Source of the DNA: an uncultured Saprospiraceae bacterium
GTDB taxonomy: Bacteria > Bacteroidota > Bacteroidia > Chitinophagales > Saprospiraceae
DNA length: 64,000 nt
NCBI GenBank assembly: GCA_937997635.1
Contig: CALLFA010000027.1
Location: forward strand, 1-64,000
Reading direction: 5' to 3'
Made by a program: the position numbers and the translations under genes. Positions 1 to 64,000 of this stretch are shown one piece after another. The first letter of the stretch is position 1. Every line of letters starts with the position of its first letter. The notes beneath the pieces were generated by a model. The model saw nothing but the letters and a program-made list of their open reading frames with translations, had not been told where the DNA came from and made no database searches.

Positions 1-1
1 A

Positions 2-1354
2 GGAGAACCGTCAACAAGTTATTTGGAAAAAGCAATGTCGAAGGAGATGTTAAAAGCATATGTCAGTTTTCTGGATAACATTACAGATAAAAATGTCCAA
101 GACACCTATAAAATGGAAGTAAGGTTAAAAGATGTCAACGGAAATACCAGATGGTTTGAGTGGTCTTGTATGCCATATGAATGGTCAGATAATTCAATAG
201 CTTCATTTATTCACTTTGTTCAAGAAGTAACCTACCTAAAAAGTACTCAAGTAGAGTTAGAAAATCAATACAAATTACTTAACAATATAACTGCCATCAG
301 CCCTTTTCATACCTTTTTGTCAGAAGCCAATACACACAAGCTGATTTATAATACTGGTACATTTTTGAAAAGTTTGGGATATGGTAGTCTGGAAGAATTT
401 CCTGGAGAAGAACCGTTTCAAATCATTCGGAAAATAATGCCTCCTGAAGAGTTTACTGTGTTATTTGAAACGATAAACAAATGCTCTAATCAAAAAACCA
501 ATGACACCGTTGCGATAGATACGAAAATTTACGATAGCAATGGCATGGTTCGCTGGTTTAAATGGTCGATCAAGCCTTTCGAGAGGACTCCAGATGGCAA
601 TGTTAAATCTATAATCCATTTTCTTAATGAATTCACAGAATTAAAAGAAAATCAACTCAAATTGCAAATGATAAATACGGAGTTGGAAGAATTTTCTTAC
701 GTCTCTTCACACGATCTTCAGCAACCTTTAAACACCTTGCAATCATCACTTAAAGTATTAATGAATGAGCTAAAAGAAGTTGAGGATGAATCCATTGTCA
801 AGAACTGTCTCAATATAATGTCTAAGACCACGACTTCAATGAAACAAAACATTAAGTCCATTCTTGATTACTCAAAGGTGAAATCGGACATCAGTTTCCA
901 AAAAGTAGACTTGAATGAAGTATTAAAAACTGTTATGAGAAATTTGGCATCCATCATCGATGAATCAAAAACTGAGATTATATGCAAAGATGCTCTCCCA
1001 TTTATCAAAGGTGACTCCCATCTGATAAGTCTTGTATTCCAAAATTTGATATCCAATGCCATAAAATTCCAATCTACAGGCAATCAAGCCAAAATAGTCA
1101 TTTCACATGAACGATCTTCAATCCATGAAATCATCCATTTTACAGATAATGGTATTGGTATTTCAAAATTGCAGCAGAGTCGGATATTCACATTATTCCA
1201 ACGCTTACATGAAACCGAAGAATATGAAGGAAGTGGTATCGGACTCGCACATGCTAACAAAATCATGAGGATACACACTGGTAAAATTGAAGTCAATTCG
1301 ACCTTAGGTGAAGGGAGCACCTTTTCTTGCCATTTTATTAGAGGTGTCTCTTAG
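2..1354 (+). CDS. PAS-domain sensor histidine kinase, 5' end missing
   Basis: The reading frame is open to the left edge with no stop, so this is the C-terminal part of a larger kinase; the TTG at 23 is not a convincing start. Two PAC-like stretches (RWFEWS, RWFKWS) mark at least two PAS sensor domains in the first ~215 residues. A short coiled segment leads to the dimerisation/phosphoacceptor box with SSHDLQQPL, then the HATPase domain with N box (NLISNAIKF), G1 (DNGIGIS) and G2 (GSGIGLA). No membrane segment is visible, so it may be cytoplasmic. It lies 226 bp before four stand-alone receiver proteins that are natural phosphorylation partners; that pairing is inference. Confidence 0.9.
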   Translation, partial: GEPSTSYLEKAMSKEMLKAYVSFLDNITDKNVQDTYKMEVRLKDVNGNTRWFEWSCMPYEWSDNSIASFIHFVQEVTYLKSTQVELENQYKLLNNITAISPFHTFLSEANTHKLIYNTGTFLKSLGYGSLEEFPGEEPFQIIRKIMPPEEFTVLFETINKCSNQKTNDTVAIDTKIYDSNGMVRWFKWSIKPFERTPDGNVKSIIHFLNEFTELKENQLKLQMINTELEEFSYVSSHDLQQPLNTLQSSLKVLMNELKEVEDESIVKNCLNIMSKTTTSMKQNIKSILDYSKVKSDISFQKVDLNEVLKTVMRNLASIIDESKTEIICKDALPFIKGDSHLISLVFQNLISNAIKFQSTGNQAKIVISHERSSIHEIIHFTDNGIGISKLQQSRIFTLFQRLHETEEYEGSGIGLAHANKIMRIHTGKIEVNSTLGEGSTFSCHFIRGVS

Positions 1355-1529
1355 TCAACACATCTCTAATACTGGTCTTTTATCAACTAACATGCTAAAC
1401 TACACCACTTAGCCAAAAATGGTATTATCCACATACAAATGAAGGTCAATTCACTTGGATCACCTCAAAAACTGTCTACAAAATCTCTACATCGATACTA
1501 CAAAACAAACAACAAACGGTGTTTCCGAC

Positions 1530-1559
1530 TTGATCTATTTAAATAAGGATATAACTTTA
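1530..1559 (+). promoter_or_regulatory. Bacteroidota-type promoter before the response regulators
   Basis: TTG at 1530-1532, a 19-nt spacer, then TAACTTTA at 1552-1559, which matches the Bacteroidota -7 consensus TAnnTTTG at seven of eight positions. The predicted transcription start (~1566) is about 15 nt before the ATG at 1581. It implies the response regulators are transcribed separately from the upstream kinase. Confidence 0.5.
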
Positions 1560-1580
1560 CCGAAACACAAGCCTTAAACA

Positions 1581-1997
1581 ATGTTTAAAAACACGTACCT
1601 AATTGATGATGACGTTGACACACTTTATCTGCACCGTTATTTTCTAAATGAGTACAACTTCTTTGAAAACTTATTGGAATTTCAAGACGCTTCAAAAGCT
1701 ATGAAATCGCTCTTAGTAGATGATACAGGTGATAAAAATCTCATTTTACTTGATCTAAATATGCCGATTATGTCTGGTTGGGAATTCGTAGAGATGGTCT
1801 GCGCAGAATTGAAGCCCAAACAATTGGAAACCACCTATATAGTGATTGTATCTTCTTCTTGCAATCCGAGAGATATCTCAAGAGCAAATGCTCATCCCTA
1901 TATTTCTTCTTATATCGAAAAGCCTTTTCTACCTCCTGATATTGAATTATTATTAGAAAGACTAAGAAACATACAGCAAGTAAAGAGTGTGGCCTGA
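1581..1997 (+). CDS. Receiver-only response regulator (type A, copy 1)
   Basis: A 138-residue single receiver domain with no output domain. It has the acidic pair (LIDDD), the phosphoacceptor Asp in LLDLNMP, the conserved Ser in IVSSS, and the Lys-Pro of IEKPF. Short REC proteins of this kind act as phosphorelay shuttles or bind partner proteins. The closest relative in the window is the gene at 2919-3365 on the other strand: both share LHR(Y/H)FL, LLEFQDA, MSGWEFV and NPRDISRAN. The ATG start follows a good promoter. The next gene begins 105 nt downstream on the same strand. Confidence 0.9.
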   Translation: MFKNTYLIDDDVDTLYLHRYFLNEYNFFENLLEFQDASKAMKSLLVDDTGDKNLILLDLNMPIMSGWEFVEMVCAELKPKQLETTYIVIVSSSCNPRDISRANAHPYISSYIEKPFLPPDIELLLERLRNIQQVKSVA

Positions 1998-2102
1998 TCC
2001 TATTAGGCAGTGAAGAGTTTTAAAAAATTCGCTTCAATTACCTATAGTGCTGTACTCTGTTTTAATCTGAAGACTGCATATTATCGAACAAAAAATGGTG
2101 AA

Positions 2103-2507
2103 ATGTATAATGTCCTCTTAATAGATGATGATAAGAATCAGCTATTTCTAAATACAATTTTATTGTCTGAAGAAAACACGATTCAAAACGTCAAAACCTT
2201 TCAAAATCCATTACACGCATTAGATTTTTTGAAGCAAAATTTTAATCCCAAAAACCACATCATTGTTTTAGATATCAACATGCCTCAAATGAACGCATGG
2301 CAGCTTTTAGACAGGTTTAATACTGATCTAGATAATAAAACACTTAATAACCTGAATCTCTTTATCGCTTCACACTCTGCAAATCCAAAAGATATTGAAA
2401 AGGCAAATAAGCACGATCTAGTCTATAAGTATATTGATAAATTTGAATTAGTCGAAGAAGTTGCAAATTTCGCCAAAGTAAAGATGCCAAAAAGACTCTC
2501 CGCTTGA
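2103..2507 (+). CDS. Receiver-only response regulator (type B, copy 1)
   Basis: I place the start at ATG 2103 (MYNVLLIDDD). The frame is open back to a GTG at 2010, but the extra 31 residues are not receiver-like. The ~134-residue protein has the acidic patch LLIDDD, phosphoacceptor Asp in VLDINMP, Ser/His at the switch position (IASHS), and the conserved Lys in YIDK. The Pro that usually follows that Lys is replaced by Phe, unlike the type A neighbours. It is most like the gene at 2516-2896 (both have DINMPQMNAW and NPKDI). It ends only 8 nt from that gene's stop, tail to tail. Confidence 0.87.
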   Translation: MYNVLLIDDDKNQLFLNTILLSEENTIQNVKTFQNPLHALDFLKQNFNPKNHIIVLDINMPQMNAWQLLDRFNTDLDNKTLNNLNLFIASHSANPKDIEKANKHDLVYKYIDKFELVEEVANFAKVKMPKRLSA

Positions 2508-2515
2508 TTTGTCTT

Positions 2516-2896
2516 TTATTTACCTAAATAGCTTGTCACTACAGGAACAAGCTTGTCTTTATCAATGAATTTTGTTACTAATTTATGTTCTTTTGCAGCA
2601 TTAATATCCTTAGGATTAGAAGAAAAAGAGGCAACAAATAATTTAAGATTATCCTTCTTCTGAGAACTGCATTCTGAATTTATTGCATCTAAAAAATCCC
2701 ATGCATTCATTTGTGGCATGTTAATGTCAACAACCACAATATCATTAGAAACATCATTTTTTTGTTTAATGTGCTGTAAAGCATGCGATGGACTATCGAA
2801 CGTTTCAATCTTTTCAAAAACGCCCTTTTCCGAAAATAGGAGTTTATTCAAATAAAGCTGATTTTGATCATCATCAATTAGTATAAGATTATGCAT
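2516..2896 (-). CDS. Receiver-only response regulator (type B, copy 2)
   Basis: Single receiver domain of ~126 residues starting at the ATG at 2896 (MHNLILIDDD). A start further up at 2944 would overlap the next gene and adds non-REC residues. Phosphoacceptor Asp lies in VVDINMPQMNAW and the conserved Lys in FIDKDK, again without the usual following Pro. It is a diverged paralogue of the gene at 2103-2507, in mirror orientation. It follows the type A copy at 2919-3365 with a gap of about 22 nt, so the two are probably co-transcribed. Confidence 0.87.
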   Translation of the reverse strand: MHNLILIDDDQNQLYLNKLLFSEKGVFEKIETFDSPSHALQHIKQKNDVSNDIVVVDINMPQMNAWDFLDAINSECSSQKKDNLKLFVASFSSNPKDINAAKEHKLVTKFIDKDKLVPVVTSYLGK

Positions 2897-2918
2897 TCTT
2901 AGTTTTTCATCTTTTGGA

Positions 2919-3365
2919 TTATGGATTTGATGTTTGACTCGCAACTAACTTTCGATTTTTCTTTTCATAAAACTCAATCTTTAATCTCTCGATTAACAAC
3001 TCTATATCGTCAGTTAGAAATGGCTTTTCTATAAAGGTGAAAATATGAGGATGTTCATTTGCTCTTGAAATATCTCGAGGATTACTGCTTGAAGAAACAA
3101 TAACAATGGTTGTTTTATCTAATTGGTCTTTGCTCAATACAGAAGACAGCTTATCAACAAATTCCCATCCAGACATCGTGGGCATATTTAGATCTAAAAG
3201 AACCAGATTCTGGTCATTGGAAAAATCTTTCGCTAAAACTGTTAATGCTTGATTCGCATCTTGAAATTCTAGTAGATTATCATAAAACCCATAGTAATCT
3301 AAAAAATGGCGATGTAAAAATAACGTGTTAGGGTCGTCATCTATAAGCAGAGTGTTATTAATCAT
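2919..3365 (-). CDS. Receiver-only response regulator (type A, copy 2)
   Basis: A 148-residue receiver domain: LLIDDD acidic patch, Asp in LLDLNMP, IVSSS switch Ser, and IEKPF with the canonical Lys-Pro. It closely resembles the gene at 1581-1997 (LLEFQDA, MSGWEFV, SSxNPRDISRAN). A short polar tail extends past the domain. It is first in a leftward pair with 2516-2896. Upstream lies a 336-bp non-coding stretch with short tandem repeats. Confidence 0.9.
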   Translation of the reverse strand: MINNTLLIDDDPNTLFLHRHFLDYYGFYDNLLEFQDANQALTVLAKDFSNDQNLVLLDLNMPTMSGWEFVDKLSSVLSKDQLDKTTIVIVSSSSNPRDISRANEHPHIFTFIEKPFLTDDIELLIERLKIEFYEKKNRKLVASQTSNP

Positions 3366-3701
3366 GGTTGGGTGCTTGTGCGCTTAAATTAACTTATACT
3401 ATTGTCAAAGTCAAAGTCTTACAGCGTTTTCTTACCTAAATGAGGCTGATATGTAGTCTATATGTAGTCTATTTGTAGGTTGTATTAATTCACATTCTGC
3501 AAACTGTAAACCAGTCCTATACTAGTCCTTGTCCAGTAGACAATGTCAAGATGATATCTGAGCCAATTACAACTGATGCAGGTTAACACATGCAGGTTAA
3601 CACATTGTTATGATTGGATAATAAGGATTTGGTGCAGTATTTTTTGAGGCGGTCTTCGTACAAGCAATGTTATTGTAAACCAAATAAGTGTAGCGTATAG
3701 A
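3366..3701. other. Intergenic region with short tandem repeats
   Basis: No gene seen. It holds an 11-bp motif TATGTAGTCTA repeated in tandem at 3450-3471 with a degenerate third copy, two related AGTCCT motifs near 3515-3530, and a perfect 14-bp tandem duplication TGCAGGTTAACACA at 3577-3590 and 3591-3604. It must carry the promoter of the leftward response-regulator pair, but no -7 box fits well. Confidence 0.6.
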
Positions 3702-5039
3702 CTACACTTTATATGTTTTCCACTTTCCAAACCGGAGATACAATAGCGACAAAATTGTTATCGCTAACCAATAAAAAATCTCGACTGACCACGCCCATTC
3801 GAGCGAAAGCTGGTAGACATTTATAATCAGATGAGCACCAATGAGGTAAAACACCACCAGTCCTGTCTGAATATACATGCCAATCAGTGTAGCACCAGTC
3901 CCCATTAATCCATTGATCACTATACCTCCTATGGAGAATATGAATATAATTCCAGTTAAGACCCAAAACAATGGACCTGAATCTTCAAACAGACTCATAT
4001 CCTCAGACCCAAAAAGAGGATACAAGCAGTATTCTGGGAAAAAGATGATTGGCAGGGAAATCAGCATACTCAAGCTAACAGACAGTAGACTTGTTTTTTT
4101 GATAATATTAAATACATTTTCATATTGACCCTGGCCCATAAAATTACTAACCATCGTATTAATCCCCGAAGAAAAGCCCCAACATGGAATGGATAAAATC
4201 AAGTACACATTTCTGATAAGATTTGACATTTCTAGTTCACGCAAACCCAAATTCTCAATCATTGAAAAAAAGATAAACCAACTCCCTATACCAACAACAG
4301 ATTGGATCACAATTGGAATAGACAACTTGAACGTACTCCAGATATCAGAAAAGTCTGGTCGCAAATTTTGTATTATGTTGAATTCGCGGAACGCTCGCTG
4401 ATAAATCATGTAGACGACAAACACAATGAAAGCAGCTATTTCAGCAATTGTACTTGCCCAGGCAGCACCTGTGATTCCCATTTCAGGCAAACCAAACCTT
4501 CCAAAAATCAAACAATAATTGAGAACTAAATTGATGACGACTAGCAGTAATGTGTCCCAAATAATGAAGGAGGTTCTTGCTATGCCCGTATAGAGACCTA
4601 TCATAGCCAAACCAGTAAAGCTAAAAAACACCCCATACGATCTCGGATAGATGTAATCCAAACATTTGGCAAGTATGTCTTCATTAGAGACAAAATAAGC
4701 GAAGAATGAATCTGCATAGTATTGAATAAAAAAGAACACCAACAGAGCAAATAGTAATTCCAAATAGAAAAGACTAACTGCGCTTTTGCCAATCCCATCC
4801 TCATTATGCTCACCAAATCGCCTCGCAATGATGATCTGGCCACCCCTACTGAATGAATAGCCAATCGCAGCTATAATCAGATAGAAAACACCAATGATAC
4901 CAATGGAAGCAAACTCCAAAGCGCTTTTATGGTATAAGAATACATTATCAGTAAGCACGACAACATTTTGAGCTGCACTCGCCAACATTATTGGGATAGA
5001 TAAAGTTAAAATTTGGCTATAGGTGCTTCGCAGTTTCAA
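3702..5039 (-). CDS. MATE family efflux transporter
   Basis: A 445-residue polytopic membrane protein with about 12 hydrophobic segments in two homologous halves, the usual MATE length. The first half has the family pattern of a polar residue pair in helix 1 followed by SRGGQIIIARRFGEH, and the second half repeats it around GINTMVSNFMGQGQYENV. MATE proteins export drugs or metabolites using Na+ or H+ gradients; the substrate cannot be told from sequence. ATG start at 5039. It is divergent from the peptidase gene at 5110, sharing a ~70-bp upstream region, and stands alone. Confidence 0.88.
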   Translation of the reverse strand: MKLRSTYSQILTLSIPIMLASAAQNVVVLTDNVFLYHKSALEFASIGIIGVFYLIIAAIGYSFSRGGQIIIARRFGEHNEDGIGKSAVSLFYLELLFALLVFFFIQYYADSFFAYFVSNEDILAKCLDYIYPRSYGVFFSFTGLAMIGLYTGIARTSFIIWDTLLLVVINLVLNYCLIFGRFGLPEMGITGAAWASTIAEIAAFIVFVVYMIYQRAFREFNIIQNLRPDFSDIWSTFKLSIPIVIQSVVGIGSWFIFFSMIENLGLRELEMSNLIRNVYLILSIPCWGFSSGINTMVSNFMGQGQYENVFNIIKKTSLLSVSLSMLISLPIIFFPEYCLYPLFGSEDMSLFEDSGPLFWVLTGIIFIFSIGGIVINGLMGTGATLIGMYIQTGLVVFYLIGAHLIINVYQLSLEWAWSVEIFYWLAITILSLLYLRFGKWKTYKV

Positions 5040-5109
5040 AAATCGATGATGGTTTTTAAATAACTAGTCAGGAATAATGTTAATTTACAGTCATACTTTA
5101 AGTACAAAT

Positions 5110-7326
5110 ATGAAGCATTTTAAACAGACTCTCTACATTTGTTTGGTATTAACAATTTTAATCTCGTGCAAAACGAAAGAATCAATTCTGCCAACCGTAG
5201 ATATGACGAAAACTGATATGGAAAATCCAATAAAGCGTACAACACCAATAGCAACAAAAGAACCTAAGTCAATGGTCACACATGGACATGAGCGAATAGA
5301 CAATTATTATTGGATGAGACTGACAGATGAGCAAAAATCTGCAGAAACTCCAGATGCCCACACTCAAAAAGTATTAGACTACCTGAATGCAGAAAACGAT
5401 TACAGAGAAAAAGAAACAGCACACCTCGATAAGTTTGAAGACAAGTTGTTCGATGAGATTGTGGGGAGGATAAAGCAAACTGATCTGTCTGTACCTTATA
5501 AATACAATGGCTACTATTACATCTCAAAATATGAAGAAGGTAAAGAATACTCTATTCTCACCAGAAAGAAAGAGTCTCTTGAAAGTAAGGAGGAAGTATA
5601 CCTAGACATGAATAAATTAGCCGAAGGACACGCCTATTACAACATCAACAATACAACCATCAGTCCTGACAATAAATTACTTGCCTATTCTGAAGATACA
5701 GTAAGTCGTCGAATCTATACAATAAAGTTTAAAGATCTGGAAAGTGGTGAATTGTTGAACGATAAAATCGAAGGAGTCAGTGGATCTGCAGTTTGGGCCG
5801 ATGACAACAAGACTATTTTTTATGTAAAGAAAGACCCTGTCACTTTGCGTTCAGAAAAAGTATACAGACACACCTTAGGAACAAGTCAAGAAGATGATGT
5901 CTTAGTGTTCCATGAGAAAGACGAGACCTTCAATGTCACCATATACAAAACAACTTCTCGAAAGTTTATCATGATATTTTCAGGACATACATTGACATCT
6001 GAATATCAGTATTTATCGGTCGATAATCCCAAAGGAGAATTTCAATTATTTGAACCTAGAGACATGGCAGGTAAACACGAATACTACTTGAGTCACTATG
6101 GCGATCATTGGTACGTGCGAAGTAATGAAAATGCGCCAAACTTTAAATTAATGAAAACTCCTCTTAAAAAAACATCAAAAGACAATTGGAGTGAAGTTAT
6201 CGCTCATAGACCTGAAGTATTCCTTTCAAGGATGACTCCATTCAGAAACTATATGGCGTTGAGTGAGCGAATAGATGGAATTACAGAATTGCGTATAAAA
6301 ACATGGGAGGGTGATACAGACTATTATATCGAATTGGATGAGTCAGCACATTTGGTCTATCCATCAACAAATTTAGATTTCGATACAGAGACTATTCGAA
6401 TTGGATATCAAAGTATGAAGACGCCCAATTCCATCTATGATTACAATATGGATACCAAAGAGCGAGTGCTTTTAAAACAATCTGAAGTCGTTGGAGATTT
6501 TACTTCATCAGATTATAAAACAGCTCGGATCATGGCTGAAGCACGAGATGGTGCCAAAGTACCTGTCTCCATTATTCATCACAAAAATACACCTATCGAT
6601 GGCTCAGCACCATGCCTACTCTATGCTTATGGTTCATATGGAAGTAATATGGAACCGTACTTCAGCTCGACAAGGTTAAGTCTGTTGGATCGAGGTTTTG
6701 TTTATGCCATTGCGCACATCAGAGGCGGTCAAGAAATGGGTAAACATTGGTATGAAAACGGAAAATTACTAAAGAAGAAAAATACTTTCTATGATTTTAT
6801 AGATAGTGGTAAACACCTAATCAAAGATGGGTATTCCAATGAGGATAAATTATTTGCAATGGGTGGTAGTGCTGGTGGATTACTGATGGGTGCCATCATG
6901 AATATCGAACCAGATTTATGGGAAGGTGTTGTTGCTGCTGTACCATTTGTGGATGTCATAACCACGATGTTGGACGAGACAATTCCATTGACAACATTCG
7001 AATGGGATGAGTGGGGAAATCCAATCAATGAAGAATACTATCACTATATGCTATCGTATTCACCGTACGACAATGTTGAAGCGAAAGATTACCCGACGAC
7101 TTTGGTGACAACAGGGTTATTTGATTCTCAAGTACAGTATTGGGAACCGGCTAAATGGGTCGCGAAATTGAGAGAATTAAAGACTGATGACAACCCATTG
7201 TATATGTATTGTAATATGGATACAGGTCATGGAGGAGCATCTGGCAGATTTGCAAGACATCGAGAGACTGCCATGGAATATGCCTTTTTACTTGACCTAG
7301 CAGGGTTAGTGGACAAGGATGAATAA
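5110..7326 (+). CDS. ptrB: Oligopeptidase B-like S9 serine peptidase, lipoprotein
   Basis: Start chosen at ATG 5110 because it gives a clean lipoprotein signal peptide ending in the lipobox LISC; an ATG at 5077 would add 11 residues. An N-terminal beta-propeller (to ~residue 460) covers a C-terminal alpha/beta-hydrolase. The catalytic Ser lies in GGSAGG (about residue 587 of 738), Asp in GLFDSQV, and His in DTGHGG. IRGGQEMGKHWYENG is typical of oligopeptidase B, which cleaves peptides after basic residues. The lipid anchor suggests a periplasmic location. One of three S9 peptidases in the window. Confidence 0.88.
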   Translation: MKHFKQTLYICLVLTILISCKTKESILPTVDMTKTDMENPIKRTTPIATKEPKSMVTHGHERIDNYYWMRLTDEQKSAETPDAHTQKVLDYLNAENDYREKETAHLDKFEDKLFDEIVGRIKQTDLSVPYKYNGYYYISKYEEGKEYSILTRKKESLESKEEVYLDMNKLAEGHAYYNINNTTISPDNKLLAYSEDTVSRRIYTIKFKDLESGELLNDKIEGVSGSAVWADDNKTIFYVKKDPVTLRSEKVYRHTLGTSQEDDVLVFHEKDETFNVTIYKTTSRKFIMIFSGHTLTSEYQYLSVDNPKGEFQLFEPRDMAGKHEYYLSHYGDHWYVRSNENAPNFKLMKTPLKKTSKDNWSEVIAHRPEVFLSRMTPFRNYMALSERIDGITELRIKTWEGDTDYYIELDESAHLVYPSTNLDFDTETIRIGYQSMKTPNSIYDYNMDTKERVLLKQSEVVGDFTSSDYKTARIMAEARDGAKVPVSIIHHKNTPIDGSAPCLLYAYGSYGSNMEPYFSSTRLSLLDRGFVYAIAHIRGGQEMGKHWYENGKLLKKKNTFYDFIDSGKHLIKDGYSNEDKLFAMGGSAGGLLMGAIMNIEPDLWEGVVAAVPFVDVITTMLDETIPLTTFEWDEWGNPINEEYYHYMLSYSPYDNVEAKDYPTTLVTTGLFDSQVQYWEPAKWVAKLRELKTDDNPLYMYCNMDTGHGGASGRFARHRETAMEYAFLLDLAGLVDKDE

Positions 7327-7431
7327 GCTTTAAGTATTGACTTACTGGGAAATTCATAAATCGCTATAGTGGTAGAAGTAGTAACTTGATTGATTATTAA
7401 TGGCGTCACTTACCAGCTGAATTGGTGAGCC

Positions 7432-7896
7432 TTATTTTGCAATAACCCTTCCATCCAATTCTACTTCTGCAGTTTTCATAACAGAAAGCTTGTTAAAATC
7501 TTTATGAAAAGGATTGACTAGTATATTGGACTCTTGTGCAAGTACAGCAGATGGGACTCTCAAGGCTAAGGATTGTTGAGACAGTAGCCAATCAGAACCA
7601 AGATCTACAGTCTGTTGAGCATATTGACTGACTCTCCAATCAACAGATAGATTGCCCATATCTCCTAGATCTAAGATTGACTTATCGGGTATTTGTATTT
7701 TGATGTATCCAAAACGGTGGTCTATCTTTTTCCGAAATTGATTGGCTAATATTTCCAGCACAGCTAAAGATAAATGAGCAGATGTGTATAACATTTGTAG
7801 TCCTTCCCTATTCCATCTGCCTCCATATAATTTAGCTCCAAATCCAGACAGATCATTCAAGTATTTCTTTTTGGCAATACGGTAAACTTCCATCAA
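7432..7896 (-). CDS. RES-domain toxin (NAD+-degrading type)
   Basis: A 154-residue RES domain. The conserved Arg in GGRWN (about residue 27), the Glu in LAVLE (about 48) and the Ser in RVPSAV match the Arg-Glu-Ser signature that names the family. Characterised RES toxins (MbcT type) phosphorolyse or hydrolyse NAD+, stopping growth. The start overlaps the stop of the upstream antitoxin by 4 bp (ATGA), the usual translational coupling of these modules, with antitoxin first. The gene ends 105 bp from the convergent peptidase gene. Confidence 0.9.
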   Translation of the reverse strand: MMEVYRIAKKKYLNDLSGFGAKLYGGRWNREGLQMLYTSAHLSLAVLEILANQFRKKIDHRFGYIKIQIPDKSILDLGDMGNLSVDWRVSQYAQQTVDLGSDWLLSQQSLALRVPSAVLAQESNILVNPFHKDFNKLSVMKTAEVELDGRVIAK

Positions 7897-8390
7897 TAAA
7901 CACCATGCTCAATCCTACCAAGAATCTTGATCAAAATACGTGTACCAAACGTAGTGTCCATCAAATCAATAGGCTTCTTATAGTCTAGAGAGCTAATCGG
8001 TCCATGCAACCACTCTTCCAACTCTTGCTCATCATCCTCAAAAACTTCTAGGCCTTTGCGAACGACCTCCGCAATAGATAAAATCTGCTCCGACACATGT
8101 ACACTAAGGTGATCTGTAGGTAACTTGCGCTGTATAGTGCGATGCGATATGTGCAACAATGCGCTCATCCTCTCCATGCTAACACCCAACTTCTTTGCTA
8201 AAGTGTCTAAACTCTTCTTGGGCAGTCCAACTCTCGTGACATCAACTAAATCCATCTCACTATTAATGTCTTTCTTGAGCGCCTTCTTACCACCTATAAT
8301 AGCAACCAATTGAGAATATTTAGTCTGCTGTGTTTCGTAACTTAGAGCAGCTTCTTGAAGTGATGCATTAGGCAAATTAGAATCGTACAT
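7893..8390 (-). CDS. Xre/MbcA/ParS-type antitoxin with DUF2384 domain
   Basis: A 165-residue partner of the RES toxin. The middle carries a helix-turn-helix-like segment (LDTLAKKLGVSMERMSALL, then HRTIQRK). The C-terminus is the MbcA/ParS toxin-binding domain (about residues 100-165) with the typical acidic helix and GTRILIKILGRIEHG ending. Antitoxins of this family occlude the RES active site and usually repress their own operon. Repeated TGTCA boxes overlap the promoter just upstream, consistent with autoregulation (inference). Confidence 0.9.
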   Translation of the reverse strand: MYDSNLPNASLQEAALSYETQQTKYSQLVAIIGGKKALKKDINSEMDLVDVTRVGLPKKSLDTLAKKLGVSMERMSALLHISHRTIQRKLPTDHLSVHVSEQILSIAEVVRKGLEVFEDDEQELEEWLHGPISSLDYKKPIDLMDTTFGTRILIKILGRIEHGVY

Positions 8391-8394
8391 AACG

Positions 8395-8437
8395 TGTCAT
8401 TTGTCACAAATATAATGAAATATGTCACATAGGTCAA
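8395..8437 (-). promoter_or_regulatory. Promoter and putative operator of the Xre-RES operon
   Basis: On the minus strand, TTG (8437-8435), a 20-nt spacer, then TATATTTG (8414-8407), a full match to TAnnTTTG. The predicted start is ~10 nt before the antitoxin ATG. On the plus strand TGTCA occurs at 8395, 8402 and 8423, spaced 7 and 21 bp, so the boxes flank and overlap the core promoter. This is a good candidate for antitoxin binding. Confidence 0.65.
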
Positions 8438-8444
8438 GTTTTTA

Positions 8445-8481
8445 CATAAAAAAACTGCACCTAATTGCTCAGGTGCAGTTT
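8445..8481 (-). terminator. Rho-independent terminator of the giant exoprotein gene
   Basis: A perfect 11-bp stem (arms 8452-8462 and 8471-8481; AAACTGCACCT) with an 8-nt loop. Read on the minus strand it is followed by a run of seven T. It lies ~120 bp past the stop of the leftward gene ending at 8601 and insulates the toxin-antitoxin operon. Confidence 0.8.
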
Positions 8482-8498
8482 ACAAATGTCAATTATTA

Positions 8499-8593
8499 TA
8501 CCCAACGGATTTGATTGTGACCTATTAAATATGCAACGCAGATATTAATAAAATGGGCAGTAGTAAATCTGTCACAATCAAGTGCGCTGGGTA
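8499..8593. repeat. 95-bp long-inverted-repeat element (MITE-like?)
   Basis: The arms at 8499-8521 and 8571-8593 are inverted repeats of 23 bp with four mismatches. Both outer ends read TACCCA and the inner ends TTGATTGTGAC. The 49-bp centre has no ORF. The element lies between the giant exoprotein stop and its terminator. It could be a miniature inverted-repeat element or simply a long RNA hairpin; no second copy was noticed in the window. Confidence 0.55.
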
Positions 8594-8600
8594 CAACTAA

Positions 8601-11600
8601 CTAGTCTATCACGACTATAGGCTTTACTTCAATGTTATCACCAGTTTGTAATTGATAATAATAAACCCCACTTTCTGGGAATATTCGCTTTTGTACAGGG
8701 ATTGTATTTACTCCTTCATTGAAGTCATAAGTTTCTGTAATGACTTCATTTCCTGTGGCATCATATAGTGTAAACTGATATGCTGCAGTCGTCGAGCTAA
8801 CAACTTCAATCGAAGAATTATCGACAATTGGATTAGCCAAAACTTGACTCGTAAATCCTTCAAGCACACGATTATTATCAAGCACTAACTCTCTTGTCTC
8901 CAAGGCATTACTGACATATACTTCATTAGACATGAGTTCGTCAGACAAATAGATTGCTTTTGAAACATTTACATTTTCTTCAGCAACAAAGCTCATGGTG
9001 TAGCTAATGTTTCCATTAATCGCAAATCCATCATACCAATTTAGCTTAGTCTGATTATTTTCTGTCCTGTAACTTTCATCGTCAATATCAATGACATCAG
9101 AACGTATTTCTGTCAACTCCAATCCTTGGTGTTTAATTCCCATTTGGAAACCATAGACATCAAACGATTCTTTCATTTCAATTTTGACGTCAATAGATTC
9201 TCCTTTTTGAACAACTTCTTTGTCGGCACTGATAGTCACGTCCTCTTCAGTTTTTAATTCTGATGAGCCTGATTGTGCATTTGCTACGACATCTCCACTA
9301 ACATCACCTATTTTTATGCCGATAAAATTTTCAGTCATGGCATCTTCATTGAGAGTCAGCAAACTTAGTTCTGACTTGTATGGCCATGGATTAAGTGTAT
9401 CAACAAAGTTTTGATTCTCAACAGCAAACACCCAACTATCGTCAACCATCACATCATTAGGTACTGTCCCTAAAACTCTCTGACGTAGTACAACAAGGTC
9501 ACTACCAGTCACTGATTGGCTACCATTCACATCAGACGCAATAACATGGTGAGGATTTGTAAAATGATTAATCCCTAGTATATGTCTTTGTATTAATAAT
9601 AAATCCAGCGTACTAACTCCATTATTGTATGTGTCTTCTTTTTTAGCAGTAATACTATAATCCAAGCCAACAGGGTTCGAAGAAAAAGCATAGCTACCAT
9701 CAATATTATTTATCTTGGATTTTGGATATTCTGGCAAATTCGCCACAATTGACATTTCTGTAAAATCTACAAACTCACCATCCGTCGTCTGGACTTGACC
9801 TGCAATTTGCAGACCTGAACCGCCAGCACATTCACCAGCAACAAATAACACAACACCTCGCTTCATTGCTTCACAAGCATTGGAGTAAGTCATGTTGTCG
9901 CATCCACATACAGGGTCACTGTTTGTTGCACATGTTATGTTGTCATTGATAATGCTTTCATCTATACAAGATTGATCCGCATTTTCTGGACAATTTCTGC
10001 CGTTATCGGAAATAAAAATACCAACAGTACAAAAGTCTCTATTGCCTTGACCATCCCAAACGTAAACATCCAACTCTGCAAAATTCATCAAAGAACTACA
10101 TTCAAATAAAATCGAACTTTGGCCTTCGAATCCTTCTTGCCCTATTTCAATTGGATCATCACCAGACAGAACGATTGAGAACGATAAGTCTTCATCCGAA
10201 GAACAATTATCAAAACTTCCGACATTAAAATCCGAAGCCCATACGGAGACTGTGCCGTCTTCAGTAGTAAACGCAGTCGTCAATCCAGCCAAGCATAAAG
10301 GCGTAGGTGCAACAAGATCAACATAACTGATCGATGTCTCATCTGATGCAGAATTACCGCAACCATCATCAACAATCCACACCAACCGATCGCTGTCAGC
10401 AGTCGTCCCATTAATGATTACTTCCGCTTCAGTTCCTGTTCGGGCAAACACATCTACTAATTGTGCATTTTTATACCATTCGATTGTCCATGATAATTGG
10501 TCACCATTTAATTCTTGGGAACCACAGAAATCTGATGCAACCGCCACAACTGCTGCCTCTCCTAAACAAGGAGTGTCGTCATCTTTAGCTGCTGCACCTC
10601 CTGTTGTATTCACTTCTATTTCATCATCTACTACAATTGTAGGTGCCGTATTATCCTGTACTTTTATAATTTGGCTGTATGAATAGTAGCCATCAATAAA
10701 CACTTGCAGATAAGAAAAGTATACAGGATCAGGGTGCAATGCTGATTCAGGGCAACTGGCACAAACACCTTGAGCCCAATCTTCTACAGCTATAAACAAA
10801 TCAGTATCATCGGATTCACTTGCTTCATTGTTTGGATCAAAGGTACACCAATCAACTACTGACCATCTGTTAACAATCGTCAAACAAGCATCTGATGTCG
10901 CAATGGTATCCTGTTCTAGACTATATCCGACTAGTCCGCAACTTGTTTCACACCAAACAGGTTTGATGTCTTCTATTGTAAATTCAGGAATACACTCTAC
11001 TGGGTCGCCCATAGCTACAGGATGGTCCACAAAGATTTTAGCTTCATTGTCATCATTACATTCGATGTTCAAACCGTCTTCGATTTGGCCATTCATGTGT
11101 TTGGGCCATTTGATTGTATACGGGTCAAAGCCACCTTCTGCAGAAATAGTGATTTCTTGTTGACAGAACGCATCACCTGGAGAAAGATCCCCAGAACCAT
11201 CGTTATCTATAAACCATTCTTTGATGACTGTTTCATTACCACATGTTCCTGCCAAATCTTCTACAGATGCAATTTCCAATTCGTATTCCCCAAAACATGC
11301 TTGACCTACAATAGTAGGCGGTGCCGCCGTATTTGGATCTTCATCACAATCGATGGTCACATCTTCACATAGCAATGTTGGTGTAGAATTATCAGTCACA
11401 AAGACATCTATCATACATTGATTCTGATTGCCATTTTGATCTGTTGCTAACAAAATAACTTGAACAACTTGACCACCATCTTGACAGCAGAATTGAACAT
11501 AGTCACCATAGTCATCTGCTTCAGGTACAACACCTTCTTCTACGCAGACACCAAATTTATCTCTCGTCAAACAGATCGTTTCGCCACCAGCACACTCGTC

Positions 11601-13562
11601 ACCACAACATCCTTCCATACGTGCAACTTGAAAAGTGACATCTCCACAACCTGAGTCATGACTACCAGCGTCGAAAGTCTCTGCAAATACCTTTGCAATT
11701 CCAGATTCTGGTGTTGACTGAGCGAAAGTTAAGGATACAGAAAGTGAACTTTTGCAAACCATAACTGGAGGTATATTGTCCACAACAGCTATTCCAAATG
11801 TTGTTTCACTTGTATTCCCACACTCATCAGTTACTAATGCAATCACATCGATAGGTCCCTGATTTTGAGACATTCCCAATAAATAACCATCGGCAAAAAT
11901 CCCATGGCTCGGTCTCCATTCTACTTCTACTGAAGAAGAACAATTATCTTCATAGACAAGATCTGGCAATTCGTATGTCGCCGTACATTGCCAAGGATCA
12001 ATAGATACAATGACATCATCTGGTCTCTCCACTACGGGAGCTGTTTGATCACTAATCTCAATTTGTTGTGTACCACCTAATTGCACTTGTGAATCACACC
12101 AATCCAGCATTGTCCAAGTCCGAATTATTTTTGTACCACCAGCACAAGCTGTAAATTCTAAATCAGAAAACGTTGTCAAGACATTACAGAACATTTCTCC
12201 TGGAATAACTGGGACTCTTGGATTAGAAAAGCCAGGTCCGATCACAGTATCAAGCTCGATAGAGTCTCTTAGAATCTTATCGACTACGGTGATGATCACC
12301 CAAACATTTTCTAAAGTTCCATCTCCATCTAAATCCAAAGGTGTTTGGACCATAGTATCTCTAGTACCAACAACTTCCTCAAAGTGGATGATGTTTTCAA
12401 TTATATTAGTGTCAGGCACAAATGTATGTTCATCTACATAAGTAGGATATGCTAGTGCTGGATTTCCAGTTGCCTCTGCGATATACGCTGGACTTCCTAG
12501 TTCGAAAGTATCATCCAATGTCAACTCACAATCTAGAACTACTGGTTCTGGAAATTCAATTTGAGCAATTCCATTAGGGCTTAGGTCTATTTTTTCTTCT
12601 CTGTATGCTTGTGTCAATAAAACTGCATTCTGAGTAACGCCATGTAAGGTAATGTTAGCCGTATAGCTAATCACATGCAACACGCCCTCTTCGTCACAAA
12701 TATTACCTGTCGTTTGACGAATAACTTTTACATCGCCAACGAGAGACGCACCACAACTTTCATCTATAATAGTCATCGCTTGTTCTGGCGTTAAGAATAT
12801 TTCAGGGAAACTTCCACCACACCAACTGACACATCCGACATTACAATTTGGTACTGCTGCCTCAATGAATATATCTCCAGAAGCCTGACTTACAATCGAA
12901 CTAAACTCGACAGTATAATCACCTACAGTAGGTAAAGCAATCACATCGCTAAATGCTCCAGGTAAGAAGACAGTTGAATACACGGCTACGCCAGCAGCAT
13001 CTCGCACGATCACTTCAATATCGGATGATGACCAAATAGGGTTACCAGGACTACCCGAATTGTAATTAACACTGGAGTTTCCTATGAGATTGATTACCTT
13101 TTGACATTCGTCAGTTGCGGTAATTTCTAGGACTCCTGATGAATTGGACGACGACAATCTACCTTCGTATGAATCAGCATCACCAGCAATAAACTGGCAA
13201 GGAGATTCTAATACTGGTAGTACATTCGCTTCTAAATCGATTGTACCCCAACAAGTATTGCCATCACACGAGCTTCTTACTTGATATTGTAAAGTGGTAT
13301 TTACTTGAGCTGCAGAAACTGCATTTCCAATAAAATCCCCATTCTCATCAAAGAGAGAAATTTCGTAGTCGTAGTCAATATTGGGGGCTTCAAGAACCAT
13401 ATCTGGTTCTATCTCAAAATCGCAATTGACGCCCAAACTAATTTGAACGGAATTGTTGCAAACGAGTGCGCCACAATTTTGAGCGGACAACGTTTTAAGC
13501 GATGATACTGAGATAAAAATGAGCAATAAGAGACACTTAGTAAAAGACTTAATCTTATACAT
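8601..13562 (-). CDS. Giant T9SS-secreted multidomain protein (HYR-like repeats, Kazal, dockerin- and cohesin-like domains)
   Basis: 1653 residues. It has a Sec signal peptide ending near LSAQ. Cys-rich HYR-like beta-sandwich repeats span roughly residues 480-1190, recognisable by repeated 'D.TAPxV', 'CSS', 'DxCGN' and 'VxVxDN' patterns. A Kazal-type segment lies at ~1197-1245 (PVCGCDNMTYSNACEA, closing GEC). A dockerin-like pair follows at ~1300-1375 (LDLLLIQRHILG; DVNGSQSVTGSDLVVLRQ), then a cohesin-like domain at ~1440-1560. The last ~75 residues are a T9SS type A sorting domain. Such proteins are exported across the outer membrane and anchored or released. It is last in a leftward cluster after DUF4956, HlyD-like and TolC-like genes, though a 200-bp gap and a hairpin may separate its transcription. 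Confidence 0.88.
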   Translation of the reverse strand: MYKIKSFTKCLLLLIFISVSSLKTLSAQNCGALVCNNSVQISLGVNCDFEIEPDMVLEAPNIDYDYEISLFDENGDFIGNAVSAAQVNTTLQYQVRSSCDGNTCWGTIDLEANVLPVLESPCQFIAGDADSYEGRLSSSNSSGVLEITATDECQKVINLIGNSSVNYNSGSPGNPIWSSSDIEVIVRDAAGVAVYSTVFLPGAFSDVIALPTVGDYTVEFSSIVSQASGDIFIEAAVPNCNVGCVSWCGGSFPEIFLTPEQAMTIIDESCGASLVGDVKVIRQTTGNICDEEGVLHVISYTANITLHGVTQNAVLLTQAYREEKIDLSPNGIAQIEFPEPVVLDCELTLDDTFELGSPAYIAEATGNPALAYPTYVDEHTFVPDTNIIENIIHFEEVVGTRDTMVQTPLDLDGDGTLENVWVIITVVDKILRDSIELDTVIGPGFSNPRVPVIPGEMFCNVLTTFSDLEFTACAGGTKIIRTWTMLDWCDSQVQLGGTQQIEISDQTAPVVERPDDVIVSIDPWQCTATYELPDLVYEDNCSSSVEVEWRPSHGIFADGYLLGMSQNQGPIDVIALVTDECGNTSETTFGIAVVDNIPPVMVCKSSLSVSLTFAQSTPESGIAKVFAETFDAGSHDSGCGDVTFQVARMEGCCGDECAGGETICLTRDKFGVCVEEGVVPEADDYGDYVQFCCQDGGQVVQVILLATDQNGNQNQCMIDVFVTDNSTPTLLCEDVTIDCDEDPNTAAPPTIVGQACFGEYELEIASVEDLAGTCGNETVIKEWFIDNDGSGDLSPGDAFCQQEITISAEGGFDPYTIKWPKHMNGQIEDGLNIECNDDNEAKIFVDHPVAMGDPVECIPEFTIEDIKPVWCETSCGLVGYSLEQDTIATSDACLTIVNRWSVVDWCTFDPNNEASESDDTDLFIAVEDWAQGVCASCPESALHPDPVYFSYLQVFIDGYYSYSQIIKVQDNTAPTIVVDDEIEVNTTGGAAAKDDDTPCLGEAAVVAVASDFCGSQELNGDQLSWTIEWYKNAQLVDVFARTGTEAEVIINGTTADSDRLVWIVDDGCGNSASDETSISYVDLVAPTPLCLAGLTTAFTTEDGTVSVWASDFNVGSFDNCSSDEDLSFSIVLSGDDPIEIGQEGFEGQSSILFECSSLMNFAELDVYVWDGQGNRDFCTVGIFISDNGRNCPENADQSCIDESIINDNITCATNSDPVCGCDNMTYSNACEAMKRGVVLFVAGECAGGSGLQIAGQVQTTDGEFVDFTEMSIVANLPEYPKSKINNIDGSYAFSSNPVGLDYSITAKKEDTYNNGVSTLDLLLIQRHILGINHFTNPHHVIASDVNGSQSVTGSDLVVLRQRVLGTVPNDVMVDDSWVFAVENQNFVDTLNPWPYKSELSLLTLNEDAMTENFIGIKIGDVSGDVVANAQSGSSELKTEEDVTISADKEVVQKGESIDVKIEMKESFDVYGFQMGIKHQGLELTEIRSDVIDIDDESYRTENNQTKLNWYDGFAINGNISYTMSFVAEENVNVSKAIYLSDELMSNEVYVSNALETRELVLDNNRVLEGFTSQVLANPIVDNSSIEVVSSTTAAYQFTLYDATGNEVITETYDFNEGVNTIPVQKRIFPESGVYYYQLQTGDNIEVKPIVVID

Positions 13563-13595
13563 ACTGTTTTGGTTATTTTGTAAAATTCGGTTATC

Positions 13596-13623
13596 AAAAC
13601 TTACGCTTCGAGGTGTAAGTTTT
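13596..13623 (-). terminator. Hairpin between the TolC-like gene and the giant exoprotein gene
   Basis: Perfect 9-bp stem AAAACTTAC / GTAAGTTTT (13596-13604 and 13615-13623). On the minus strand the 3' arm ends in four T. It may terminate the gene ending at 13764 or act as an attenuator in the 5' leader of the giant gene starting at 13562. A second, weaker hairpin (AGACAGT/ACTGTCT, 13717-13745) precedes it. Confidence 0.4.
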
Positions 13624-13763
13624 TTGAAATGACGATACGAGAAAAGACATTCCCCTAAAGCAAGTATATCGAATAGTAAAAAATAAAGCTGATTGTCGTT
13701 CTTATATGTAGTAGCAGACAGTTTATATGTGTAATAGACTGTCTTTTAATGCTTTAGAGTGGT

Positions 13764-15026
13764 CTAATTTGAGCTCAATAAGTAGTTTTTCAGTGGCATT
13801 TGAGTCATTAACAGACTGTCTTCAAGAAAATCTAAGTATTCTTCATACACATCTTTTGCTGAATTGATCTTGTCAATTTCCAATTCAATACTCTGTTGAT
13901 TAAGCTCTAAAATAAAGGTGGGATTTGAGCTATTTGTTTCATTCAAAATCTGTTTGAGTTCCCTATTAGACTCCTTCATCGCTTCTCTCAATGATAACTG
14001 TTCTTCATAAACTCTTATGCTTTCCAGCACTTCGAAGCGTGACCGACTTACGTCTAAAAACAATTTATCTTGATCAAATAAGGCCTCCGTTTCCAAGTTG
14101 TCCATTTCAATTTTAAGCTCTTGCAAATCTAAACGATTACCGCCATCCCAAGGCAATCGCAAGCCAACACCAACAGATACCTTTTCTCTGAAAGGATCAC
14201 TATGAGGTCCACCATAGGATATTTCGGCAAATCTCAATATCTGTTTTGCCTCAGCTTCTTCAAGATCAAGTTCATTTTGCAACTCCGTTCTTTTTAGATT
14301 ATCGCTAACAAGTCTATTTGGATCTTCTACAGATGAAGGATCAAATGCTGTAACAAAGGCTTTTATTTCTTCGACTGATATCAAATCTTCGAAAGTATAC
14401 TCCACTCCACTTAGGCTAGATGGGAAAGCATACATTTTATTTTCTTGCTGATTTTGCAATTGATTTAGGTTTAAATCTTTGAGGTCATTTTGGGCTTTTA
14501 CAAAATCAGAGAAATCTGCATCACCTATAATCAGTTGCTTTTTAATGACACTCATCTTGTCATCTAAAACCGTTTTCTGCTCCTCAAGCAAGTCTTGGAG
14601 TTCAAATGAAAAGTATTCATCTATCCAGTACTCATAGGCATCTTCTATAAATCGAAGCTCTAAAGAAAATGGGTCATCTTTAGGTTGGGACAGGTATCCT
14701 TCAAATAGTCGTTGCTGTGCTTCTCTTATCGCCTTAGTAGTCGGACTTACACGAATCAAATAATCTTGCTTATCCAGATCAAAATCATTGGTCTCCGTCC
14801 TAAACTCGTATTCTTCAATAATGGGAGCCTTAAAAGTGTATTCTCCAGATTGATTCGTTGAAGAAGACAATCTTGTATCGACATCTTCGAATATGACCTG
14901 TAAGAATTCACCTGTGTTGACTGTATTCGATTGCCCAAATAAGGAAATAGAAACAACAGTGAATACGAGGATGTAAATGCTATTTATCAAGTTTGGAAGC
15001 TTGCTCGACGTCTGAAGACTGTACAT
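13764..15026 (-). CDS. TolC-like outer-membrane efflux protein
   Basis: 420 residues with a signal peptide (cleavage near SLFGQ). The body is mostly long amphipathic helices. The segment VSVGVGLRLPWDGGNRLDLQ is the strand-turn typical of TolC-family beta-strands, followed by a long coiled helix (LETEALFDQDKLFLDVSRSR) and a second helical hairpin. TolC proteins form outer-membrane/periplasmic channels. The first ~200 residues are diverged and lack an obvious first TolC repeat, so the fold call is moderate. Its 5' end overlaps the upstream HlyD-like gene by 47 bp, which indicates co-translation. Confidence 0.72.
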   Translation of the reverse strand: MYSLQTSSKLPNLINSIYILVFTVVSISLFGQSNTVNTGEFLQVIFEDVDTRLSSSTNQSGEYTFKAPIIEEYEFRTETNDFDLDKQDYLIRVSPTTKAIREAQQRLFEGYLSQPKDDPFSLELRFIEDAYEYWIDEYFSFELQDLLEEQKTVLDDKMSVIKKQLIIGDADFSDFVKAQNDLKDLNLNQLQNQQENKMYAFPSSLSGVEYTFEDLISVEEIKAFVTAFDPSSVEDPNRLVSDNLKRTELQNELDLEEAEAKQILRFAEISYGGPHSDPFREKVSVGVGLRLPWDGGNRLDLQELKIEMDNLETEALFDQDKLFLDVSRSRFEVLESIRVYEEQLSLREAMKESNRELKQILNETNSSNPTFILELNQQSIELEIDKINSAKDVYEEYLDFLEDSLLMTQMPLKNYLLSSN

Positions 15027-16071
15027 TTATCATGCTTTTAGAGATGTGTTCCAAAATGACTTTTTCACCTTGTAAGAATAAATTATCTTCTGGTAATTGG
15101 ATATTTATTTCCTGCCCCCAAGCGGTAACCGAAGGGTCTCGACTGAATCTAGCGTCTATTGGTGTATATCTAGATTCTTGTCCCGTCAATTTCCCTTTGT
15201 AGCTCAGGTTTTTATTTTTATTTGCTGATTTAATGATAAATTCATCATCCACGGACATACTGGTTACGAGATCCTCTTGGACATAACCCAGAACAAAAGT
15301 TGGATTCAGATCATAAATACTCAATAGTGAATTGAATGCTGGTATATGCTCACCTAATTTGCAATGAATGTTACCCACTCTTCCATCTTGAGGCGCTAAA
15401 ATTGACTCACTGATAACTTTAGTATCATCATAGAATTTCTTTTCAGCTGCTAATCTTGCGACTTGCTTACTGTACGGGTTTCTACCTGCTGTCAAAGCCC
15501 CGTTAGCATCAGCCAGACGTTGATCAAAGGATTGCTGCAACAACAATTTCTCGTTCTCAATAGCTTCAATTCTATCTTCTATATGTTTGAAATCTGCATC
15601 TTCCACTCCAACAGAACTCAATCCATCAAACAAGGATTTTCGTTGCTCCAATTGAGTATTCAACTCATCCTTTTTTGCATCTAATTGAGCTAACTCTATT
15701 TCTTTCTGGCTTTCAAGATCTCTAATTTTTGCGTTTTGTGTTTGAGTCCACGCTTGTTCTTCTGCCCTCAATTCGTCAATTCTTAAATCCTGCTCCATTA
15801 GTTTTTCTTCTTCTCTGATTCTGGAAATGTCAAGCAATTTTTGCCCTTTCTTGACTAACTCTCCAGGCAACACGTATATGTGATTGACATATAAATCAAA
15901 GTTTTTATTTACCTCAGTCTCTTTATTCTGAGCAACACCATAAAATGAATTGACTCGCTGATCAAATACGGTGGTCATGAACCATAGGACTATTCCTACA
16001 GCAAAAACAATGAAATAAAATGTATTGAACTTGGTCATAATATCTCTATAACGATCTTGGTGCTTTTTCAA
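14980..16071 (-). CDS. HlyD-family periplasmic adaptor (membrane fusion protein)
   Basis: 363 residues: one N-terminal membrane anchor (about 15-35), a biotinyl-lipoyl half near 60-85 (VLPGELVKKGQKLLDISRI), a long coiled-coil hairpin (~90-215), the second lipoyl half (APQDGRVGNIHCKLGEHIP) and a beta-barrel tail. This is the HlyD/EmrA layout that bridges an inner-membrane transporter to a TolC channel. No ABC, MFS or RND pump is encoded nearby. The upstream partner is a DUF4956 membrane protein overlapping by 26 bp (unless the second Met at 16038 is the start), and the downstream one is TolC-like. Confidence 0.82.
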   Translation of the reverse strand: MKKHQDRYRDIMTKFNTFYFIVFAVGIVLWFMTTVFDQRVNSFYGVAQNKETEVNKNFDLYVNHIYVLPGELVKKGQKLLDISRIREEEKLMEQDLRIDELRAEEQAWTQTQNAKIRDLESQKEIELAQLDAKKDELNTQLEQRKSLFDGLSSVGVEDADFKHIEDRIEAIENEKLLLQQSFDQRLADANGALTAGRNPYSKQVARLAAEKKFYDDTKVISESILAPQDGRVGNIHCKLGEHIPAFNSLLSIYDLNPTFVLGYVQEDLVTSMSVDDEFIIKSANKNKNLSYKGKLTGQESRYTPIDARFSRDPSVTAWGQEINIQLPEDNLFLQGEKVILEHISKSMINVQSSDVEQASKLDK

Positions 16072-16786
16072 ATTTTAACCGCACATCGTGGATTCCCAAT
16101 ATGTTCCTTGTGGAGGATGTAAAATCCGCAATATTTGCATCCTTTCTTAGTCTAATTAAATAATTCAACTCTATCAACTCTTCTCTTATAAGAGATGTAG
16201 AAATAATTTCACCTGTTTCATTCTTTATTTCGTTTACCTTCATCGGTAAGAATCTCATTTCTTGTAAGTCAAAATCCTTACAGAAGTTTCTCAAGGTCCC
16301 TTCAATTTCAGTTCTTAGGTCATTTTGCATCGGATACTGGAGTCTCAAAACGCCAATTAACTCATTAGATCCACTCAGCGGTGACCATCGTAATACAAAC
16401 GCAGCCAAACAAAATATGAGTGTACCAGTCAAGGCAATTGAAAAGCCAAAAACACCACATGAAATACCTACAGCAAGCGAAGCAAACATGAATGTCATAT
16501 TCCGAGGATCATTCAAATTAGTTCTAAATCGAATGATCGCTAGTGCTCCTAACATACCCATTCCACGACCTATACTGTCTCCTATTGCTTGCATAACCAT
16601 AGCTGCTACCATTGATATTAAACACAATGCTTGTAGGAAATGAGCTCTTCTATAGGTTGTTCGAGTTGTCAAGTCATAAGTAATTGCCAGTATACTAGAC
16701 ATAAAAAACGCAAATAACACGGTAAACAATACCATGTAAAACGCCGGATTATTGGGACTTTCTTGAAGTATATTAAGATCTATCAT
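16046..16786 (-). CDS. DUF4956 polytopic membrane protein
   Basis: 246 residues. Four to five hydrophobic helices fill the first ~140 residues, including the conserved DUF4956 stretch GRGMGMLGALAIIRFRTNL and DPRNMTFMFASLAVG. A cytoplasmic C-terminal domain of ~100 residues follows. The function is unknown; in other bacteria DUF4956 genes often sit beside VTC-type polyphosphate polymerase and CotH genes. Here the partners are HlyD- and TolC-like proteins instead, so it may form the inner-membrane part of an export or envelope complex (inference). First gene of the leftward cluster. Confidence 0.85.
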   Translation of the reverse strand: MIDLNILQESPNNPAFYMVLFTVLFAFFMSSILAITYDLTTRTTYRRAHFLQALCLISMVAAMVMQAIGDSIGRGMGMLGALAIIRFRTNLNDPRNMTFMFASLAVGISCGVFGFSIALTGTLIFCLAAFVLRWSPLSGSNELIGVLRLQYPMQNDLRTEIEGTLRNFCKDFDLQEMRFLPMKVNEIKNETGEIISTSLIREELIELNYLIRLRKDANIADFTSSTRNILGIHDVRLKFEKAPRSL

Positions 16787-16933
16787 AAATCACTACTTTG
16801 ATTAAAGCAAATCTTTAACCAAAAATTCAACCTAGAAGCCTAAATCTTATGATTCAGGTGTGCATTTGTGTTAATTTTTAAATAATAGTCACCAAAAATA
16901 CGACTAATTGATTGCAAATGAAACCATCTAAAG

Positions 16934-17293
16934 TTAATTCCTCATTAAAGCTATTGCCTCAATTTCAATTTTGCAGCCATAATGTAACTCTGAAACCGGA
17001 ATTATTGATCGCGTAGGTTTATGATCTCCAAAAAATTGATAGTAAATTTCATTGACAGCTGCCCAATCATCCCCATTTGAGATAAATACAGTTGTCTTGA
17101 CAATATCCTTTCGACTTAAACCATATTCACCAACAATTTCTTCAATTTTAGTTAACACAAATAAACATTGTTCTTCTATAGAATTTGGTGTTTCTTTTGT
17201 TTCTCTATTTATAATCGGCAGTACTCCTGATGTGAATACCAAAGATCCAGCTTTTATTGATGGAGAATAATGGCCTGCCCGTGGTTTACTCAT
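16934..17293 (-). CDS. ridA: RidA family enamine/imine deaminase
   Basis: 119 residues, the full length of the RidA (YjgF/UK114) family. It has the N-terminal FTSGVLPI strand, the substrate-binding Arg in KPTRSIIPV, and the C-terminal KIEIEAIAL strand. RidA hydrolyses reactive 2-aminoacrylate and related enamines released by PLP-dependent dehydratases. It follows such a dehydratase (17306-18247) with a 12-nt gap, which supports a detoxifying role for that enzyme's product. Confidence 0.9.
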   Translation of the reverse strand: MSKPRAGHYSPSIKAGSLVFTSGVLPIINRETKETPNSIEEQCLFVLTKIEEIVGEYGLSRKDIVKTTVFISNGDDWAAVNEIYYQFFGDHKPTRSIIPVSELHYGCKIEIEAIALMRN

Positions 17294-17305
17294 AATTTTG
17301 ATGAT

Positions 17306-18247
17306 TTAGAAGGGTAAATTACTTAAATCTACATTACCACCAGTGATGATCAGACCAACTTTCTTTTCTTTAAACACTTCTGGATTTGCAATTACAGCTG
17401 CAAGGGTTGTAGCACTTGATGGCTCAATGACGAGTTTCATCCTATTCCACACAAGAGCCATCGCTTCGATGATGGCTTTTTCGCTCACAAGGAGAATTTG
17501 GTCAATGCCGTCCTTAATGATCGGAAAGTTATGATGACCAAGCTGCGTCCTCAGTCCATCCGCGATAGTAATTGGATTTACTGACGGTACAATCTGGCCT
17601 TCTTTCAAAGATCGGTAGGCATCATCTGCCTGTTCTGGTTCAGCCCCAATCACTTTTGTATTTGGCGAATGTTGCTGACAAGCTAAAATAGTACCCGCAG
17701 CTACTCCTCCTCCACCTACTGGTGCAACGATATAATCAAGATCAGGATGCGTTACTATTAACTCATAGGCGCACGTCCCTTGACCCACAATAACATCTAT
17801 ATCATTTGAAGGGTGCAACTTGGAAGCCCCAGTTCTTTCAATTATTTCTGCCAATGTTTCTTCTCTGGCTTGTAGTGTAGGTTCACATTCTTCGACAATT
17901 GCCCCATAACCAAGAGTTGCTGCACGCTTAACGGCAGGAGCATTTGAAGGCATAACAACATAAGCTTTTGTATTCGTCAATTTAGCAGAAATAGCCACGG
18001 CTTGCGCAAAGTTACCAGACGAGTGAGTGCCAAGTCCTTTCGAGCGTTGATTTTCTGTCAAACAAAGACTTGCGTGTAATGCCCCACGTATTTTGTAGGA
18101 TCCACCTTTTTGAAAGTTCTCACACTTAAAAAACAAACTGGCGCCTGTATGGTCATTGATAAAACTTGACGTTATGACCGCTGTTTGATGGATGTGACTG
18201 TGTATTCTATCGTAGGCTTCTTTAACGCTAAGATTTTGCATATTCAA
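17306..18247 (-). CDS. Threonine/serine dehydratase-like PLP enzyme
   Basis: 313 residues, fold type II PLP enzyme. The Schiff-base Lys lies in GGSYKIRGA (about residue 52), the phosphate-binding loop in VGGGGVAAG (~175), and the C-terminal cofactor contact in ITGGN. There is no C-terminal ACT regulatory domain, so it resembles catabolic threonine/serine ammonia-lyases or serine racemases rather than biosynthetic IlvA. Its start overlaps the asparaginase-domain gene by about 20 bp and RidA follows closely, so all three form one operon. Exact substrate is uncertain. Confidence 0.85.
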   Translation of the reverse strand: MNMQNLSVKEAYDRIHSHIHQTAVITSSFINDHTGASLFFKCENFQKGGSYKIRGALHASLCLTENQRSKGLGTHSSGNFAQAVAISAKLTNTKAYVVMPSNAPAVKRAATLGYGAIVEECEPTLQAREETLAEIIERTGASKLHPSNDIDVIVGQGTCAYELIVTHPDLDYIVAPVGGGGVAAGTILACQQHSPNTKVIGAEPEQADDAYRSLKEGQIVPSVNPITIADGLRTQLGHHNFPIIKDGIDQILLVSEKAIIEAMALVWNRMKLVIEPSSATTLAAVIANPEVFKEKKVGLIITGGNVDLSNLPF

Positions 18248-18728
18248 AAATACCAGTTTCCGTGTTTCTTACGGCTTCTTTGGCAGGTATAATTTCCCCA
18301 TTCATGCAAATAAAAACGCCAGATTCTTTTAATCTACACGTTGCTATGGCTGCTCCCAACTGAGCTGAAGCGTCACTACCATGACAACTAGCTGGAATAA
18401 ACGAACCAGTAAGTACAATAAGTTTGTCAACGATGTGTGATAAAAGCAGGCCAGTCTGGATCATTGTATCTGTACCATGAGTGATAATGAAGCGCGAGCA
18501 TGCTGAATTGGATATGTGATTATACAATTGAGTTCTATCCTCGTCTGTCAGATCTTGACTGTCCTTTTTTGCGATAGAAATGGTATTCACCGCATAAGGT
18601 AATTTCATTTGCTTTACGAACTCTATTGCTGCAGAAGCACCAATTTCAAAGGCATATGCACCTTGCTTCACAGGATAGTGTTTGTCTATCGTGCCACCCA
18701 TCTGTATGAATTCAATTTCAGGAATCAT
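18228..18728 (-). CDS. Short asparaginase-domain protein
   Basis: I start it at the ATG at 18728 (MIPEIEFIQMGGTIDK). An upstream frame to 18776 adds a hydrophobic but unconvincing lead. The ~166 residues correspond only to the N-terminal domain of type I/II asparaginases. Both nucleophile loops are present (GGTIDK with the first Thr; THGTDTM with the second Thr and Asp), and a GSFIPA strand follows. The C-terminal domain that completes the active site in the usual ~330-residue enzyme is absent. Stand-alone N-terminal-domain versions are annotated in other Bacteroidota, so this is probably not a truncation. It heads the operon with the PLP dehydratase and RidA. Confidence 0.82.
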   Translation of the reverse strand: MIPEIEFIQMGGTIDKHYPVKQGAYAFEIGASAAIEFVKQMKLPYAVNTISIAKKDSQDLTDEDRTQLYNHISNSACSRFIITHGTDTMIQTGLLLSHIVDKLIVLTGSFIPASCHGSDASAQLGAAIATCRLKESGVFICMNGEIIPAKEAVRNTETGIFEYAKS

Positions 18729-19091
18729 GAATTTATTTATTAAAAGTAAGATGAGCAGAGCACTGCACCTCAGCATTCATCAACTGCAATTAGTCTTTAT
18801 GACTGAATCTAAGTTCTTCAAATCTCTCGATTTATTTTAAGATTACAATTATACCAAAATGAAAATAGTTTGACCGTTTCTTATTTGATCTTTTATCTGT
18901 TCTCATCATTGAAAATACTCGTGAATACCCGCATTCACTGCGTTTTTTGTCTTGACAACAAACAAGCTGCTGTGTAATAAATCAGTAAAAACAATCTCCT
19001 TTTGGATTATTTGACGTGGATTAAGTTATGAATAATGTTAGACACTGGCAATGGATAAAATTTGTGTTATTTTTGTACCAAAATATTCATT
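18729..19091. other. 363-bp divergent intergenic region
   Basis: No convincing ORF or RNA gene. It must hold the promoter of the leftward asparaginase operon, for which no -7 box stands out, and it carries the -7 box of the rightward DUF6580 gene near its right end. A small hairpin (CGCA/TGCG followed by six T) at ~18937-18955 is the only other structure noticed. Confidence 0.5.
19068..19075 (+). promoter_or_regulatory. -7 box for the DUF6580 gene
   Basis: TATTTTTG matches TAnnTTTG exactly and predicts a transcription start ~10 nt before ATG 19092. It overlaps the upstream in-frame TTG at 19062, which argues against that start. No good TTG is present at the expected -33 distance. Confidence 0.45.
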
Positions 19092-19667
19092 ATGCAATCT
19101 TCAATGATGAAAAATAGGGTTACTGTAGTTGGATTATTGATCATATGCGCAGCAGCTTATAGACTGATCCCTCATCCATATAATTTTGCGCCTATTACAG
19201 GTATGGCATTATTAGCAGGCTCATATCTAAAATCTAGAAAGGCTTTGGCTATACTTTTGCCTTTGATTGCACTCTTCGCTTCAGATGTTATTTTAAATAA
19301 CACCTTGTACAGGTCTTTCTATCAAGCAGAAGGATTTGTTCTTTTTCAGCCATACATGGTCACAACTTTTTTAAGCCTTATCCTTATCGTAGGCATTGGA
19401 ATGCTTGTGAAGCAGTTTAAGCTTTTTCAAATCATAGGTGCATCTGTTGGTTCCTCTGTGTTATTTTTTACATTGACGAATTTTGGGTCATGGTTAACAA
19501 TCCCTCTATATCCAAAAAACATGGTCGGCTTAATAGAGTGCTACACAGCAGGATTACCATTTTTCCCAGCTACCGTGTTCGGAGATTTAGTGTTTACCTT
19601 AATCCTGTTCGGAATAGCTGCATTGGCCTTCGGATGGATGGAAAAAAGACAATATAGTATTGGCTGA
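19092..19667 (+). CDS. DUF6580 family putative transport protein
   Basis: About 191 residues with five to six hydrophobic helices. The conserved family features are an N-terminal helix followed by RLIPHPYNFAPITGMALLAG, then LFASDVILN. The family resembles the substrate-binding S components of energy-coupling-factor vitamin transporters, but no substrate is known. The ATG at 19092 (MQSSMMKNRV) is preferred because the -7 box lies just upstream. It appears to be monocistronic. Confidence 0.78.
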   Translation: MQSSMMKNRVTVVGLLIICAAAYRLIPHPYNFAPITGMALLAGSYLKSRKALAILLPLIALFASDVILNNTLYRSFYQAEGFVLFQPYMVTTFLSLILIVGIGMLVKQFKLFQIIGASVGSSVLFFTLTNFGSWLTIPLYPKNMVGLIECYTAGLPFFPATVFGDLVFTLILFGIAALAFGWMEKRQYSIG

Positions 19668-19827
19668 TACCTTATCATTCTAGTATAGACAAACTAGATA
19701 ATACACTCCAATAGAGTTTTTAATTGATTATGGATTGTAAGTGTTCATAAACCTTTGGACATCTACTGGCTTAGAAATAGATTTTATTCTCTTGTAAAAA
19801 CAATTCAACACTTCATACTAAACAACA

Positions 19828-22446
19828 TTACCTAAACCCAATAGTAGACTTTATAAATACTTGCTCCGCCTTAGCATCTAGTGCTTTTTTGACATCTTCT
19901 AATTCAATAATATGAATGTTATCCTGATTTCTTTTCTTCTCTGAAGCAAGCCTCAAGTTTTGGAAACGGATAATATCAGAAACAATCGTACGCACTGTCC
20001 GGGCATTACCGAAGTATCTGTCTTTTTGGATATGGAGCGTTTCTAATTCTTTTGACAATAGTTTTTCTGCATCCTCATTGATTTGTAGAGATTCATCGGT
20101 CAACATTTTCTTGGCGATCTCGCATAAATCAGAAGGACTATAGTCATCAAATTTCAATATTTTGTCGAATCGCGAATTTAGACCTGGATTAATTTTTAAA
20201 AAATGCTCCATGTTATCTGGATATCCAGCAGCAAACACAAAGAACTCACCCCTATGATCTTCCATCCGCTTGAGAATGGTTTGAATGGCTTCATTACCAA
20301 AGTCTCCTCTACCTGAGTTAGAACCTGAAAGCGCATAGGCTTCATCAATAAACAAAACTCCGCCTAATGCCTCGTCGATTATTTCCGCAGTTTTAATGGC
20401 TGTTTGCCCTACATATCCTGCGACCAACCCTTGCCTGTCTGTTTCGACCATGTGTCCCCGTTCTAAGATACCTAGAGCTTTATACACCTTAGTCAAAATT
20501 CGTGCAACAGTCGTTTTACCAGTACCTGGATTCCCTACAAATACCGTGTGTAGATAAAACTTATGCAACACTTCTTTTCCACTTTCTCTGTAGTATTTGA
20601 CAATCTCAATTAGTTCTTTAATTTGTTCCTTGACCTTTGAAATTCCTATTAATGCATTTAATTCACCAATAGCAGAATCCAATAATTCGTAATCGATCGG
20701 TATGTGAGGCTTTTGAATTTTTCGCTCGAGCTTTAGATTTTCAACGTCTTTTAGAATGATTGTTTCGAGAGAGGAATTGTCAAGCGCATTCGGGCTTTTA
20801 CCATTCATGGTTCTGAGACCTAGATTAATTTTTGATTTTTCAACTAAATCATACACGAATCTTGCATTCCCAAATGCTTTGTCTCTATTTCTAAATGCTT
20901 CCGTAATGATTTCATCAATTTTCACCTTGGCGTCATCTGTAAAGACTACCTCCATTTCAGCAGCCGCAAACTGAGCAATCTGAGAAAGTTCTTGCGGCAT
21001 ATAATCTGTAAAATGGTAAAAGAGCTTGAACCTAGACTTAAGCCCTGGATTAGAATCAATGAAATGATTCATCTCATTTGGATAACCAGCCACTATGACT
21101 GCAAACTCTCGTTCTTTATTAGACATCTCTTTGACAAGAATTTCGATAACTTCTCGACCAAAATCTTTACTATCATCATTTGCCCTTGCTAATGCGTAGG
21201 CTTCATCGATGAACAACACACCACCTTTTGCCTTTTCTATGGCGTCTTTCACCTTTGGTGCAGTTTGACCTATGTATTCACCAACAAGATCTACCCTATC
21301 GACTTCATGTACGTGACCTTTGGACAGTAGTCCCATCTTTTTATACAACTTACCCATCATTTTGGCAACTGTTGTTTTGCCTGTACCTGGATTCCCAGTA
21401 AAGACAGAATGAATGTTTATTTCTTCATTCTCATCAAAGCCTTTATCTTTTCTAAGTTGTAAAAACTGAATATATTTTGAATGATCTTCGACCTGATCTT
21501 TGATTTCTGTTAAACCTATTAATGAATTTAAATCAGACATTACTTCTTCAAAGGACTGATTTATGGTCTCGTCTTGAGTAAGTAAAAGTGGAGAACTAGA
21601 ATTTGGCAACTGTACTGGTATGACACCTTCAACAAACTCGTCACTGACTTCAAAAGGGATGACTGCTAACAGTTTATCCATGAATATTATTTCGACAGTA
21701 TAATTTCCATGACGCCAACTTCCTTTGACATTGGTCCCCCAGCCTGCTGTGATTTTAACAAATTCATCATCGGCCTTCACATTGTGGAGTTTGTTGACTT
21801 GACCTTTGAGTTCTCTGGCTTGATTGTAAAATTTTATAAACAGTTCACAATGCCAATTAGAATGAACAACGAGATTTTTCAGAATGATCTCAACGTAGAT
21901 GTACCTTGTTTCTTCGCAGCTAAACATCTTATGGTAGATTCGTTCGGCTTCAATAACATCATCGTATTGACCTTCATATAATTTCAACGAAGATATATCG
22001 ACATATGGATTTTCGAGTGAAGAATAGTTGTTACCAGCATCTTCGATATAGAAATATTTAGTAGCCACTTTCTTCCCATCTATCCAAGCTTCCCAGTAAT
22101 ATGTTCCACTTTTCCAAAAGGCACCTTCTTTTTTATTGCCCCATCCTTCTCTGACATACACAACGCTATCAAACTTAGAGACTTGTTTTTTGATGTTGAG
22201 AGAGCAGAGTTTTTTACGATTCTTCTTCAGTTCGTAGCACCGAAGGTCAATATCAACTTTCCAATTTTCTCTGTCGAACATTTTGTTGTAGAAAGACAGC
22301 TCCGCATATATATAGGTTACTTCAAATCGATCAAAGACTTGTCTGTATTTTTTTTTATTGTCAGCTAGCCATTCTGTAGAAGAATAGACTTTTAATTCTT
22401 TAAACTTTAAAAGCTTTTGATCTGTGTGCTCGAAGGTTTGGGACAT
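19828..22446 (-). CDS. Two-module CbbX/SpoVK-type AAA+ ATPase with duplicated N-terminal beta domain
   Basis: 872 residues. Two related ~125-residue N-terminal domains (about 15-140 and 155-275) share YIYAEL/YIYVEI, a (E/A)GWG motif and a KSGTYYWEAW / RHGNYTVEII strand, so they are a duplicated Ig- or carbohydrate-module-like fold. Two complete CbbX-type AAA+ modules follow, each with Walker A GNPGTGKTTVA (near 346 and 636), Walker B GVLFIDEAYAL and a conserved DFG(R/N)E pair. CbbX-type ATPases are hexameric remodelling motors; double-module forms are poorly characterised. No obvious client gene is adjacent, and the gene stands alone. Confidence 0.85.
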   Translation of the reverse strand: MSQTFEHTDQKLLKFKELKVYSSTEWLADNKKKYRQVFDRFEVTYIYAELSFYNKMFDRENWKVDIDLRCYELKKNRKKLCSLNIKKQVSKFDSVVYVREGWGNKKEGAFWKSGTYYWEAWIDGKKVATKYFYIEDAGNNYSSLENPYVDISSLKLYEGQYDDVIEAERIYHKMFSCEETRYIYVEIILKNLVVHSNWHCELFIKFYNQARELKGQVNKLHNVKADDEFVKITAGWGTNVKGSWRHGNYTVEIIFMDKLLAVIPFEVSDEFVEGVIPVQLPNSSSPLLLTQDETINQSFEEVMSDLNSLIGLTEIKDQVEDHSKYIQFLQLRKDKGFDENEEINIHSVFTGNPGTGKTTVAKMMGKLYKKMGLLSKGHVHEVDRVDLVGEYIGQTAPKVKDAIEKAKGGVLFIDEAYALARANDDSKDFGREVIEILVKEMSNKEREFAVIVAGYPNEMNHFIDSNPGLKSRFKLFYHFTDYMPQELSQIAQFAAAEMEVVFTDDAKVKIDEIITEAFRNRDKAFGNARFVYDLVEKSKINLGLRTMNGKSPNALDNSSLETIILKDVENLKLERKIQKPHIPIDYELLDSAIGELNALIGISKVKEQIKELIEIVKYYRESGKEVLHKFYLHTVFVGNPGTGKTTVARILTKVYKALGILERGHMVETDRQGLVAGYVGQTAIKTAEIIDEALGGVLFIDEAYALSGSNSGRGDFGNEAIQTILKRMEDHRGEFFVFAAGYPDNMEHFLKINPGLNSRFDKILKFDDYSPSDLCEIAKKMLTDESLQINEDAEKLLSKELETLHIQKDRYFGNARTVRTIVSDIIRFQNLRLASEKKRNQDNIHIIELEDVKKALDAKAEQVFIKSTIGFR

Positions 22447-22563
22447 TTCAACAGAAGTATTTAGCGTTTACAGTTTCAATCTACACTAATTTAGGATAGA
22501 AAGCCACTATTTGGGCTCAAATAATTAACATTTCAATGACAATGGAACAAAGACTGGCATTCC

Positions 22564-22593
22564 ATTGTTAATTTATGTTATTAACGTACTTTT
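22564..22593 (+). promoter_or_regulatory. Promoter of the fdx-iscX-maf operon
   Basis: TTG (22564-22566), a 19-nt spacer, then TACTTTTG (22586-22593): a full match to the Bacteroidota consensus. The predicted transcription start is ~22600, which places the true ferredoxin start at ATG 22617 rather than an in-frame ATG at 22575. Confidence 0.75.
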
Positions 22594-22616
22594 GCAAAAA
22601 TTTATCTAAAGCTTCA

Positions 22617-22958
22617 ATGGCAAAAATTAAATTTAAGTTTGAAAATCCCTCAATCCCTGAAAAGATTGTAGAGAACGTGGAAAAAGGTATTTCCGTTTTA
22701 GAAGTCACTGAGGATAATGACATACATCTGAACCACAACTGCGGAGAAGTTTGCGCGTGCAGCACATGCCATATATACGTAGAAAAGGGAGATGAATTTT
22801 TAGCAGAAATTACTGATAGAGAAGAAGATTTTATTGATAGAGCGACTAACCCTACCATCGAGTCTAGACTGGGTTGTCAATGCATCATTCTTGACGAAAA
22901 TGCAGATTTGGAAGTGACCATACCAGATCAATCATCCATCATCGGTCACGAACATTAA
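22617..22958 (+). CDS. fdx: 2Fe-2S ferredoxin (adrenodoxin/ISC type)
   Basis: 113 residues. The cluster ligands are visible as C-x5-C-x2-C in NCGEVCACSTC and a fourth Cys in GCQC, the ISC/adrenodoxin pattern. This class passes electrons during Fe-S cluster assembly. Start at ATG 22617 is set by the promoter. IscX follows 10 nt downstream, the same order as at the end of the E. coli isc operon, although no scaffold or HscAB genes are present here. Confidence 0.9.
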   Translation: MAKIKFKFENPSIPEKIVENVEKGISVLEVTEDNDIHLNHNCGEVCACSTCHIYVEKGDEFLAEITDREEDFIDRATNPTIESRLGCQCIILDENADLEVTIPDQSSIIGHEH

Positions 22959-22968
22959 GTAAAGCAAT

Positions 22969-23214
22969 ATGAGTTTCAAAGATTTTGACGATTTACCAGT
23001 TACATGGAAAGATCATGAAGACGTAGCCATCAAACTGTACGATAAATTTGGTGATGATTTTAGTGAAAGTAAAATCTACAGAATCCGTTTCACTGAACTA
23101 ATGGAATGGGTATTGGAATTGCCTCACTTCGTTGGTACAAAGGAAGAATGTAATGAGGGTCACCTCGAACAAATCCAAGCTAAGTGGGTATACGAATGGC
23201 GCGATAACCAATAG
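22969..23214 (+). CDS. iscX: Fe-S cluster assembly protein IscX
   Basis: 81 residues, slightly longer than the usual ~66. It has the IscX signature: a W with acidic residues near the start (LPVTWKDHEDVAIKLYDKF), then RFTELMEWVLEL and a C-terminal EAIQ-like segment (EQIQAKWVYEW). In E. coli IscX binds the cysteine desulfurase IscS and iron and modulates cluster assembly. A candidate IscS partner is encoded at 28102-29220. Confidence 0.9.
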   Translation: MSFKDFDDLPVTWKDHEDVAIKLYDKFGDDFSESKIYRIRFTELMEWVLELPHFVGTKEECNEGHLEQIQAKWVYEWRDNQ

Positions 23215-23786
23215 TGATTTCCGATTTACATATCATCTTGGCATCTGGATCGCCTAGGAGAAGTTTTCTATTGTCCGAAAACAATATTCCATACTCAGTT
23301 AATCCATCCAATATTGACGAAATTGTTCCTGATAATATTCCAATAAAAACAGCTCCAGAATACCTAGCCGTTGAAAAAGCACATGCTTGCAACCAAGAGT
23401 GTGCCAATAATGAGCTTATACTCGCTGCAGACACCTCTGTCTTTTTGGGAAATGAAATTCTCAATAAGCCAATAAATCATCAAGAGGCTGTAGAGATGAT
23501 AAGCAAACTTTCACAAACGACTCACGAAGTCATCACCGGCTTCTGTCTAAAAAACAAAGAAAAGCAATTCAGTCAATCTGTACGTTCAATCGTAGAATTC
23601 GACTCCATCTCAGAGGAAGAAATTGAATACTACGTCACCACATTCAAACCGTTTGATAAAGCAGGTGCTTACGGGATTCAAGATTGGATCGGCTGGTGTA
23701 AAATCAATCGAATCGAAGGATCGTACTCTAATATTCTTGGGTTGCCGATGAGGGAGGTGTATATGGCTTTGAGAGATTTTAGCTGA
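23214..23786 (+). CDS. maf: Maf-like nucleoside triphosphate pyrophosphatase
   Basis: 190 residues. The N-terminal phosphate loop LASGSPRRSFLL, the catalytic Asp in LAADTSVFL, and the C-terminal GSYSNILGLP are family hallmarks. Maf proteins hydrolyse non-canonical or modified nucleotides such as dTTP/UTP or m7GTP. The GTG start overlaps the last base of the iscX stop (TAGTG), so it is translationally coupled and belongs to the ferredoxin operon. Confidence 0.9.
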   Translation: MISDLHIILASGSPRRSFLLSENNIPYSVNPSNIDEIVPDNIPIKTAPEYLAVEKAHACNQECANNELILAADTSVFLGNEILNKPINHQEAVEMISKLSQTTHEVITGFCLKNKEKQFSQSVRSIVEFDSISEEEIEYYVTTFKPFDKAGAYGIQDWIGWCKINRIEGSYSNILGLPMREVYMALRDFS

Positions 23787-23823
23787 AGGACACAGTCCTA
23801 GAAAAGACACTTCAATTACATGC

Positions 23824-24651
23824 TCAGATACTTTTCAAATGCAACATCACCCAATCCCCTTTCGTACGTTTACTGAAACACTCCGCACCGAGTTGTTCAT
23901 AATGTGATTGGACATCATCCGATTGTGAATTCAAAATTCCGGATAATAGAATGTGGCCACCATCACTTGTCATTTTCATAATTGCAGGTGCCATTTCCAT
24001 TAAAGTGTTTTTGTGAATGTTTGCTATCGTGACATCCACACTCTTGTCAGCAAATACATGCCTATGATCGGTCAATTTTATATTTGTTGCTCCATTCAAC
24101 TTAACATTCTCCATTGCATTTTCTAAAGCGCCAGGATCTATTTCTGTACCAATAATGGTAGATGCATTCATCTTTGCAGCCAGTATAGCTAAGATTCCAG
24201 TGCCCGTTCCTAAGTCTGCAACGCTCAATGAGTCAAGACTCATGGTACTCATTTCTTGCATCATCATATAAGTGGTTTCATGATGTCCTGTACCAAACGA
24301 CTGCTTTGGGTTTATGGTAATCGTATGTGTGCATGTAGTTTCATTTGGATGAAAATCTGCTCTGACATAGCAGAAGTCATCAACAGTGATCGATTCAAAA
24401 TTAGATTCCCACACCTCATTCCAATTTTGATTTTCTATTCGGGTACTAGTGTGCTTGATACTAAAAGGTAAGCTATTAATTAATTCAACAAGATCCTTTT
24501 CAATATAATGCTTGTGATTAATATAGGCTTTGAGCACAAATTCTTCTTCCTCCCAAAAGCTCTCGAAAGGCAATGACTGCAGAAAAGCTGTTATAACATT
24601 TGGGTCAGCTTGATCGTGTTGAAATGTGATTTCTAGGTATTGATCATTCAA
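23824..24651 (-). CDS. prmA: Ribosomal protein L11 methyltransferase
   Basis: 275 residues, near the family norm. The N-terminal substrate-recognition domain is followed by a class I methyltransferase with SAM motif VADLGTGTGILAILAAK (~140), the preceding FGTGHHETT signature that defines PrmA, and the catalytic VTIANIHKNTL (IANI in place of the usual NIL). PrmA trimethylates ribosomal protein L11. It overlaps the upstream DinB-like gene by 4 bp, in a leftward folD-dinB-prmA operon. Confidence 0.92.
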   Translation of the reverse strand: MNDQYLEITFQHDQADPNVITAFLQSLPFESFWEEEEFVLKAYINHKHYIEKDLVELINSLPFSIKHTSTRIENQNWNEVWESNFESITVDDFCYVRADFHPNETTCTHTITINPKQSFGTGHHETTYMMMQEMSTMSLDSLSVADLGTGTGILAILAAKMNASTIIGTEIDPGALENAMENVKLNGATNIKLTDHRHVFADKSVDVTIANIHKNTLMEMAPAIMKMTSDGGHILLSGILNSQSDDVQSHYEQLGAECFSKRTKGDWVMLHLKSI

Positions 24652-25166
24652 TGGTGAGAGGAAGCTTTGTGTTTGACAGTTGAAGGTGCAACTCCTAAAT
24701 TTTGATCAATATTGTACTCTTGAAAATTTTGATTTATACCAATCTTTATGATAGCTAAATGATGGACTGCATGATCGTAAGCATACATCAATTCTCTACC
24801 CACAGAAGAGTTTACAATCACATCATCAGAAGTTATCTCTGTGTGAAAATCGGCTACCACTTTGATAGGCGTCTCATCAGAGAGTTGATCTATTTTACCC
24901 TGTAATTCTATGAAAGCATCTTTTGCTTGGATCGTACTTTTTTCGATGGACAAACTTCTGTCTCTATGCGAATAATTCAGCTCCCCATTATTAGCACCTC
25001 TCAGCACAGAAATATAAAAATCAAGGATATGTCTGAAGTGTTGGCCTATAGTCGACCCGTTAAAGACATCAAGTGGTTTACTGTAGTGCTCATCAGATAA
25101 TTGGCCAAGGATGACCAACACTTGGTCAAAAATGGTCTTAGAACTAGATGCACAATTAATTTTCAT
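24648..25166 (-). CDS. DinB-like four-helix-bundle protein
   Basis: 172 residues, mostly helical. Histidines in GQHFRHILDF (about residue 47-51) and in DHAVHHLAII (~132) match the spaced metal-binding His triad of the DinB/YfiT superfamily. Members act as thiol transferases or have unknown roles; no substrate can be inferred. It lies 8 nt after folD and overlaps prmA by 4 bp, so all three are co-transcribed. Confidence 0.72.
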   Translation of the reverse strand: MKINCASSSKTIFDQVLVILGQLSDEHYSKPLDVFNGSTIGQHFRHILDFYISVLRGANNGELNYSHRDRSLSIEKSTIQAKDAFIELQGKIDQLSDETPIKVVADFHTEITSDDVIVNSSVGRELMYAYDHAVHHLAIIKIGINQNFQEYNIDQNLGVAPSTVKHKASSHH

Positions 25167-25174
25167 AATTAAAC

Positions 25175-26056
25175 TTAGCTATAAATTTCCTTTTTGGACG
25201 CACTTAGTGTGTTTAAAAGTAATGAAGTGACTGTCATAGGACCTACGCCTCCTGGCACTGGTGTGATCAATGAAGCTTTAGATGAAACCGCATCGTATTC
25301 AACATCACCGACAAGTCTATACCCTCTCCTTCGACTATCATCCTCTACTCTGTTGATCCCTACATCTATGATCACAGCGCCTTCTTTGACCATATCAGCG
25401 GTGACAAAATGAGGAATCCCAATCGCTGCTATCACAATATCTGCACGTTTAATCTCGGCAGACAGATCTTTGGTTCGACTATGGACGAGTGTTACCGTAC
25501 AATTGCCTGGATAGGCCTTTCTGCTCAACAAAATACTCATCGGCGAACCAACGATATTACTTCTTCCTAAAACGACGCAATGTTTGCCTTCTGTCTCTAC
25601 TTTATAACGTTCGAGCATTGTCAAAATCCCAAAAGGTGTCGCAGGCAAATAGCATGGAAGTCCTTGGGCCATTCTACCGAAATTAACTGGATGAAAGCCA
25701 TCAACATCCTTCTTGGGATCGATCGCCAAGGTTACTTTTTGTTCGTCTATATGCTTGGGTAACGGCAGTTGGACGATAAACCCATCAATATCTTCTTCTT
25801 CATTTAAATCTTTTACTATATCTAGAAGCTCTTGTTCAGTGATTGAATCATCTTTGCGAATCAATGTACTCTCAAATCCAACGTGTTCACAAGAACGCAC
25901 CTTGCTTTTGACATAAGATTCACTTGCAGGATTATTGCCTATCAAAACTGCAGCTAAATGAGGTATATTTTTTCGTTGCTCTTTGAGTAATAAAACCTCT
26001 TCTCTGATTTCAAGTTTGATCGTTTCTGCAAGTGCTTTACCATCAATGACTGCCAT
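25175..26056 (-). CDS. folD: Bifunctional methylenetetrahydrofolate dehydrogenase/cyclohydrolase
   Basis: 293 residues. Key motifs are ASESYVKSK with the catalytic Lys, DGFIVQLPLPKHI, DVDGFHPVNFG, the NADP-binding loop VVLGRSNIVGSPM and the closing TPVPGGVGPMT. FolD interconverts methylene-, methenyl- and formyl-tetrahydrofolate for purine and formyl-Met-tRNA synthesis. First gene of the folD-dinB-prmA operon. Confidence 0.96.
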   Translation of the reverse strand: MAVIDGKALAETIKLEIREEVLLLKEQRKNIPHLAAVLIGNNPASESYVKSKVRSCEHVGFESTLIRKDDSITEQELLDIVKDLNEEEDIDGFIVQLPLPKHIDEQKVTLAIDPKKDVDGFHPVNFGRMAQGLPCYLPATPFGILTMLERYKVETEGKHCVVLGRSNIVGSPMSILLSRKAYPGNCTVTLVHSRTKDLSAEIKRADIVIAAIGIPHFVTADMVKEGAVIIDVGINRVEDDSRRRGYRLVGDVEYDAVSSKASLITPVPGGVGPMTVTSLLLNTLSASKKEIYS

Positions 26057-26083
26057 AGTAAGTATTAACGTATATAAAAAAAG

Positions 26084-26662
26084 CTAATATAAAGGTTTAT
26101 TCTTTAGAATTAAGGATTTGTACACAAACCAAATCAAATTAGCAACTACAAAACCAACAATAATTCCAGAGACAATATCTGCTGGATAATGAACGCCAAC
26201 ATAAACTTGAGCAAGACCAATGGATGCGGCCCAGATCAAAATGAGGAATTTTATCGTTTTGGGAGAATGGTTAAACGCCAACAAAAGGAAAAATGCAATT
26301 GTAAAGTGATTGGCTGCATGTGATGATGGAAAGCTAAATGCTTCGCCACAATGGACCAGTTCATGTACATCCCGTGTAAAGTTGTCTAATCGGCATGGTC
26401 TTATCCGTTGAATGATGTTTTTCAAAACGTGGCTATTGATTACATCACTCACAACGACAGATGCAATAAGTGAAAGGACTGTCATTAGTCCATACTTATT
26501 CCCAAATTTTTTAAGCATTAAGAAGATAATGATTATGTAAATGGGAATCCATGTATCTCGATTTCTGAGGATCGGAAATAGAAAGTCTAGTAATGCTGAT
26601 GACAGGTCAAAATGAATACATTCAAACAATTGTCTATCAATCTCAACAAGACTTTCCCACAT
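26084..26662 (-). CDS. PAP2-family membrane phosphatase
   Basis: 192 residues with five to six transmembrane helices. The three acid-phosphatase motifs are present: KNIIQRIRP, SFPSSHAAN, and the catalytic His in VYVGVHYPADIVSG. Bacteroidota homologues act on undecaprenyl pyrophosphate or lipid A phosphates; the substrate here is unknown. It is divergent from glmM with a 63-bp gap and starts 27 bp upstream of folD. Confidence 0.88.
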   Translation of the reverse strand: MWESLVEIDRQLFECIHFDLSSALLDFLFPILRNRDTWIPIYIIIIFLMLKKFGNKYGLMTVLSLIASVVVSDVINSHVLKNIIQRIRPCRLDNFTRDVHELVHCGEAFSFPSSHAANHFTIAFFLLLAFNHSPKTIKFLILIWAASIGLAQVYVGVHYPADIVSGIIVGFVVANLIWFVYKSLILKNKPLY

Positions 26663-26698
26663 GTGATAAAATTTTTATTCATAAACATAAGAAATCGA

Positions 26699-26706
26699 TA
26701 GCTTTG
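26699..26706 (+). promoter_or_regulatory. -7 box for glmM
   Basis: TAGCTTTG matches TAnnTTTG exactly. The predicted transcription start is ~13 nt before ATG 26726. No TTG lies at the expected -33 distance. Confidence 0.45.
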
Positions 26707-26725
26707 CACTCTTATAATTGGATAT

Positions 26726-28105
26726 ATGACATTGATTAAATCGATCTCTGGTATTAGAGGAACTATTGGAGGACCAGTGAGTGAGAATCTTACACCTATA
26801 GACATTGTAGAATGTACGGCAGGATATGCAAGCTTTTTGAAAGCCAAAGAGAACAATAAGACAAAAGTCGTTGTCGGTAGAGATGGCCGCATATCTGGCG
26901 AGCTTGTCTCTGGTCTCGTCTGCCAAACACTTCAGATGATGGGATTTGATGTGGTTGATTTAGGTTTGTCCACTACGCCTACTGTAGAAATTGCTGTGCC
27001 CATCGAAGAAGCAGCCGGAGGAATAATCATTACAGCTAGTCACAATGGCAAAGAATGGAATGCACTTAAATTTTTAAACCATAAAGGCGAGTTCATTTCT
27101 CATGAAGATGGCATTCAAATATTGGCATTCATAAAAGAGAAAAATATAAACGCTTCTCCAGTTATGGAGTTAGGCAGTTATAGACAGAATGACGATTACA
27201 TAAATATTCACATCGATCAAATACTCGCACTACCCTATTTGCCCATTGAAAAAATTCAAACAAAAAAATTCAAAGTCGTCGTGGATTGCATCAACTCGAC
27301 TGGCGCCTTGATACTGCCCCAGTTGTTAGATAAACTAGGTGCATCAGTGGTAACAATCAACAGTGACGTGTCAGGAGACTTTGCACACAATCCAGAGCCT
27401 TTGCCAAAACATATGACTCAATTATGCGATGAAGTAAAAGCAAACCAAGCAGACTTAGGTATATGCGTAGATCCTGATGTGGATAGATTAGCCTTTGTCG
27501 ATGAAAACGGAAAAGCCTTTGGTGAAGAATATACCTTGGTTGCAGTAGCAGATTACATATTATCCCAAAAGCCTGGAAATACAGTTTCTAATTTATCCTC
27601 GACACGTGCACTGGCAGATGTTACAACCAAATACGGTAAAGATTATATCGCTTCGGCTGTAGGAGAAGTGAATGTCGTCAATGCCATGAAAGCAAATAAT
27701 GCTGTCATCGGCGGCGAAGGGAATGGCGGTGTCATATTACCTGAACTTCATTACGGTAGGGATGCTGTAGCAGGAGTTGCACTAATGTTGGCTTTACTCG
27801 CCGAAAGAGACATAGGCCTCAGCGAATTGAAAACCAGCTATCCAGAATACTACATTATTAAACAAAAAATACAGTTAACGCCATCTATAGATATTGAGAA
27901 AATTTTAGCAACAGCGCAAACAGCATTCGCTGGAGAAAAATTAAACAATATTGATGGATTGAAGGTGGATTTTGATAATGGTTGGGTACATTTACGAAAG
28001 TCGAATACTGAACCAATCATCCGTGTTTATGCAGAGGCGCATTCAGAAGAAATCGCAAATAAAAATATCCAGTTAGTGAAATCAAGTTTTAGTCATTTAA
28101 TATGA
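26726..28105 (+). CDS. glmM: Phosphoglucosamine mutase
   Basis: 459 residues, alpha-D-phosphohexomutase fold. The phosphorylated Ser is in TASHNGKEWNALK (Ser105), metal binding in DPDVDRLAF (~243), the sugar loop in GGEGNGGV, and the C-terminal phosphate site in RKSNTEPIIRVYAE. The active-site loop has Gly where most families have Pro after SHN. The enzyme makes glucosamine-1-phosphate for cell-wall and LPS synthesis. Its stop overlaps the cysteine desulfurase start by 4 bp. Confidence 0.92.
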   Translation: MTLIKSISGIRGTIGGPVSENLTPIDIVECTAGYASFLKAKENNKTKVVVGRDGRISGELVSGLVCQTLQMMGFDVVDLGLSTTPTVEIAVPIEEAAGGIIITASHNGKEWNALKFLNHKGEFISHEDGIQILAFIKEKNINASPVMELGSYRQNDDYINIHIDQILALPYLPIEKIQTKKFKVVVDCINSTGALILPQLLDKLGASVVTINSDVSGDFAHNPEPLPKHMTQLCDEVKANQADLGICVDPDVDRLAFVDENGKAFGEEYTLVAVADYILSQKPGNTVSNLSSTRALADVTTKYGKDYIASAVGEVNVVNAMKANNAVIGGEGNGGVILPELHYGRDAVAGVALMLALLAERDIGLSELKTSYPEYYIIKQKIQLTPSIDIEKILATAQTAFAGEKLNNIDGLKVDFDNGWVHLRKSNTEPIIRVYAEAHSEEIANKNIQLVKSSFSHLI

Positions 28106-29220
28106 GAGTTTATTTTGACAATGCAGCGACAACTCCCCTTGATCCTATCGTCTTAGATCATATGCTTCCGATTATGAAGGAGCATCATGGCAACCCTTCT
28201 TCAATTCACCAGCATGGTAGAATTGTACGTAGCTATATAGAGGAATCCAGAAAAACAATCGCACAGCATCTGAAGGCCAGTATTGCAGAAATATTTTTCA
28301 CTTCTTCTGCAACTGAAGCGAATAATTTGGCCATTCAGGCAGCTGTTCGAGATCTGAATGTCAAATCCATAATTACTTCTCCAACAGAGCACGATTGTGT
28401 ATTGAACAGCACTAAACATGTTTGCGAATGTAATTCTGTCCAAGTTCATTATTTGTCAGTTGATGAAAAAGGGCACATTCAATTGGAAGAATTAGAAAAG
28501 AAAATACAAGAGGTAGAAGGTCCAGTACTTGTGTCCATCATGCATGCAAATAATGAAATTGGGACTTTAGCAGATACGAAAAGCATTTCTGAAATATGTG
28601 AAAAACACAACGCCTATTATCATTGTGATACCGTCCAGACATTAGGTAAATATCCAGTCGACGTATCTGCTCAACGATTTTCTTTCCTCAGTGGATCAGG
28701 TCACAAATTTTATGGACCTAAAGGAATAGGCTTCATTTATGTAAACAGCGACAACATCATAAAGCCGCTCATATACGGTGGGTCTCAAGAGAGAAATATG
28801 AGAGCAGGAACAGAGAATACCTATGGCATTGCTGGAATAGGAAAAGCATTTGATTTAAGCGTACAGGATATGGAAGCCCGAAAAGAAAAAGTATCAACAC
28901 TAAGAAGCGCATTCCTTCAAAAATTGAAGGCTTTAAACAGCTCTATAAAAATCATAAGCCCAGAGGATGGTCACAACTACATACTGTCAGTTGGTTTTCC
29001 TAAAACATCAAAATCAGATTTATTGAAATTCAATCTGGATATAGCCGGAATAAGTGCTTCTTCAGGAAGTGCCTGCAGTTCAGGTGTTGAAAGTGCTTCT
29101 CACGTGATGAATGCCATTGGTCTAGCAGGCGACTACAACGCCGTCAGATTTTCCTTTTCGCATTTGAACACATTGGAGGAAGTTGATTATACCATAGAAA
29201 AATTAACTTCAATGATTTGA
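28102..29220 (+). CDS. iscS: Cysteine desulfurase (IscS/NifS class)
   Basis: 372 residues, fold type I PLP enzyme. The N-terminus is FDNAATTPLDP. The Schiff-base Lys is in SGHKFYGPKG (Lys202) and the mobile catalytic Cys in SGSACSSG (Cys325), which places it in the group I IscS/NifS class rather than SufS. It supplies persulfide sulfur for Fe-S clusters or tRNA thiolation. It sits between glmM and ribD, not with scaffold genes, so the specific pathway is open; IscX and ferredoxin lie 5 kb upstream. Confidence 0.9.
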   Translation: MRVYFDNAATTPLDPIVLDHMLPIMKEHHGNPSSIHQHGRIVRSYIEESRKTIAQHLKASIAEIFFTSSATEANNLAIQAAVRDLNVKSIITSPTEHDCVLNSTKHVCECNSVQVHYLSVDEKGHIQLEELEKKIQEVEGPVLVSIMHANNEIGTLADTKSISEICEKHNAYYHCDTVQTLGKYPVDVSAQRFSFLSGSGHKFYGPKGIGFIYVNSDNIIKPLIYGGSQERNMRAGTENTYGIAGIGKAFDLSVQDMEARKEKVSTLRSAFLQKLKALNSSIKIISPEDGHNYILSVGFPKTSKSDLLKFNLDIAGISASSGSACSSGVESASHVMNAIGLAGDYNAVRFSFSHLNTLEEVDYTIEKLTSMI

Positions 29221-29223
29221 TGC

Positions 29224-30276
29224 ATGTCTGAATCTGTGCATAACATCTACATTAAAAGATGCTTTGAATTAGGCAAAAGAGGAGGCAAGCATGTCAAAAG
29301 CAATCCACATGTGGGTGCTGTCATCGTATACAACAATACAATCATTGGGGAAGGTTGGCACCAAACGTTTGGGCAAGCACACGCCGAAGTTAATGCAATT
29401 GCATCCGTAAAAAAAGAAGACAAACATCTGCTCAAAGACTCTGTCATCTACGTGAGTCTTGAACCATGCAACCACACAGGAAAAACAGGCCCTTGTTCTG
29501 AAGCCATTATAACTGCTGGCATAAAAGAAGTCGTTGTTTCTTGTCTAGATCCTACTATCGGTGGAAAAAGCCTTGCCTATTTAGAATCAAAGGGTGTAAA
29601 AACTTCAGCAGGCATCTGTGAAAAAGAAGGTCAGCAATTACTCAGAGCATTCAATGTGCACAACGCACAACAACGACCGTATATCTTGTTGAAATACGCT
29701 CAATCGGCTGACTTTTACATGGCCAAGAAAGATCAGCAAGTCTGGATAAGTAATCACTTTACGAAAAAGCTTACACACAAATGGAGATCAGAATGCGATG
29801 GTATTTTAATTGGCGTCAATACTTTAAATACTGATGACCCATTATTGTCGACTCGCCTATACCCTGGTGAAAGTCCAAGACCGATCATCTTAGACCCAAC
29901 ATTCAGAGGCAATCAATCTAGTCATTTGTATGCTAAGTCAGAAATACGTCCAATCGTGGTCACCTCTAAACACATTGACTCTTGTGACAACTTTGAAGTT
30001 TGCATCTTTGACTATGAAAATAAATCATTGACAGAGTTGACTCAGCTTTTATTCTCTACATATGGTATTTGTAAATTAATGGTGGAAGGTGGATCGAAAA
30101 CATTAGCACATTTTATCGCTGAAAATATATGGGACGAGTGCAGACAGATCACAAACTCTCAAAAACTCTTAACAGGGGTTAAATCGCCATTAATAAAGGG
30201 AATCAAGGGAGAAAAGCAGGTAATTGATGACGATACGATACAGTTCATCTACAATGACTGTCAGTTGAACTCTTAA
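29224..30276 (+). CDS. ribD: Bifunctional riboflavin biosynthesis deaminase/reductase
   Basis: 350 residues. The N-terminal zinc deaminase has HAEVNAI (His53, Glu55) and EPCNHTGKTGPC (Cys82, Cys91). The C-terminal reductase domain has the conserved KYAQSADF start, DGILIGVNTLNTDDPLLSTR and VEGGSKTLAHFI. RibD carries out the second and third steps of riboflavin synthesis. It begins 3 nt after the desulfurase stop in the glmM operon. Confidence 0.94.
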   Translation: MSESVHNIYIKRCFELGKRGGKHVKSNPHVGAVIVYNNTIIGEGWHQTFGQAHAEVNAIASVKKEDKHLLKDSVIYVSLEPCNHTGKTGPCSEAIITAGIKEVVVSCLDPTIGGKSLAYLESKGVKTSAGICEKEGQQLLRAFNVHNAQQRPYILLKYAQSADFYMAKKDQQVWISNHFTKKLTHKWRSECDGILIGVNTLNTDDPLLSTRLYPGESPRPIILDPTFRGNQSSHLYAKSEIRPIVVTSKHIDSCDNFEVCIFDYENKSLTELTQLLFSTYGICKLMVEGGSKTLAHFIAENIWDECRQITNSQKLLTGVKSPLIKGIKGEKQVIDDDTIQFIYNDCQLNS

Positions 30277-30376
30277 TAAACGTTAAAGTTGATTTAAACC
30301 AATTGATCTGTTGAGCAAAAATTGGCTTTATGTTGTTCTTTTATATGTGAAATTGTCCCTTCATAACAGAGGATAT

Positions 30377-30961
30377 ATGAAAAATAGAGTTAATACATCA
30401 AATTTGCTCCGTCAACTGTCCGCCATGACGCTGTTATTGCTAAGCTCCATTAGCTACGGTCAGGTCGAATGGATGAGCTTTGAAGAGGCTCAATTGAAAA
30501 TAGAACAAGAACCTCGAAAGATTTTCGTAGATGTGTTTACAGACTGGTGTATCTGGTGTAAGAAAATGGACAAAAGTACATTTCAAAAGAAAGAAATTGC
30601 AGACTACTTAAATGCAAATTTCTACCCTGTTAAGTTTGATGCTGAACAAAAAGAAGACCTTGTCTACGATGGCAACTTGTACAAATATGTCAAAATGGGC
30701 AAAAAAGGCTATCATGAGTTTGCACATACATTGTTAAAAGGCATGCTAAGTTATCCATCCATTGTCTTTATAGATGAAGAACTTGAAGTCATTCAACCAA
30801 TTGAAGGTTACAGAGGACCAAAAGAATTCTCGATGATCATCTCTTATTTTGCCGGTGAATACTATAAGTCAATGCCCTGGAAGGCATACAGCCAAAGACA
30901 CAGCCAAGACGACCAAGAAGATATTCTTGATGATTCGCGGGTGGTTAAGCATGGTAATTAA
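30377..30961 (+). CDS. Exported thioredoxin-fold protein
   Basis: I start it at ATG 30377, which follows a purine-rich AGAGG and gives a signal peptide ending near SYGQ; an upstream frame to 30311 adds 22 residues. The ~194-residue protein has the thioredoxin-like strand KIFVDVFTDWCIWCKKM with a CIWC redox motif and PSIVFIDEE with the cis-Pro region. It resembles DUF255/thioredoxin_7 periplasmic proteins that act in disulfide exchange. It ends just before the palindromic repeat array. Confidence 0.82.
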   Translation: MKNRVNTSNLLRQLSAMTLLLLSSISYGQVEWMSFEEAQLKIEQEPRKIFVDVFTDWCIWCKKMDKSTFQKKEIADYLNANFYPVKFDAEQKEDLVYDGNLYKYVKMGKKGYHEFAHTLLKGMLSYPSIVFIDEELEVIQPIEGYRGPKEFSMIISYFAGEYYKSMPWKAYSQRHSQDDQEDILDDSRVVKHGN

Positions 30962-31027
30962 TACAACCCTTTTGGACTAGCGATTAGTGCTAGCAAACAT
31001 TTCATTAAAATTTACTTTAGAAATTGT

Positions 31028-31504
31028 GTCCTTGTAGGCGTCTCGCCTCAAGAGCCACAGGACAGACTTTTTTACTTACTCTCCGCATTGCTGAGGCGGG
31101 ACGCCTGCAGCGACGGGAACTAAGTCCTTGAAGGCGTCTCGCCTCAAGAACTGCTGGACTGACTTTTTTGATTTCTCCTCGCTTTGCTGAGGTGGGACGC
31201 CTGTAGCTACGGGAACTACGTCCTTGCAGGCGTCTCGCCTCAAGATCCACGGGACTGACTTTTTGATTTCTCCTCCGCTTTGCTAAGGCGGGACGCCTGC
31301 AGCGACGGAAACTGCGTCCTTGAAGGCGTCTCGCCTCAAGAACTACGGGACTGACATTTTTTGCTTTCTCATCCGCTTTACTGAGGCGGGACGCCTGCAG
31401 CGACGGAAACTGCGTCCTTGTAGGCGTCTCGCCTCAAGATCCACGGGACTGACATTTTTTGCTTTCTCATCCGCATTGCTGAGGCGGGACGCCTGCAGCG
31501 ACGG
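31028..31504. repeat. Tandem array of GC-rich extragenic palindromes (5 units)
   Basis: Units begin at 31028, 31124, 31220, 31316 and 31414, with period 96, 96, 96 and 98 bp. Each holds one GTCCTTG-N-AGGCGTCTCGCCTCAAGA half and one inverted CTGAGGCGGGACGCCTGCAG half, linked by a T-rich spacer; cores form AGGCG-NNN-CGCCT hairpins. It is strikingly GC-rich against the AT-rich background. It fills the gap between convergent genes and ends 8 bp from the HerA-like gene stop. Spurious ORFs cross it. Related copies are at 39.07, 45.73, 52.48 and 54.43 kb. Confidence 0.92.
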
Positions 31505-31511
31505 TTCTTGC

Positions 31512-33107
31512 TTAGAAAAATTTTCTACGTCTAGTCTTTACACCTGCTGCTCTCAACCCAAATCCAATAGCTGCATTGAGTAATCCTTTACCCACTTCCT
31601 TACCAACTTTGCCCATCGCATCAGATTTTGTGTCGGACTCTTTCTCTTCTTGTTTTGCTTTTTGAGCTGCTATTTTTTCTTGTTCCTTCTGGATTTTCTC
31701 TCTTTCTTCTTGTTCCTTCGCTTCATTCTCTTTTGCTTCATAGGCAGCTTTTTTTGCTTGCAACTTCTCAGCCGCACTTTCAGGGTCTTCGTCTTGTGCG
31801 TATTTGCCTATGAGACCAGAGGTGTCTTCATTGATAAACATGTTCATTTCACTGTCTTCTAATACTCCCATCCGTGATTTGGGTGCCCGCAGATAAGTGT
31901 GGGCCAGTGGAGTTGGATTTCCTTTTTCACTTAATGCTGTGACAAAGGCCTCACCTATGCCCAATTCTGTCATCAATTGCTCCACATTGTAAAAGTCTGT
32001 TTCTGGGTAATTTTGAGCAGCAGCTTTAATGGCTTTACGATCTTTGGCAGTAAATGCTCTTAATGCGTGTTGAATTTTTAATCCCAATTGGCCTAGAACA
32101 TCATCATCGATGTCAGCTGGATTTTGTGTAATGAAGAAGATACCAACGCCTTTTGATCTGATGAGCCTTACCATGACTTCCAGCTGTTCAGCCAATACTT
32201 TGGGCGTATCGTCTGAAAAAATCAAGTGAGCTTCGTCGATAAACATCACAAATTTTGGTTGTTCTAAATCTCCTTCTTCTGGCAACTCTTCATAAATTTC
32301 GGCCAATAACTGAAGCATAAACGTAGAAAAGAACTTAGGCTTTGTTTGAAGATCAGTCACTCTCATGATGTTGATCACACCTTTCCCTCCTCTGGTCTTC
32401 ATCAGATCATGAATCTCAAATGACGGCTCACCAAAAAATCGCTCAGCACCTTGCTCTTCCAAAGCTGCAATTTGCCTTAGAATCACACCTACTGATGTGG
32501 AAGATATTTTACCGTATTCTTTTTCAATTTCAGCTGCTCCTTCGTCAGACATAGCAAATTTCAGTGCCTCTTTGACATCATTGAAATCAAGCAACTGTAA
32601 ATCATTGTCTGTGCAATATTTAAAAATCACACTAAAAATTCCAGTTTGAGTGTCATTCAATCCAAGTATTTTGGAAAATAGAACGGGACCAAATTCATGG
32701 ACTGTAGCTCTTAATCGCACGCCTGGTTCGTCAGATATGGTTAAAAATTCTATTGGAGATTCTCCTGGAGCAAATGCTTCAATGCCTATTTTCTCATGAC
32801 GCTGTGATAATTTTTCATTTGATTCTCCTTTAACTGCGACACCACTCAAATCTCCTTTTATATCAACCAACATTGACGGTACGCCTAGCTCAGACAACTG
32901 CTCTGCTAAAATCTGAACAGTTTTTGTTTTACCTGTTCCTGTAGCACCTGCGATCAAACCATGTCGGTTAAACATCTTTACTGGTAGCTTTACAATGCTT
33001 CCTGTCTGGACTTCTCTTTCAAGCATTGCAGCGCCAATGTTGATCACCTTACCATCGAAAGTGTATCCTTCCTCTATATGTTGTTTGAATGTATCTGACT
33101 GACTCAT
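31512..33107 (-). CDS. HerA-like helicase/ATPase (DUF853, YjgR type)
   Basis: 531 residues. Walker A is GATGTGKT (residues 54-61), Walker B in KFVMFIDEAHL, then a sensor-like FFITQNPADI and an arginine region typical of HerA/FtsK-clan ATPases. The C-terminal ~90 residues are a charged Glu/Lys/Ala coiled coil ending in a basic RRRKFF tail. The family (DUF853) is widespread and related to DNA-translocating HerA, but its role is not settled. It appears monocistronic. Confidence 0.88.
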   Translation of the reverse strand: MSQSDTFKQHIEEGYTFDGKVINIGAAMLEREVQTGSIVKLPVKMFNRHGLIAGATGTGKTKTVQILAEQLSELGVPSMLVDIKGDLSGVAVKGESNEKLSQRHEKIGIEAFAPGESPIEFLTISDEPGVRLRATVHEFGPVLFSKILGLNDTQTGIFSVIFKYCTDNDLQLLDFNDVKEALKFAMSDEGAAEIEKEYGKISSTSVGVILRQIAALEEQGAERFFGEPSFEIHDLMKTRGGKGVINIMRVTDLQTKPKFFSTFMLQLLAEIYEELPEEGDLEQPKFVMFIDEAHLIFSDDTPKVLAEQLEVMVRLIRSKGVGIFFITQNPADIDDDVLGQLGLKIQHALRAFTAKDRKAIKAAAQNYPETDFYNVEQLMTELGIGEAFVTALSEKGNPTPLAHTYLRAPKSRMGVLEDSEMNMFINEDTSGLIGKYAQDEDPESAAEKLQAKKAAYEAKENEAKEQEEREKIQKEQEKIAAQKAKQEEKESDTKSDAMGKVGKEVGKGLLNAAIGFGLRAAGVKTRRRKFF

Positions 33108-33195
33108 ATCTGATTTTGTTTAATATTTGTTAAGACGAAAATAATCATCCGAAGTATCTTATCCAGTGAAAATAGTTTTTTCCTTGACATGCACC

Positions 33196-34116
33196 TTACT
33201 CGTGATTCCACTTTTCTACTCTTAGGCGATAGCGTTTGTTGTCAAATTTCCATTTGTTTATATTGTAACTACTTTCAAATCGCTGCTCAACAGCATCATC
33301 AAACCCTTGGAAAAAATCTATGCCAGTTTGCCTCTCCAAATCGTCGATTGACATTGCGTAAGATTCTAACCTATCTTCTAATCGATCATGTGGGATATTG
33401 AATGCTATGCCATCATTGCCATCAACCAAAATTTTATAAAATGATTTTGGAACACCTATTTTATTATGACCTATCTGCTTTGAGATACCATCCATAATTG
33501 GACCACTAACCACATACAAGCTGCCCTTATCGTAGGCCCAATCTCTTACAGTCTCTTCAAGCTCTTTCCAGATCCCATTATTAAATGGCCGAATTTGTGG
33601 GGCCATGTTACTCATATAAAAGCATTCTTGCATCGCTGTCTCGTTGAATGCCATATCACCAGCCGGAGCTAAGTGCCCTCTTGTATAACCTGAGTGGGTA
33701 TAATCACTGTGTTTTGCTGATCTGGTGTTTACTTTAGGATCGGAGTTAAATCGCTTTGCTCTTTTGACATTTTTTGCCTGCAGGCTTTTCCTTGTCAGTT
33801 CGTAGGCTACCCATTCAGGTATTTCATGCTTTTCATTATAGGACAACGAATAGTATTTATGCTGAACAAGCTGGTTTTTTCCTGTTACGCTAGGCAGATA
33901 ACTATCATCTGTAGACGTAAATGACTGGCTATCGTCATATTGTATGGTAGAATCTTCATACCCGGATGAAGAACTAGAACTATTGGCAAAATCATCTAAA
34001 ATTGAATATCCTCCAAAAATTGCTGCTATCAATAAGACGGTAAAACTGACTATTCTTGTCATAAACGAGTTACCTGATTTATTTTGTTTTGAATGATTCC
34101 GTCTTAATTTCGTCAT
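33196..34116 (-). CDS. DNA/RNA non-specific endonuclease, membrane-anchored or exported
   Basis: 306 residues. A hydrophobic segment at ~22-42 (MTRIVSFTVLLIAAIFGGY) acts as signal anchor, followed by a Ser/Asp-rich linker. The ββα-metal nuclease domain spans ~90-300, with RGHLAPAGD (His148) and the metal-site Asn in FNNGIWKELE. This is the NUC1/EndoG family. Exported members degrade extracellular nucleic acid for nutrients. It is divergent from the outer-membrane protein gene at 34193. Confidence 0.88.
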   Translation of the reverse strand: MTKLRRNHSKQNKSGNSFMTRIVSFTVLLIAAIFGGYSILDDFANSSSSSSGYEDSTIQYDDSQSFTSTDDSYLPSVTGKNQLVQHKYYSLSYNEKHEIPEWVAYELTRKSLQAKNVKRAKRFNSDPKVNTRSAKHSDYTHSGYTRGHLAPAGDMAFNETAMQECFYMSNMAPQIRPFNNGIWKELEETVRDWAYDKGSLYVVSGPIMDGISKQIGHNKIGVPKSFYKILVDGNDGIAFNIPHDRLEDRLESYAMSIDDLERQTGIDFFQGFDDAVEQRFESSYNINKWKFDNKRYRLRVEKWNHE

Positions 34117-34134
34117 ATGGTGCTTAGTTCAACA

Positions 34135-34165
34135 TTTGTATAAACACACTTTTGACGTAATTTTG
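34135..34165 (+). promoter_or_regulatory. Promoter of the outer-membrane protein gene at 34193
   Basis: TTTG (34135-34138), a 19-nt spacer, TAATTTTG (34158-34165): a full consensus Bacteroidota promoter. The predicted start is ~34172, about 20 nt before the GTG start codon. Confidence 0.75.
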
Positions 34166-34192
34166 TAGAATAGTATTGCATATATTCGCTTT

Positions 34193-35005
34193 GTGATAAA
34201 AAAACTAACATTGTTCTTTTGCTTTATCTACTTATCACAGGGATTTGCACAGCTTCCATCTTCGTTATTTTTGCCTAGTCATTCTTTAAGTAAAGGAGCT
34301 ATTGTGGCAACGAGTGGAGGTCCAGGATCGGTGTTTTTAAATCATGCTGGTCTGACGGAAATACATTCGTTTAGTGTCTCGCTATCCTCAGAGCAACGGT
34401 TTGGCTTGTCTGAACTGAACAGCATAAATTTTAGTGTTGCAAAACGAGTAGATAAGAGTAGTGTCATTGCATTTGGCATCGGTTCCTATGGTTTAGACGA
34501 ACTGAAACAACAGTTGTTGTTGGTCTCTTATGCACGAAGCTTAAGTCCAGACTTTGATCTTTCTGTAGCCTTTGATCTCGGTCGGATTGATGCCAAAGAA
34601 TTTGGAAGCACCAATCAACTGTCCGTAGAAATTGGTGCCCAGTATAAAATTAACCAAGGCATAAATCTGGGTTTGATTGTCAAGAACCCAATCTCCTCTA
34701 ACATAAATGAAACCTTGAATACAGGATCGTTGGTCGCTCTGGGTGCTGAGTTTATCCTAGATAAAAAAGTCTCTATTTACACTGATGTCCTTCGCACAGA
34801 TTGGGACCAATGGGATTTAAGAAGCGGTTTATCTTATGATTTACATGAGCGACTACAATTTAATTTGGGATTCTCTACTGGCAGAAATACGGTCAACTTT
34901 GGATTTAGAATTAATCTTCAAAATAGCATTCTGTTAGATGTTGCAGTTGCTAGGCATCGGACCTTGGGCTTGACTCCTTCGTTGGGCTTAGTTTATGAAA
35001 AATAA
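34193..35005 (+). CDS. PorV/PorQ-like outer-membrane beta-barrel protein
   Basis: 270 residues starting at GTG with a Sec signal peptide ending at GFAQ. The body is alternating beta-strands. The N-terminal pattern ATSGGPGSVFLNHAGLTEI resembles the 'N-P-A' plug motif of PorV/PorQ/FadL-like barrels, and the protein ends in an aromatic-containing strand. PorV and PorQ serve T9SS, but this protein is shorter than PorV, so assignment to T9SS is inference. Confidence 0.6.
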   Translation: MIKKLTLFFCFIYLSQGFAQLPSSLFLPSHSLSKGAIVATSGGPGSVFLNHAGLTEIHSFSVSLSSEQRFGLSELNSINFSVAKRVDKSSVIAFGIGSYGLDELKQQLLLVSYARSLSPDFDLSVAFDLGRIDAKEFGSTNQLSVEIGAQYKINQGINLGLIVKNPISSNINETLNTGSLVALGAEFILDKKVSIYTDVLRTDWDQWDLRSGLSYDLHERLQFNLGFSTGRNTVNFGFRINLQNSILLDVAVARHRTLGLTPSLGLVYEK

Positions 35006-35122
35006 GATAAGGATAAAATCCGGTCATCGTGGCCAATGCGTATGGTTTTTAATAACCATCTTCAATTGAATTTAATAACATAATCAAAGGACCCACCCTG
35101 TTTGTGTCCCTTGGAGGAAACA

Positions 35123-36211
35123 TTACTTCGATTGCACTTCACTCGCTTGTTTCAATTCCCAAGCATGAACCAACTTGACCACTTTACTATAATTGATCAA
35201 TCCACCTTTTACACCATGTGTTTTTAAATAATTGTGATAAAAGACATCACGAATGGCAGGCATGACATCTGGATACCGCATGGCATACTCTCTTATTTCT
35301 GACAAGTCGGTTTTGACAAACGAAGGTAAATTCCCGTAAAGGTCGCGGTAAGCATCATCATCCACAGCACCTCTCAGATTTGATAGAACATATCGCAAGT
35401 AACCTATCCAGCCTGAGTATTGAATAAATGGATCATCATTATTTATGCAACCGAGCCAGCCCAAGAAGTTGCAAGTACCTTCGTCAGTAAAGCCATAACC
35501 ATGCCCCATCTCGTGAGTCATGGTAAATGGCCAAGTCATCGGATGTAAACCCGGATCAATGTGTCCTTCAAATACAAAGGGCCAATAAATGCCAGCGGTG
35601 CTAATCCTAAGTAAAGCCCCTTGAGGACGAAGGCGTCGGATACGTACACGACCATTTGTGTAGTAAGACAACTGGTCTAATTGATTGGTCAGACTTTTAC
35701 GACAGCTTGTTTCAAATTCAGTGGGATTCTTACGTATAGCTTCTACTTTCTCCTCTTTATTAAATGTTGTATTCAAATCTACCAGTGCGGCTACCGTTGA
35801 TTCATATTGTTGGATCAAATCAGTGGTATCCATTTTAGAGTAATCCAAACCCACTGTGGTTTCAATGGATTGTCTGTTGTAATTGAATCCCCAAAACCAA
35901 TAGAAGCAAAGTATAAGTATGGACAAGACATTTACGAGTATTCGAACAGGCCTTTTGAGTCGATGTAACCCTTTTTTGTCGGACTTTAAAAATGCCTTTA
36001 TAATTATATACAAACAAAATCCTATGATAAAAATGAATATATACATCATGGGAATTGGAAGAAAACCTAGTGTATAATCATAAATAATTCTAAAAACTTG
36101 ATACAATCCGCCGTAGTAAAACCTCTCTACGAAGGCTGACTCTCTACCTAGGATTCGACTGAGTATTACTGTAAAAAGTGCAAAACCAGCTAAAAATCCA
36201 GTTTTTTTCAT
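35123..36211 (-). CDS. DUF3810 putative membrane metallopeptidase
   Basis: About 362 residues; ATGs at 36217 and 36211 both fit and I prefer the second (MKKTGFLAGF). Three N-terminal transmembrane helices (to ~115) precede a soluble domain with the zinc-peptidase motif HEMGHGYGFTDEGTCNFLGW, where HExxH and a downstream Glu are all present. DUF3810 is confined largely to Bacteroidota/Firmicutes and its substrate is unknown. It is divergent from trxA, with a perfect 16-bp palindrome between. Confidence 0.85.
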   Translation of the reverse strand: MKKTGFLAGFALFTVILSRILGRESAFVERFYYGGLYQVFRIIYDYTLGFLPIPMMYIFIFIIGFCLYIIIKAFLKSDKKGLHRLKRPVRILVNVLSILILCFYWFWGFNYNRQSIETTVGLDYSKMDTTDLIQQYESTVAALVDLNTTFNKEEKVEAIRKNPTEFETSCRKSLTNQLDQLSYYTNGRVRIRRLRPQGALLRISTAGIYWPFVFEGHIDPGLHPMTWPFTMTHEMGHGYGFTDEGTCNFLGWLGCINNDDPFIQYSGWIGYLRYVLSNLRGAVDDDAYRDLYGNLPSFVKTDLSEIREYAMRYPDVMPAIRDVFYHNYLKTHGVKGGLINYSKVVKLVHAWELKQASEVQSK

Positions 36212-36250
36212 GTACATCTGTTAAGAAAGCGTGAATCTAAGCCTTTACTT

Positions 36251-36266
36251 GTTAACAATTGTTAAC
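36251..36266. promoter_or_regulatory. Perfect 16-bp palindrome, putative operator
   Basis: GTTAACAATTGTTAAC is a perfect two-fold palindrome 40 bp upstream of the DUF3810 start and 68 bp upstream of trxA. Its length and position suit a dimeric regulator site for one or both divergent genes. No regulator can be named. Confidence 0.4.
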
Positions 36267-36333
36267 TCTCATTACAGTTTAGAACTATTCACGAATAACT
36301 GCGTTACATAAGTATAACGATAAAACGCATATA

Positions 36334-36657
36334 ATGGCATTTGAATTCACAGACAAAAATTTTAAGGAAACCGCTCTTGACAATGGCAACGTCTCAGTTG
36401 TTGATTTTTGGGCAGAGTGGTGTGGTCCATGTCGCTTGATTGGACCAATCATTGAGGATCTTGCAAAAGATTTTGATGGTAAAGCGCTAATTGGTAAAGT
36501 CAACGTTGACGAAAACCCAGAAACTTCTATGAAGTATAGCGTAAGAAGCATACCAACTATTCTGTTCATTAAGGACGGAGAAGTTGTTGACAAACATGTA
36601 GGCACGGCTACGAAAGCTGCTCTACAAGGGAAGCTCGAAGCTATTCTACAGAACTAG
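36334..36657 (+). CDS. trxA: Thioredoxin
   Basis: 107 residues with the exact classical active site WAEWCGPCR (Cys30, Cys33), the buried Asp in VVDFWA, and the cis-Pro in RSIPTILF. It is the cytoplasmic disulfide reductase serving ribonucleotide reductase, peroxiredoxins and MsrA (an MsrA gene is at 58807). A strong intrinsic terminator follows. Confidence 0.96.
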   Translation: MAFEFTDKNFKETALDNGNVSVVDFWAEWCGPCRLIGPIIEDLAKDFDGKALIGKVNVDENPETSMKYSVRSIPTILFIKDGEVVDKHVGTATKAALQGKLEAILQN

Positions 36658-36683
36658 AATAGAAAAAATCTGAAAATAAACAG

Positions 36684-36720
36684 AGCCTTTGTTCAATAAT
36701 TGGACAAAGGCTTTTGTTTT
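36684..36720 (+). terminator. Rho-independent terminator of trxA
   Basis: A 12-bp stem (AGCCTTTGTTCA with TGGACAAAGGCT, one T-G wobble), 5-nt loop and a T-rich tail TTTTGTTTT. It ends 40 bp before the DUF58 gene start. Confidence 0.9.
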
Positions 36721-36759
36721 ATAAGGGTATTTGTCACAACTGAATCTTATTTTTGTTCA

Positions 36760-37686
36760 ATGAGTTTTTTCGAACAGTATAACCTAAAGAAATTTGACAA
36801 TCTAGAGCTACTGGCCAAACAGGTCGTTGAGGGCTTCATCATTGGTTTGCATAAAAGTCCGTTTCATGGGTTTTCTGTTGAATTTGCAGAACATCGATTG
36901 TACAATCCAGGTGAATCCACTAAAAATATTGACTGGAAGGTATATGCTCGAACAAATAAAATGTTTGTCAAAAAGTACGAGGAAGAAACCAATTTACGCT
37001 GTCAAATCATTATAGACAGTTCTTCGTCCATGTATTTTCCGGAAAAACCATCCGATAAAACAGATCACATCAATAAACTTCAATTTTCATCAATTGCAGC
37101 AGCTAGTTTGATGAATTTGTTGAAAAAGCAGCGGGATGCCTTTGGCTTGAGTCTTTTTGATTCTAGTCTCAATCTACAAGCACCTTGCAAGTCTAGTACT
37201 TCTCATTATAAATTAATGCTGACCTATCTAGACAAATTGATTAACGAACCTGAAATGAAGAAAACGACATCTGCAGCTGATGCCATTCATCAAATTGCAG
37301 ATGCGATTCACAAACGATCACTGGTCGTAATATTCAGTGACATGTTTGACAAAGGCGATAATCAAGAAGGATTGTTTGCGGCACTTCAACACTTGAAACA
37401 CAACAAACACGAAGTCATTTTATTTGATGTGGTAGATAAAAAACTTGAAGTAGAATTTGAGTTTGAAAATAGACCATATTTATTCGTGGACATGGAAAGT
37501 GGTGAAGAAATCAGACTACAGTCCAATGAAGTCAAAGAATTGTACCAAAATAAAATTGCAGGTATGAAAGAAGATCTGAAGCAGAAATGCTTACAGTATA
37601 AAATAGACTACGTCGAAGCTGATATCAATGTAGGTTATACACAGATATTGCAAAACTATTTGGTCAAGAGAAGTAAAATGATTTGA
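36760..37686 (+). CDS. DUF58 domain protein (VWA-like)
   Basis: Start at ATG 36760 (MSFFEQYNLKK); the frame extends 20 residues up into the trxA terminator, which is not credible. The ~308-residue protein has the DUF58 core GLHKSPFHGFSVEFAEHRLY and YNPGESTKNIDWKVYART, then a VWA-type strand with IIDSSSSMYF (MIDAS-like DxSxS). DUF58 proteins usually partner with MoxR-type AAA ATPases and VWA/BatA proteins; none is encoded here. PPK2 follows after 18 nt. Confidence 0.88.
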   Translation: MSFFEQYNLKKFDNLELLAKQVVEGFIIGLHKSPFHGFSVEFAEHRLYNPGESTKNIDWKVYARTNKMFVKKYEEETNLRCQIIIDSSSSMYFPEKPSDKTDHINKLQFSSIAAASLMNLLKKQRDAFGLSLFDSSLNLQAPCKSSTSHYKLMLTYLDKLINEPEMKKTTSAADAIHQIADAIHKRSLVVIFSDMFDKGDNQEGLFAALQHLKHNKHEVILFDVVDKKLEVEFEFENRPYLFVDMESGEEIRLQSNEVKELYQNKIAGMKEDLKQKCLQYKIDYVEADINVGYTQILQNYLVKRSKMI

Positions 37687-37704
37687 TAAACGAAGACTAC
37701 AGAA

Positions 37705-38451
37705 ATGATAAAATTAAGCGACTACTCAACTTTACCACCTGAAGACTTAGACAAAGGGGATGCTAAAAAACTAACAAATAAGTACGCTGAAGAAATCGGA
37801 GAGTTGCATACCAAGATGGCTGCACATGGTGAGCACAGCTTACTGATGATATTGCAAGGAATGGATGCCAGTGGTAAAGATGGTGCTGTAAGAGATGTCT
37901 TCAAAGATTGTCTCCCAACAGTGATGACAGCTCAATCGTTTAAAAAGCCGACTGAAGAAGAATTTGCCCATGACTTTTTATGGAGATGTCATAAATTGGC
38001 TCCTAGAAAGGGCAGAACCCAAATATTCATCAGATCACATTACGAAGATGTATTGATACAACGTGTACACAATTGGATAGATGACGATCGCGTGGCTATG
38101 AGAATGGAAGCCATCAATGCATGGGAAAAATTACTAGTCGCTGACAACAATACAACGATTCTAAAATTCTACTTGCACTTGAGTTACGATCAACAAGAAA
38201 TAGAATTGCAACAGCGTATTGACGAGAAGGATAAGCATTACAAACACAATGACGGTGACTGGGAAGAGCGCAAACATTGGGACAAATACATGGAATGCTT
38301 TGAAGACGTGTTTAATAAATGTGGAGACATTCCATGGCATATTATACCTGTTGATAAACGATGGTACCGCAGTTACCTGATCGCTAAAATAGTCAAAGAA
38401 ACGATGGAGTCTTGGGAATTAGATTATCCACCATTAGTGAGAGATGAATAA
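37705..38451 (+). CDS. Polyphosphate kinase 2 family protein
   Basis: 248 residues. Walker A is GMDASGKDG (residues 52-60), followed by a lid region with HDFLWRCHKLAPRKG and the Walker B-like FIRSHYEDVL, where the usual NRS(H/Y)YED of PPK2 reads IRSHYED. PPK2 enzymes phosphorylate nucleoside mono- or diphosphates using polyphosphate. One-domain length suggests an NDP- or NMP-kinase type; which class cannot be read safely. Its stop overlaps the S4 gene by 8 bp. Confidence 0.9.
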   Translation: MIKLSDYSTLPPEDLDKGDAKKLTNKYAEEIGELHTKMAAHGEHSLLMILQGMDASGKDGAVRDVFKDCLPTVMTAQSFKKPTEEEFAHDFLWRCHKLAPRKGRTQIFIRSHYEDVLIQRVHNWIDDDRVAMRMEAINAWEKLLVADNNTTILKFYLHLSYDQQEIELQQRIDEKDKHYKHNDGDWEERKHWDKYMECFEDVFNKCGDIPWHIIPVDKRWYRSYLIAKIVKETMESWELDYPPLVRDE

Positions 38452-38854
38452 AGTTAGAGTCGACAAATGGTTGTGGTCTATTCGGATTTTCAAGTCTCGG
38501 ACAATGTCGACCAATGCAGCCAAAGCAGGGAAAATCAAGTTAGGAGAAACAACACTTAAACCATCCAGTGGCATTGAAGTCGGACAGATTATTTCTGTGA
38601 AAAAGAATGGATTCAATTTTCAATTTGAGGTACTTAAGTTGATCGAAAAAAGAGTTTCAGCGACACTAGCTGCTGATTGTTATGAGAACAAAACTCCAGA
38701 AGAAGAAATGCACAAATACGAAACATGGTATGTCGGTAAAGCACAGCCAGAGCGCAGAGAACGAGGAGCTGGAAGGCCTACGAAAAAAGAGCGTCGAGAG
38801 ATTGAGGGTTTCAAGGATGAATATTTTGCGTTTGATGAGTTTGATGAGGATTGA
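38444..38854 (+). CDS. S4-domain RNA-binding protein (Hsp15-like)
   Basis: 136 residues. The N-terminal S4 domain reads VRVDKWLWSIRIFKSRTMS, the RNA-binding helix pair, followed by AAKAGKIKLGETTLKPS. A basic Arg/Lys-rich segment (~100-122) and an acidic tail (DEFDED) follow. Hsp15 (HslR) rescues 50S subunits carrying a stuck tRNA. It is co-transcribed with DUF58 and PPK2. Confidence 0.87.
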   Translation: MNKVRVDKWLWSIRIFKSRTMSTNAAKAGKIKLGETTLKPSSGIEVGQIISVKKNGFNFQFEVLKLIEKRVSATLAADCYENKTPEEEMHKYETWYVGKAQPERRERGAGRPTKKERREIEGFKDEYFAFDEFDED

Positions 38855-39137
38855 AAGGATCTGATTGGCAAGGCTTTGAACGTACGGTAGTGTTTGATTC
38901 GCTCCAGATTTTGGCCGCTCGCAATCCCTACGAGCTTGGCAGTTGGATTTATTGCATTTAGATTAATCGTAAGAAAGACCACCTCGTCAGTCGCTAATGG
39001 CAACTGCCACTCCTCCAAAGAGGAGAATTACATTTATCCTAATGACTAACTTGTCTTTTCATCCTTCGCTGAGGCGGGACGCCTGTGGCAACCTTTTAAT
39101 GCTGAGGCGGGACGCCTGCAGCGACATACTTTAATGC
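38855..39137. repeat. Intergenic repeats: a CTCCTC/GAGGAG palindrome and two GC-rich REP-like copies
   Basis: Between convergent genes. At 38979-39029 a block reading CCACCTCGTCAGTCGC leads to a perfect hairpin CTCCTC-CAAA-GAGGAG (39010-39025), unlike the surroundings. At 39067-39125 lie two copies of the GAGGCGGGACGCCT core, the second ending CTGCAGCGAC like the 31-kb array. No gene is visible in this stretch. Confidence 0.75.
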
Positions 39138-40820
39138 TTAATCCTCATTGACAGGACAATGCTCCAACAAGTATTTGGTAATTGTCGAATACAAATGCTT
39201 TCGAGTATTGTCGCCTTCATAGATCCCATGTGATCGATTGGGATAGATCATCAAATCAAATTGCTTGTCATGTTTGATCAATTCATTAATCAACATTTCT
39301 GCATTTTGGTAATGGACATTATCGTCTGCTGTCCCATGTATCAACAACAGATCACCTTCTAAATTCTTTGCGTAGCTAATGGGAGATCCTTCCAAAAAAT
39401 CTTCTGGATTCTCTTGGATTAGGCCCATGTACCGTTCTTGGTAAATATTGTCATAGGTCGGTTGATATGCTACAGCGGCAATTGCAACTCCAGTCTTGTA
39501 TATTTCTGGGTATCGAAACAGTAAATTCAAGGTCATAGATCCTCCTCCACTCCATCCCCAAACGGACGTTCTCTGTGAATCTATGTAGTCCCATTTCAAC
39601 ACTTCCTTGGCTGCTAAGGCTTGGTCTCTGGAATTAATGACGCCTATCTTTCGATAGATGCTTTTACGCCATTCACTCCCATTTAAAACTGGCGTACCTC
39701 TGTTGTCCATGTCGATAATGATGTATCCTTTTTGACTCATCATAATGTCCCACAGACTTGCATAGCTATCGTTGGCAACTTGTCCCCAAGGCTCACCGTA
39801 CACGTGGAATAGAACAGGATATTTTTTTGTTGGATCAAAATCAAATGGTTTTATCATGCGGCCATCTATGCGGACACCTTCTACTGTGGTGACATGAAAA
39901 AACTCTGTAGTTGGAAGGTCCAGTTTTGCTAATTTTCGTTTGATGATACTGTTGCTTATGAATGTCGAAATCGTTTTGTGAGATGGTAATTCAATAAGTC
40001 TCACTGATCTTGGTTCGGTAACAGACTCGTGAGTGTGAACGGCGAATTTTCCATTAGGAGCTACATTGTATCGATTCATGCCATTGAACTCTTTTGGCGT
40101 AATACGCTTCATAGAGCCTTTGCCATTAAGTGGGATATGATACAAATGTCGACGAGCTTTATGGTCTGGAGAAGCCATAAAATACAGATCATTTCTAGAG
40201 CTATTTTGTACTGAAGCGACATCATAGTCTCCTGGTGTGACTAATGTTTTATTGCCATTAGTCAAATTTATTTTATAGACGTGCCTCCAACCATCATTTT
40301 CAGTCATTCGTAAGATCGACATACCATCATCAGCACCAAACATATCTGTTCTCCCCCATCCTACAGCTGTTGGATCAGGATATTTCAAGTCGACCCATGT
40401 GTCTTCACGTTCTTCGTATAGCAATGTGGTTTCTTGAGATCTGATGTTGTATTTCCACATCTGCAAATGATTCTGATGTCTGTTCATTGTTTGAATGAGC
40501 AACACATCATTATTGATCCATTGAATTGCAGGAATATAACTGTCTTTCTTGAAATCAGGGATCGTTACCCATGTTGTCATTCCATCATTAATAGACACAA
40601 TGCCTATTTTAACCACAGAAGGATCTTCACCAACTTTTGGGTATTGAACGGGAATTAATTCAGGATAAATACTGTCCGTGTTGTTGATCATATTAAATAC
40701 GCCAGTACCTGCAGCATCTAACTGCCAGTAGGCAATGTGTGAACCCATATCGTTCCAGCGAAATCCATCTCTGGCTCCAAATTCTTCTTCATAGACCCAA
40801 TCAAACGTTCCGTTTATCAT
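39138..40820 (-). CDS. Dipeptidyl peptidase IV, C-terminal part (frameshifted gene)
   Basis: 560 residues that begin mid-gene: INGTFDWVYEEEFGARDGFRW is the conserved blade region with the two Glu that bind the substrate N-terminus. The alpha/beta-hydrolase has the catalytic Ser in GWSGGGSM, Asp in TADDNVHY and His in RSHGIYEG. The reading frame continues upstream of the ATG at 40820 as TGKITTLTTDGSRD, joining the N-terminal fragment at 40841-41395 if one T is added to a T-run at 40865-40868. Either a single-base error or a real frameshift. Intact, it would be a ~752-residue periplasmic DPP IV releasing X-Pro dipeptides. Confidence 0.88.
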   Translation of the reverse strand: MINGTFDWVYEEEFGARDGFRWNDMGSHIAYWQLDAAGTGVFNMINNTDSIYPELIPVQYPKVGEDPSVVKIGIVSINDGMTTWVTIPDFKKDSYIPAIQWINNDVLLIQTMNRHQNHLQMWKYNIRSQETTLLYEEREDTWVDLKYPDPTAVGWGRTDMFGADDGMSILRMTENDGWRHVYKINLTNGNKTLVTPGDYDVASVQNSSRNDLYFMASPDHKARRHLYHIPLNGKGSMKRITPKEFNGMNRYNVAPNGKFAVHTHESVTEPRSVRLIELPSHKTISTFISNSIIKRKLAKLDLPTTEFFHVTTVEGVRIDGRMIKPFDFDPTKKYPVLFHVYGEPWGQVANDSYASLWDIMMSQKGYIIIDMDNRGTPVLNGSEWRKSIYRKIGVINSRDQALAAKEVLKWDYIDSQRTSVWGWSGGGSMTLNLLFRYPEIYKTGVAIAAVAYQPTYDNIYQERYMGLIQENPEDFLEGSPISYAKNLEGDLLLIHGTADDNVHYQNAEMLINELIKHDKQFDLMIYPNRSHGIYEGDNTRKHLYSTITKYLLEHCPVNED

Positions 40821-40840
40821 GTCCCTACTGCCATCGGTTG

Positions 40841-41395
40841 TTAGTGTAGTAATCTTTCCTGTAGAAAATCTTCTAAGTACAAGTTAAAATCATGGACAAA
40901 AGCAACAGAGGAATTGTCTTTTGAAAATTTGGCGAACATTAAACTCGACGGATTAAATCCCTTTCCCAATTGACTTAACCTATCGGTAGTTAGATCAAAT
41001 ACCCAATAATCACCTTTGGTATTACTTCTCCATACTCTGCTCGTATTTGTAAATATCAGGACCTTAGTTTCATCTAAGGACAGACTAAAATCCTCTACAG
41101 ATATCACTTCACCAGAAAGTGTGTCTTTTAGTTGAGTACCAGATATATAAATATCTCTTTCTTGCGATGCAGAATTATAACGCACCAATTCATTGCCTCT
41201 CATCCCTTTTTCGATGATCACATAACTGTTGCCACCATCAATCCATTTGATAGGTTTCATGGACTGTTGACTAAACTCGCCATTATCATAAATCCGATCA
41301 AGTGTCAAGGGTGACGATTCAACCTGTTGAGACCACGTTGCGCTTGATTGAAAAATAAATGCACTGATAATACAGGTGAGCAAGTAAGTTTTCAT
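40841..41395 (-). CDS. Dipeptidyl peptidase IV, N-terminal part (frameshifted gene)
   Basis: 184 residues: signal peptide (cleavage near TWSQ) and the first beta-propeller blades of an S9B peptidase (LSLDETKVLIFTN, YWVFDLTTDRLSQLGKG, VAFVHDFNLYLED). The frame then runs into ERLLH and stops. In the -1 frame the sequence continues as FSTGKITTLTTDG, exactly what DPP IV has next. The sequence around the shift (GAA GAT TTT CTA) is not a classical slippery heptamer, so programmed frameshifting is unlikely. Confidence 0.87.
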   Translation of the reverse strand: MKTYLLTCIISAFIFQSSATWSQQVESSPLTLDRIYDNGEFSQQSMKPIKWIDGGNSYVIIEKGMRGNELVRYNSASQERDIYISGTQLKDTLSGEVISVEDFSLSLDETKVLIFTNTSRVWRSNTKGDYWVFDLTTDRLSQLGKGFNPSSLMFAKFSKDNSSVAFVHDFNLYLEDFLQERLLH

Positions 41396-41421
41396 GATAA
41401 TAAGATATTTAATATTGGTGA

Positions 41422-44247
41422 TTAGAATATGCCATCGAATTGATTTCTACCGTATTGGTATTTTAAAACATTACCTAATTGCGAAGAATTAACGGCGATA
41501 AGAAAATTAAATGTTCCTCGTGACGGCTGCCAATTAAAAGACATATTCCAACAATGAAGATTTCGTCTAAAGCCAAGCGAAGGATATACAAAACGCTTAT
41601 TTACAAAATCGTAAGAGAAATTACCAAGACTCAAATCCCAATTATCAGACAACGCAATGTTACCCTGAAATCGCAATGAATGTGCTGAAATTTCTGATAA
41701 TTTTTCATCATCTTCAGCAGTAACTCTATATGTTATGACATGAGAAACACTAAAATTATCAAATACCTCGAGTAAAGACAATCGCTTTTTCTTACCTTCT
41801 TCTAGACCCTCTTCACGATCTTGATCGATTCGTTCCGGAAATTGATCTCGTACAGAAGATCCAAAGGCTTGATTTCGCAATTCATTTTCTTGCTGGTCTA
41901 GCAATAAATCTTCATCTATAAATTCCTCTTCATTTTCTTCTTCTTGCTTTTTGTTTTTTCGCTTCAAGAACAATTCACGTATCTCTTTAAATCTAAATCT
42001 TGTTGTCAGCGTGGATTGAAAATTTTCTAGCCGCACAAGTCTTTTATTTTCTGACCAAACAGTTGTATTGATTCTTCGATTATTCTCTTCTATATAAGGG
42101 TCAAATCTAGCATTGAATGACAAGTTGGATACACCCTTAATGAGAGCTGCACTTCCATTAACAGATACTTGACTCCAGTTGAGTGAATCGGCGACTAAAT
42201 TATGGCTGCCATTTATACCTATCGTATTGAATATTTTGAAGGTCTTCACTTCTTCATCTTCTGTGCCTTTATTGGTTAGCCATTTGCCTTCAAAATTATT
42301 TGTAATCGAATAGGTCACTGCCATTTGGCGATCTCTTAAGGTGGGCCGACTAAATATTCCGCCATCGAAAGGCGTATACTCTTGCAAACTTGTTTCATCT
42401 TCTTCATCATTACGCACAACCCTCAGCAAGTCTCGGTTACTTGGTCTGAATGACAAACCTATACTGGGTTTAATTGTGTGTCGCAACCCTCTCAATCTTC
42501 CTTTAGAAAACAAGAGTGTTCCAAACAAATTGGTGGACAAGTTTGCATTAGCACTAAAATCTCTAAAGGCTGCAAAACCTGTATTAAACACATCATCTAT
42601 AAGCACTCTAGTGGTGTCAGCTTCATTTGTAAATGGATTAATACTGACTTCATCACGAGGATTAAATTCTCTTTCCAAAGTCTTTAACACCCAGTTCTCT
42701 GAATAATTAACTGAGGGACTAAATTGAAAATGTTTCAACACATTAAATGTAGCACTGGCATCTGCCTCATGCGACACGCCTGTTTGTAGTTTGTCCAATG
42801 TCTGTCGTGTGAATAATGTGGTATCCGTGGTACTCACAAAATTTCGAAGTTGAGAGTCATAACTCACATTAATTTTCTCATACCACTTTTCCTTTCCAGT
42901 GCCTGACTTTCGCTTGAATGGATTTATACGTCGCATTCTGAATTGGATATTCGGCAAGGTAAAATCTATACTTCTGGTTCTTGTGTTTTGAGAATGTCCC
43001 AAGGTTATATTCAAACTTAATGCATCAAATTCAGGTAGAGAATGACTAATTCTAAAATTGGAATTGATGATATTTTGAAGTTGCGATTGGGCGTCGTTGA
43101 AGTTATTTCGATCAAAATCATTTGTCGTAAATCTAAAATTTCCACCCACAGTAACATAAGGGTGAGCCTTACTGTCCTGGTTATGTGTCAAAGCAAAGCT
43201 GAAGGATTTATTAGCATTTCGCAACAGTTCACCTTGGACTTCTGTAAATTGAGCCGAATAGCCAAGTTGCAAATTACCTCTATACTTATATCGTTTTGCA
43301 TAGTTAGACCCTACGCGTAATCCCCAGGATCCTCTGGAATAAATATCACCAACAACCCTCAAATCCAGATAATCATTTAAAGCCCAGTAATAGCCAATTT
43401 CTCTAAATCCAAAACCCAATGTTTCTGATAATTCAAAGCCTTGTTGGCCACCGAAAATTATTCCTGAACGTTGTCCCTGAATGAGAGGCATAAACGCAAA
43501 TGGTATGAATAGTGGCGTAGGTATTCCAGCAATTTCTAATCTCGAAGGGCCGACAACTGCCAATTTATCTGGTATCAATTTCAGCTTACTTGCTCTGATT
43601 CCATAATGTGGAATAGGATGATTACAAGTCGTTATCAGCGAATTCTTATTGAAAATCACATCGTCTACAAATAGGCTGTCTTTAGCTTTACTGACAAATT
43701 TTGTAACTGCACCATGGACAACAAATTCACCTTGTTGACTAATTGCCTCGTAAACAATCCCTTTTTGGGTATCGAAATTATAACGGAGCTTTTCGTATTT
43801 AAACTCTTGTCCATTGGTAATGAAGGTCGGTTTTTCAAGAGCTTCACCATTCCGACCTTCTATACTTTGAGCCAGCGCTTCCTTTTTGACAAAATCAAAT
43901 ATGATGTATCCCGCCTTTATTTCATTTTCCTGATACTTCACATACGCATTGCCGACCAGATGAATCTGATTTTTTGGTATATCCACCCATTGGGTATCAA
44001 TCGAGCCATGTTCAATATTGCCTTCAAAGCTATCTTCTGAAATTGGGATAAAAACTGAGGTATCAACAGTAGCTCCAGGAAAGGTGTCAAGTCCAGCAGG
44101 AATCGTATCAAAGGAGAAATCAGTTTGCGTCCCATTGAATGACGGTACTGGTTGTTGACCGTTGAGAAAAGAAAAATTACATATTACGAAAATTAGTACT
44201 ATGTAATAATCTAATTTCAAGCTATTTATGTTATTTTTACTACTCAA
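41422..44247 (-). CDS. lptD: LptD-like outer-membrane LPS-assembly protein
   Basis: 941 residues. A hydrophobic lead (KLDYYIVLIFVICNFSFLNG) serves as signal peptide; the only start codons near it are TTG (44247, 44220), so the exact start is uncertain. An OstA/LptA-like beta-jellyroll spans ~85-200 (GNAYVKYQENEIKAGYIIFD). The rest is a large beta-barrel with IPFAFMPLIQGQRSG, typical of Bacteroidota LptD-like proteins, interrupted by a charged loop near 765-810. LptD inserts LPS in the outer leaflet. It is divergent from the amidase gene and 26 bp upstream of the DPP IV gene. Confidence 0.83.
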   Translation of the reverse strand: MSSKNNINSLKLDYYIVLIFVICNFSFLNGQQPVPSFNGTQTDFSFDTIPAGLDTFPGATVDTSVFIPISEDSFEGNIEHGSIDTQWVDIPKNQIHLVGNAYVKYQENEIKAGYIIFDFVKKEALAQSIEGRNGEALEKPTFITNGQEFKYEKLRYNFDTQKGIVYEAISQQGEFVVHGAVTKFVSKAKDSLFVDDVIFNKNSLITTCNHPIPHYGIRASKLKLIPDKLAVVGPSRLEIAGIPTPLFIPFAFMPLIQGQRSGIIFGGQQGFELSETLGFGFREIGYYWALNDYLDLRVVGDIYSRGSWGLRVGSNYAKRYKYRGNLQLGYSAQFTEVQGELLRNANKSFSFALTHNQDSKAHPYVTVGGNFRFTTNDFDRNNFNDAQSQLQNIINSNFRISHSLPEFDALSLNITLGHSQNTRTRSIDFTLPNIQFRMRRINPFKRKSGTGKEKWYEKINVSYDSQLRNFVSTTDTTLFTRQTLDKLQTGVSHEADASATFNVLKHFQFSPSVNYSENWVLKTLEREFNPRDEVSINPFTNEADTTRVLIDDVFNTGFAAFRDFSANANLSTNLFGTLLFSKGRLRGLRHTIKPSIGLSFRPSNRDLLRVVRNDEEDETSLQEYTPFDGGIFSRPTLRDRQMAVTYSITNNFEGKWLTNKGTEDEEVKTFKIFNTIGINGSHNLVADSLNWSQVSVNGSAALIKGVSNLSFNARFDPYIEENNRRINTTVWSENKRLVRLENFQSTLTTRFRFKEIRELFLKRKNKKQEEENEEEFIDEDLLLDQQENELRNQAFGSSVRDQFPERIDQDREEGLEEGKKKRLSLLEVFDNFSVSHVITYRVTAEDDEKLSEISAHSLRFQGNIALSDNWDLSLGNFSYDFVNKRFVYPSLGFRRNLHCWNMSFNWQPSRGTFNFLIAVNSSQLGNVLKYQYGRNQFDGIF

Positions 44248-44287
44248 TTTTTGTCTTAATACACAAGGTATTCAAAAGGTCTTACAT

Positions 44288-45718
44288 ATGAAGGTACTTC
44301 ACACTGCATTTCGTCTTATTGTTGTTACAGGTATACTCTTGTTGAATGGCTTACAACACACGTATGCCTACAAAAACGAATCCAATAAAACAGCTGTTGT
44401 TAATAGAATCATAAAGTTTGATATTCAACGACTTACGGGAATTGGTGAACTCGACAAAATTGTGATTGATGCAGGTCATGGAGGCAAAGATCACGGATGT
44501 TCAGGAGCTCATTCCAAAGAAAAATTCATCGTTTTGGACATTGCTAAGAAACTTGGCGCTTTGCTAAAGAGCTATCATCCAGAAATCGAAGTAATATTTA
44601 CACGAGAAACAGACGTATTCATCCCATTGGATAGTCGAATTAAACTTGCGAATAAGAATAAAGCTGATCTTTTCATATCTATTCATGCCAATTACATTGG
44701 AAAACCACATGTCAATGGGACAGAAACTTATGTCATGGGCCTGCATAGAGCAGAAGACAACTTGGCAGTAGCAAAAAGAGAAAACTCATCCATATTGTAT
44801 GAATCTGATTACCAGTCTACCTATGGCGGTTATGATCCGAATTCGCCTGAAGCGCACATCCTGCTGTCTATGTTTCAAAACGCCTATTTGGACAAAAGCA
44901 TCAATTTTGCCACGAAGGTTGAAAATAGCTTCACTAATCGCACCCCACTAAAGAGCCGAGGTGTCAAACAAGCTGGTTTTTTGGTTCTTCGCAAAGCAAC
45001 CATGCCAAGCACACTTATTGAAACGGGGTTCTTAAGTAGCCGAAATGACGAGGCTTATCTGATGAGTAGTAATGGTCAAGATGAAGTTGCAGACGCCATT
45101 TTAAAAGCGATTACAGAGTACAAGCGAGAGATTAATGGCGAGTACTGGAATGAACAAAGCAATTCAATCTTGGTCACTAGTGAACCCATTCAACACACCG
45201 CAAAACCACCAGTAAGTACTGAATCAAAACCTACAAAGGTTACTGAAAGTAACACAGCAACAGAAGTGACTCAACAAACTGATATACAAGATGTTACTGC
45301 AAATAATTCATCAACTGAAAGCCATCCCAAAACAGCATCTGGAGCAACAGGTATAGCGGACCATTCAAAAGCGGTCCTAGTCAATTCTACTACTAAACCG
45401 AAAGAAGTGGTCACGCATACAACTACCTCTTCTGCCAGTGTGACAACATCAACTACACATACAGTTGCTCCATTAGACAATGGTAAAATATATAGAGTCC
45501 AGATTGGTGCAGGTAAAAACAAGCTTCTTGTTCAAAATTCTAAATTTCAAAACATCAACGATCTTGAAATTAGAAAGGAAAATGATTTGTATAAGTATGT
45601 GGTTGGGTACTATTCCAGTCTTGATGAGGCATTCGAGGCAAAAAAGGAGTTTATTAAGAAAGGGTTCAAAGGTTCATTTATTGTGGCTTACGAAGGCGAG
45701 CAGAGGACCGCTTTGTAG
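44288..45718 (+). CDS. N-acetylmuramoyl-L-alanine amidase with SPOR-like domain
   Basis: I start at ATG 44288 (MKVLHTAFRL), which gives a signal peptide ending at TYAY. Zinc amidase_3 domain follows: IVIDAGHGGKDHG with the first His, the Glu in TRETDVFIP, HANYIG with the second His, and STLIETGFLS with the catalytic Glu. A Thr/Ser-rich low-complexity linker (~295-400) leads to a C-terminal SPOR-like domain (YRVQIGAGKNKL...YKYVVGYYSSLDEA) that binds denuded glycan at the septum. It cleaves peptidoglycan stem peptides during cell separation. Confidence 0.92.
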   Translation: MKVLHTAFRLIVVTGILLLNGLQHTYAYKNESNKTAVVNRIIKFDIQRLTGIGELDKIVIDAGHGGKDHGCSGAHSKEKFIVLDIAKKLGALLKSYHPEIEVIFTRETDVFIPLDSRIKLANKNKADLFISIHANYIGKPHVNGTETYVMGLHRAEDNLAVAKRENSSILYESDYQSTYGGYDPNSPEAHILLSMFQNAYLDKSINFATKVENSFTNRTPLKSRGVKQAGFLVLRKATMPSTLIETGFLSSRNDEAYLMSSNGQDEVADAILKAITEYKREINGEYWNEQSNSILVTSEPIQHTAKPPVSTESKPTKVTESNTATEVTQQTDIQDVTANNSSTESHPKTASGATGIADHSKAVLVNSTTKPKEVVTHTTTSSASVTTSTTHTVAPLDNGKIYRVQIGAGKNKLLVQNSKFQNINDLEIRKENDLYKYVVGYYSSLDEAFEAKKEFIKKGFKGSFIVAYEGEQRTAL

Positions 45719-46006
45719 TCTTTGTGTCCTTGCAGGTTTTGCGTCCTTGAAGGCGTCTCGCCTCAAGAACTACCTCTCCTAAAGAACTGCGAACAGACTT
45801 CTTTGCTTTTTCTTCCTCTTTGCTGAGGCGGGACGCCTACAGCGACGGGCTATAGTAAGACTAAAATGTTGGTAGACGGCTGTAAATTGTTAGTTAAGTA
45901 TGGATAAGATGTCAGCGAAGGGTTCAAACATGTGGACAATTTAATCTTTCATACCTAACATATCCATTCTTTTCTAAATACATTTGTTGTCTAATTCTAA
46001 GTAAAA
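45719..46006. repeat. Intergenic region with one full GC-rich palindrome unit
   Basis: 45726-45848 holds a partial GTCCTTGCAGG copy, then a full unit (GTCCTTGAAGGCGTCTCGCC, T-rich spacer, CTGAGGCGGGACGCCTACAG) of the same family as the 31-kb array. The remaining 130 bp carries the promoter of the MBL-parA operon. No gene is seen. Confidence 0.85.
45979..45986 (+). promoter_or_regulatory. -7 box for the MBL-parAB operon
   Basis: TACATTTG matches TAnnTTTG exactly; predicted start ~14 nt before ATG 46007. The -33 TTG is not evident. Confidence 0.45.
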
Positions 46007-46687
46007 ATGAACATTCAATTTCTCGGACATTCGGGTTTTATAGTTACTCTTGGTGGAAAACGTATCTTATTTGACCCTTTTATAGGGGGGAATCCACTAA
46101 ACAACACGACCAATATTGATGATATCGCTTGTGACTTGATATTGTTATCTCATGGTCATGCTGATCATTGTGCAGATGCCGAACAAATTGCAAGGCAGAA
46201 TGACTGCACGATAATCTCTAATTATGAGGTTGTGAATTGGTTTGGTCAAAAAGAAATCAAAGGTCATCCGCTAAACCACGGTGGCATGACTACCATAGAC
46301 GGCATTACCATTAAATATGTGAATGCGATACACACCAGCAGTATGCCTGATGGTAGTTATGGGGGTAATCCAGGCGGTTTTGTGGTTTGGAATGACGACG
46401 AATGTTTGTATTTCGCCGGAGATACCGCACTTACCATGGACATGAAACTCATTCCGATGACATGCCCTAAAGTAACCGTATCTATTTTACCTATTGGAGA
46501 TAACTTCACAATGGGATTTGAAGATGCAGCAATTGCCGCTCAGTTTGTGGAATGCGACAACATTGTTGGTTGCCATTTCGACACCTTTGGTTATATTGAA
46601 ATAGACCATGCGGCAGCGAAACAAGCGTTTGAAGCTAAAGGCAAAACTCTTCACATATTAGAAATTGAAGAAATCATAGACTTATAA
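46007..46687 (+). CDS. UPF0173-type metallo-beta-lactamase-fold hydrolase
   Basis: 226 residues. The metal motif is [10 protein letters not shown], with a further His in LNHGGM and the Asp in [11 protein letters not shown]; the C-terminal IVGCHFDTF His completes the site. This is the UPF0173 (YtkL-like) family, whose substrate is unknown. It precedes parA by 1 nt and so is transcribed with the chromosome-partition genes, an association without an obvious functional reason. Confidence 0.88.
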
Positions 46688-46688
46688 T

Positions 46689-47498
46689 ATGGGTAAAATA
46701 ATTGCCATAGCAAATCAAAAAGGCGGTGTTGGAAAAACAACCACCGCTATTAACTTAGCTGCAGCTTTAGCTATTCTAGAAAAAAAAGTATTGTTGATTG
46801 ATGCAGATCCTCAAGCAAATGCAACGTCAGGCATAGGCGTGAAAGAGGACCAGTACGATATCGATTTGTATGATGCATTGGTTAGTGCGACTTCTCTTAA
46901 AGAGATCGTTTTAAGTACAAGCATTAATTTTTTGGATCTTATCCCCTCCTCCATCAACTTGGTTGGAGCTGAAATAGAATTAGTCAATCAAGACAATAGA
47001 GAATTCGTATTGAGAGGTAAGCTCAACGAAATACGGGACCAGTATGATTACATCATCATTGATTGTTTGCCGTCACTTGGATTGATCACGATAAATGCTC
47101 TTTGTGCAGCGGATTCCATCATAATCCCAGTACAATGTGAAATCTTCTCTCTCGAAGGGCTCGGAAAATTAAAAAACACTATAGCTATGGTCAAAAAGAG
47201 CCTCAATCCTACGTTGGAAATTGAAGGCTTGGTATTGTCAATGTTTGACAAGCGTTTGAGAATGGCAAATATGGTCGTTAATGAAGTTCGGTCTATGGTA
47301 AGCGACAACGTATTTAAAACGATTATCCATCGAAATTCTAAAGTAGGCGAAGCTCCAAGTTTTGGCCAGCCAGTCATCTTATACGATGCAGATAGTAAAG
47401 GTACCGTCAATTTCCTAAACTTAGCTTACGAGTTTTTAAAGAACAATGATGACCCAACTTATAAAAAACTAAGTCAATTGCTCGGCAACGAAGCTTAA
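46689..47498 (+). CDS. parA: Chromosome-partitioning ATPase ParA (Soj)
   Basis: 269 residues. Deviant Walker [15 protein letters not shown] with the signature Lys11, Walker A' (DADPQANAT) and Walker B ([14 protein letters not shown]). ParA dimerises on ATP, binds DNA non-specifically and moves ParB-parS complexes to segregate origins. parB follows after 5 nt. The set parA-parB-DUF5683 is a common Bacteroidota arrangement. Confidence 0.95.
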
Positions 47499-47503
47499 CA
47501 ATT

Positions 47504-48397
47504 ATGGCAAAGAAAAAAGATTTAGGTAAAGGTATACGCGCATTGATTTCTGGTATTGACAACAATACAGAAAAAACTGCCTATAAGGACACAACCAGAC
47601 CCATACAAACGACCAATTCAAACTACATCTCTATTGATAAAATTGAGACAAATCCATATCAGCCAAGACATGAGTTTGATGAAGAAGCTTTGGCTAATTT
47701 GATTGCTTCTGTTAAAATTCATGGTATTATTCAGCCGATTACTGTGAATAAAATTGGCAATGACACGTATAGAATAATCTCTGGTGAACGAAGATTCAGA
47801 GCAGCAAAATCAATTGGCCTAAAAGAAGTACCTGTATTTATCAGAGAAGCTGGAGATCAGGAATTGCTTGAAATGGCATTGATCGAAAACATCCAACGCG
47901 CAGATTTAAATCCCATAGAAATTGCCATTTCATACCAAAGACTCATAGACGAATTTGACCTCACGCATGATACTGTCTCAGATCGAGTTGGTAAAAAGCG
48001 AAGCACGATCAGCAACTATCTTCGTTTACTCAAGCTTTCGCCAAATGCACAAGATGCCTTGAGGGCAAATAAAATCTCAATGGGTCACGCAAAAGTTCTT
48101 GCTGGCATTGAGAGTCCATCCTCACAGTTGTCTGTATTGAATACTATTATCGATCAAAAATTATCTGTGCGTCAAGCGGAGAGTTTGCTTAACAAAAAAG
48201 CTACTAGACCTAAAAAATTAACATCACGTCCTTTATCTAGTCATTCATCTGAAATGAAGAAAATCATCGACCAATTGAGCGAGAGATTCGGTACAAAAGT
48301 CAAGATAAGTCGAGACAATAAAGGAAGTGGTAAAATTGAAATTGGATTTCAATCAGACGATCACTTCAACCATATATTGGATAATATTATCGATTAA
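47504..48397 (+). CDS. parB: Chromosome-partitioning protein ParB (Spo0J)
   Basis: 297 residues. N-terminal ParB/Srx CTPase domain (IETNPYQPRHEFDEEAL, ISGERRFRAAKS with the GERRxRA nucleotide motif, LIENIQRADLNPIE), a central helix-turn-helix (VSDRVGKKRSTISNYLRLL), and a C-terminal dimerisation domain (~235-297). It loads on parS and spreads as a CTP-dependent clamp. I did not find a parS palindrome in this window. Confidence 0.95.
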   Translation: MAKKKDLGKGIRALISGIDNNTEKTAYKDTTRPIQTTNSNYISIDKIETNPYQPRHEFDEEALANLIASVKIHGIIQPITVNKIGNDTYRIISGERRFRAAKSIGLKEVPVFIREAGDQELLEMALIENIQRADLNPIEIAISYQRLIDEFDLTHDTVSDRVGKKRSTISNYLRLLKLSPNAQDALRANKISMGHAKVLAGIESPSSQLSVLNTIIDQKLSVRQAESLLNKKATRPKKLTSRPLSSHSSEMKKIIDQLSERFGTKVKISRDNKGSGKIEIGFQSDDHFNHILDNIID

Positions 48398-48432
48398 CAA
48401 GCTAATTCAACAGAATACCCGTTATTTATATC

Positions 48433-49053
48433 ATGAAGTCATTCGGCTACATAATATCACTCGTGTTGATTAGTTGCTTTACAACACCTGCTAACTGTCA
48501 ACTGCCAGACTTTGGTCAATCCACAAATACGGGTATCAGTTCGGATACGACTAAGACAAAATTCTTCACCATTTTTAATGGCAATCCTGGAAGGGCGACA
48601 TTGTATTCATTGTTATTGCCCGGAGCTGGTCAATTGTACAACAAGAGATGGTGGAAACTTCCTTTAGTGTATGGGCTTGAGGGAGCAGCTATTTATTATT
48701 ACATCGACAACAGAAGGCTATTTAATCAACTAGATGGCTGTTATACAAGCTTGATTAGAAATGCTTCTAGTCAACCAGACCAATGTGTCTTGTCTAACGG
48801 AAGAGTTATCCCTGATCAAAATACAGCCTTTCAATTTAGAAACAGAACTAGAAACAGAAAAGAGACTGCTTTTCTCTTAGTGATTGGGGCACATTTATTT
48901 CAGACACTGGAAGCATTTATAGATAGGCATTTAATAGATTTTGATGTTGATGAAGATCTCACTTTTAGACTTGGTCCCACCGACATCACACCACATGCAT
49001 TTGAGAGTCAATCCATCACAATACTTACCATAGGTTTTCCCATTGGTAGGTGA
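48433..49053 (+). CDS. DUF5683 membrane protein
   Basis: 206 residues with a signal peptide (ANCQ). The family core is ATLYSLLLPGAGQLYNKRWWKLPLVYG, a 'P-G-x-GQ' membrane hairpin, followed by a second hydrophobic region (KETAFLLVIGAHLFQTLEA) and FDVDEDL. DUF5683 nearly always follows parB in Bacteroidota. Function unknown. It lies 35 nt after parB. Confidence 0.86.
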   Translation: MKSFGYIISLVLISCFTTPANCQLPDFGQSTNTGISSDTTKTKFFTIFNGNPGRATLYSLLLPGAGQLYNKRWWKLPLVYGLEGAAIYYYIDNRRLFNQLDGCYTSLIRNASSQPDQCVLSNGRVIPDQNTAFQFRNRTRNRKETAFLLVIGAHLFQTLEAFIDRHLIDFDVDEDLTFRLGPTDITPHAFESQSITILTIGFPIGR

Positions 49054-49087
49054 TTATTCTATAGATATACTCTATTAAAATATCAAA

Positions 49088-49705
49088 ATGAAGTCAAATC
49101 ATGAAAATCAGAAGTTAAAACAGAAAATAGGTAAAGACTATAGGTATTTTGAAATAATTGAAAACGGTGTTTTAGTTGAGTACAAACATCAAGGTGACTA
49201 TTCTAAGTACGAAATAGAATTTGAAAACATTGATTTCGCCGAAATTGTGGTCAATAAAAAAGCAAATAAAATGGAAGTCTTTCTTTTAGTCTCCATAATT
49301 ATCAATATCTGTTTTTTTATTTTATTCTTATTAGATCAAGTAAATGAAGAAAAATTATCATCCACTATAATCAATGGAGTCGCTATGGGTTCTATTGGAG
49401 CAATTAGTGTTTGGGCTGCGAAACTTTTTAAAAGAGAATACATAAAACATATTAAAGGAAACTCTACTTTAAGCTTTTCATATAGAAAAAAAGAACAAAC
49501 GGAAGTAGACGAATTTATTGGTTTGATAAAGATTGCAAAGAAAAATTATTTTAGATCTACATATTTAAAAATAGATAAGTATATACCAATACAACAGCAA
49601 AAACAGACATTCCTTTGGCTATATCAGACTAAACAAATAGATAAAGCTGAATATGAAAACATGTTAGAAGAATTAGAAAATATAAGAATTATTAAAGGTG
49701 AATAA
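49088..49705 (+). CDS. Uncharacterised two-helix membrane protein
   Basis: 205 residues, not recognised. A ~60-residue N-terminal beta-rich segment (RYFEIIENGVLVEYKHQGDY) resembles a PH-like domain start. It is followed by two transmembrane helices (~65-85 and ~95-112) and a C-terminal cytoplasmic helical part with KKEQTEVDEFIGLIKIAKK. The ending (QTFLWLYQTKQIDKAEYEN, MLEELENI) looks like a SHOCT-type short C-terminal motif. The gene is more AT-rich than its neighbours, which hints at recent acquisition. It falls where other Bacteroidota continue with dapB. Confidence 0.7.
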   Translation: MKSNHENQKLKQKIGKDYRYFEIIENGVLVEYKHQGDYSKYEIEFENIDFAEIVVNKKANKMEVFLLVSIIINICFFILFLLDQVNEEKLSSTIINGVAMGSIGAISVWAAKLFKREYIKHIKGNSTLSFSYRKKEQTEVDEFIGLIKIAKKNYFRSTYLKIDKYIPIQQQKQTFLWLYQTKQIDKAEYENMLEELENIRIIKGE

Positions 49706-49797
49706 CAGAGTATATCATTAGATTAGGACAGCATACAGCTGAACGTACGAAACCAAACGCACTGTACGCCACCCTATCATTCAACAAATAGATTATA

Positions 49798-50919
49798 ATG
49801 ACATACTCAATTATTGGTGCAGGTATCGGTGGTTTATCAACTGCTTTAGCTTTCGAAAGTGCAGGTATAGATTATCAATTATTTGAACGCGCTCCAGTAT
49901 TAAAGAAAGTTGGTGCTGGAATATGGTTAGCTCCAAATGCTTTACAAGTATTGCAAGACGTGCAATCGGAAGGGAATGCAATCAATAGAATAAGCCTTTG
50001 CCAAGCTGACCTCACGCCTATTTCAGATAATTTTCAAGACTCTATTCTAAAACGATTTGGTTACTCCACTGTAGCCATTCATCGTGCAAAATTGCAACAA
50101 TTGCTGTATGATAAAATACCCGATGAAAAGAAATTTCTTGGTAAATCCTTTGAGTCATTCGGCCTTCATTCTGATGGTAAAATCGATATCCATTTTACAG
50201 ACAACACTATGCACCAAACTGATTATCTAATTGGTGCAGATGGGATACATTCTAATGTAAGAAAGCAGCTTTTTCCAAATAGTCAGCTGAGGTATTCAGG
50301 GCAAACATGTTGGCGAGGTGTTGCTAATATCAAACTGCAACAAGAGTTCCAACTTAGAGGAATGGAATTGTGGGGAAATCAAATTCGCTTTGGGCTTTCT
50401 AAACTTTCAGATAATGCCGTTTACTGGTTTGCTGTAGCACTAGATAATGCTAATCAAAATGATCAGTCTGATGTGAAAGAGAAACTCCTCAACATGTTCG
50501 AGTCTTTTCATCCATTAGTTAATCAATTGATCTCAGCCACTCATAAGGACGAGATACTTAGAAATGATATTTTAGATTTAATGCCAATGAATAAATGGTA
50601 TGATAATGCCATTTGCCTCATTGGAGATGCAGCTCATGCGACGACACCCAATATGGGACAAGGTGGAGCTCAAGCCATCGAAGATGCTTTCTATTTATGC
50701 AAATGCATTCAACAACATCCTGACAAAAATGCATTTGAGCTTTTCCAACAAAAAAGGAAATCCAAAGTAAATACTATTGTCAAACAATCTTGGAATACTG
50801 GTAAAATGGCTCACTGGAAACATGGTCAATCCTTCAGAAATTTGCTCATTAAATCAATACCTAAACGTCTATTAGAAAAGAAGATGATGGAGATGTATCG
50901 TATTGATGCAGACTTTTAA
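49798..50919 (+). CDS. FAD-dependent monooxygenase (group A)
   Basis: 373 residues. N-terminal Rossmann motif GAGIGGLSTALAFE, the mid-chain DG motif (LIGADGIHSNVR), and the C-terminal FAD loop GDAAHATTPNMGQGGAQAIED. This is the p-hydroxybenzoate hydroxylase/UbiH class that hydroxylates aromatic or quinone substrates with NAD(P)H. No pathway genes adjoin it, so the substrate is unknown; zeaxanthin-epoxidase- or TetX-like roles are possible. Confidence 0.87.
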   Translation: MTYSIIGAGIGGLSTALAFESAGIDYQLFERAPVLKKVGAGIWLAPNALQVLQDVQSEGNAINRISLCQADLTPISDNFQDSILKRFGYSTVAIHRAKLQQLLYDKIPDEKKFLGKSFESFGLHSDGKIDIHFTDNTMHQTDYLIGADGIHSNVRKQLFPNSQLRYSGQTCWRGVANIKLQQEFQLRGMELWGNQIRFGLSKLSDNAVYWFAVALDNANQNDQSDVKEKLLNMFESFHPLVNQLISATHKDEILRNDILDLMPMNKWYDNAICLIGDAAHATTPNMGQGGAQAIEDAFYLCKCIQQHPDKNAFELFQQKRKSKVNTIVKQSWNTGKMAHWKHGQSFRNLLIKSIPKRLLEKKMMEMYRIDADF

Positions 50920-51066
50920 GTTCAACTATTTTCTCTATTTGAATGTGCTACAAAGTCTTGGATAATTTACAAAAGTTATGGCTGTCGTATTTTAACTCAA
51001 AAACATTGCTCTCAATTATAAAAGGACTAAGACATGTTATAGTTTTCCGCCAAATTAGATAATACC

Positions 51067-52266
51067 ATGTCAGAATCAATACTCAATACGTCCTTCAGAT
51101 TGCCGTGTGGCGTAGAAATACCCAATAGAATAGCAAAATCTGCTTTAAGTGAAGCCATAGCAGAACCTAATGGCCGTCCTTCTGAAGCTTTATTCAATTT
51201 GTATGACAGATGGGGTAAAGGAGGTGCAGGAATCCTATTCACGGGAAATGTCATGGTCGATCAAGCACACTTAGTCAATGCCAATGTCATGATCGCCGAA
51301 GAAGACAATTTCTTAGAAGAGTATACCACATTAACTGACAAAGCACAAGCACATGGCGCTCACCTTTGGATGCAGATCAATCATCCTGGTAGACAAACGC
51401 CGTCTTACTTGGACAAAGCTCCAGTCAGTCCATCTGATGTTGGTATGCCAAGTAAACTTTATATCCAACCACGACCTTTGGAAGAATCAGAAATAGTGGA
51501 TTTAATTGAGCGATATGCTAATGCTGCTCTTGTTGCCAAAAAAGCAGGCATGAAAGGAGCTCAAATCCATGGAGCGCATGGGTATTTAGTCAGTCAATTT
51601 TTGTCACCACTTACTAATCTGAGAACTGACAAATGGGGAGGCTCATTAGAGAATAGAGCACGATTTGTACTAGAGATCTATAGCAACATGCGAGAGAAGG
51701 TAGGTCCCGATTTCCCATTAGGTATAAAAATAAACTCAGCCGATTTTCAACGCGGAGCATTTACTGAAGAGGAATCCATGGAGGTCATCCAAATGCTGGA
51801 TGATGCTGGAATGGACTTAATCGAAGTATCCGGAGGAACATATGAGCGTGCCGCAATGGTTGGTACTACTCAGAAAGAAAGCACCAAAAAAAGAGAGGCT
51901 TACTTTATGGACTTCATTGTCAAAGTCAGGAGTAAGATAAAATCACCCTTAATGCTGACTGGAGGTTTCAGAACAGCAGACACAATGAGCAAAGCCATCT
52001 CTAGCGGCGAATTGGATTTCATAGGATTGGGACGTCCATTCTGCTTATTCCCTGATGTAGCCAAAGATTTGATCAGTGGTAAGATGACAGATTGCACAGT
52101 ACCCGATCTCTTGACTGGGGTTGACAAAATAGATATGACTGGCATGCTTCAAACGCCTTGGAATGCATTTCAATTAGCAAGAATGGGTAAAGGAATGGAT
52201 CCTGATCCTGAGTTAGATCTTTGGATGGTTTATGAGAAGATTACGGGGAGGAAGAGGCCGGTTTGA
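51067..52266 (+). CDS. NADH:flavin oxidoreductase, old yellow enzyme family
   Basis: 399 residues, FMN-dependent TIM barrel. The N-terminal RIAKSALSEAIA replaces the usual RIVMAPMT-type start. Next come MQINHPGRQ, the substrate-binding pair in GAQIHGAHGYLVSQFLSP, and the FMN-phosphate site in LTGGFRTADTM and FIGLGRPFCL. The family reduces activated C=C bonds. It follows the flavin monooxygenase at 148 bp on the same strand but has its own upstream gap. Confidence 0.88.
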   Translation: MSESILNTSFRLPCGVEIPNRIAKSALSEAIAEPNGRPSEALFNLYDRWGKGGAGILFTGNVMVDQAHLVNANVMIAEEDNFLEEYTTLTDKAQAHGAHLWMQINHPGRQTPSYLDKAPVSPSDVGMPSKLYIQPRPLEESEIVDLIERYANAALVAKKAGMKGAQIHGAHGYLVSQFLSPLTNLRTDKWGGSLENRARFVLEIYSNMREKVGPDFPLGIKINSADFQRGAFTEEESMEVIQMLDDAGMDLIEVSGGTYERAAMVGTTQKESTKKREAYFMDFIVKVRSKIKSPLMLTGGFRTADTMSKAISSGELDFIGLGRPFCLFPDVAKDLISGKMTDCTVPDLLTGVDKIDMTGMLQTPWNAFQLARMGKGMDPDPELDLWMVYEKITGRKRPV

Positions 52267-52585
52267 TAAGCGCAAGTTTCAAGTGCTTGTGCAAAGAACA
52301 AGTGCAAGTTTCAAGTGTCAAGTGTCAAGTGCAAGTTTCAAGTACACGTAGCAAGTGCAAGTGGCAAGTGCAAGTGCAAGTAGCAAGTGCAAAGCACTAG
52401 GTTGGACAAGGTGCTACTGACTGAGCTTTATTTAGCATTTACACGACCAAATCAAAAAACTAAATGGAGCAGTGTTCTTGAGGCGAGACGCCTACAAGGA
52501 CCATATTAGCGAGACGCTTGCAAGGACATAAAGCAAGTCTAGTTTTCGTGATATCTATTGGATATGGTATATTTACATAGCCAAA
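52267..52585. repeat. Low-complexity AAGTGC tract and a degenerate REP-like pair
   Basis: 52272-52399 is a degenerate repeat built from CAAGTG, CAAGTTTC and CAAGTGTC words, without an ORF of note. 52475-52527 carries TTCTTGAGGCGAGACGCCTA followed by a second decayed copy GCGAGACGCTTGCAAGGAC, the same family as the 31-kb array in opposite orientation. TATATTTA at 52567-52574 may be the -7 box of the next gene. Confidence 0.75.
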
Positions 52586-54340
52586 ATGACGCAAATGAGT
52601 ACCCGCTATACAAACTGTCTCTTCTTGTTTTTCTTCAGCTTTGCTGTTAACCACACCATTCTGTTGAGTCAAGTCACTTGTCCAAATCCATCATTTAGCT
52701 TTGGCTTGATTGCCGACTGTCAATGTGGTAGTGCTACATGTCAATCTAAAGACCGCTTACAAGAATGTGTCGATTATTTCAATCAGGAGAATATAGAGTT
52801 TCTTGGTCACTTAGGTGATTTCATTCAAAGCGACTTTTCAAATTTCAGTGTAGTCTTGCCAATCATTCAGCAATCAACTGCACCTGTGAAATTTGCTCTT
52901 GGCAATCACGATTATGATATACCAGATTCAGAAAAGCCTAACTTGCCAACTCTACTGCAAATGCCTGACTTCTACTATGATGAAGTGATAGAAAATTGGA
53001 GATTCATTTACTTAGAAACCACAGAGACCGGTCCTTATGCACAAGCCGCACACCCCAATGTAACTGCATGTGGTGTAGCTGGATTGAGTTCCACACAATT
53101 GACATGGGTCTCACAACGAATTCAGCTTGCGGAGCAAAATGATGAAAATGTCATTTTATTTGGACATCACCCTCATGAGTTTTTGTGCAATGGAAATGAC
53201 TTACGTACTATCCTTGAGGGAAGTCCTAATGTAGTTGCCTATATGACTGGGCATAGGCATATTGGAAATTATGAAATGCTTAATCATGTACACTACTTAA
53301 CCCTGACTTCAATGCTTAATCGAACAGAAAGCACATATTCTGAAATCACGATTAGCAATGACAGCATTCTGGTAACAGGCTTTGGTGACCAACCTGACTT
53401 TGCGCTCACCTATACTATTGCTGCTTCCTTTGATCAAGACAATGATGGGGTTTGTGATGATGTAGATCAGTGTCCAAATTTTGATGATAATCTCATTGGT
53501 CAGGCTTGCGACGACAACGACCCTTGTACAACAGGTGAAACATATGACTTGAATTGCAATTGCTCTGGTGGCTCCTTCTTAGATATGGATAACGATAACA
53601 TATGTGATGCGAACGATACTTGCCCAAATTTTGATAATAATCTTATTGGCCAGACTTGCGACGACAACGACCCTTGTACAACAGGTGAAACATATGACTT
53701 GAATTGCAATTGCTCTGGTGGCTCCTTCTTAGATATGGATAACGATAACATATGTGATGCGAACGATACTTGTCCAAATTTTGATAATAATCTTATTGGC
53801 CAAACTTGCGACGACAACGACCCTTGTACAACAGGTGAGACTTATGATGTCAGTTGTAATTGCTCTGGAGGCACTTTAGTTGATCAAGACAACGACGGTG
53901 TTTGTGATTCATCTGATCAATGCCCAGGACTTAATGACATTCTTATCGGTCAAACTTGTAATGATAATGATCCATGTACTGTCGGTGACATTTACGATAC
54001 GAATTGTATTTGTGCGGGTAGTCAATCCCCTGATTCAGATAATGATGGTGTGTGTGACATCATGGATCAATGCCCTGGATTCGATGATATGTTTGATACA
54101 AACAACAACGGTTTACCTGACTATTGTGAAATGACACCTTTATCGCCATGTTCCAGTGTAATATTTTTAAGTGGTACAGAATCATTTTACCACCATCAAG
54201 TCTCAAATCGTATTTTCTCAAGACAATTAGTTGATGGATTTTTTGTAAAATATTCTGCTGAAAATCAAATTGACATATTAACAGAATTTGAAGTCAAACT
54301 AGGTACTGTATTTGAGGCTCAAATTGAAGATTGCCAGTAG
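52586..54340 (+). CDS. Secreted metallophosphoesterase with tandem Cys-Asp repeats
   Basis: 584 residues with a signal peptide (HTILLSQ). Calcineurin-type phosphoesterase domain at ~35-260: FGLIADCQC, HLGDFIQS, ALGNHDYD, FGHHPHEF and MTGHRHIG give the five metal motifs. Five thrombospondin-type-3-like 50-residue repeats follow (~285-515: DxDNDGVCD...DQCP, DDNDPCTTGE, NCNCSGG), two almost identical at DNA level. The C-terminal ~60 residues (DGFFVKYSAENQIDILTEF, then EVKLGTVFEAQIE) resemble the '3-coathanger stack' found in Bacteroidota secreted proteins. Likely cell-surface phosphatase or nucleotidase. Confidence 0.85.
   Translation: MTQMSTRYTNCLFLFFFSFAVNHTILLSQVTCPNPSFSFGLIADCQCGSATCQSKDRLQECVDYFNQENIEFLGHLGDFIQSDFSNFSVVLPIIQQSTAPVKFALGNHDYDIPDSEKPNLPTLLQMPDFYYDEVIENWRFIYLETTETGPYAQAAHPNVTACGVAGLSSTQLTWVSQRIQLAEQNDENVILFGHHPHEFLCNGNDLRTILEGSPNVVAYMTGHRHIGNYEMLNHVHYLTLTSMLNRTESTYSEITISNDSILVTGFGDQPDFALTYTIAASFDQDNDGVCDDVDQCPNFDDNLIGQACDDNDPCTTGETYDLNCNCSGGSFLDMDNDNICDANDTCPNFDNNLIGQTCDDNDPCTTGETYDLNCNCSGGSFLDMDNDNICDANDTCPNFDNNLIGQTCDDNDPCTTGETYDVSCNCSGGTLVDQDNDGVCDSSDQCPGLNDILIGQTCNDNDPCTVGDIYDTNCICAGSQSPDSDNDGVCDIMDQCPGFDDMFDTNNNGLPDYCEMTPLSPCSSVIFLSGTESFYHHQVSNRIFSRQLVDGFFVKYSAENQIDILTEFEVKLGTVFEAQIEDCQ
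53508..53820 (+). repeat. Near-identical 150-bp tandem repeat inside the phosphoesterase gene
   Basis: Copies begin at 53508 and 53658, with a third starting at 53808. The first two differ at only about two positions in 150 bp. Each encodes 50 residues of calcium-binding-type repeat, so copy number could change by slippage or recombination without breaking the frame. Confidence 0.9.
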
Positions 54341-54493
54341 AATTGCTGTAGGCTTTAGGAGAAACAATGAATACTCTTGCAATACGAGACTGTCCTACCT
54401 GTTCTTCGAGCAAGATAATCTTGCTTGTTCTTGAGGCGAGACGCCTACGAGGACTATATTGGCGAAACACCTACATGGACTTTCTTGCAGCAA
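54341..54493. repeat. Intergenic REP-like pair
   Basis: 54428-54480 holds TTCTTGAGGCGAGACGCCTA followed by a decayed second copy (GGCGAAACACCTACATGGAC). The layout is the same as at 52475-52527, so the pair flanks the phosphoesterase gene on both sides in the same orientation. Confidence 0.8.
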
Positions 54494-56926
54494 CTATGGT
54501 TTTATGTCAGATACCATGGGCTTATTCTTCACATACTTTTCCAACCAAGTGTCTTGTTCCCACAGCATATGAAGAACAGACTCCCTTGCTGAATACCCGT
54601 GACTTTCCTTAGGCAACATGACTAAACGCACTGTCGCACCCAATCCTTTCAAAGCATTAAAGTATCGTTCAGACTGCATCGGGTATGTGCCAGAATTATT
54701 ATCTGCCTGACCATGAATGAGTAACAATGGTGTCTTCATTTTATCAGCATGCATAAATGGAGACATCGTATAATAGACCTCTGGTGACTCCCAATAATTT
54801 CTTTCTTCTGATTGAAATCCAAATGGTGTCAAGGTTCTGTTGTATGCTCCACTTCGTGCTATTCCAGCTGCAAACAGATCACTATGCGACAACAAGTTGG
54901 CAACCATAAACGCACCATACGAATGTCCTCCTACAGCAACTCTTTCTCTATCGACATAACCAAGATCATCAACGGCATCAATTGCAGCTTTAGCATTGGC
55001 AACCAATTGAGATCTGAAACTGTCGTTAGGCTGCTCGTCTCCTTCTCCTACAATCGGGAATGCTGTATCAGCTAAAACAACATACCCTCTCATAACCCAA
55101 TACAGTGGGGAACCATAATACGGAAATGTAAATTCGTTTGGTGAAGAAGTTACCTGACCTGCAGTACTCTTATCTTTATACTCTCGGGGATATGCCCACA
55201 TCAACATTGGCAATTTTTCTTTTTCATTCATATCATACCCTTCAGGTAAATACAAGGTTGCTGACAGATCAAGCCCATCTGCTCTCTTGTAATTAATGAC
55301 CTCTTTGTGCACATTTTGGATAGCCTTAAAAGGATTTTCAAATTGTGTAATCTGCTTAAGATTACCTGTATGTATGTTTCTCAAATAGTAATTAGGGTAA
55401 TCTGATTTTGATTCAATGCGTGACAGGATTAATCCTTGTTTCATGTTGATTGCAAAACTCAAGTCTTCATAAGTTGATATACCATCTGCATGGTAAAGCC
55501 TCTCTGTTTTTTTAGTTTTTAAATTATATGCGTCAACAAATGGTTTGACCCCTTCATCTGAAAACCCATTGCCTAACCTATATAACTTATCGCCATTTAA
55601 GTCTAAAACATATTGACCATATTCATTTCTTTTTTCCACGAAAGAACCTGGATCACTATATCTGTCTTGATAATTTCTATCATCGATGATTTCTGGGGTT
55701 TGCTTTTCATCACTTGGTGAAAAAATATAAGATTTAGTATTTCTTGTATTCCACCAATAATCATTAGCAATAGCGACATCGTCAGTACCCCACTCTATAT
55801 TGGAAAATCTATTCTTTAGTTTAATGAGAAAATCTTTCGGCCCATCAAATGGCGCTTCTTGTTGATAAACGGCATCTCTATACTCAAAGGCTTTATTTGC
55901 ATCTCCGCCATCTAAAGCTTCTGCCCAAACGAGGGTGGCTGGTTTATCTGCTCTCCATCTGTGATTCCTAGGCCCCATTCGTGTGGACATAAATCCTTTT
56001 GGTAAGTCTTCTATGAGTGGAACGTCTAGTATTGTGGTCACTAAATCGCCATTGGATTTATACATTTTAGTCGATGACGGGAATCTTCTATAAGGTACCA
56101 AATAAGAGAAGGGCTTGCTGACAGTAGTCGCCATAAAGTATTCTCCATCGGGAGAGAATGACATTCTACTATAAATAGAAGCTGGCATAAATGGCTGGCT
56201 CTCTCCTTTGAGATTTACTTTATATAATTCACAGGTTGCCAATGCTTCAAAGTTGGCCTCATCATTTTTGTTTTTCAGTAGATCCTGATATGTTCTGTTC
56301 TGGGCTTTTTTTCCTTCATTGACAGAAATCGTTGGCCCTGTAGGTACTGCTGTCTTTACATTAACAAGTGTTGGACGTTCTTTTGGCATCACCTTTATAA
56401 CTATTGTCTCACTGTCTTTCATCCAAGTAAATGGACTGCCCATATTTGCATTAAGATTATCTTCGGTTAACTTACTAAGATCACCGCTAAATATATTAAC
56501 TACCCATAGCTCCACGCCCCTCGTTGTCGTATGGGTAAATGCTATTTTCTGCTGATCTGGGGACATGGTAAAATTCGAAAGTCTGGCAGATTCTGGTAAT
56601 CCTTCGATTTTAGATTCTTTACCTGTTTTAATGTCCAATAAAGTGGCATCGTAATAATAACGTTGTCGACTGGAGATGTTAGTTATTGGATTTATTCTCA
56701 AGCCTGCTAATCTTAATTCTTCTTCCGAAAGTTCTTGTATCGATTTAAAAGACTTTCTGTAAAGTAACACTCCTTTAGTAGCTTCGGCGTTAATTCTAAG
56801 CCTAGGCGGCAGCGGTGCATCAGCCAATTCTAGTATGTCTTGATGTGGCAATTGATAGCCAAGATCAACTTGTGCAGTAAGTGAGGTTAGAAAAAATGTT
56901 ACAACGAGAAGAAATAAGTATCGCAT
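54494..56926 (-). CDS. S9 family peptidase, glutamyl endopeptidase-like (S9D)
   Basis: Start at ATG 56926 (MRYLFLLVVTF) gives a signal peptide ending at LTAQ. About 810 residues: a beta-propeller-type N-terminal region with DAPLPPRLRI and RPTLVNVKTAVPTGPTISVN, then alpha/beta-hydrolase with catalytic Ser in GGHSYGAFM, Asp in HGQADNNSG and His in KESHGYSAR. The overall pattern fits S9D glutamyl endopeptidases of chloroplasts and bacteria. Periplasmic peptide degradation is likely. Third S9 enzyme of the window. Confidence 0.86.
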   Translation of the reverse strand: MRYLFLLVVTFFLTSLTAQVDLGYQLPHQDILELADAPLPPRLRINAEATKGVLLYRKSFKSIQELSEEELRLAGLRINPITNISSRQRYYYDATLLDIKTGKESKIEGLPESARLSNFTMSPDQQKIAFTHTTTRGVELWVVNIFSGDLSKLTEDNLNANMGSPFTWMKDSETIVIKVMPKERPTLVNVKTAVPTGPTISVNEGKKAQNRTYQDLLKNKNDEANFEALATCELYKVNLKGESQPFMPASIYSRMSFSPDGEYFMATTVSKPFSYLVPYRRFPSSTKMYKSNGDLVTTILDVPLIEDLPKGFMSTRMGPRNHRWRADKPATLVWAEALDGGDANKAFEYRDAVYQQEAPFDGPKDFLIKLKNRFSNIEWGTDDVAIANDYWWNTRNTKSYIFSPSDEKQTPEIIDDRNYQDRYSDPGSFVEKRNEYGQYVLDLNGDKLYRLGNGFSDEGVKPFVDAYNLKTKKTERLYHADGISTYEDLSFAINMKQGLILSRIESKSDYPNYYLRNIHTGNLKQITQFENPFKAIQNVHKEVINYKRADGLDLSATLYLPEGYDMNEKEKLPMLMWAYPREYKDKSTAGQVTSSPNEFTFPYYGSPLYWVMRGYVVLADTAFPIVGEGDEQPNDSFRSQLVANAKAAIDAVDDLGYVDRERVAVGGHSYGAFMVANLLSHSDLFAAGIARSGAYNRTLTPFGFQSEERNYWESPEVYYTMSPFMHADKMKTPLLLIHGQADNNSGTYPMQSERYFNALKGLGATVRLVMLPKESHGYSARESVLHMLWEQDTWLEKYVKNKPMVSDIKP

Positions 56927-57118
56927 AATTGTTGAATTAATGGACACTTAAGATAGTAATTTAAATATTGAATCTTTCATTTACTACATGCATCATATAG
57001 GCTTTGAAATTCAGCTTCCTACGCCAGTCGCATTAAAAGAAATAGTACATTATGTGAATGGCAGACCCAGTTTAACACATTAAACAAGCTAAATCATACA
57101 TTTACTTAGCCTGCAAGC

Positions 57119-58663
57119 CTAATAGGCACTTCTTAAGGTGCTGCGCAATCGTCTCATGTATTCTTCTTGCAACCAATCCCTGAAGTTACGGGTGGTATTG
57201 TGTAGGCAATAGCTGTAGCGTCTAACCCTATCTGCAATGGCTTCGTCCAGTTCTCTTGCGAGCCCAAGAGCTTCCATTAGATCAGGTGTGTTTTCGATTA
57301 CCATTTGGGCATGTTGTTCGATGGATTGATCGATGACCACGGTCGGTTTCTGCTTTTTTGAGATGGCCTCTTTATATGCTGCCTTTATATCGAATTTGAG
57401 ATTCTTTGTATTTGGGAATTTTGCTTTTAACTCATCTGGCATTGTATACGTAAAGCGTCTTTCTATTTCTTCATCAGAAATCAGATTTTCTAAAAAGTGT
57501 TCAGGGTAATTAAAAATCAATTGCCAATCAACTTCTTCAGCCCATAATCCAAACCTGGCAGCATTATTACCTAAATCAATAACATCAAAGGTCTTTTTGC
57601 CCGGTATCGCTCTTGAGCCTCTACCAATCATTTGGTAATACAGCGTCAATGAACGGGTCGCTCTATTCAGAATGATGGATTCTATTGTGGGTTCATCAAA
57701 CCCTGTTGTGAGGATACTAACAGAAGAAATGATGGCTCCGTCCTTTTTCTTAAACCACTCAAGTATTTCTTTTCTTTGTTTTTTTGGTGTGGTATTGTCA
57801 AGGTGCCTTATGTCATATCCAGCTTCTTTGAAGGTATGATAGACATATTGCGATGTATTGATTCCGTTATTGAAAATGAGCGTCTTCTTCCCTTTTGATC
57901 TTTGTTCATAGGCATACAGGAGCTTATTCTGCATTTGCATGCCCGAATACAATTCTTCTGAAGATCGAACAGTGTAATCTCCATTGATGCCAATTTTCAA
58001 CTTATTGAGGCTGACATCGTAACTGAAGGTTGTTGCCTTAGCAAGAAATTCATTTTTAACCAAATAAGGTATTGAATGACCTATAATGAGTTCATGGTAG
58101 CTATCCTTAAGAGGTAATTTAAAATTAGAGCTGAGTGGCGTTGCTGTTACACCAAGGATGAAGCAGTGCTCAAAGTACTTGAATAATTTTCGGAAAGAGT
58201 TGTTGTGCGCCTCATCAATGATGACTAGCCCAATACTGTTTAACTCAAACTTCTTATCATAGAGTCTATTGTTCAACGTTTCGACCATTGCTACAAAGCA
58301 ATCGTAGTCACCTTGGTCTGGCAGTTCTTTTACACTACTATCGATAACTTTGTTGTCTACTCCGAATTCATTCAGCATGTTGTTGGTCTGACGACTCAAC
58401 TCAATACGATGAGTAAGAATAAGTACTTTCTTATTAAACTCCTTTATATACCGTCTTGCTATCTCAGAAAATATAACCGTTTTGCCTCCTCCTGTAGGTA
58501 GCTGATAAACTAGGTTATAGCTTGGTGGACAATTGTGAAATTTATCAAAAATCTTGATGAGATCTTCTTTCTGATAATCATACAACTCCTTTCCTTTCTG
58601 CACTTCTTTTGATTCCTTAATACTGCTCAATAGTATAAAATTAAGCCACGAAACTAAGCACAA
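57119..58663 (-). CDS. Superfamily 2 DEAH-box helicase
   Basis: Up to 514 residues. Helicase motifs in order: Q-like LYDYQKEDL, Walker A PTGGGKT (~62), TH(R) Ia, DEAHN, GVTATP, LIFNNGI, TTGFDEPTIES, and motif VI QMIGRGSRAIPG. It resembles the DEAD/DEAH restriction-type helicases (RadD-like family). No nuclease or methylase is adjacent. The start is unsure: there is no ATG before the Q motif, only TTG at 58663 or 58630 and a GTG before QKGKELYDY. Confidence 0.85.
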   Translation of the reverse strand: MCLVSWLNFILLSSIKESKEVQKGKELYDYQKEDLIKIFDKFHNCPPSYNLVYQLPTGGGKTVIFSEIARRYIKEFNKKVLILTHRIELSRQTNNMLNEFGVDNKVIDSSVKELPDQGDYDCFVAMVETLNNRLYDKKFELNSIGLVIIDEAHNNSFRKLFKYFEHCFILGVTATPLSSNFKLPLKDSYHELIIGHSIPYLVKNEFLAKATTFSYDVSLNKLKIGINGDYTVRSSEELYSGMQMQNKLLYAYEQRSKGKKTLIFNNGINTSQYVYHTFKEAGYDIRHLDNTTPKKQRKEILEWFKKKDGAIISSVSILTTGFDEPTIESIILNRATRSLTLYYQMIGRGSRAIPGKKTFDVIDLGNNAARFGLWAEEVDWQLIFNYPEHFLENLISDEEIERRFTYTMPDELKAKFPNTKNLKFDIKAAYKEAISKKQKPTVVIDQSIEQHAQMVIENTPDLMEALGLARELDEAIADRVRRYSYCLHNTTRNFRDWLQEEYMRRLRSTLRSAY

Positions 58664-58806
58664 TTAAAGGTTAAAACTAACTATACAGCAGAAGATTTTA
58701 AAAAAACTTTTGAAATGTTAATTAGTAACCTATCTGTAAAAAAGATTGGTTAAAATATACCAAAGCTCAACTACGTTTATGAATCATCTTTTGCAGCTTC
58801 ATTTAC

Positions 58807-59466
58807 CTAGTGGGTTCCGTGCGTTTCCTTCAGCAAGTGTGGGAATTTTGCTTTGAAACGATTTAACCTTGGAACAGAAACAGAGCGTATGTACGGCTGA
58901 TTTGGATTCAATCGTTCGTAATCCTGATGGTAGTCTTCAGCATCATACCAGGCTGTAAACATCACAATTTCAGTAACGATTGGCGCATCAAACATTCCGC
59001 TTTTACTCAATTCAGCAGTGAAGTTTTCAGCAATTGTTTTCTCTTCATCATTGCGATAAAAGATTGAGGATCTGTAATGTGGACCTCTATCAGGACCTTG
59101 TCTGTTTAAGGTTGTTGGATCGTGCGAACCATAGAATACTTCGACTAATGTTTCATAGCTAATGACTTCAGGGTCATAGTATACTTTTACGGCTTCAGCA
59201 TGTTTGGTTAATCCGCGAGAAACATCTTTATACGTAGGATTTTTTGACTCTCCACCAGAATATCCTGAAATCACTTCAGAGACACCGCGTACTGATTCGA
59301 ATACAGCCTCTACACACCAGAAACATCCACTAGCGAAGTACGCAACTTCTTGTCCATCAACTTGTTCATGGATCACTTTATTTTTTTGCTCTTGAACGAC
59401 GGCATTTGCTTTATTCGTCGAGCAGGCGTTGAAAGCAAGAAATGTGATAAGAACGGCAATTTTCAT
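58807..59466 (-). CDS. msrA: Peptide methionine sulfoxide reductase MsrA, lipoprotein
   Basis: 219 residues. Signal peptide with lipobox FNAC (Cys15), then MsrA domain with catalytic Cys in SGCFWC (Cys48, Cys51), SGYSGGES, and HDPTTLNRQGPDRGPHYRS. It repairs (S)-methionine sulfoxide, here probably on envelope proteins given the lipid anchor. It starts 11 nt after the stop of the second acyl-CoA dehydrogenase, so it belongs to that leftward transcript. Confidence 0.92.
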   Translation of the reverse strand: MKIAVLITFLAFNACSTNKANAVVQEQKNKVIHEQVDGQEVAYFASGCFWCVEAVFESVRGVSEVISGYSGGESKNPTYKDVSRGLTKHAEAVKVYYDPEVISYETLVEVFYGSHDPTTLNRQGPDRGPHYRSSIFYRNDEEKTIAENFTAELSKSGMFDAPIVTEIVMFTAWYDAEDYHQDYERLNPNQPYIRSVSVPRLNRFKAKFPHLLKETHGTH

Positions 59467-59477
59467 CTTTATTTATA

Positions 59478-60581
59478 TTAATAATTATTCAAGACAGCAT
59501 ATTTGTCCAAATGGTAATTATAATCACCTAATGTTTGTTGCGAAACTCTTGCACGTTTTAGGAAAAAACCGATCTCTTCGTCGTCTGTCATACCTATTCC
59601 ACCATACATTTGTATCGCTTCGTTGGATACGAGCTCAGTTATTTGGCCAACTTTCGCTTTTGTCATGCTTGCCAAATGTGCTAGATTATCTGCATTTTGG
59701 TCTATTGCTTGCAAAGATTTAATCACTAATGATTTACAAAGTTCTATTTCACAATACATATGAGCGGCCCTATGTTGTAAACTTTGAAAGCTTCCTATAG
59801 AGACACCAAATTGTTTTCTTTCTTTTAAATAGGCTACTGTCCTGGAAAAAGCTTCTTCCATACTGCCCAGCATTTCTGCAGATAAGCATATACGGGCAAT
59901 ATCAAGACTCCTATCTATGATGGTTTTCCCATCACCGGGTAATCCAATCATGTCTAACACAGAAGCATTGTCAAAAGTAACAGTTGACGCATTGCGACTA
60001 TCCATCATAATGTGCCTCTCCACATGTACTCCTGCTCCTTTAGCATCAACCACATAGACGCCTAGACCTGAGTCTGAGGAAGCTGTTACTAAGAAAACAT
60101 CAGCAATATGACCATCTAGGACAAACTTTTTGCTTCCTGACAATTTGTTATCGACTACTTTGGTATTCGCTATATGCGGACTATGGATATTCTTTTCTTC
60201 AAAGGCAACTGCGAAAAGACGCTTGCCTTCACATATATCAGAGATGTATTTTTGCTTTTGTTCAGAGGAACCAAACTCGTTGATCACGGTACCAGCCAAT
60301 ACAACCGTCGACATCAAGGGAGATGCAGTTAAAGTTTTTCCAGACTCGTACATAATTTGTCCCAGACCTGTATACCCAAATTGAAGGCCACCATATTCTT
60401 CTGGAAAGACGAGTCCTGACCATCCCATCTGGACCATTTCCTCCCATACGCGTTTGTCGTAGCCATCTGCATTCTTTTCATCTCTTAATCGCCGCAAAGC
60501 TGATACAGGCGCATTACCATTAAAGAATTCTTTCGCCGAACTTTTGAGCATTTGCTGCTCTTCACTTAACACTAAAGCCAT
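59478..60581 (-). CDS. Acyl-CoA dehydrogenase, small subunit type
   Basis: 367 residues, acyl-CoA dehydrogenase fold: N-terminal helical domain (LSEEQQMLKSSAKEFF), middle beta-domain (LFAVAFEEK...), and C-terminal helices with the FAD segment RKQFGVSIGSFQSLQHRAAH and QMYGGIGMTDDEEIGFFLKR. It sits 3 nt after a second, different acyl-CoA dehydrogenase. Adjacent pairs of this size often form heterotetramers in sterol or branched-acyl degradation; whether this pair does is inference. Confidence 0.88.
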   Translation of the reverse strand: MALVLSEEQQMLKSSAKEFFNGNAPVSALRRLRDEKNADGYDKRVWEEMVQMGWSGLVFPEEYGGLQFGYTGLGQIMYESGKTLTASPLMSTVVLAGTVINEFGSSEQKQKYISDICEGKRLFAVAFEEKNIHSPHIANTKVVDNKLSGSKKFVLDGHIADVFLVTASSDSGLGVYVVDAKGAGVHVERHIMMDSRNASTVTFDNASVLDMIGLPGDGKTIIDRSLDIARICLSAEMLGSMEEAFSRTVAYLKERKQFGVSIGSFQSLQHRAAHMYCEIELCKSLVIKSLQAIDQNADNLAHLASMTKAKVGQITELVSNEAIQMYGGIGMTDDEEIGFFLKRARVSQQTLGDYNYHLDKYAVLNNY

Positions 60582-60584
60582 GAT

Positions 60585-61772
60585 TTATTTTTTTGGTAAT
60601 CCTAAGATATGTTTTGAAATAATGTTTAATTGAACTTCTGATGTTCCACCTTCTATGGAGTTTGCCTTCGTTCTGCAAAAATCTCTAGCCGTTTTACCGT
60701 CTTCGTATTCTTCCCCCCACACAAGATTATCAAATCCTCCAGTGCTCATCATCAGCTCATATCGACGTTTGTTCATCTCCGTACCATAATACTTGAAAAA
60801 AGAGGACTTGGCACCCGGAGGAGAACCAGCTTTCGCTTCATCCAAAGCACGTTCTAATGTAAAATTAAATGCAGCTTCGTCTATTAACCATTGAGCTGTT
60901 TTAATTCGATTGACAGGATCTGCAAGGACACTATCTTCAATGCCTATAGATTCTATGGCGTATTCGTCAAGCGTTTTATCCATTTTGGCAACATTGCCTA
61001 TCATGCTTCTTTCATGGGTAAGCAAATACTTGGCTATGTTCCATCCTTCATTCTCTACACCTACCAGATTTTCTTTCGGTACTTTGACATTATCAAAAAA
61101 TGTCTCGCAGAAAGGAGAACTGCCACTGATCAATTTTATAGGTCGTGTACTGACACCTTCAGATTTCATATCAATCAGCAAGAAACTTATGCCAGTATGC
61201 TTAGGTGCGTTTTTATCTGTTCGTACCAAACAGAATATTTTATCAGCATAGTCAGCGTATGACGTCCACACTTTTTGTCCATTAACCAAATAATGGTCTC
61301 CTTTATCTTCGGCAGATGTTTGCAATCCCGCTAAATCACTCCCCGCGCCTGGTTCGCTATAGCCTTGGCACCACCACATTTCGCCTCTTGCGATTTCAGG
61401 TAGGTATTGTAATTTTTGTTCTTCGCTACCAAAGCCGAGCAATGCAGGCCCTAACATGTGAATACCAAAGCTAAACAACGGAGATCTGGCACCAATTTTT
61501 GCCATTTCTTCTTTTAGCACTTTGTATTCTGATTTAGATAGACCAGCACCACCATATTCCTTATTCCATCGAGGGACAGTCCATCCTTTATCTCTCATTC
61601 TCTCAAACCAAAGTTTCTGATCTTCCGAATGAAATGTGGGATTCCTGCCACCCCAAAAATAATCTTTGAATGTTTTGACAGGTGATCGCATGGACTGTGG
61701 ACAATTTGCCTCTAACCATTCTCTTGTTTCAGAGCGGAAAGCATCAATATTGACTTGAGTTGCTGTTGACAT
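60585..61772 (-). CDS. Acyl-CoA dehydrogenase, large subunit type
   Basis: 395 residues. N-terminal RDKGWTVPRWNKEYGGAGLS, middle domain WWCQGYSEPGAGSDLAGLQT (FAD and substrate contacts), and C-terminal NSIEGGTSEVQLNIISKHILGLPKK. This is the FadE-type layout. It is the first gene of a leftward set with a second acyl-CoA dehydrogenase and msrA. No thiolase or hydratase is adjacent, so the acyl substrate is unknown. Confidence 0.9.
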   Translation of the reverse strand: MSTATQVNIDAFRSETREWLEANCPQSMRSPVKTFKDYFWGGRNPTFHSEDQKLWFERMRDKGWTVPRWNKEYGGAGLSKSEYKVLKEEMAKIGARSPLFSFGIHMLGPALLGFGSEEQKLQYLPEIARGEMWWCQGYSEPGAGSDLAGLQTSAEDKGDHYLVNGQKVWTSYADYADKIFCLVRTDKNAPKHTGISFLLIDMKSEGVSTRPIKLISGSSPFCETFFDNVKVPKENLVGVENEGWNIAKYLLTHERSMIGNVAKMDKTLDEYAIESIGIEDSVLADPVNRIKTAQWLIDEAAFNFTLERALDEAKAGSPPGAKSSFFKYYGTEMNKRRYELMMSTGGFDNLVWGEEYEDGKTARDFCRTKANSIEGGTSEVQLNIISKHILGLPKK

Positions 61773-61820
61773 AGTTTATATTTTATGTAATTGAAACATG
61801 TACTTCGACAAGTGTATTTC

Positions 61821-61828
61821 CAAAATTA
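61821..61828 (-). promoter_or_regulatory. -7 box for the acyl-CoA dehydrogenase operon
   Basis: On the minus strand TAATTTTG matches TAnnTTTG exactly, predicting a start ~42 nt before ATG 61772. The -33 element is not evident. Confidence 0.4.
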
Positions 61829-61858
61829 CTTTAAATTGTACTTATATATGACTAAATC

Positions 61859-62041
61859 ATGAGCGATTCCATTGACAAAAATCAAAAACAAACTGACGAT
61901 TTCTATTTTGAAGATGGATTACTTGTTATGACGGAGCAATTCCACTTAAAGCGAGGATATTGTTGTGGCAATACATGCAAACATTGTCCATTTGATCATG
62001 AGAATGTCCTGACTAAGCAGCCTTTTCAAAAGGTAAGGTAA
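61859..62041 (+). CDS. Small Cys-rich DUF5522 protein
   Basis: 60 residues. An acidic/aromatic lead (DDFYFEDGLLVMTEQFHLKRG) precedes the Cys cluster GYCCGNTCKHCPFDH, which matches DUF5522 and could bind zinc or iron. Function unknown. ATG start at 61859. Its 3' end overlaps the convergent histidine kinase gene by 29 bp. Confidence 0.83.
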   Translation: MSDSIDKNQKQTDDFYFEDGLLVMTEQFHLKRGYCCGNTCKHCPFDHENVLTKQPFQKVR

Positions 62042-63998
62042 TTTCAAAAGTTGTTCCTTTGCCTACATTAGAAGAGCAACTAATTTCACCTTCATGTTTA
62101 TCTATGATCTCCTTTACAATTGTCAATCCGAGACCGGTTCCTTCATATTCGTCCTGACAATGAAACCTGGAATATGGCATAAACATCTCTTTGTGAAAAT
62201 CTTCGCTAATCCCAATACCATTATCCGTCACAGAAACTTTTATTTTGTCGTTTAAGTGAACAACATCTATTTCTATAACAACTGGTTTGTCCTTAAATGA
62301 GAATTTTAAAGAATTATTCAGAAGATTTGAAAACACTTTTTTAATCTTTTGTCTATCACCATATATTGTTTGATCGTTTGCATTAATTTTTATGGTGCCG
62401 AGATTGCGTTTGATTTCAAAGTCAAGGTCTTCTTTTATTTCTGAAATCAATGGGCCTAGTTCAAATGTCGAATGGTTTATGACTTGCGAATTGACTTTAG
62501 CATAATCCAATAAGTCTGTGACGAGATTAAACAATCGACTCGACGCATTTTCAATAATCGTCATGTATTCCAATGACTTGGGACTTAGCTTGTCCTTGTT
62601 TTTCATCTTAAGCAAACCAGTGTAACTGCTGATGGACCTAAGTGGTGTTTTCATATCATGCGATGCTAGGTACGCGAACTGCTCAAGTTTAATATTTGAA
62701 TCTATATAGTTTTCTAATTCTACATTTTTTACTTTTAGTTGTGAAGTAAGATCTGCGTTCTCATTCTTGATTTTAAGCAAAAGAAAAATAAGACCAAGCA
62801 TGAACACAGCTAATAAAGAAAGAAGACTAATGGTTTCAAATCGTCTATTAGAAAGTTGTTTGTAGAATTGCTCAGAACCCCGAAGATTTTCATTCTGCTT
62901 AGCAATTGACTTTTGTTCAGTCAAAAGAATATTATTTTTAGCTTGTTCAGAACTGATTACATTGGTAAGTGAATCATACTTCACATAATGAAAAAGTGCT
63001 TTTTCATAGTTTTCAGACGCCTTATATGCTTTACTAACCAACAAATGCACATTATTCCCTCGTATTTTTGATTCAGATTCTTCAATTTGATTGACTAATT
63101 CCAAACCAGTATCTATGGCTGATCCATAATCACCTTTGTCAAATTGGATATTCAAAAGCATTAGTTTAGCATCTAGTATATGCTCAATATTGTTTTCTTG
63201 AATAGAAAGCTTCAATGCTTTTTGAGTATATTCTAAGGCTTTATTTAATTGATTCTTTTCGATGTTAATGTCTGCAATTATGATATATAACCCATTCAAA
63301 ACATCATACCCAACTGCTTCTTGTATTGCCTTTTTTTCAGGTAGAATTTTTAAAGCCTCTTTGACTATGGTTTCTGATTTTTTAAGGTCACCTTGCTTTT
63401 TGTATAAAGCAGCAGTCATCCTCATATAGTTTGCCCGCTCAAACGTGTCAAGAGAACCTATTTCTTCTGATAATATTTGATTATAGTATACTAAGGATTG
63501 TTCTTGGTCGCCTGCAAGCTCATATGCTTTCGCTATATTAGCTTTAGTCACAACCGACTCGATAAACAAATCATTTTTTTCATTAATCAATAGAGCTCGA
63601 TGGAAATAATCAATTGCAAGATCTAAAGCGCCTTTTTCACCGTGCAAAATACCCAGTAGGCTTAAGGTTCTGCTTGAATCTGCGTAGCTCTCTGTATACT
63701 GCAATGCCTGTTGAATAAAAGAAATAGCTTCATCGGCTTCACCCCAATTGCTGAAATAAAGTCCTCCCAAATCCTTATATAAATTGTAAAGTTCTTCATT
63801 GTCTTCGTTTTGAAAATCACAATCAATTGCTCTATTTGCGTATTCTTTAGATCTCTGTTTGTCGTGAACTGCAATCTTCTTTGCAATCTCAATATTAATC
63901 TTTATACAACTAGCTTGATCCAGCAATTCTAAACTATCCCTTATGCTTACGCTCAAACTGTCATAGGATATCCCAGCACAGGTTTTAGGAAACCAAAT
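62013..63998 (-). CDS. TPR-containing sensor histidine kinase, 5' end missing
   Basis: The frame is open to the right edge; the TTG at 63956 is not a credible start and the signal peptide is missing. About 380 residues of TPR repeats (for example EADEAISFIQQALQYTE, NKALEYTQKALKLS) would lie in the periplasm. One transmembrane helix follows (ISLLSLLAVFMLGLIFLLL), then a coiled coil, H-box (ASHDMKTPLRSI), N box (NLLNNSLKF), DNGIGIS and GTGLGLTIVKEI. No response regulator is adjacent on this side. Confidence 0.9.
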   Translation of the reverse strand: MWFPKTCAGISYDSLSVSIRDSLELLDQASCIKINIEIAKKIAVHDKQRSKEYANRAIDCDFQNEDNEELYNLYKDLGGLYFSNWGEADEAISFIQQALQYTESYADSSRTLSLLGILHGEKGALDLAIDYFHRALLINEKNDLFIESVVTKANIAKAYELAGDQEQSLVYYNQILSEEIGSLDTFERANYMRMTAALYKKQGDLKKSETIVKEALKILPEKKAIQEAVGYDVLNGLYIIIADINIEKNQLNKALEYTQKALKLSIQENNIEHILDAKLMLLNIQFDKGDYGSAIDTGLELVNQIEESESKIRGNNVHLLVSKAYKASENYEKALFHYVKYDSLTNVISSEQAKNNILLTEQKSIAKQNENLRGSEQFYKQLSNRRFETISLLSLLAVFMLGLIFLLLKIKNENADLTSQLKVKNVELENYIDSNIKLEQFAYLASHDMKTPLRSISSYTGLLKMKNKDKLSPKSLEYMTIIENASSRLFNLVTDLLDYAKVNSQVINHSTFELGPLISEIKEDLDFEIKRNLGTIKINANDQTIYGDRQKIKKVFSNLLNNSLKFSFKDKPVVIEIDVVHLNDKIKVSVTDNGIGISEDFHKEMFMPYSRFHCQDEYEGTGLGLTIVKEIIDKHEGEISCSSNVGKGTTFEITLPFEKAA

Positions 63999-64000
63999 GA

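Follow-up and report, generated by a model that had tools for sequence, protein, structure and literature searches.

The window, a 64,000-nt stretch of contig CALLFA010000027.1 from an uncultured Saprospiraceae bacterium, contains four tandem open reading frames on the minus strand, encoding a DUF4956 protein, a HlyD-type adaptor, a TolC-type channel and, last, a giant surface protein (Table 1). This arrangement, proposed in an initial annotation, was borne out by the reading frames and by Pfam and structure matches. The DUF4956 protein matched its Pfam family well above the cut-off (E 1.6e-18; 67.4 bits, cut-off 30.6). The adaptor matched HlyD_3 (E 1.1e-5; 26.6 bits, cut-off 22.2), and a profile of 19 orthologues recovered membrane-fusion, HlyD, EmrA and MacA chains from the PDB (best E 1.5e-12). 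The channel scored just below the Pfam OEP cut-off (21.7 bits, cut-off 22); its AlphaFold2 model (mean pLDDT 89.8) gave 42 Foldseek matches in the PDB at E≤0.001, of which the best was E. coli TolC (9.2e-12). By title nearly all of these were TolC-type channels; the rest, from P. aeruginosa, are labelled simply 'membrane protein'.

Table 1. Features of the locus, listed in order of transcription.
Feature	Position	Strand	Basis and remarks
DUF4956 protein, 246 aa	16046..16786	-	Pfam PF16316; proposed inner-membrane part
HlyD-type periplasmic adaptor, 352 aa from ATG 16038	14980..16038	-	HlyD_3; ORF opens at TTG 16071
TolC-type outer-membrane channel, 420 aa	13764..15026	-	OEP and AlphaFold2/Foldseek; N-terminal signal sequence (by eye)
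8-bp inverted repeat between the TolC and giant genes	13597..13622	-	By eye; short T run follows; candidate terminator between the two genes
T9SS-sorted surface protein, 1653 aa	8601..13562	-	TIGR04183; neighbour outside the conserved unit
Terminator-like hairpin, 13 pairs, after the giant gene	8452..8481	-	Terminator scan; longest stem

Reading frames had been described as overlapping through the first three genes. This holds for HlyD and TolC, which overlap by 47 bp (47 and 53 bp in L094 and L095, relatives from the same genus), and not for DUF4956 and HlyD, since the DUF4956 stop lies 7 bp upstream of the HlyD ATG and an overlap arises only with the TTG-started frame. Terminator-like sites numbered 5 against 4.9 expected by shuffling, the hairpin after the giant gene having the longest stem. 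The inverted repeat ahead of the giant gene has a loop of 10, above the limit of that scan. The promoter scan gave 33 sites against 31.4 expected and was uninformative.

The AlphaFold2 model of the DUF4956 protein (pLDDT 80.3, pTM 0.68) comprises five longer predicted helices and a C-terminal alpha/beta, ACT-like domain. No ATPase or transporter signature was found in the protein, and the Foldseek matches shown for the model were to ACT, ribosomal and other alpha/beta proteins, with no transporters. In an alignment of 137 rows Arg88 was invariant and Arg86 was present in 95%. Kinship with MgtC proteins, which are regulators, was considered and proved weak: PF02308 scored 15.5 bits (cut-off 31.4), PRK15385 gave E 5.8e-5, far under its cut-off, and comparison with E. 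coli YhiD gave an hhalign probability of 8.7, in the C-terminal domain only.

A survey of DUF4956-HlyD-TolC trios, as the initial annotation had suggested, showed the trio to be conserved. Among 80 named loci collected with a DUF4956 query, 72, from six phyla, had the full trio, and on ORF maps 71 of these 72 kept the order DUF4956-HlyD-TolC on one strand. Two of the eight incomplete loci (L137 and L148) are separations; in the others (L124, L136, L145, L152, L155 and L157) the sequence runs out 0-2.3 kb downstream, with HlyD present in L136 and L157. A 558-aa DUF4956 frame in genome G077 (L031), considered as a fusion, was unconvincing, the long stop-free frames there overlapping one another. 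With match cut-offs set at the score gap, trio-type DUF4956 and HlyD were found together in 117 of 298 Saprospiraceae genomes, DUF4956 alone in 4, HlyD alone in 5 and neither in 172; HlyD lay within 500 bp of 122 of the 134 DUF4956 loci. Because DUF4956 and HlyD co-occur in these genomes, the arrangement of the locus is not a product of chance. DUF4956, HlyD and TolC are a co-inherited unit. Unlinked DUF4956, a case raised in the initial annotation, occurs in part: in most of the cases examined, genomes with a separated trio-type protein keep a HlyD gene elsewhere (G266, G382 and G453, where both genes are present on separate contigs, and the genome of L152), but in the genome of L137 no HlyD partner was found (best match 3.9e-5), and DUF4956 classes A and B are not linked to HlyD or TolC.

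It is generally assumed that an adaptor-channel pair depends on a pump of the ABC, MFS or RND type. No gene for such a pump was found in the window cluster or, on ORF maps, between the parts in any of the 72 complete loci, so the interposed pump envisaged in the initial annotation was not seen. The trio is conserved yet contains no pump gene, so its anatomy is best read as DUF4956 occupying the position of the pump. To this extent the original proposal stands, and the refuting conditions named with it went largely its way; that DUF4956 itself transports anything is conjecture. Alternatively, HlyD and TolC could be served by an ordinary pump encoded elsewhere, with DUF4956 as an accompanying regulator. 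The likeness of the adaptor to EmrA-type adaptors (TIGR00998, E 1.3e-11, well below the cut-off of that model), the weak PRK15385 similarity of DUF4956 and the ABC-type genes found near, though outside, some trios (L048, L063, L070 and some Fibrobacter loci) favor this explanation. We nevertheless consider it quite unlikely, given the lack of a pump gene between the parts and the near perfect co-occurrence of DUF4956 and HlyD.

The fourth gene encodes a surface protein, as annotated, with a C-terminal type A T9SS sorting domain (30.4 bits, cut-off 23). In Pfam it has a dockerin match above cut-off and Kazal matches, the better of which (Kazal_2) is 0.4 bits under its cut-off. One role suggested for the four genes was an envelope scaffold by which this protein is assembled or anchored. 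In the window and in L035/L095 the giant gene comes directly after the trio, on the same strand and about 190-200 bp past TolC, and T9SS-tailed genes are enriched near trios generally (39/493 near genes, 7/503 far genes). However, outside this genus the mapped loci gave just one instance of the giant near a trio, a partial match upstream of the L064 trio; L094 has two opposite-strand genes between trio and giant; and paralogues (E below 1e-50) are encoded at more than 20 loci elsewhere in this genome. Such a scaffold is therefore very improbable, and these observations argue equally against the giant as cargo or client of the trio and led to its rejection as a conserved member. It is best read as an incidental neighbour.

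The genes that do recur beside the trio are often for polyphosphate synthesis or secreted kinase-like proteins. CotH-kinase or lamin-tail genes accounted for 51 of 493 near genes and 0 of 503 far genes and were present at 43 of 95 loci, with a CotH gene in the cluster at 25 of 95 related loci. A VTC polyphosphate polymerase gene was in the cluster in all 18 complete loci outside Bacteroidota and Balneolota. The link of DUF4956 to VTC and CotH genes, mentioned in the initial annotation, is thus real. The first CotH profile came to match T9SS tails and lamin-tail domains as well and was replaced by domain-only profiles; these missed the Pfam-detected CotH domains of L134 and L141, and the seed for the recount includes both. 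By Pfam and domain profiles there is no CotH gene beside the window trio, and the trio genome G313 had no CotH match at 1e-10.

No linked VTC gene was found in the sequence examined for Bacteroidota and Balneolota trios. The window cluster has none, and the single VTC match of its genome lies, as does a second DUF4956 gene, on contig C201. Across the 298 Saprospiraceae genomes VTC was present in 65 of 121 with the trio and in 94 of the 177 without it (odds ratio 1.02, p 1.0), a negative result for dependence of the trio on VTC in this family; it was absent from 39 of 77 trio genomes judged near-complete by eye. An alignment of 20 VTC proteins contained residues invariant throughout, and one VTC protein compared with the PDB gave no match. 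PPK1, a polyphosphate-making enzyme unrelated to VTC, was considered as a substitute. It was found near the trio at 2 of 95 loci (against far genes p 0.24, not significant): operon-like in L125, 12 bp after TolC, and more loosely associated in L143 (= L065). Among the matches listed for the L065 PPK1 in the 298 genomes, only the G079 locus lay beside DUF4956, positions being compared by eye.

In the DUF4956 tree, the window protein and the other trio proteins formed a clade of 98 rows (support 100/100), to which class D, encoded next to VTC, was sister (99/87). A HlyD-like gene was present in four of the five class D loci; the adaptors of these four (L037, L057, L061 and L043), taken together, aligned with trio HlyD at an hhalign probability of 92.6. 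For L037, L057 and L061 this was the sole match, Pfam giving none at 0.01, and no adaptor was seen in L052, which the tree places in class D. The best reading is that the trio derives from DUF4956-VTC-CotH cassettes. The CotH-cluster proteins of class B (15 ORFs, none of which has a T9SS tail in the profile search) seem to be anchored in the inner membrane, with neither HlyD nor TolC close by, whereas most trio-linked CotH proteins have export-type N-termini by eye, a difference amounting in effect to one or two evolutionary contrasts.

Taken together, these data point to the trio as an undescribed export system. We tentatively propose, at somewhat less than an even chance, a trans-envelope conduit in which DUF4956 replaces the pump and through which polyphosphate or some other phosphoryl compound reaches CotH proteins at the surface. 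DUF4956 would sit in the inner membrane with its ACT-like domain in the cytoplasm, and HlyD would bridge it to TolC. The cargo, an anionic phosphate polymer or some other phosphoryl compound, would be synthesised in the cytoplasm, ancestrally by VTC and perhaps by PPK1 where VTC is absent, and then pass outward; at the surface, CotH and lamin-tail proteins, either T9SS-sorted or lipoproteins, may act on or use it. The conserved trio, the 117-genome co-occurrence, the constant VTC gene outside Bacteroidota and Balneolota, the CotH/lamin-tail enrichment, the sister position of class D, the difference in CotH anchoring and invariant Arg88 favor this conduit; independence from VTC in Saprospiraceae, scarce PPK1, G313, ABC-type genes near some trios, the lack of an ATPase or transporter signature and a VTC-gene mutant without reported defect (see below) count against it. 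The narrower version, a dedicated polyphosphate exporter in which the VTC or PPK1 product is threaded through DUF4956, HlyD and TolC to the cell surface and supplies secreted CotH kinases with a phosphoryl donor or building material, is unlikely.

A trans-envelope system with DUF4956 as inner-membrane gate or regulator might instead carry cargo that is not phosphate-based, such as an exopolysaccharide, peptide or lipid, which we regard as a real, if rather doubtful, possibility. It would fit the independence from VTC across the 298 genomes. In the accessible portions of the reports on Gram-positive Pel loci (PMC7112168, PMC12345266), the DUF4956-VTC-CotH cassette lies alongside polysaccharide genes, and Pel amount and aggregation change when the MgtC/ACT-type membrane gene or the CotH gene is deleted; unlike these two, the VTC-gene mutant (SIR_1593) has no reported defect there (PMC12345266). 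On the other hand, CotH/lamin-tail and VTC genes are the only neighbours directly flanking the trio in more than five loci, though most other neighbours are unannotated and may include a polysaccharide gene, and two unrelated polyphosphate-making enzymes, VTC (18 loci) and PPK1 (two), occur near trios.

If the proposed conduit is correct, a small DUF4956 protein standing in for the pump in several phyla would amount to a tripartite conduit of a new class, and a widespread domain of unknown function would gain a concrete role. Were the cargo polyphosphate, it would provide a route for extracellular polyphosphate in two-membrane bacteria; the phosphate-donor supply of secreted CotH kinases would become testable, and the exporter would answer how an extracellular bacterial kinase obtains its phosphate donor.

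In the eukaryotic VTC complex, a polyphosphate polymerase is coupled to passage of its product across the membrane; its membrane part is not known to be a DUF4956 protein, and a similar coupling in the trio is putative. The Pel-linked cassettes share the DUF4956, VTC and CotH families, with a secreted CotH, with the trio loci of other phyla; HlyD and TolC are not described in the accessible parts of those papers, and the trio adds candidates for spanning the periplasm and outer membrane (PMC7112168, PMC12345266). The cassette membrane protein, as described in the portion available, combines an MgtC-like part with an ACT domain (PMC12345266), as does the DUF4956 model here. A CotH protein is also present in the twisted-stalk sfz system, in the available main text of which HlyD, TolC and VTC are not named (PMC8250860). 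A literature search of limited scope found no published description of the DUF4956-HlyD-TolC trio. With the tripartite exporters (type I secretion HlyBD-TolC, EmrAB-TolC, MacAB-TolC and RND systems) the trio shares an adaptor and a channel of recognisably the same families; those exporters have their own ABC, MFS or RND pump, whereas the trio has none and a 246-aa DUF4956 protein occupies that position in the gene order.

The window lies in a 5.36-Mb genome of 252 contigs (contig C27) and encodes a DUF4956 protein, a HlyD-type adaptor and a TolC-type channel (the trio), beside a giant T9SS protein. By predicted fold the channel is plainly TolC-like, despite its sub-threshold OEP score. The initial annotation described overlapping frames across the first three genes; the HlyD and TolC ORFs do overlap, by 47 bp, but DUF4956 and HlyD are separated by 7 bp if HlyD starts at its ATG. 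In its predicted structure DUF4956 has a C-terminal alpha/beta domain in addition to five longer helices, and fold comparison ranked an ACT domain first (E 5.2e-4); the fold matches listed were ACT, ribosomal and other alpha/beta proteins, with no transporter among them. A toxin-antitoxin pair lies just downstream of the giant gene. Upstream of DUF4956, a RidA family gene is followed by a serine/threonine dehydratase-like gene and then an asparaginase-like ORF (both by eye); the RidA and dehydratase-like genes also lie upstream at L035, L094 and L095.

Positions of features in the window and at related loci (L numbers)
Feature	Location	Positions	Strand	Support
DUF4956	window	16046-16786	minus	Pfam, NCBIfam
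HlyD	window	14980-16038, counted from ATG	minus	Pfam, NCBIfam
TolC-type channel	window	13764-15026	minus	predicted fold; OEP 0.3 bits under cut-off
Giant T9SS protein, 1653 aa	window	8601-13562	minus	T9SS tail, Pfam and NCBIfam
RES-domain toxin, Xre/MbcA/ParS antitoxin	window	7432-8390		Pfam: RES E 8e-24; Xre-like HTH E 5.5e-13
RidA family gene, dehydratase-like gene, asparaginase-like ORF	window	16934-18776	minus	Pfam (RidA); by eye (the other two)
Giant paralogue	C27	92109-96557		
Intervening gene	L144	11792-12748		weak phytase-like match
Second HlyD	L151, Fibrobacter	7863-8852		
HlyD, 589 aa	L171, Halobacteriovorax	10694-12463		
PPK1	L125, uncultured Saprospiraceae MAG	13058-15157		

DUF4956 (PF16316) was present in 97 of 198 genomes of the order, and 60 loci, a selection from the matches listed, were mapped. 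In class A, the polyphosphate polymerase VTC precedes DUF4956, followed in many loci by a DUF2490-cluster gene. Class B comprises DUF4956, sometimes a CYTH gene, a gene of the CotH (CotH-kinase-type exoprotein) cluster and usually VTC, checked against Pfam at L034 only, which is the second DUF4956 locus of the window's genome (contig C201). Class D has VTC-DUF4956, with a HlyD-like gene ahead at L037, L043, L057 and L061 but not L052; at L043 TolC follows. Class C, DUF4956-HlyD-TolC, was found at 19 loci in 18 genomes, the window included, all among the mapped loci within the window's own family.

A profile (A1) built from the 19 class C DUF4956 proteins was run on named genome contigs; of 569 confirmed relatives, the 80 top matches made up the set analyzed. 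All three genes were present at 72 of these 80 loci, 71 of them in the order DUF4956-HlyD-TolC on one strand (L166 is rearranged), and complete trios occurred in Bacteroidota, Balneolota, Fibrobacterota, Thermodesulfobacteriota, Bdellovibrionota and Delongbacteria. Incomplete loci L124, L136, L145, L152, L155 and L157 have only 0-2.3 kb of downstream sequence, which at L136 and L157 does include HlyD. L137 and L148 are separations: trio-type HlyD, adjoined by TolC, lies elsewhere in the L148 genome (E 1.6e-94), and the top HlyD match in the L137 genome reaches only E 3.9e-5. Since trio-type HlyD also lies elsewhere in the L152 genome (E 1.3e-99), that locus is probably a separation too.

Among 298 Saprospiraceae genomes, class C DUF4956 was found in 121 (134 loci) and trio-type HlyD in 122 (135 loci). 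With the cut-off for DUF4956 set at the gap in scores below E 1e-55 and that for HlyD at 1e-60, 117 genomes held both, four DUF4956 only, five HlyD only and 172 neither (Fisher p 7e-71, genomes counted as independent and kinship ignored). In G348, one of the HlyD-only genomes, HlyD adjoins a fragment of DUF4956 located at a contig end. HlyD lies within 500 bp of class C DUF4956 at 122 of the 134 loci and at 502 bp in G196; a CotH-type gene separates them in G123, G143 and G167 (L060, L056 and L062; Pfam check at L056), and they are on different contigs in G266, G382 and G453. G382 is the L148 genome (identical HlyD position and score) and was counted once. The trio is a real, conserved trans-envelope gene set, its mechanism and cargo being inferred; it is undescribed as far as searched, the partial texts consulted on DUF4956 holding no description of it.

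As the initial annotation had claimed, ORF maps (ORFs of at least 80 aa) showed no pump gene inside the trio. Extra genes between its parts occur only at L144 (between HlyD and TolC), L158 (known from the ORF map only) and rearranged L166. Opposite-strand ORFs that masked TolC at five Fibrobacter loci were pruning artefacts, TolC being found there on re-search. ABC-type genes, mostly named by eye, lie near but outside the trio at L048 and L063 (both on the other strand) and at L070 (downstream, same strand), and near some Fibrobacter trios with a second HlyD. This second HlyD lies a few kb past the trio-VTC cluster at L151, L169, L170 and L173, followed at L151 and L170 by two membrane-protein genes, ABC-2-like by eye. 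The long HlyD of L171 has a C-terminal stretch weakly like DUF6929/phytase-like families; HlyD is also long at L157 and L166.

The giant protein, proposed initially as part of the system, is a neighbour and not a conserved member: its ORF directly follows TolC only in the window and L035/L095, and 25 other loci of the window's genome, counted by hand, encode relatives (E below 1e-50). Paralogues lie on C27, C45, C66 and C158, for example, and two of the whole family in this genome are in open frames of >5000 aa. At L094 two opposite-strand genes separate TolC and the giant ORF. A partial relative upstream of the L064 trio (929 aa, ended by the contig edge) is weak evidence because the family is so large. 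In the window, the gap between the TolC and giant genes contains an 8-bp inverted repeat, seen by eye.

Exoprotein, VTC and PPK1 genes were compared at 95 loci (four repeats dropped), using homemade profiles seeded from Pfam-confirmed proteins, between 493 genes within three genes of the trio and 503 farther genes. CotH accounted for 28 near versus 0 farther genes, CotH or lamin-tail for 51 versus 0, VTC for 15 versus 0 (18 loci once ORF pruning was lifted), T9SS tails for 39 versus 7 and PPK1, an unrelated polyphosphate-making enzyme, for 2 versus 0. Genome-wide, CotH was present in 120/121 trio genomes and 154/177 other Saprospiraceae genomes. The 28 trio-linked CotH proteins have mostly export-type N-termini, by eye, and 12 have a T9SS tail by profile. 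Of the class B CotH-cluster ORFs, 15 at 14 loci, none has such a tail and 14 have a strongly hydrophobic, anchor-like stretch at the N-terminus; trio-HlyD and TolC profiles had no match in class A and B loci. This distribution, with the N-termini and tails, suggests that HlyD/TolC accompany CotH that is exported further, very few independent evolutionary events lying behind the pattern.

In a midpoint-rooted tree of 137 DUF4956 rows, with long branches flagged by the program, classes A, B and D each occupy one side of a branch, and all trio rows form a single clade of 98 (support 100/100) with class D as sister (99/87). VTC is within the cluster at 18 of the 72 complete loci (14 Fibrobacterota, two Desulfobacteraceae, one Delongbacteria, one Halobacteriovorax), which are all those outside Bacteroidota and Balneolota, and at none of the 54 from these two phyla within the sequence covered. 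Because class A, most of class B, class D and these 18 loci are VTC-linked, loss of linked VTC in the Bacteroidota branch would be the simplest history.

Our best explanation, held tentatively, is a trans-envelope conduit with DUF4956 in the pump's place and polyphosphate or another phosphoryl compound as cargo. That the trio is a dedicated polyphosphate exporter, the polymer being made by VTC or PPK1 and supplied to surface CotH kinases, seems unlikely. VTC is equally frequent with and without the trio in Saprospiraceae (65/121 versus 94/177 genomes), so that a window-type trio does not need it. PPK1 was present in 21/21 trio genomes tested (the window's genome and 20 picked for being without VTC), and polyphosphate could therefore be made there; its tie to the trio is limited to L125 and L143, and the reading without VTC leaves the energy source of export unaccounted for. 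At L125 PPK1 begins 12 bp past the trio TolC gene.

Related gene sets appear in the literature, cited here from partial texts. VTC and CotH genes share a Clostridium perfringens locus (PMC2879425), a Bacteroides DUF4956 gene is listed together with a DUF2490 gene (PMC10434189), and a CotH, polyphosphate polymerase and DUF4956 set adjoins Gram-positive pel genes (PMC7112168). Deletion of CotH or of an MgtC/ACT-type membrane protein gene lowered aggregation and changed Pel amount (PMC12345266); from these last two papers combined, we read this membrane protein, SIR_1592, as a DUF4956 protein. In this Gram-positive cassette the polyphosphate-polymerase mutant had no reported defect, both neighbour mutants being defective (PMC12345266), and this result, with the ABC genes near some trios, lessens confidence in both the conduit and polyphosphate as its cargo. 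The three-gene arrangement was reported, in the text available, as not found outside the Pel locus (PMC12345266); the related arrangements described here occur far outside Pel loci.
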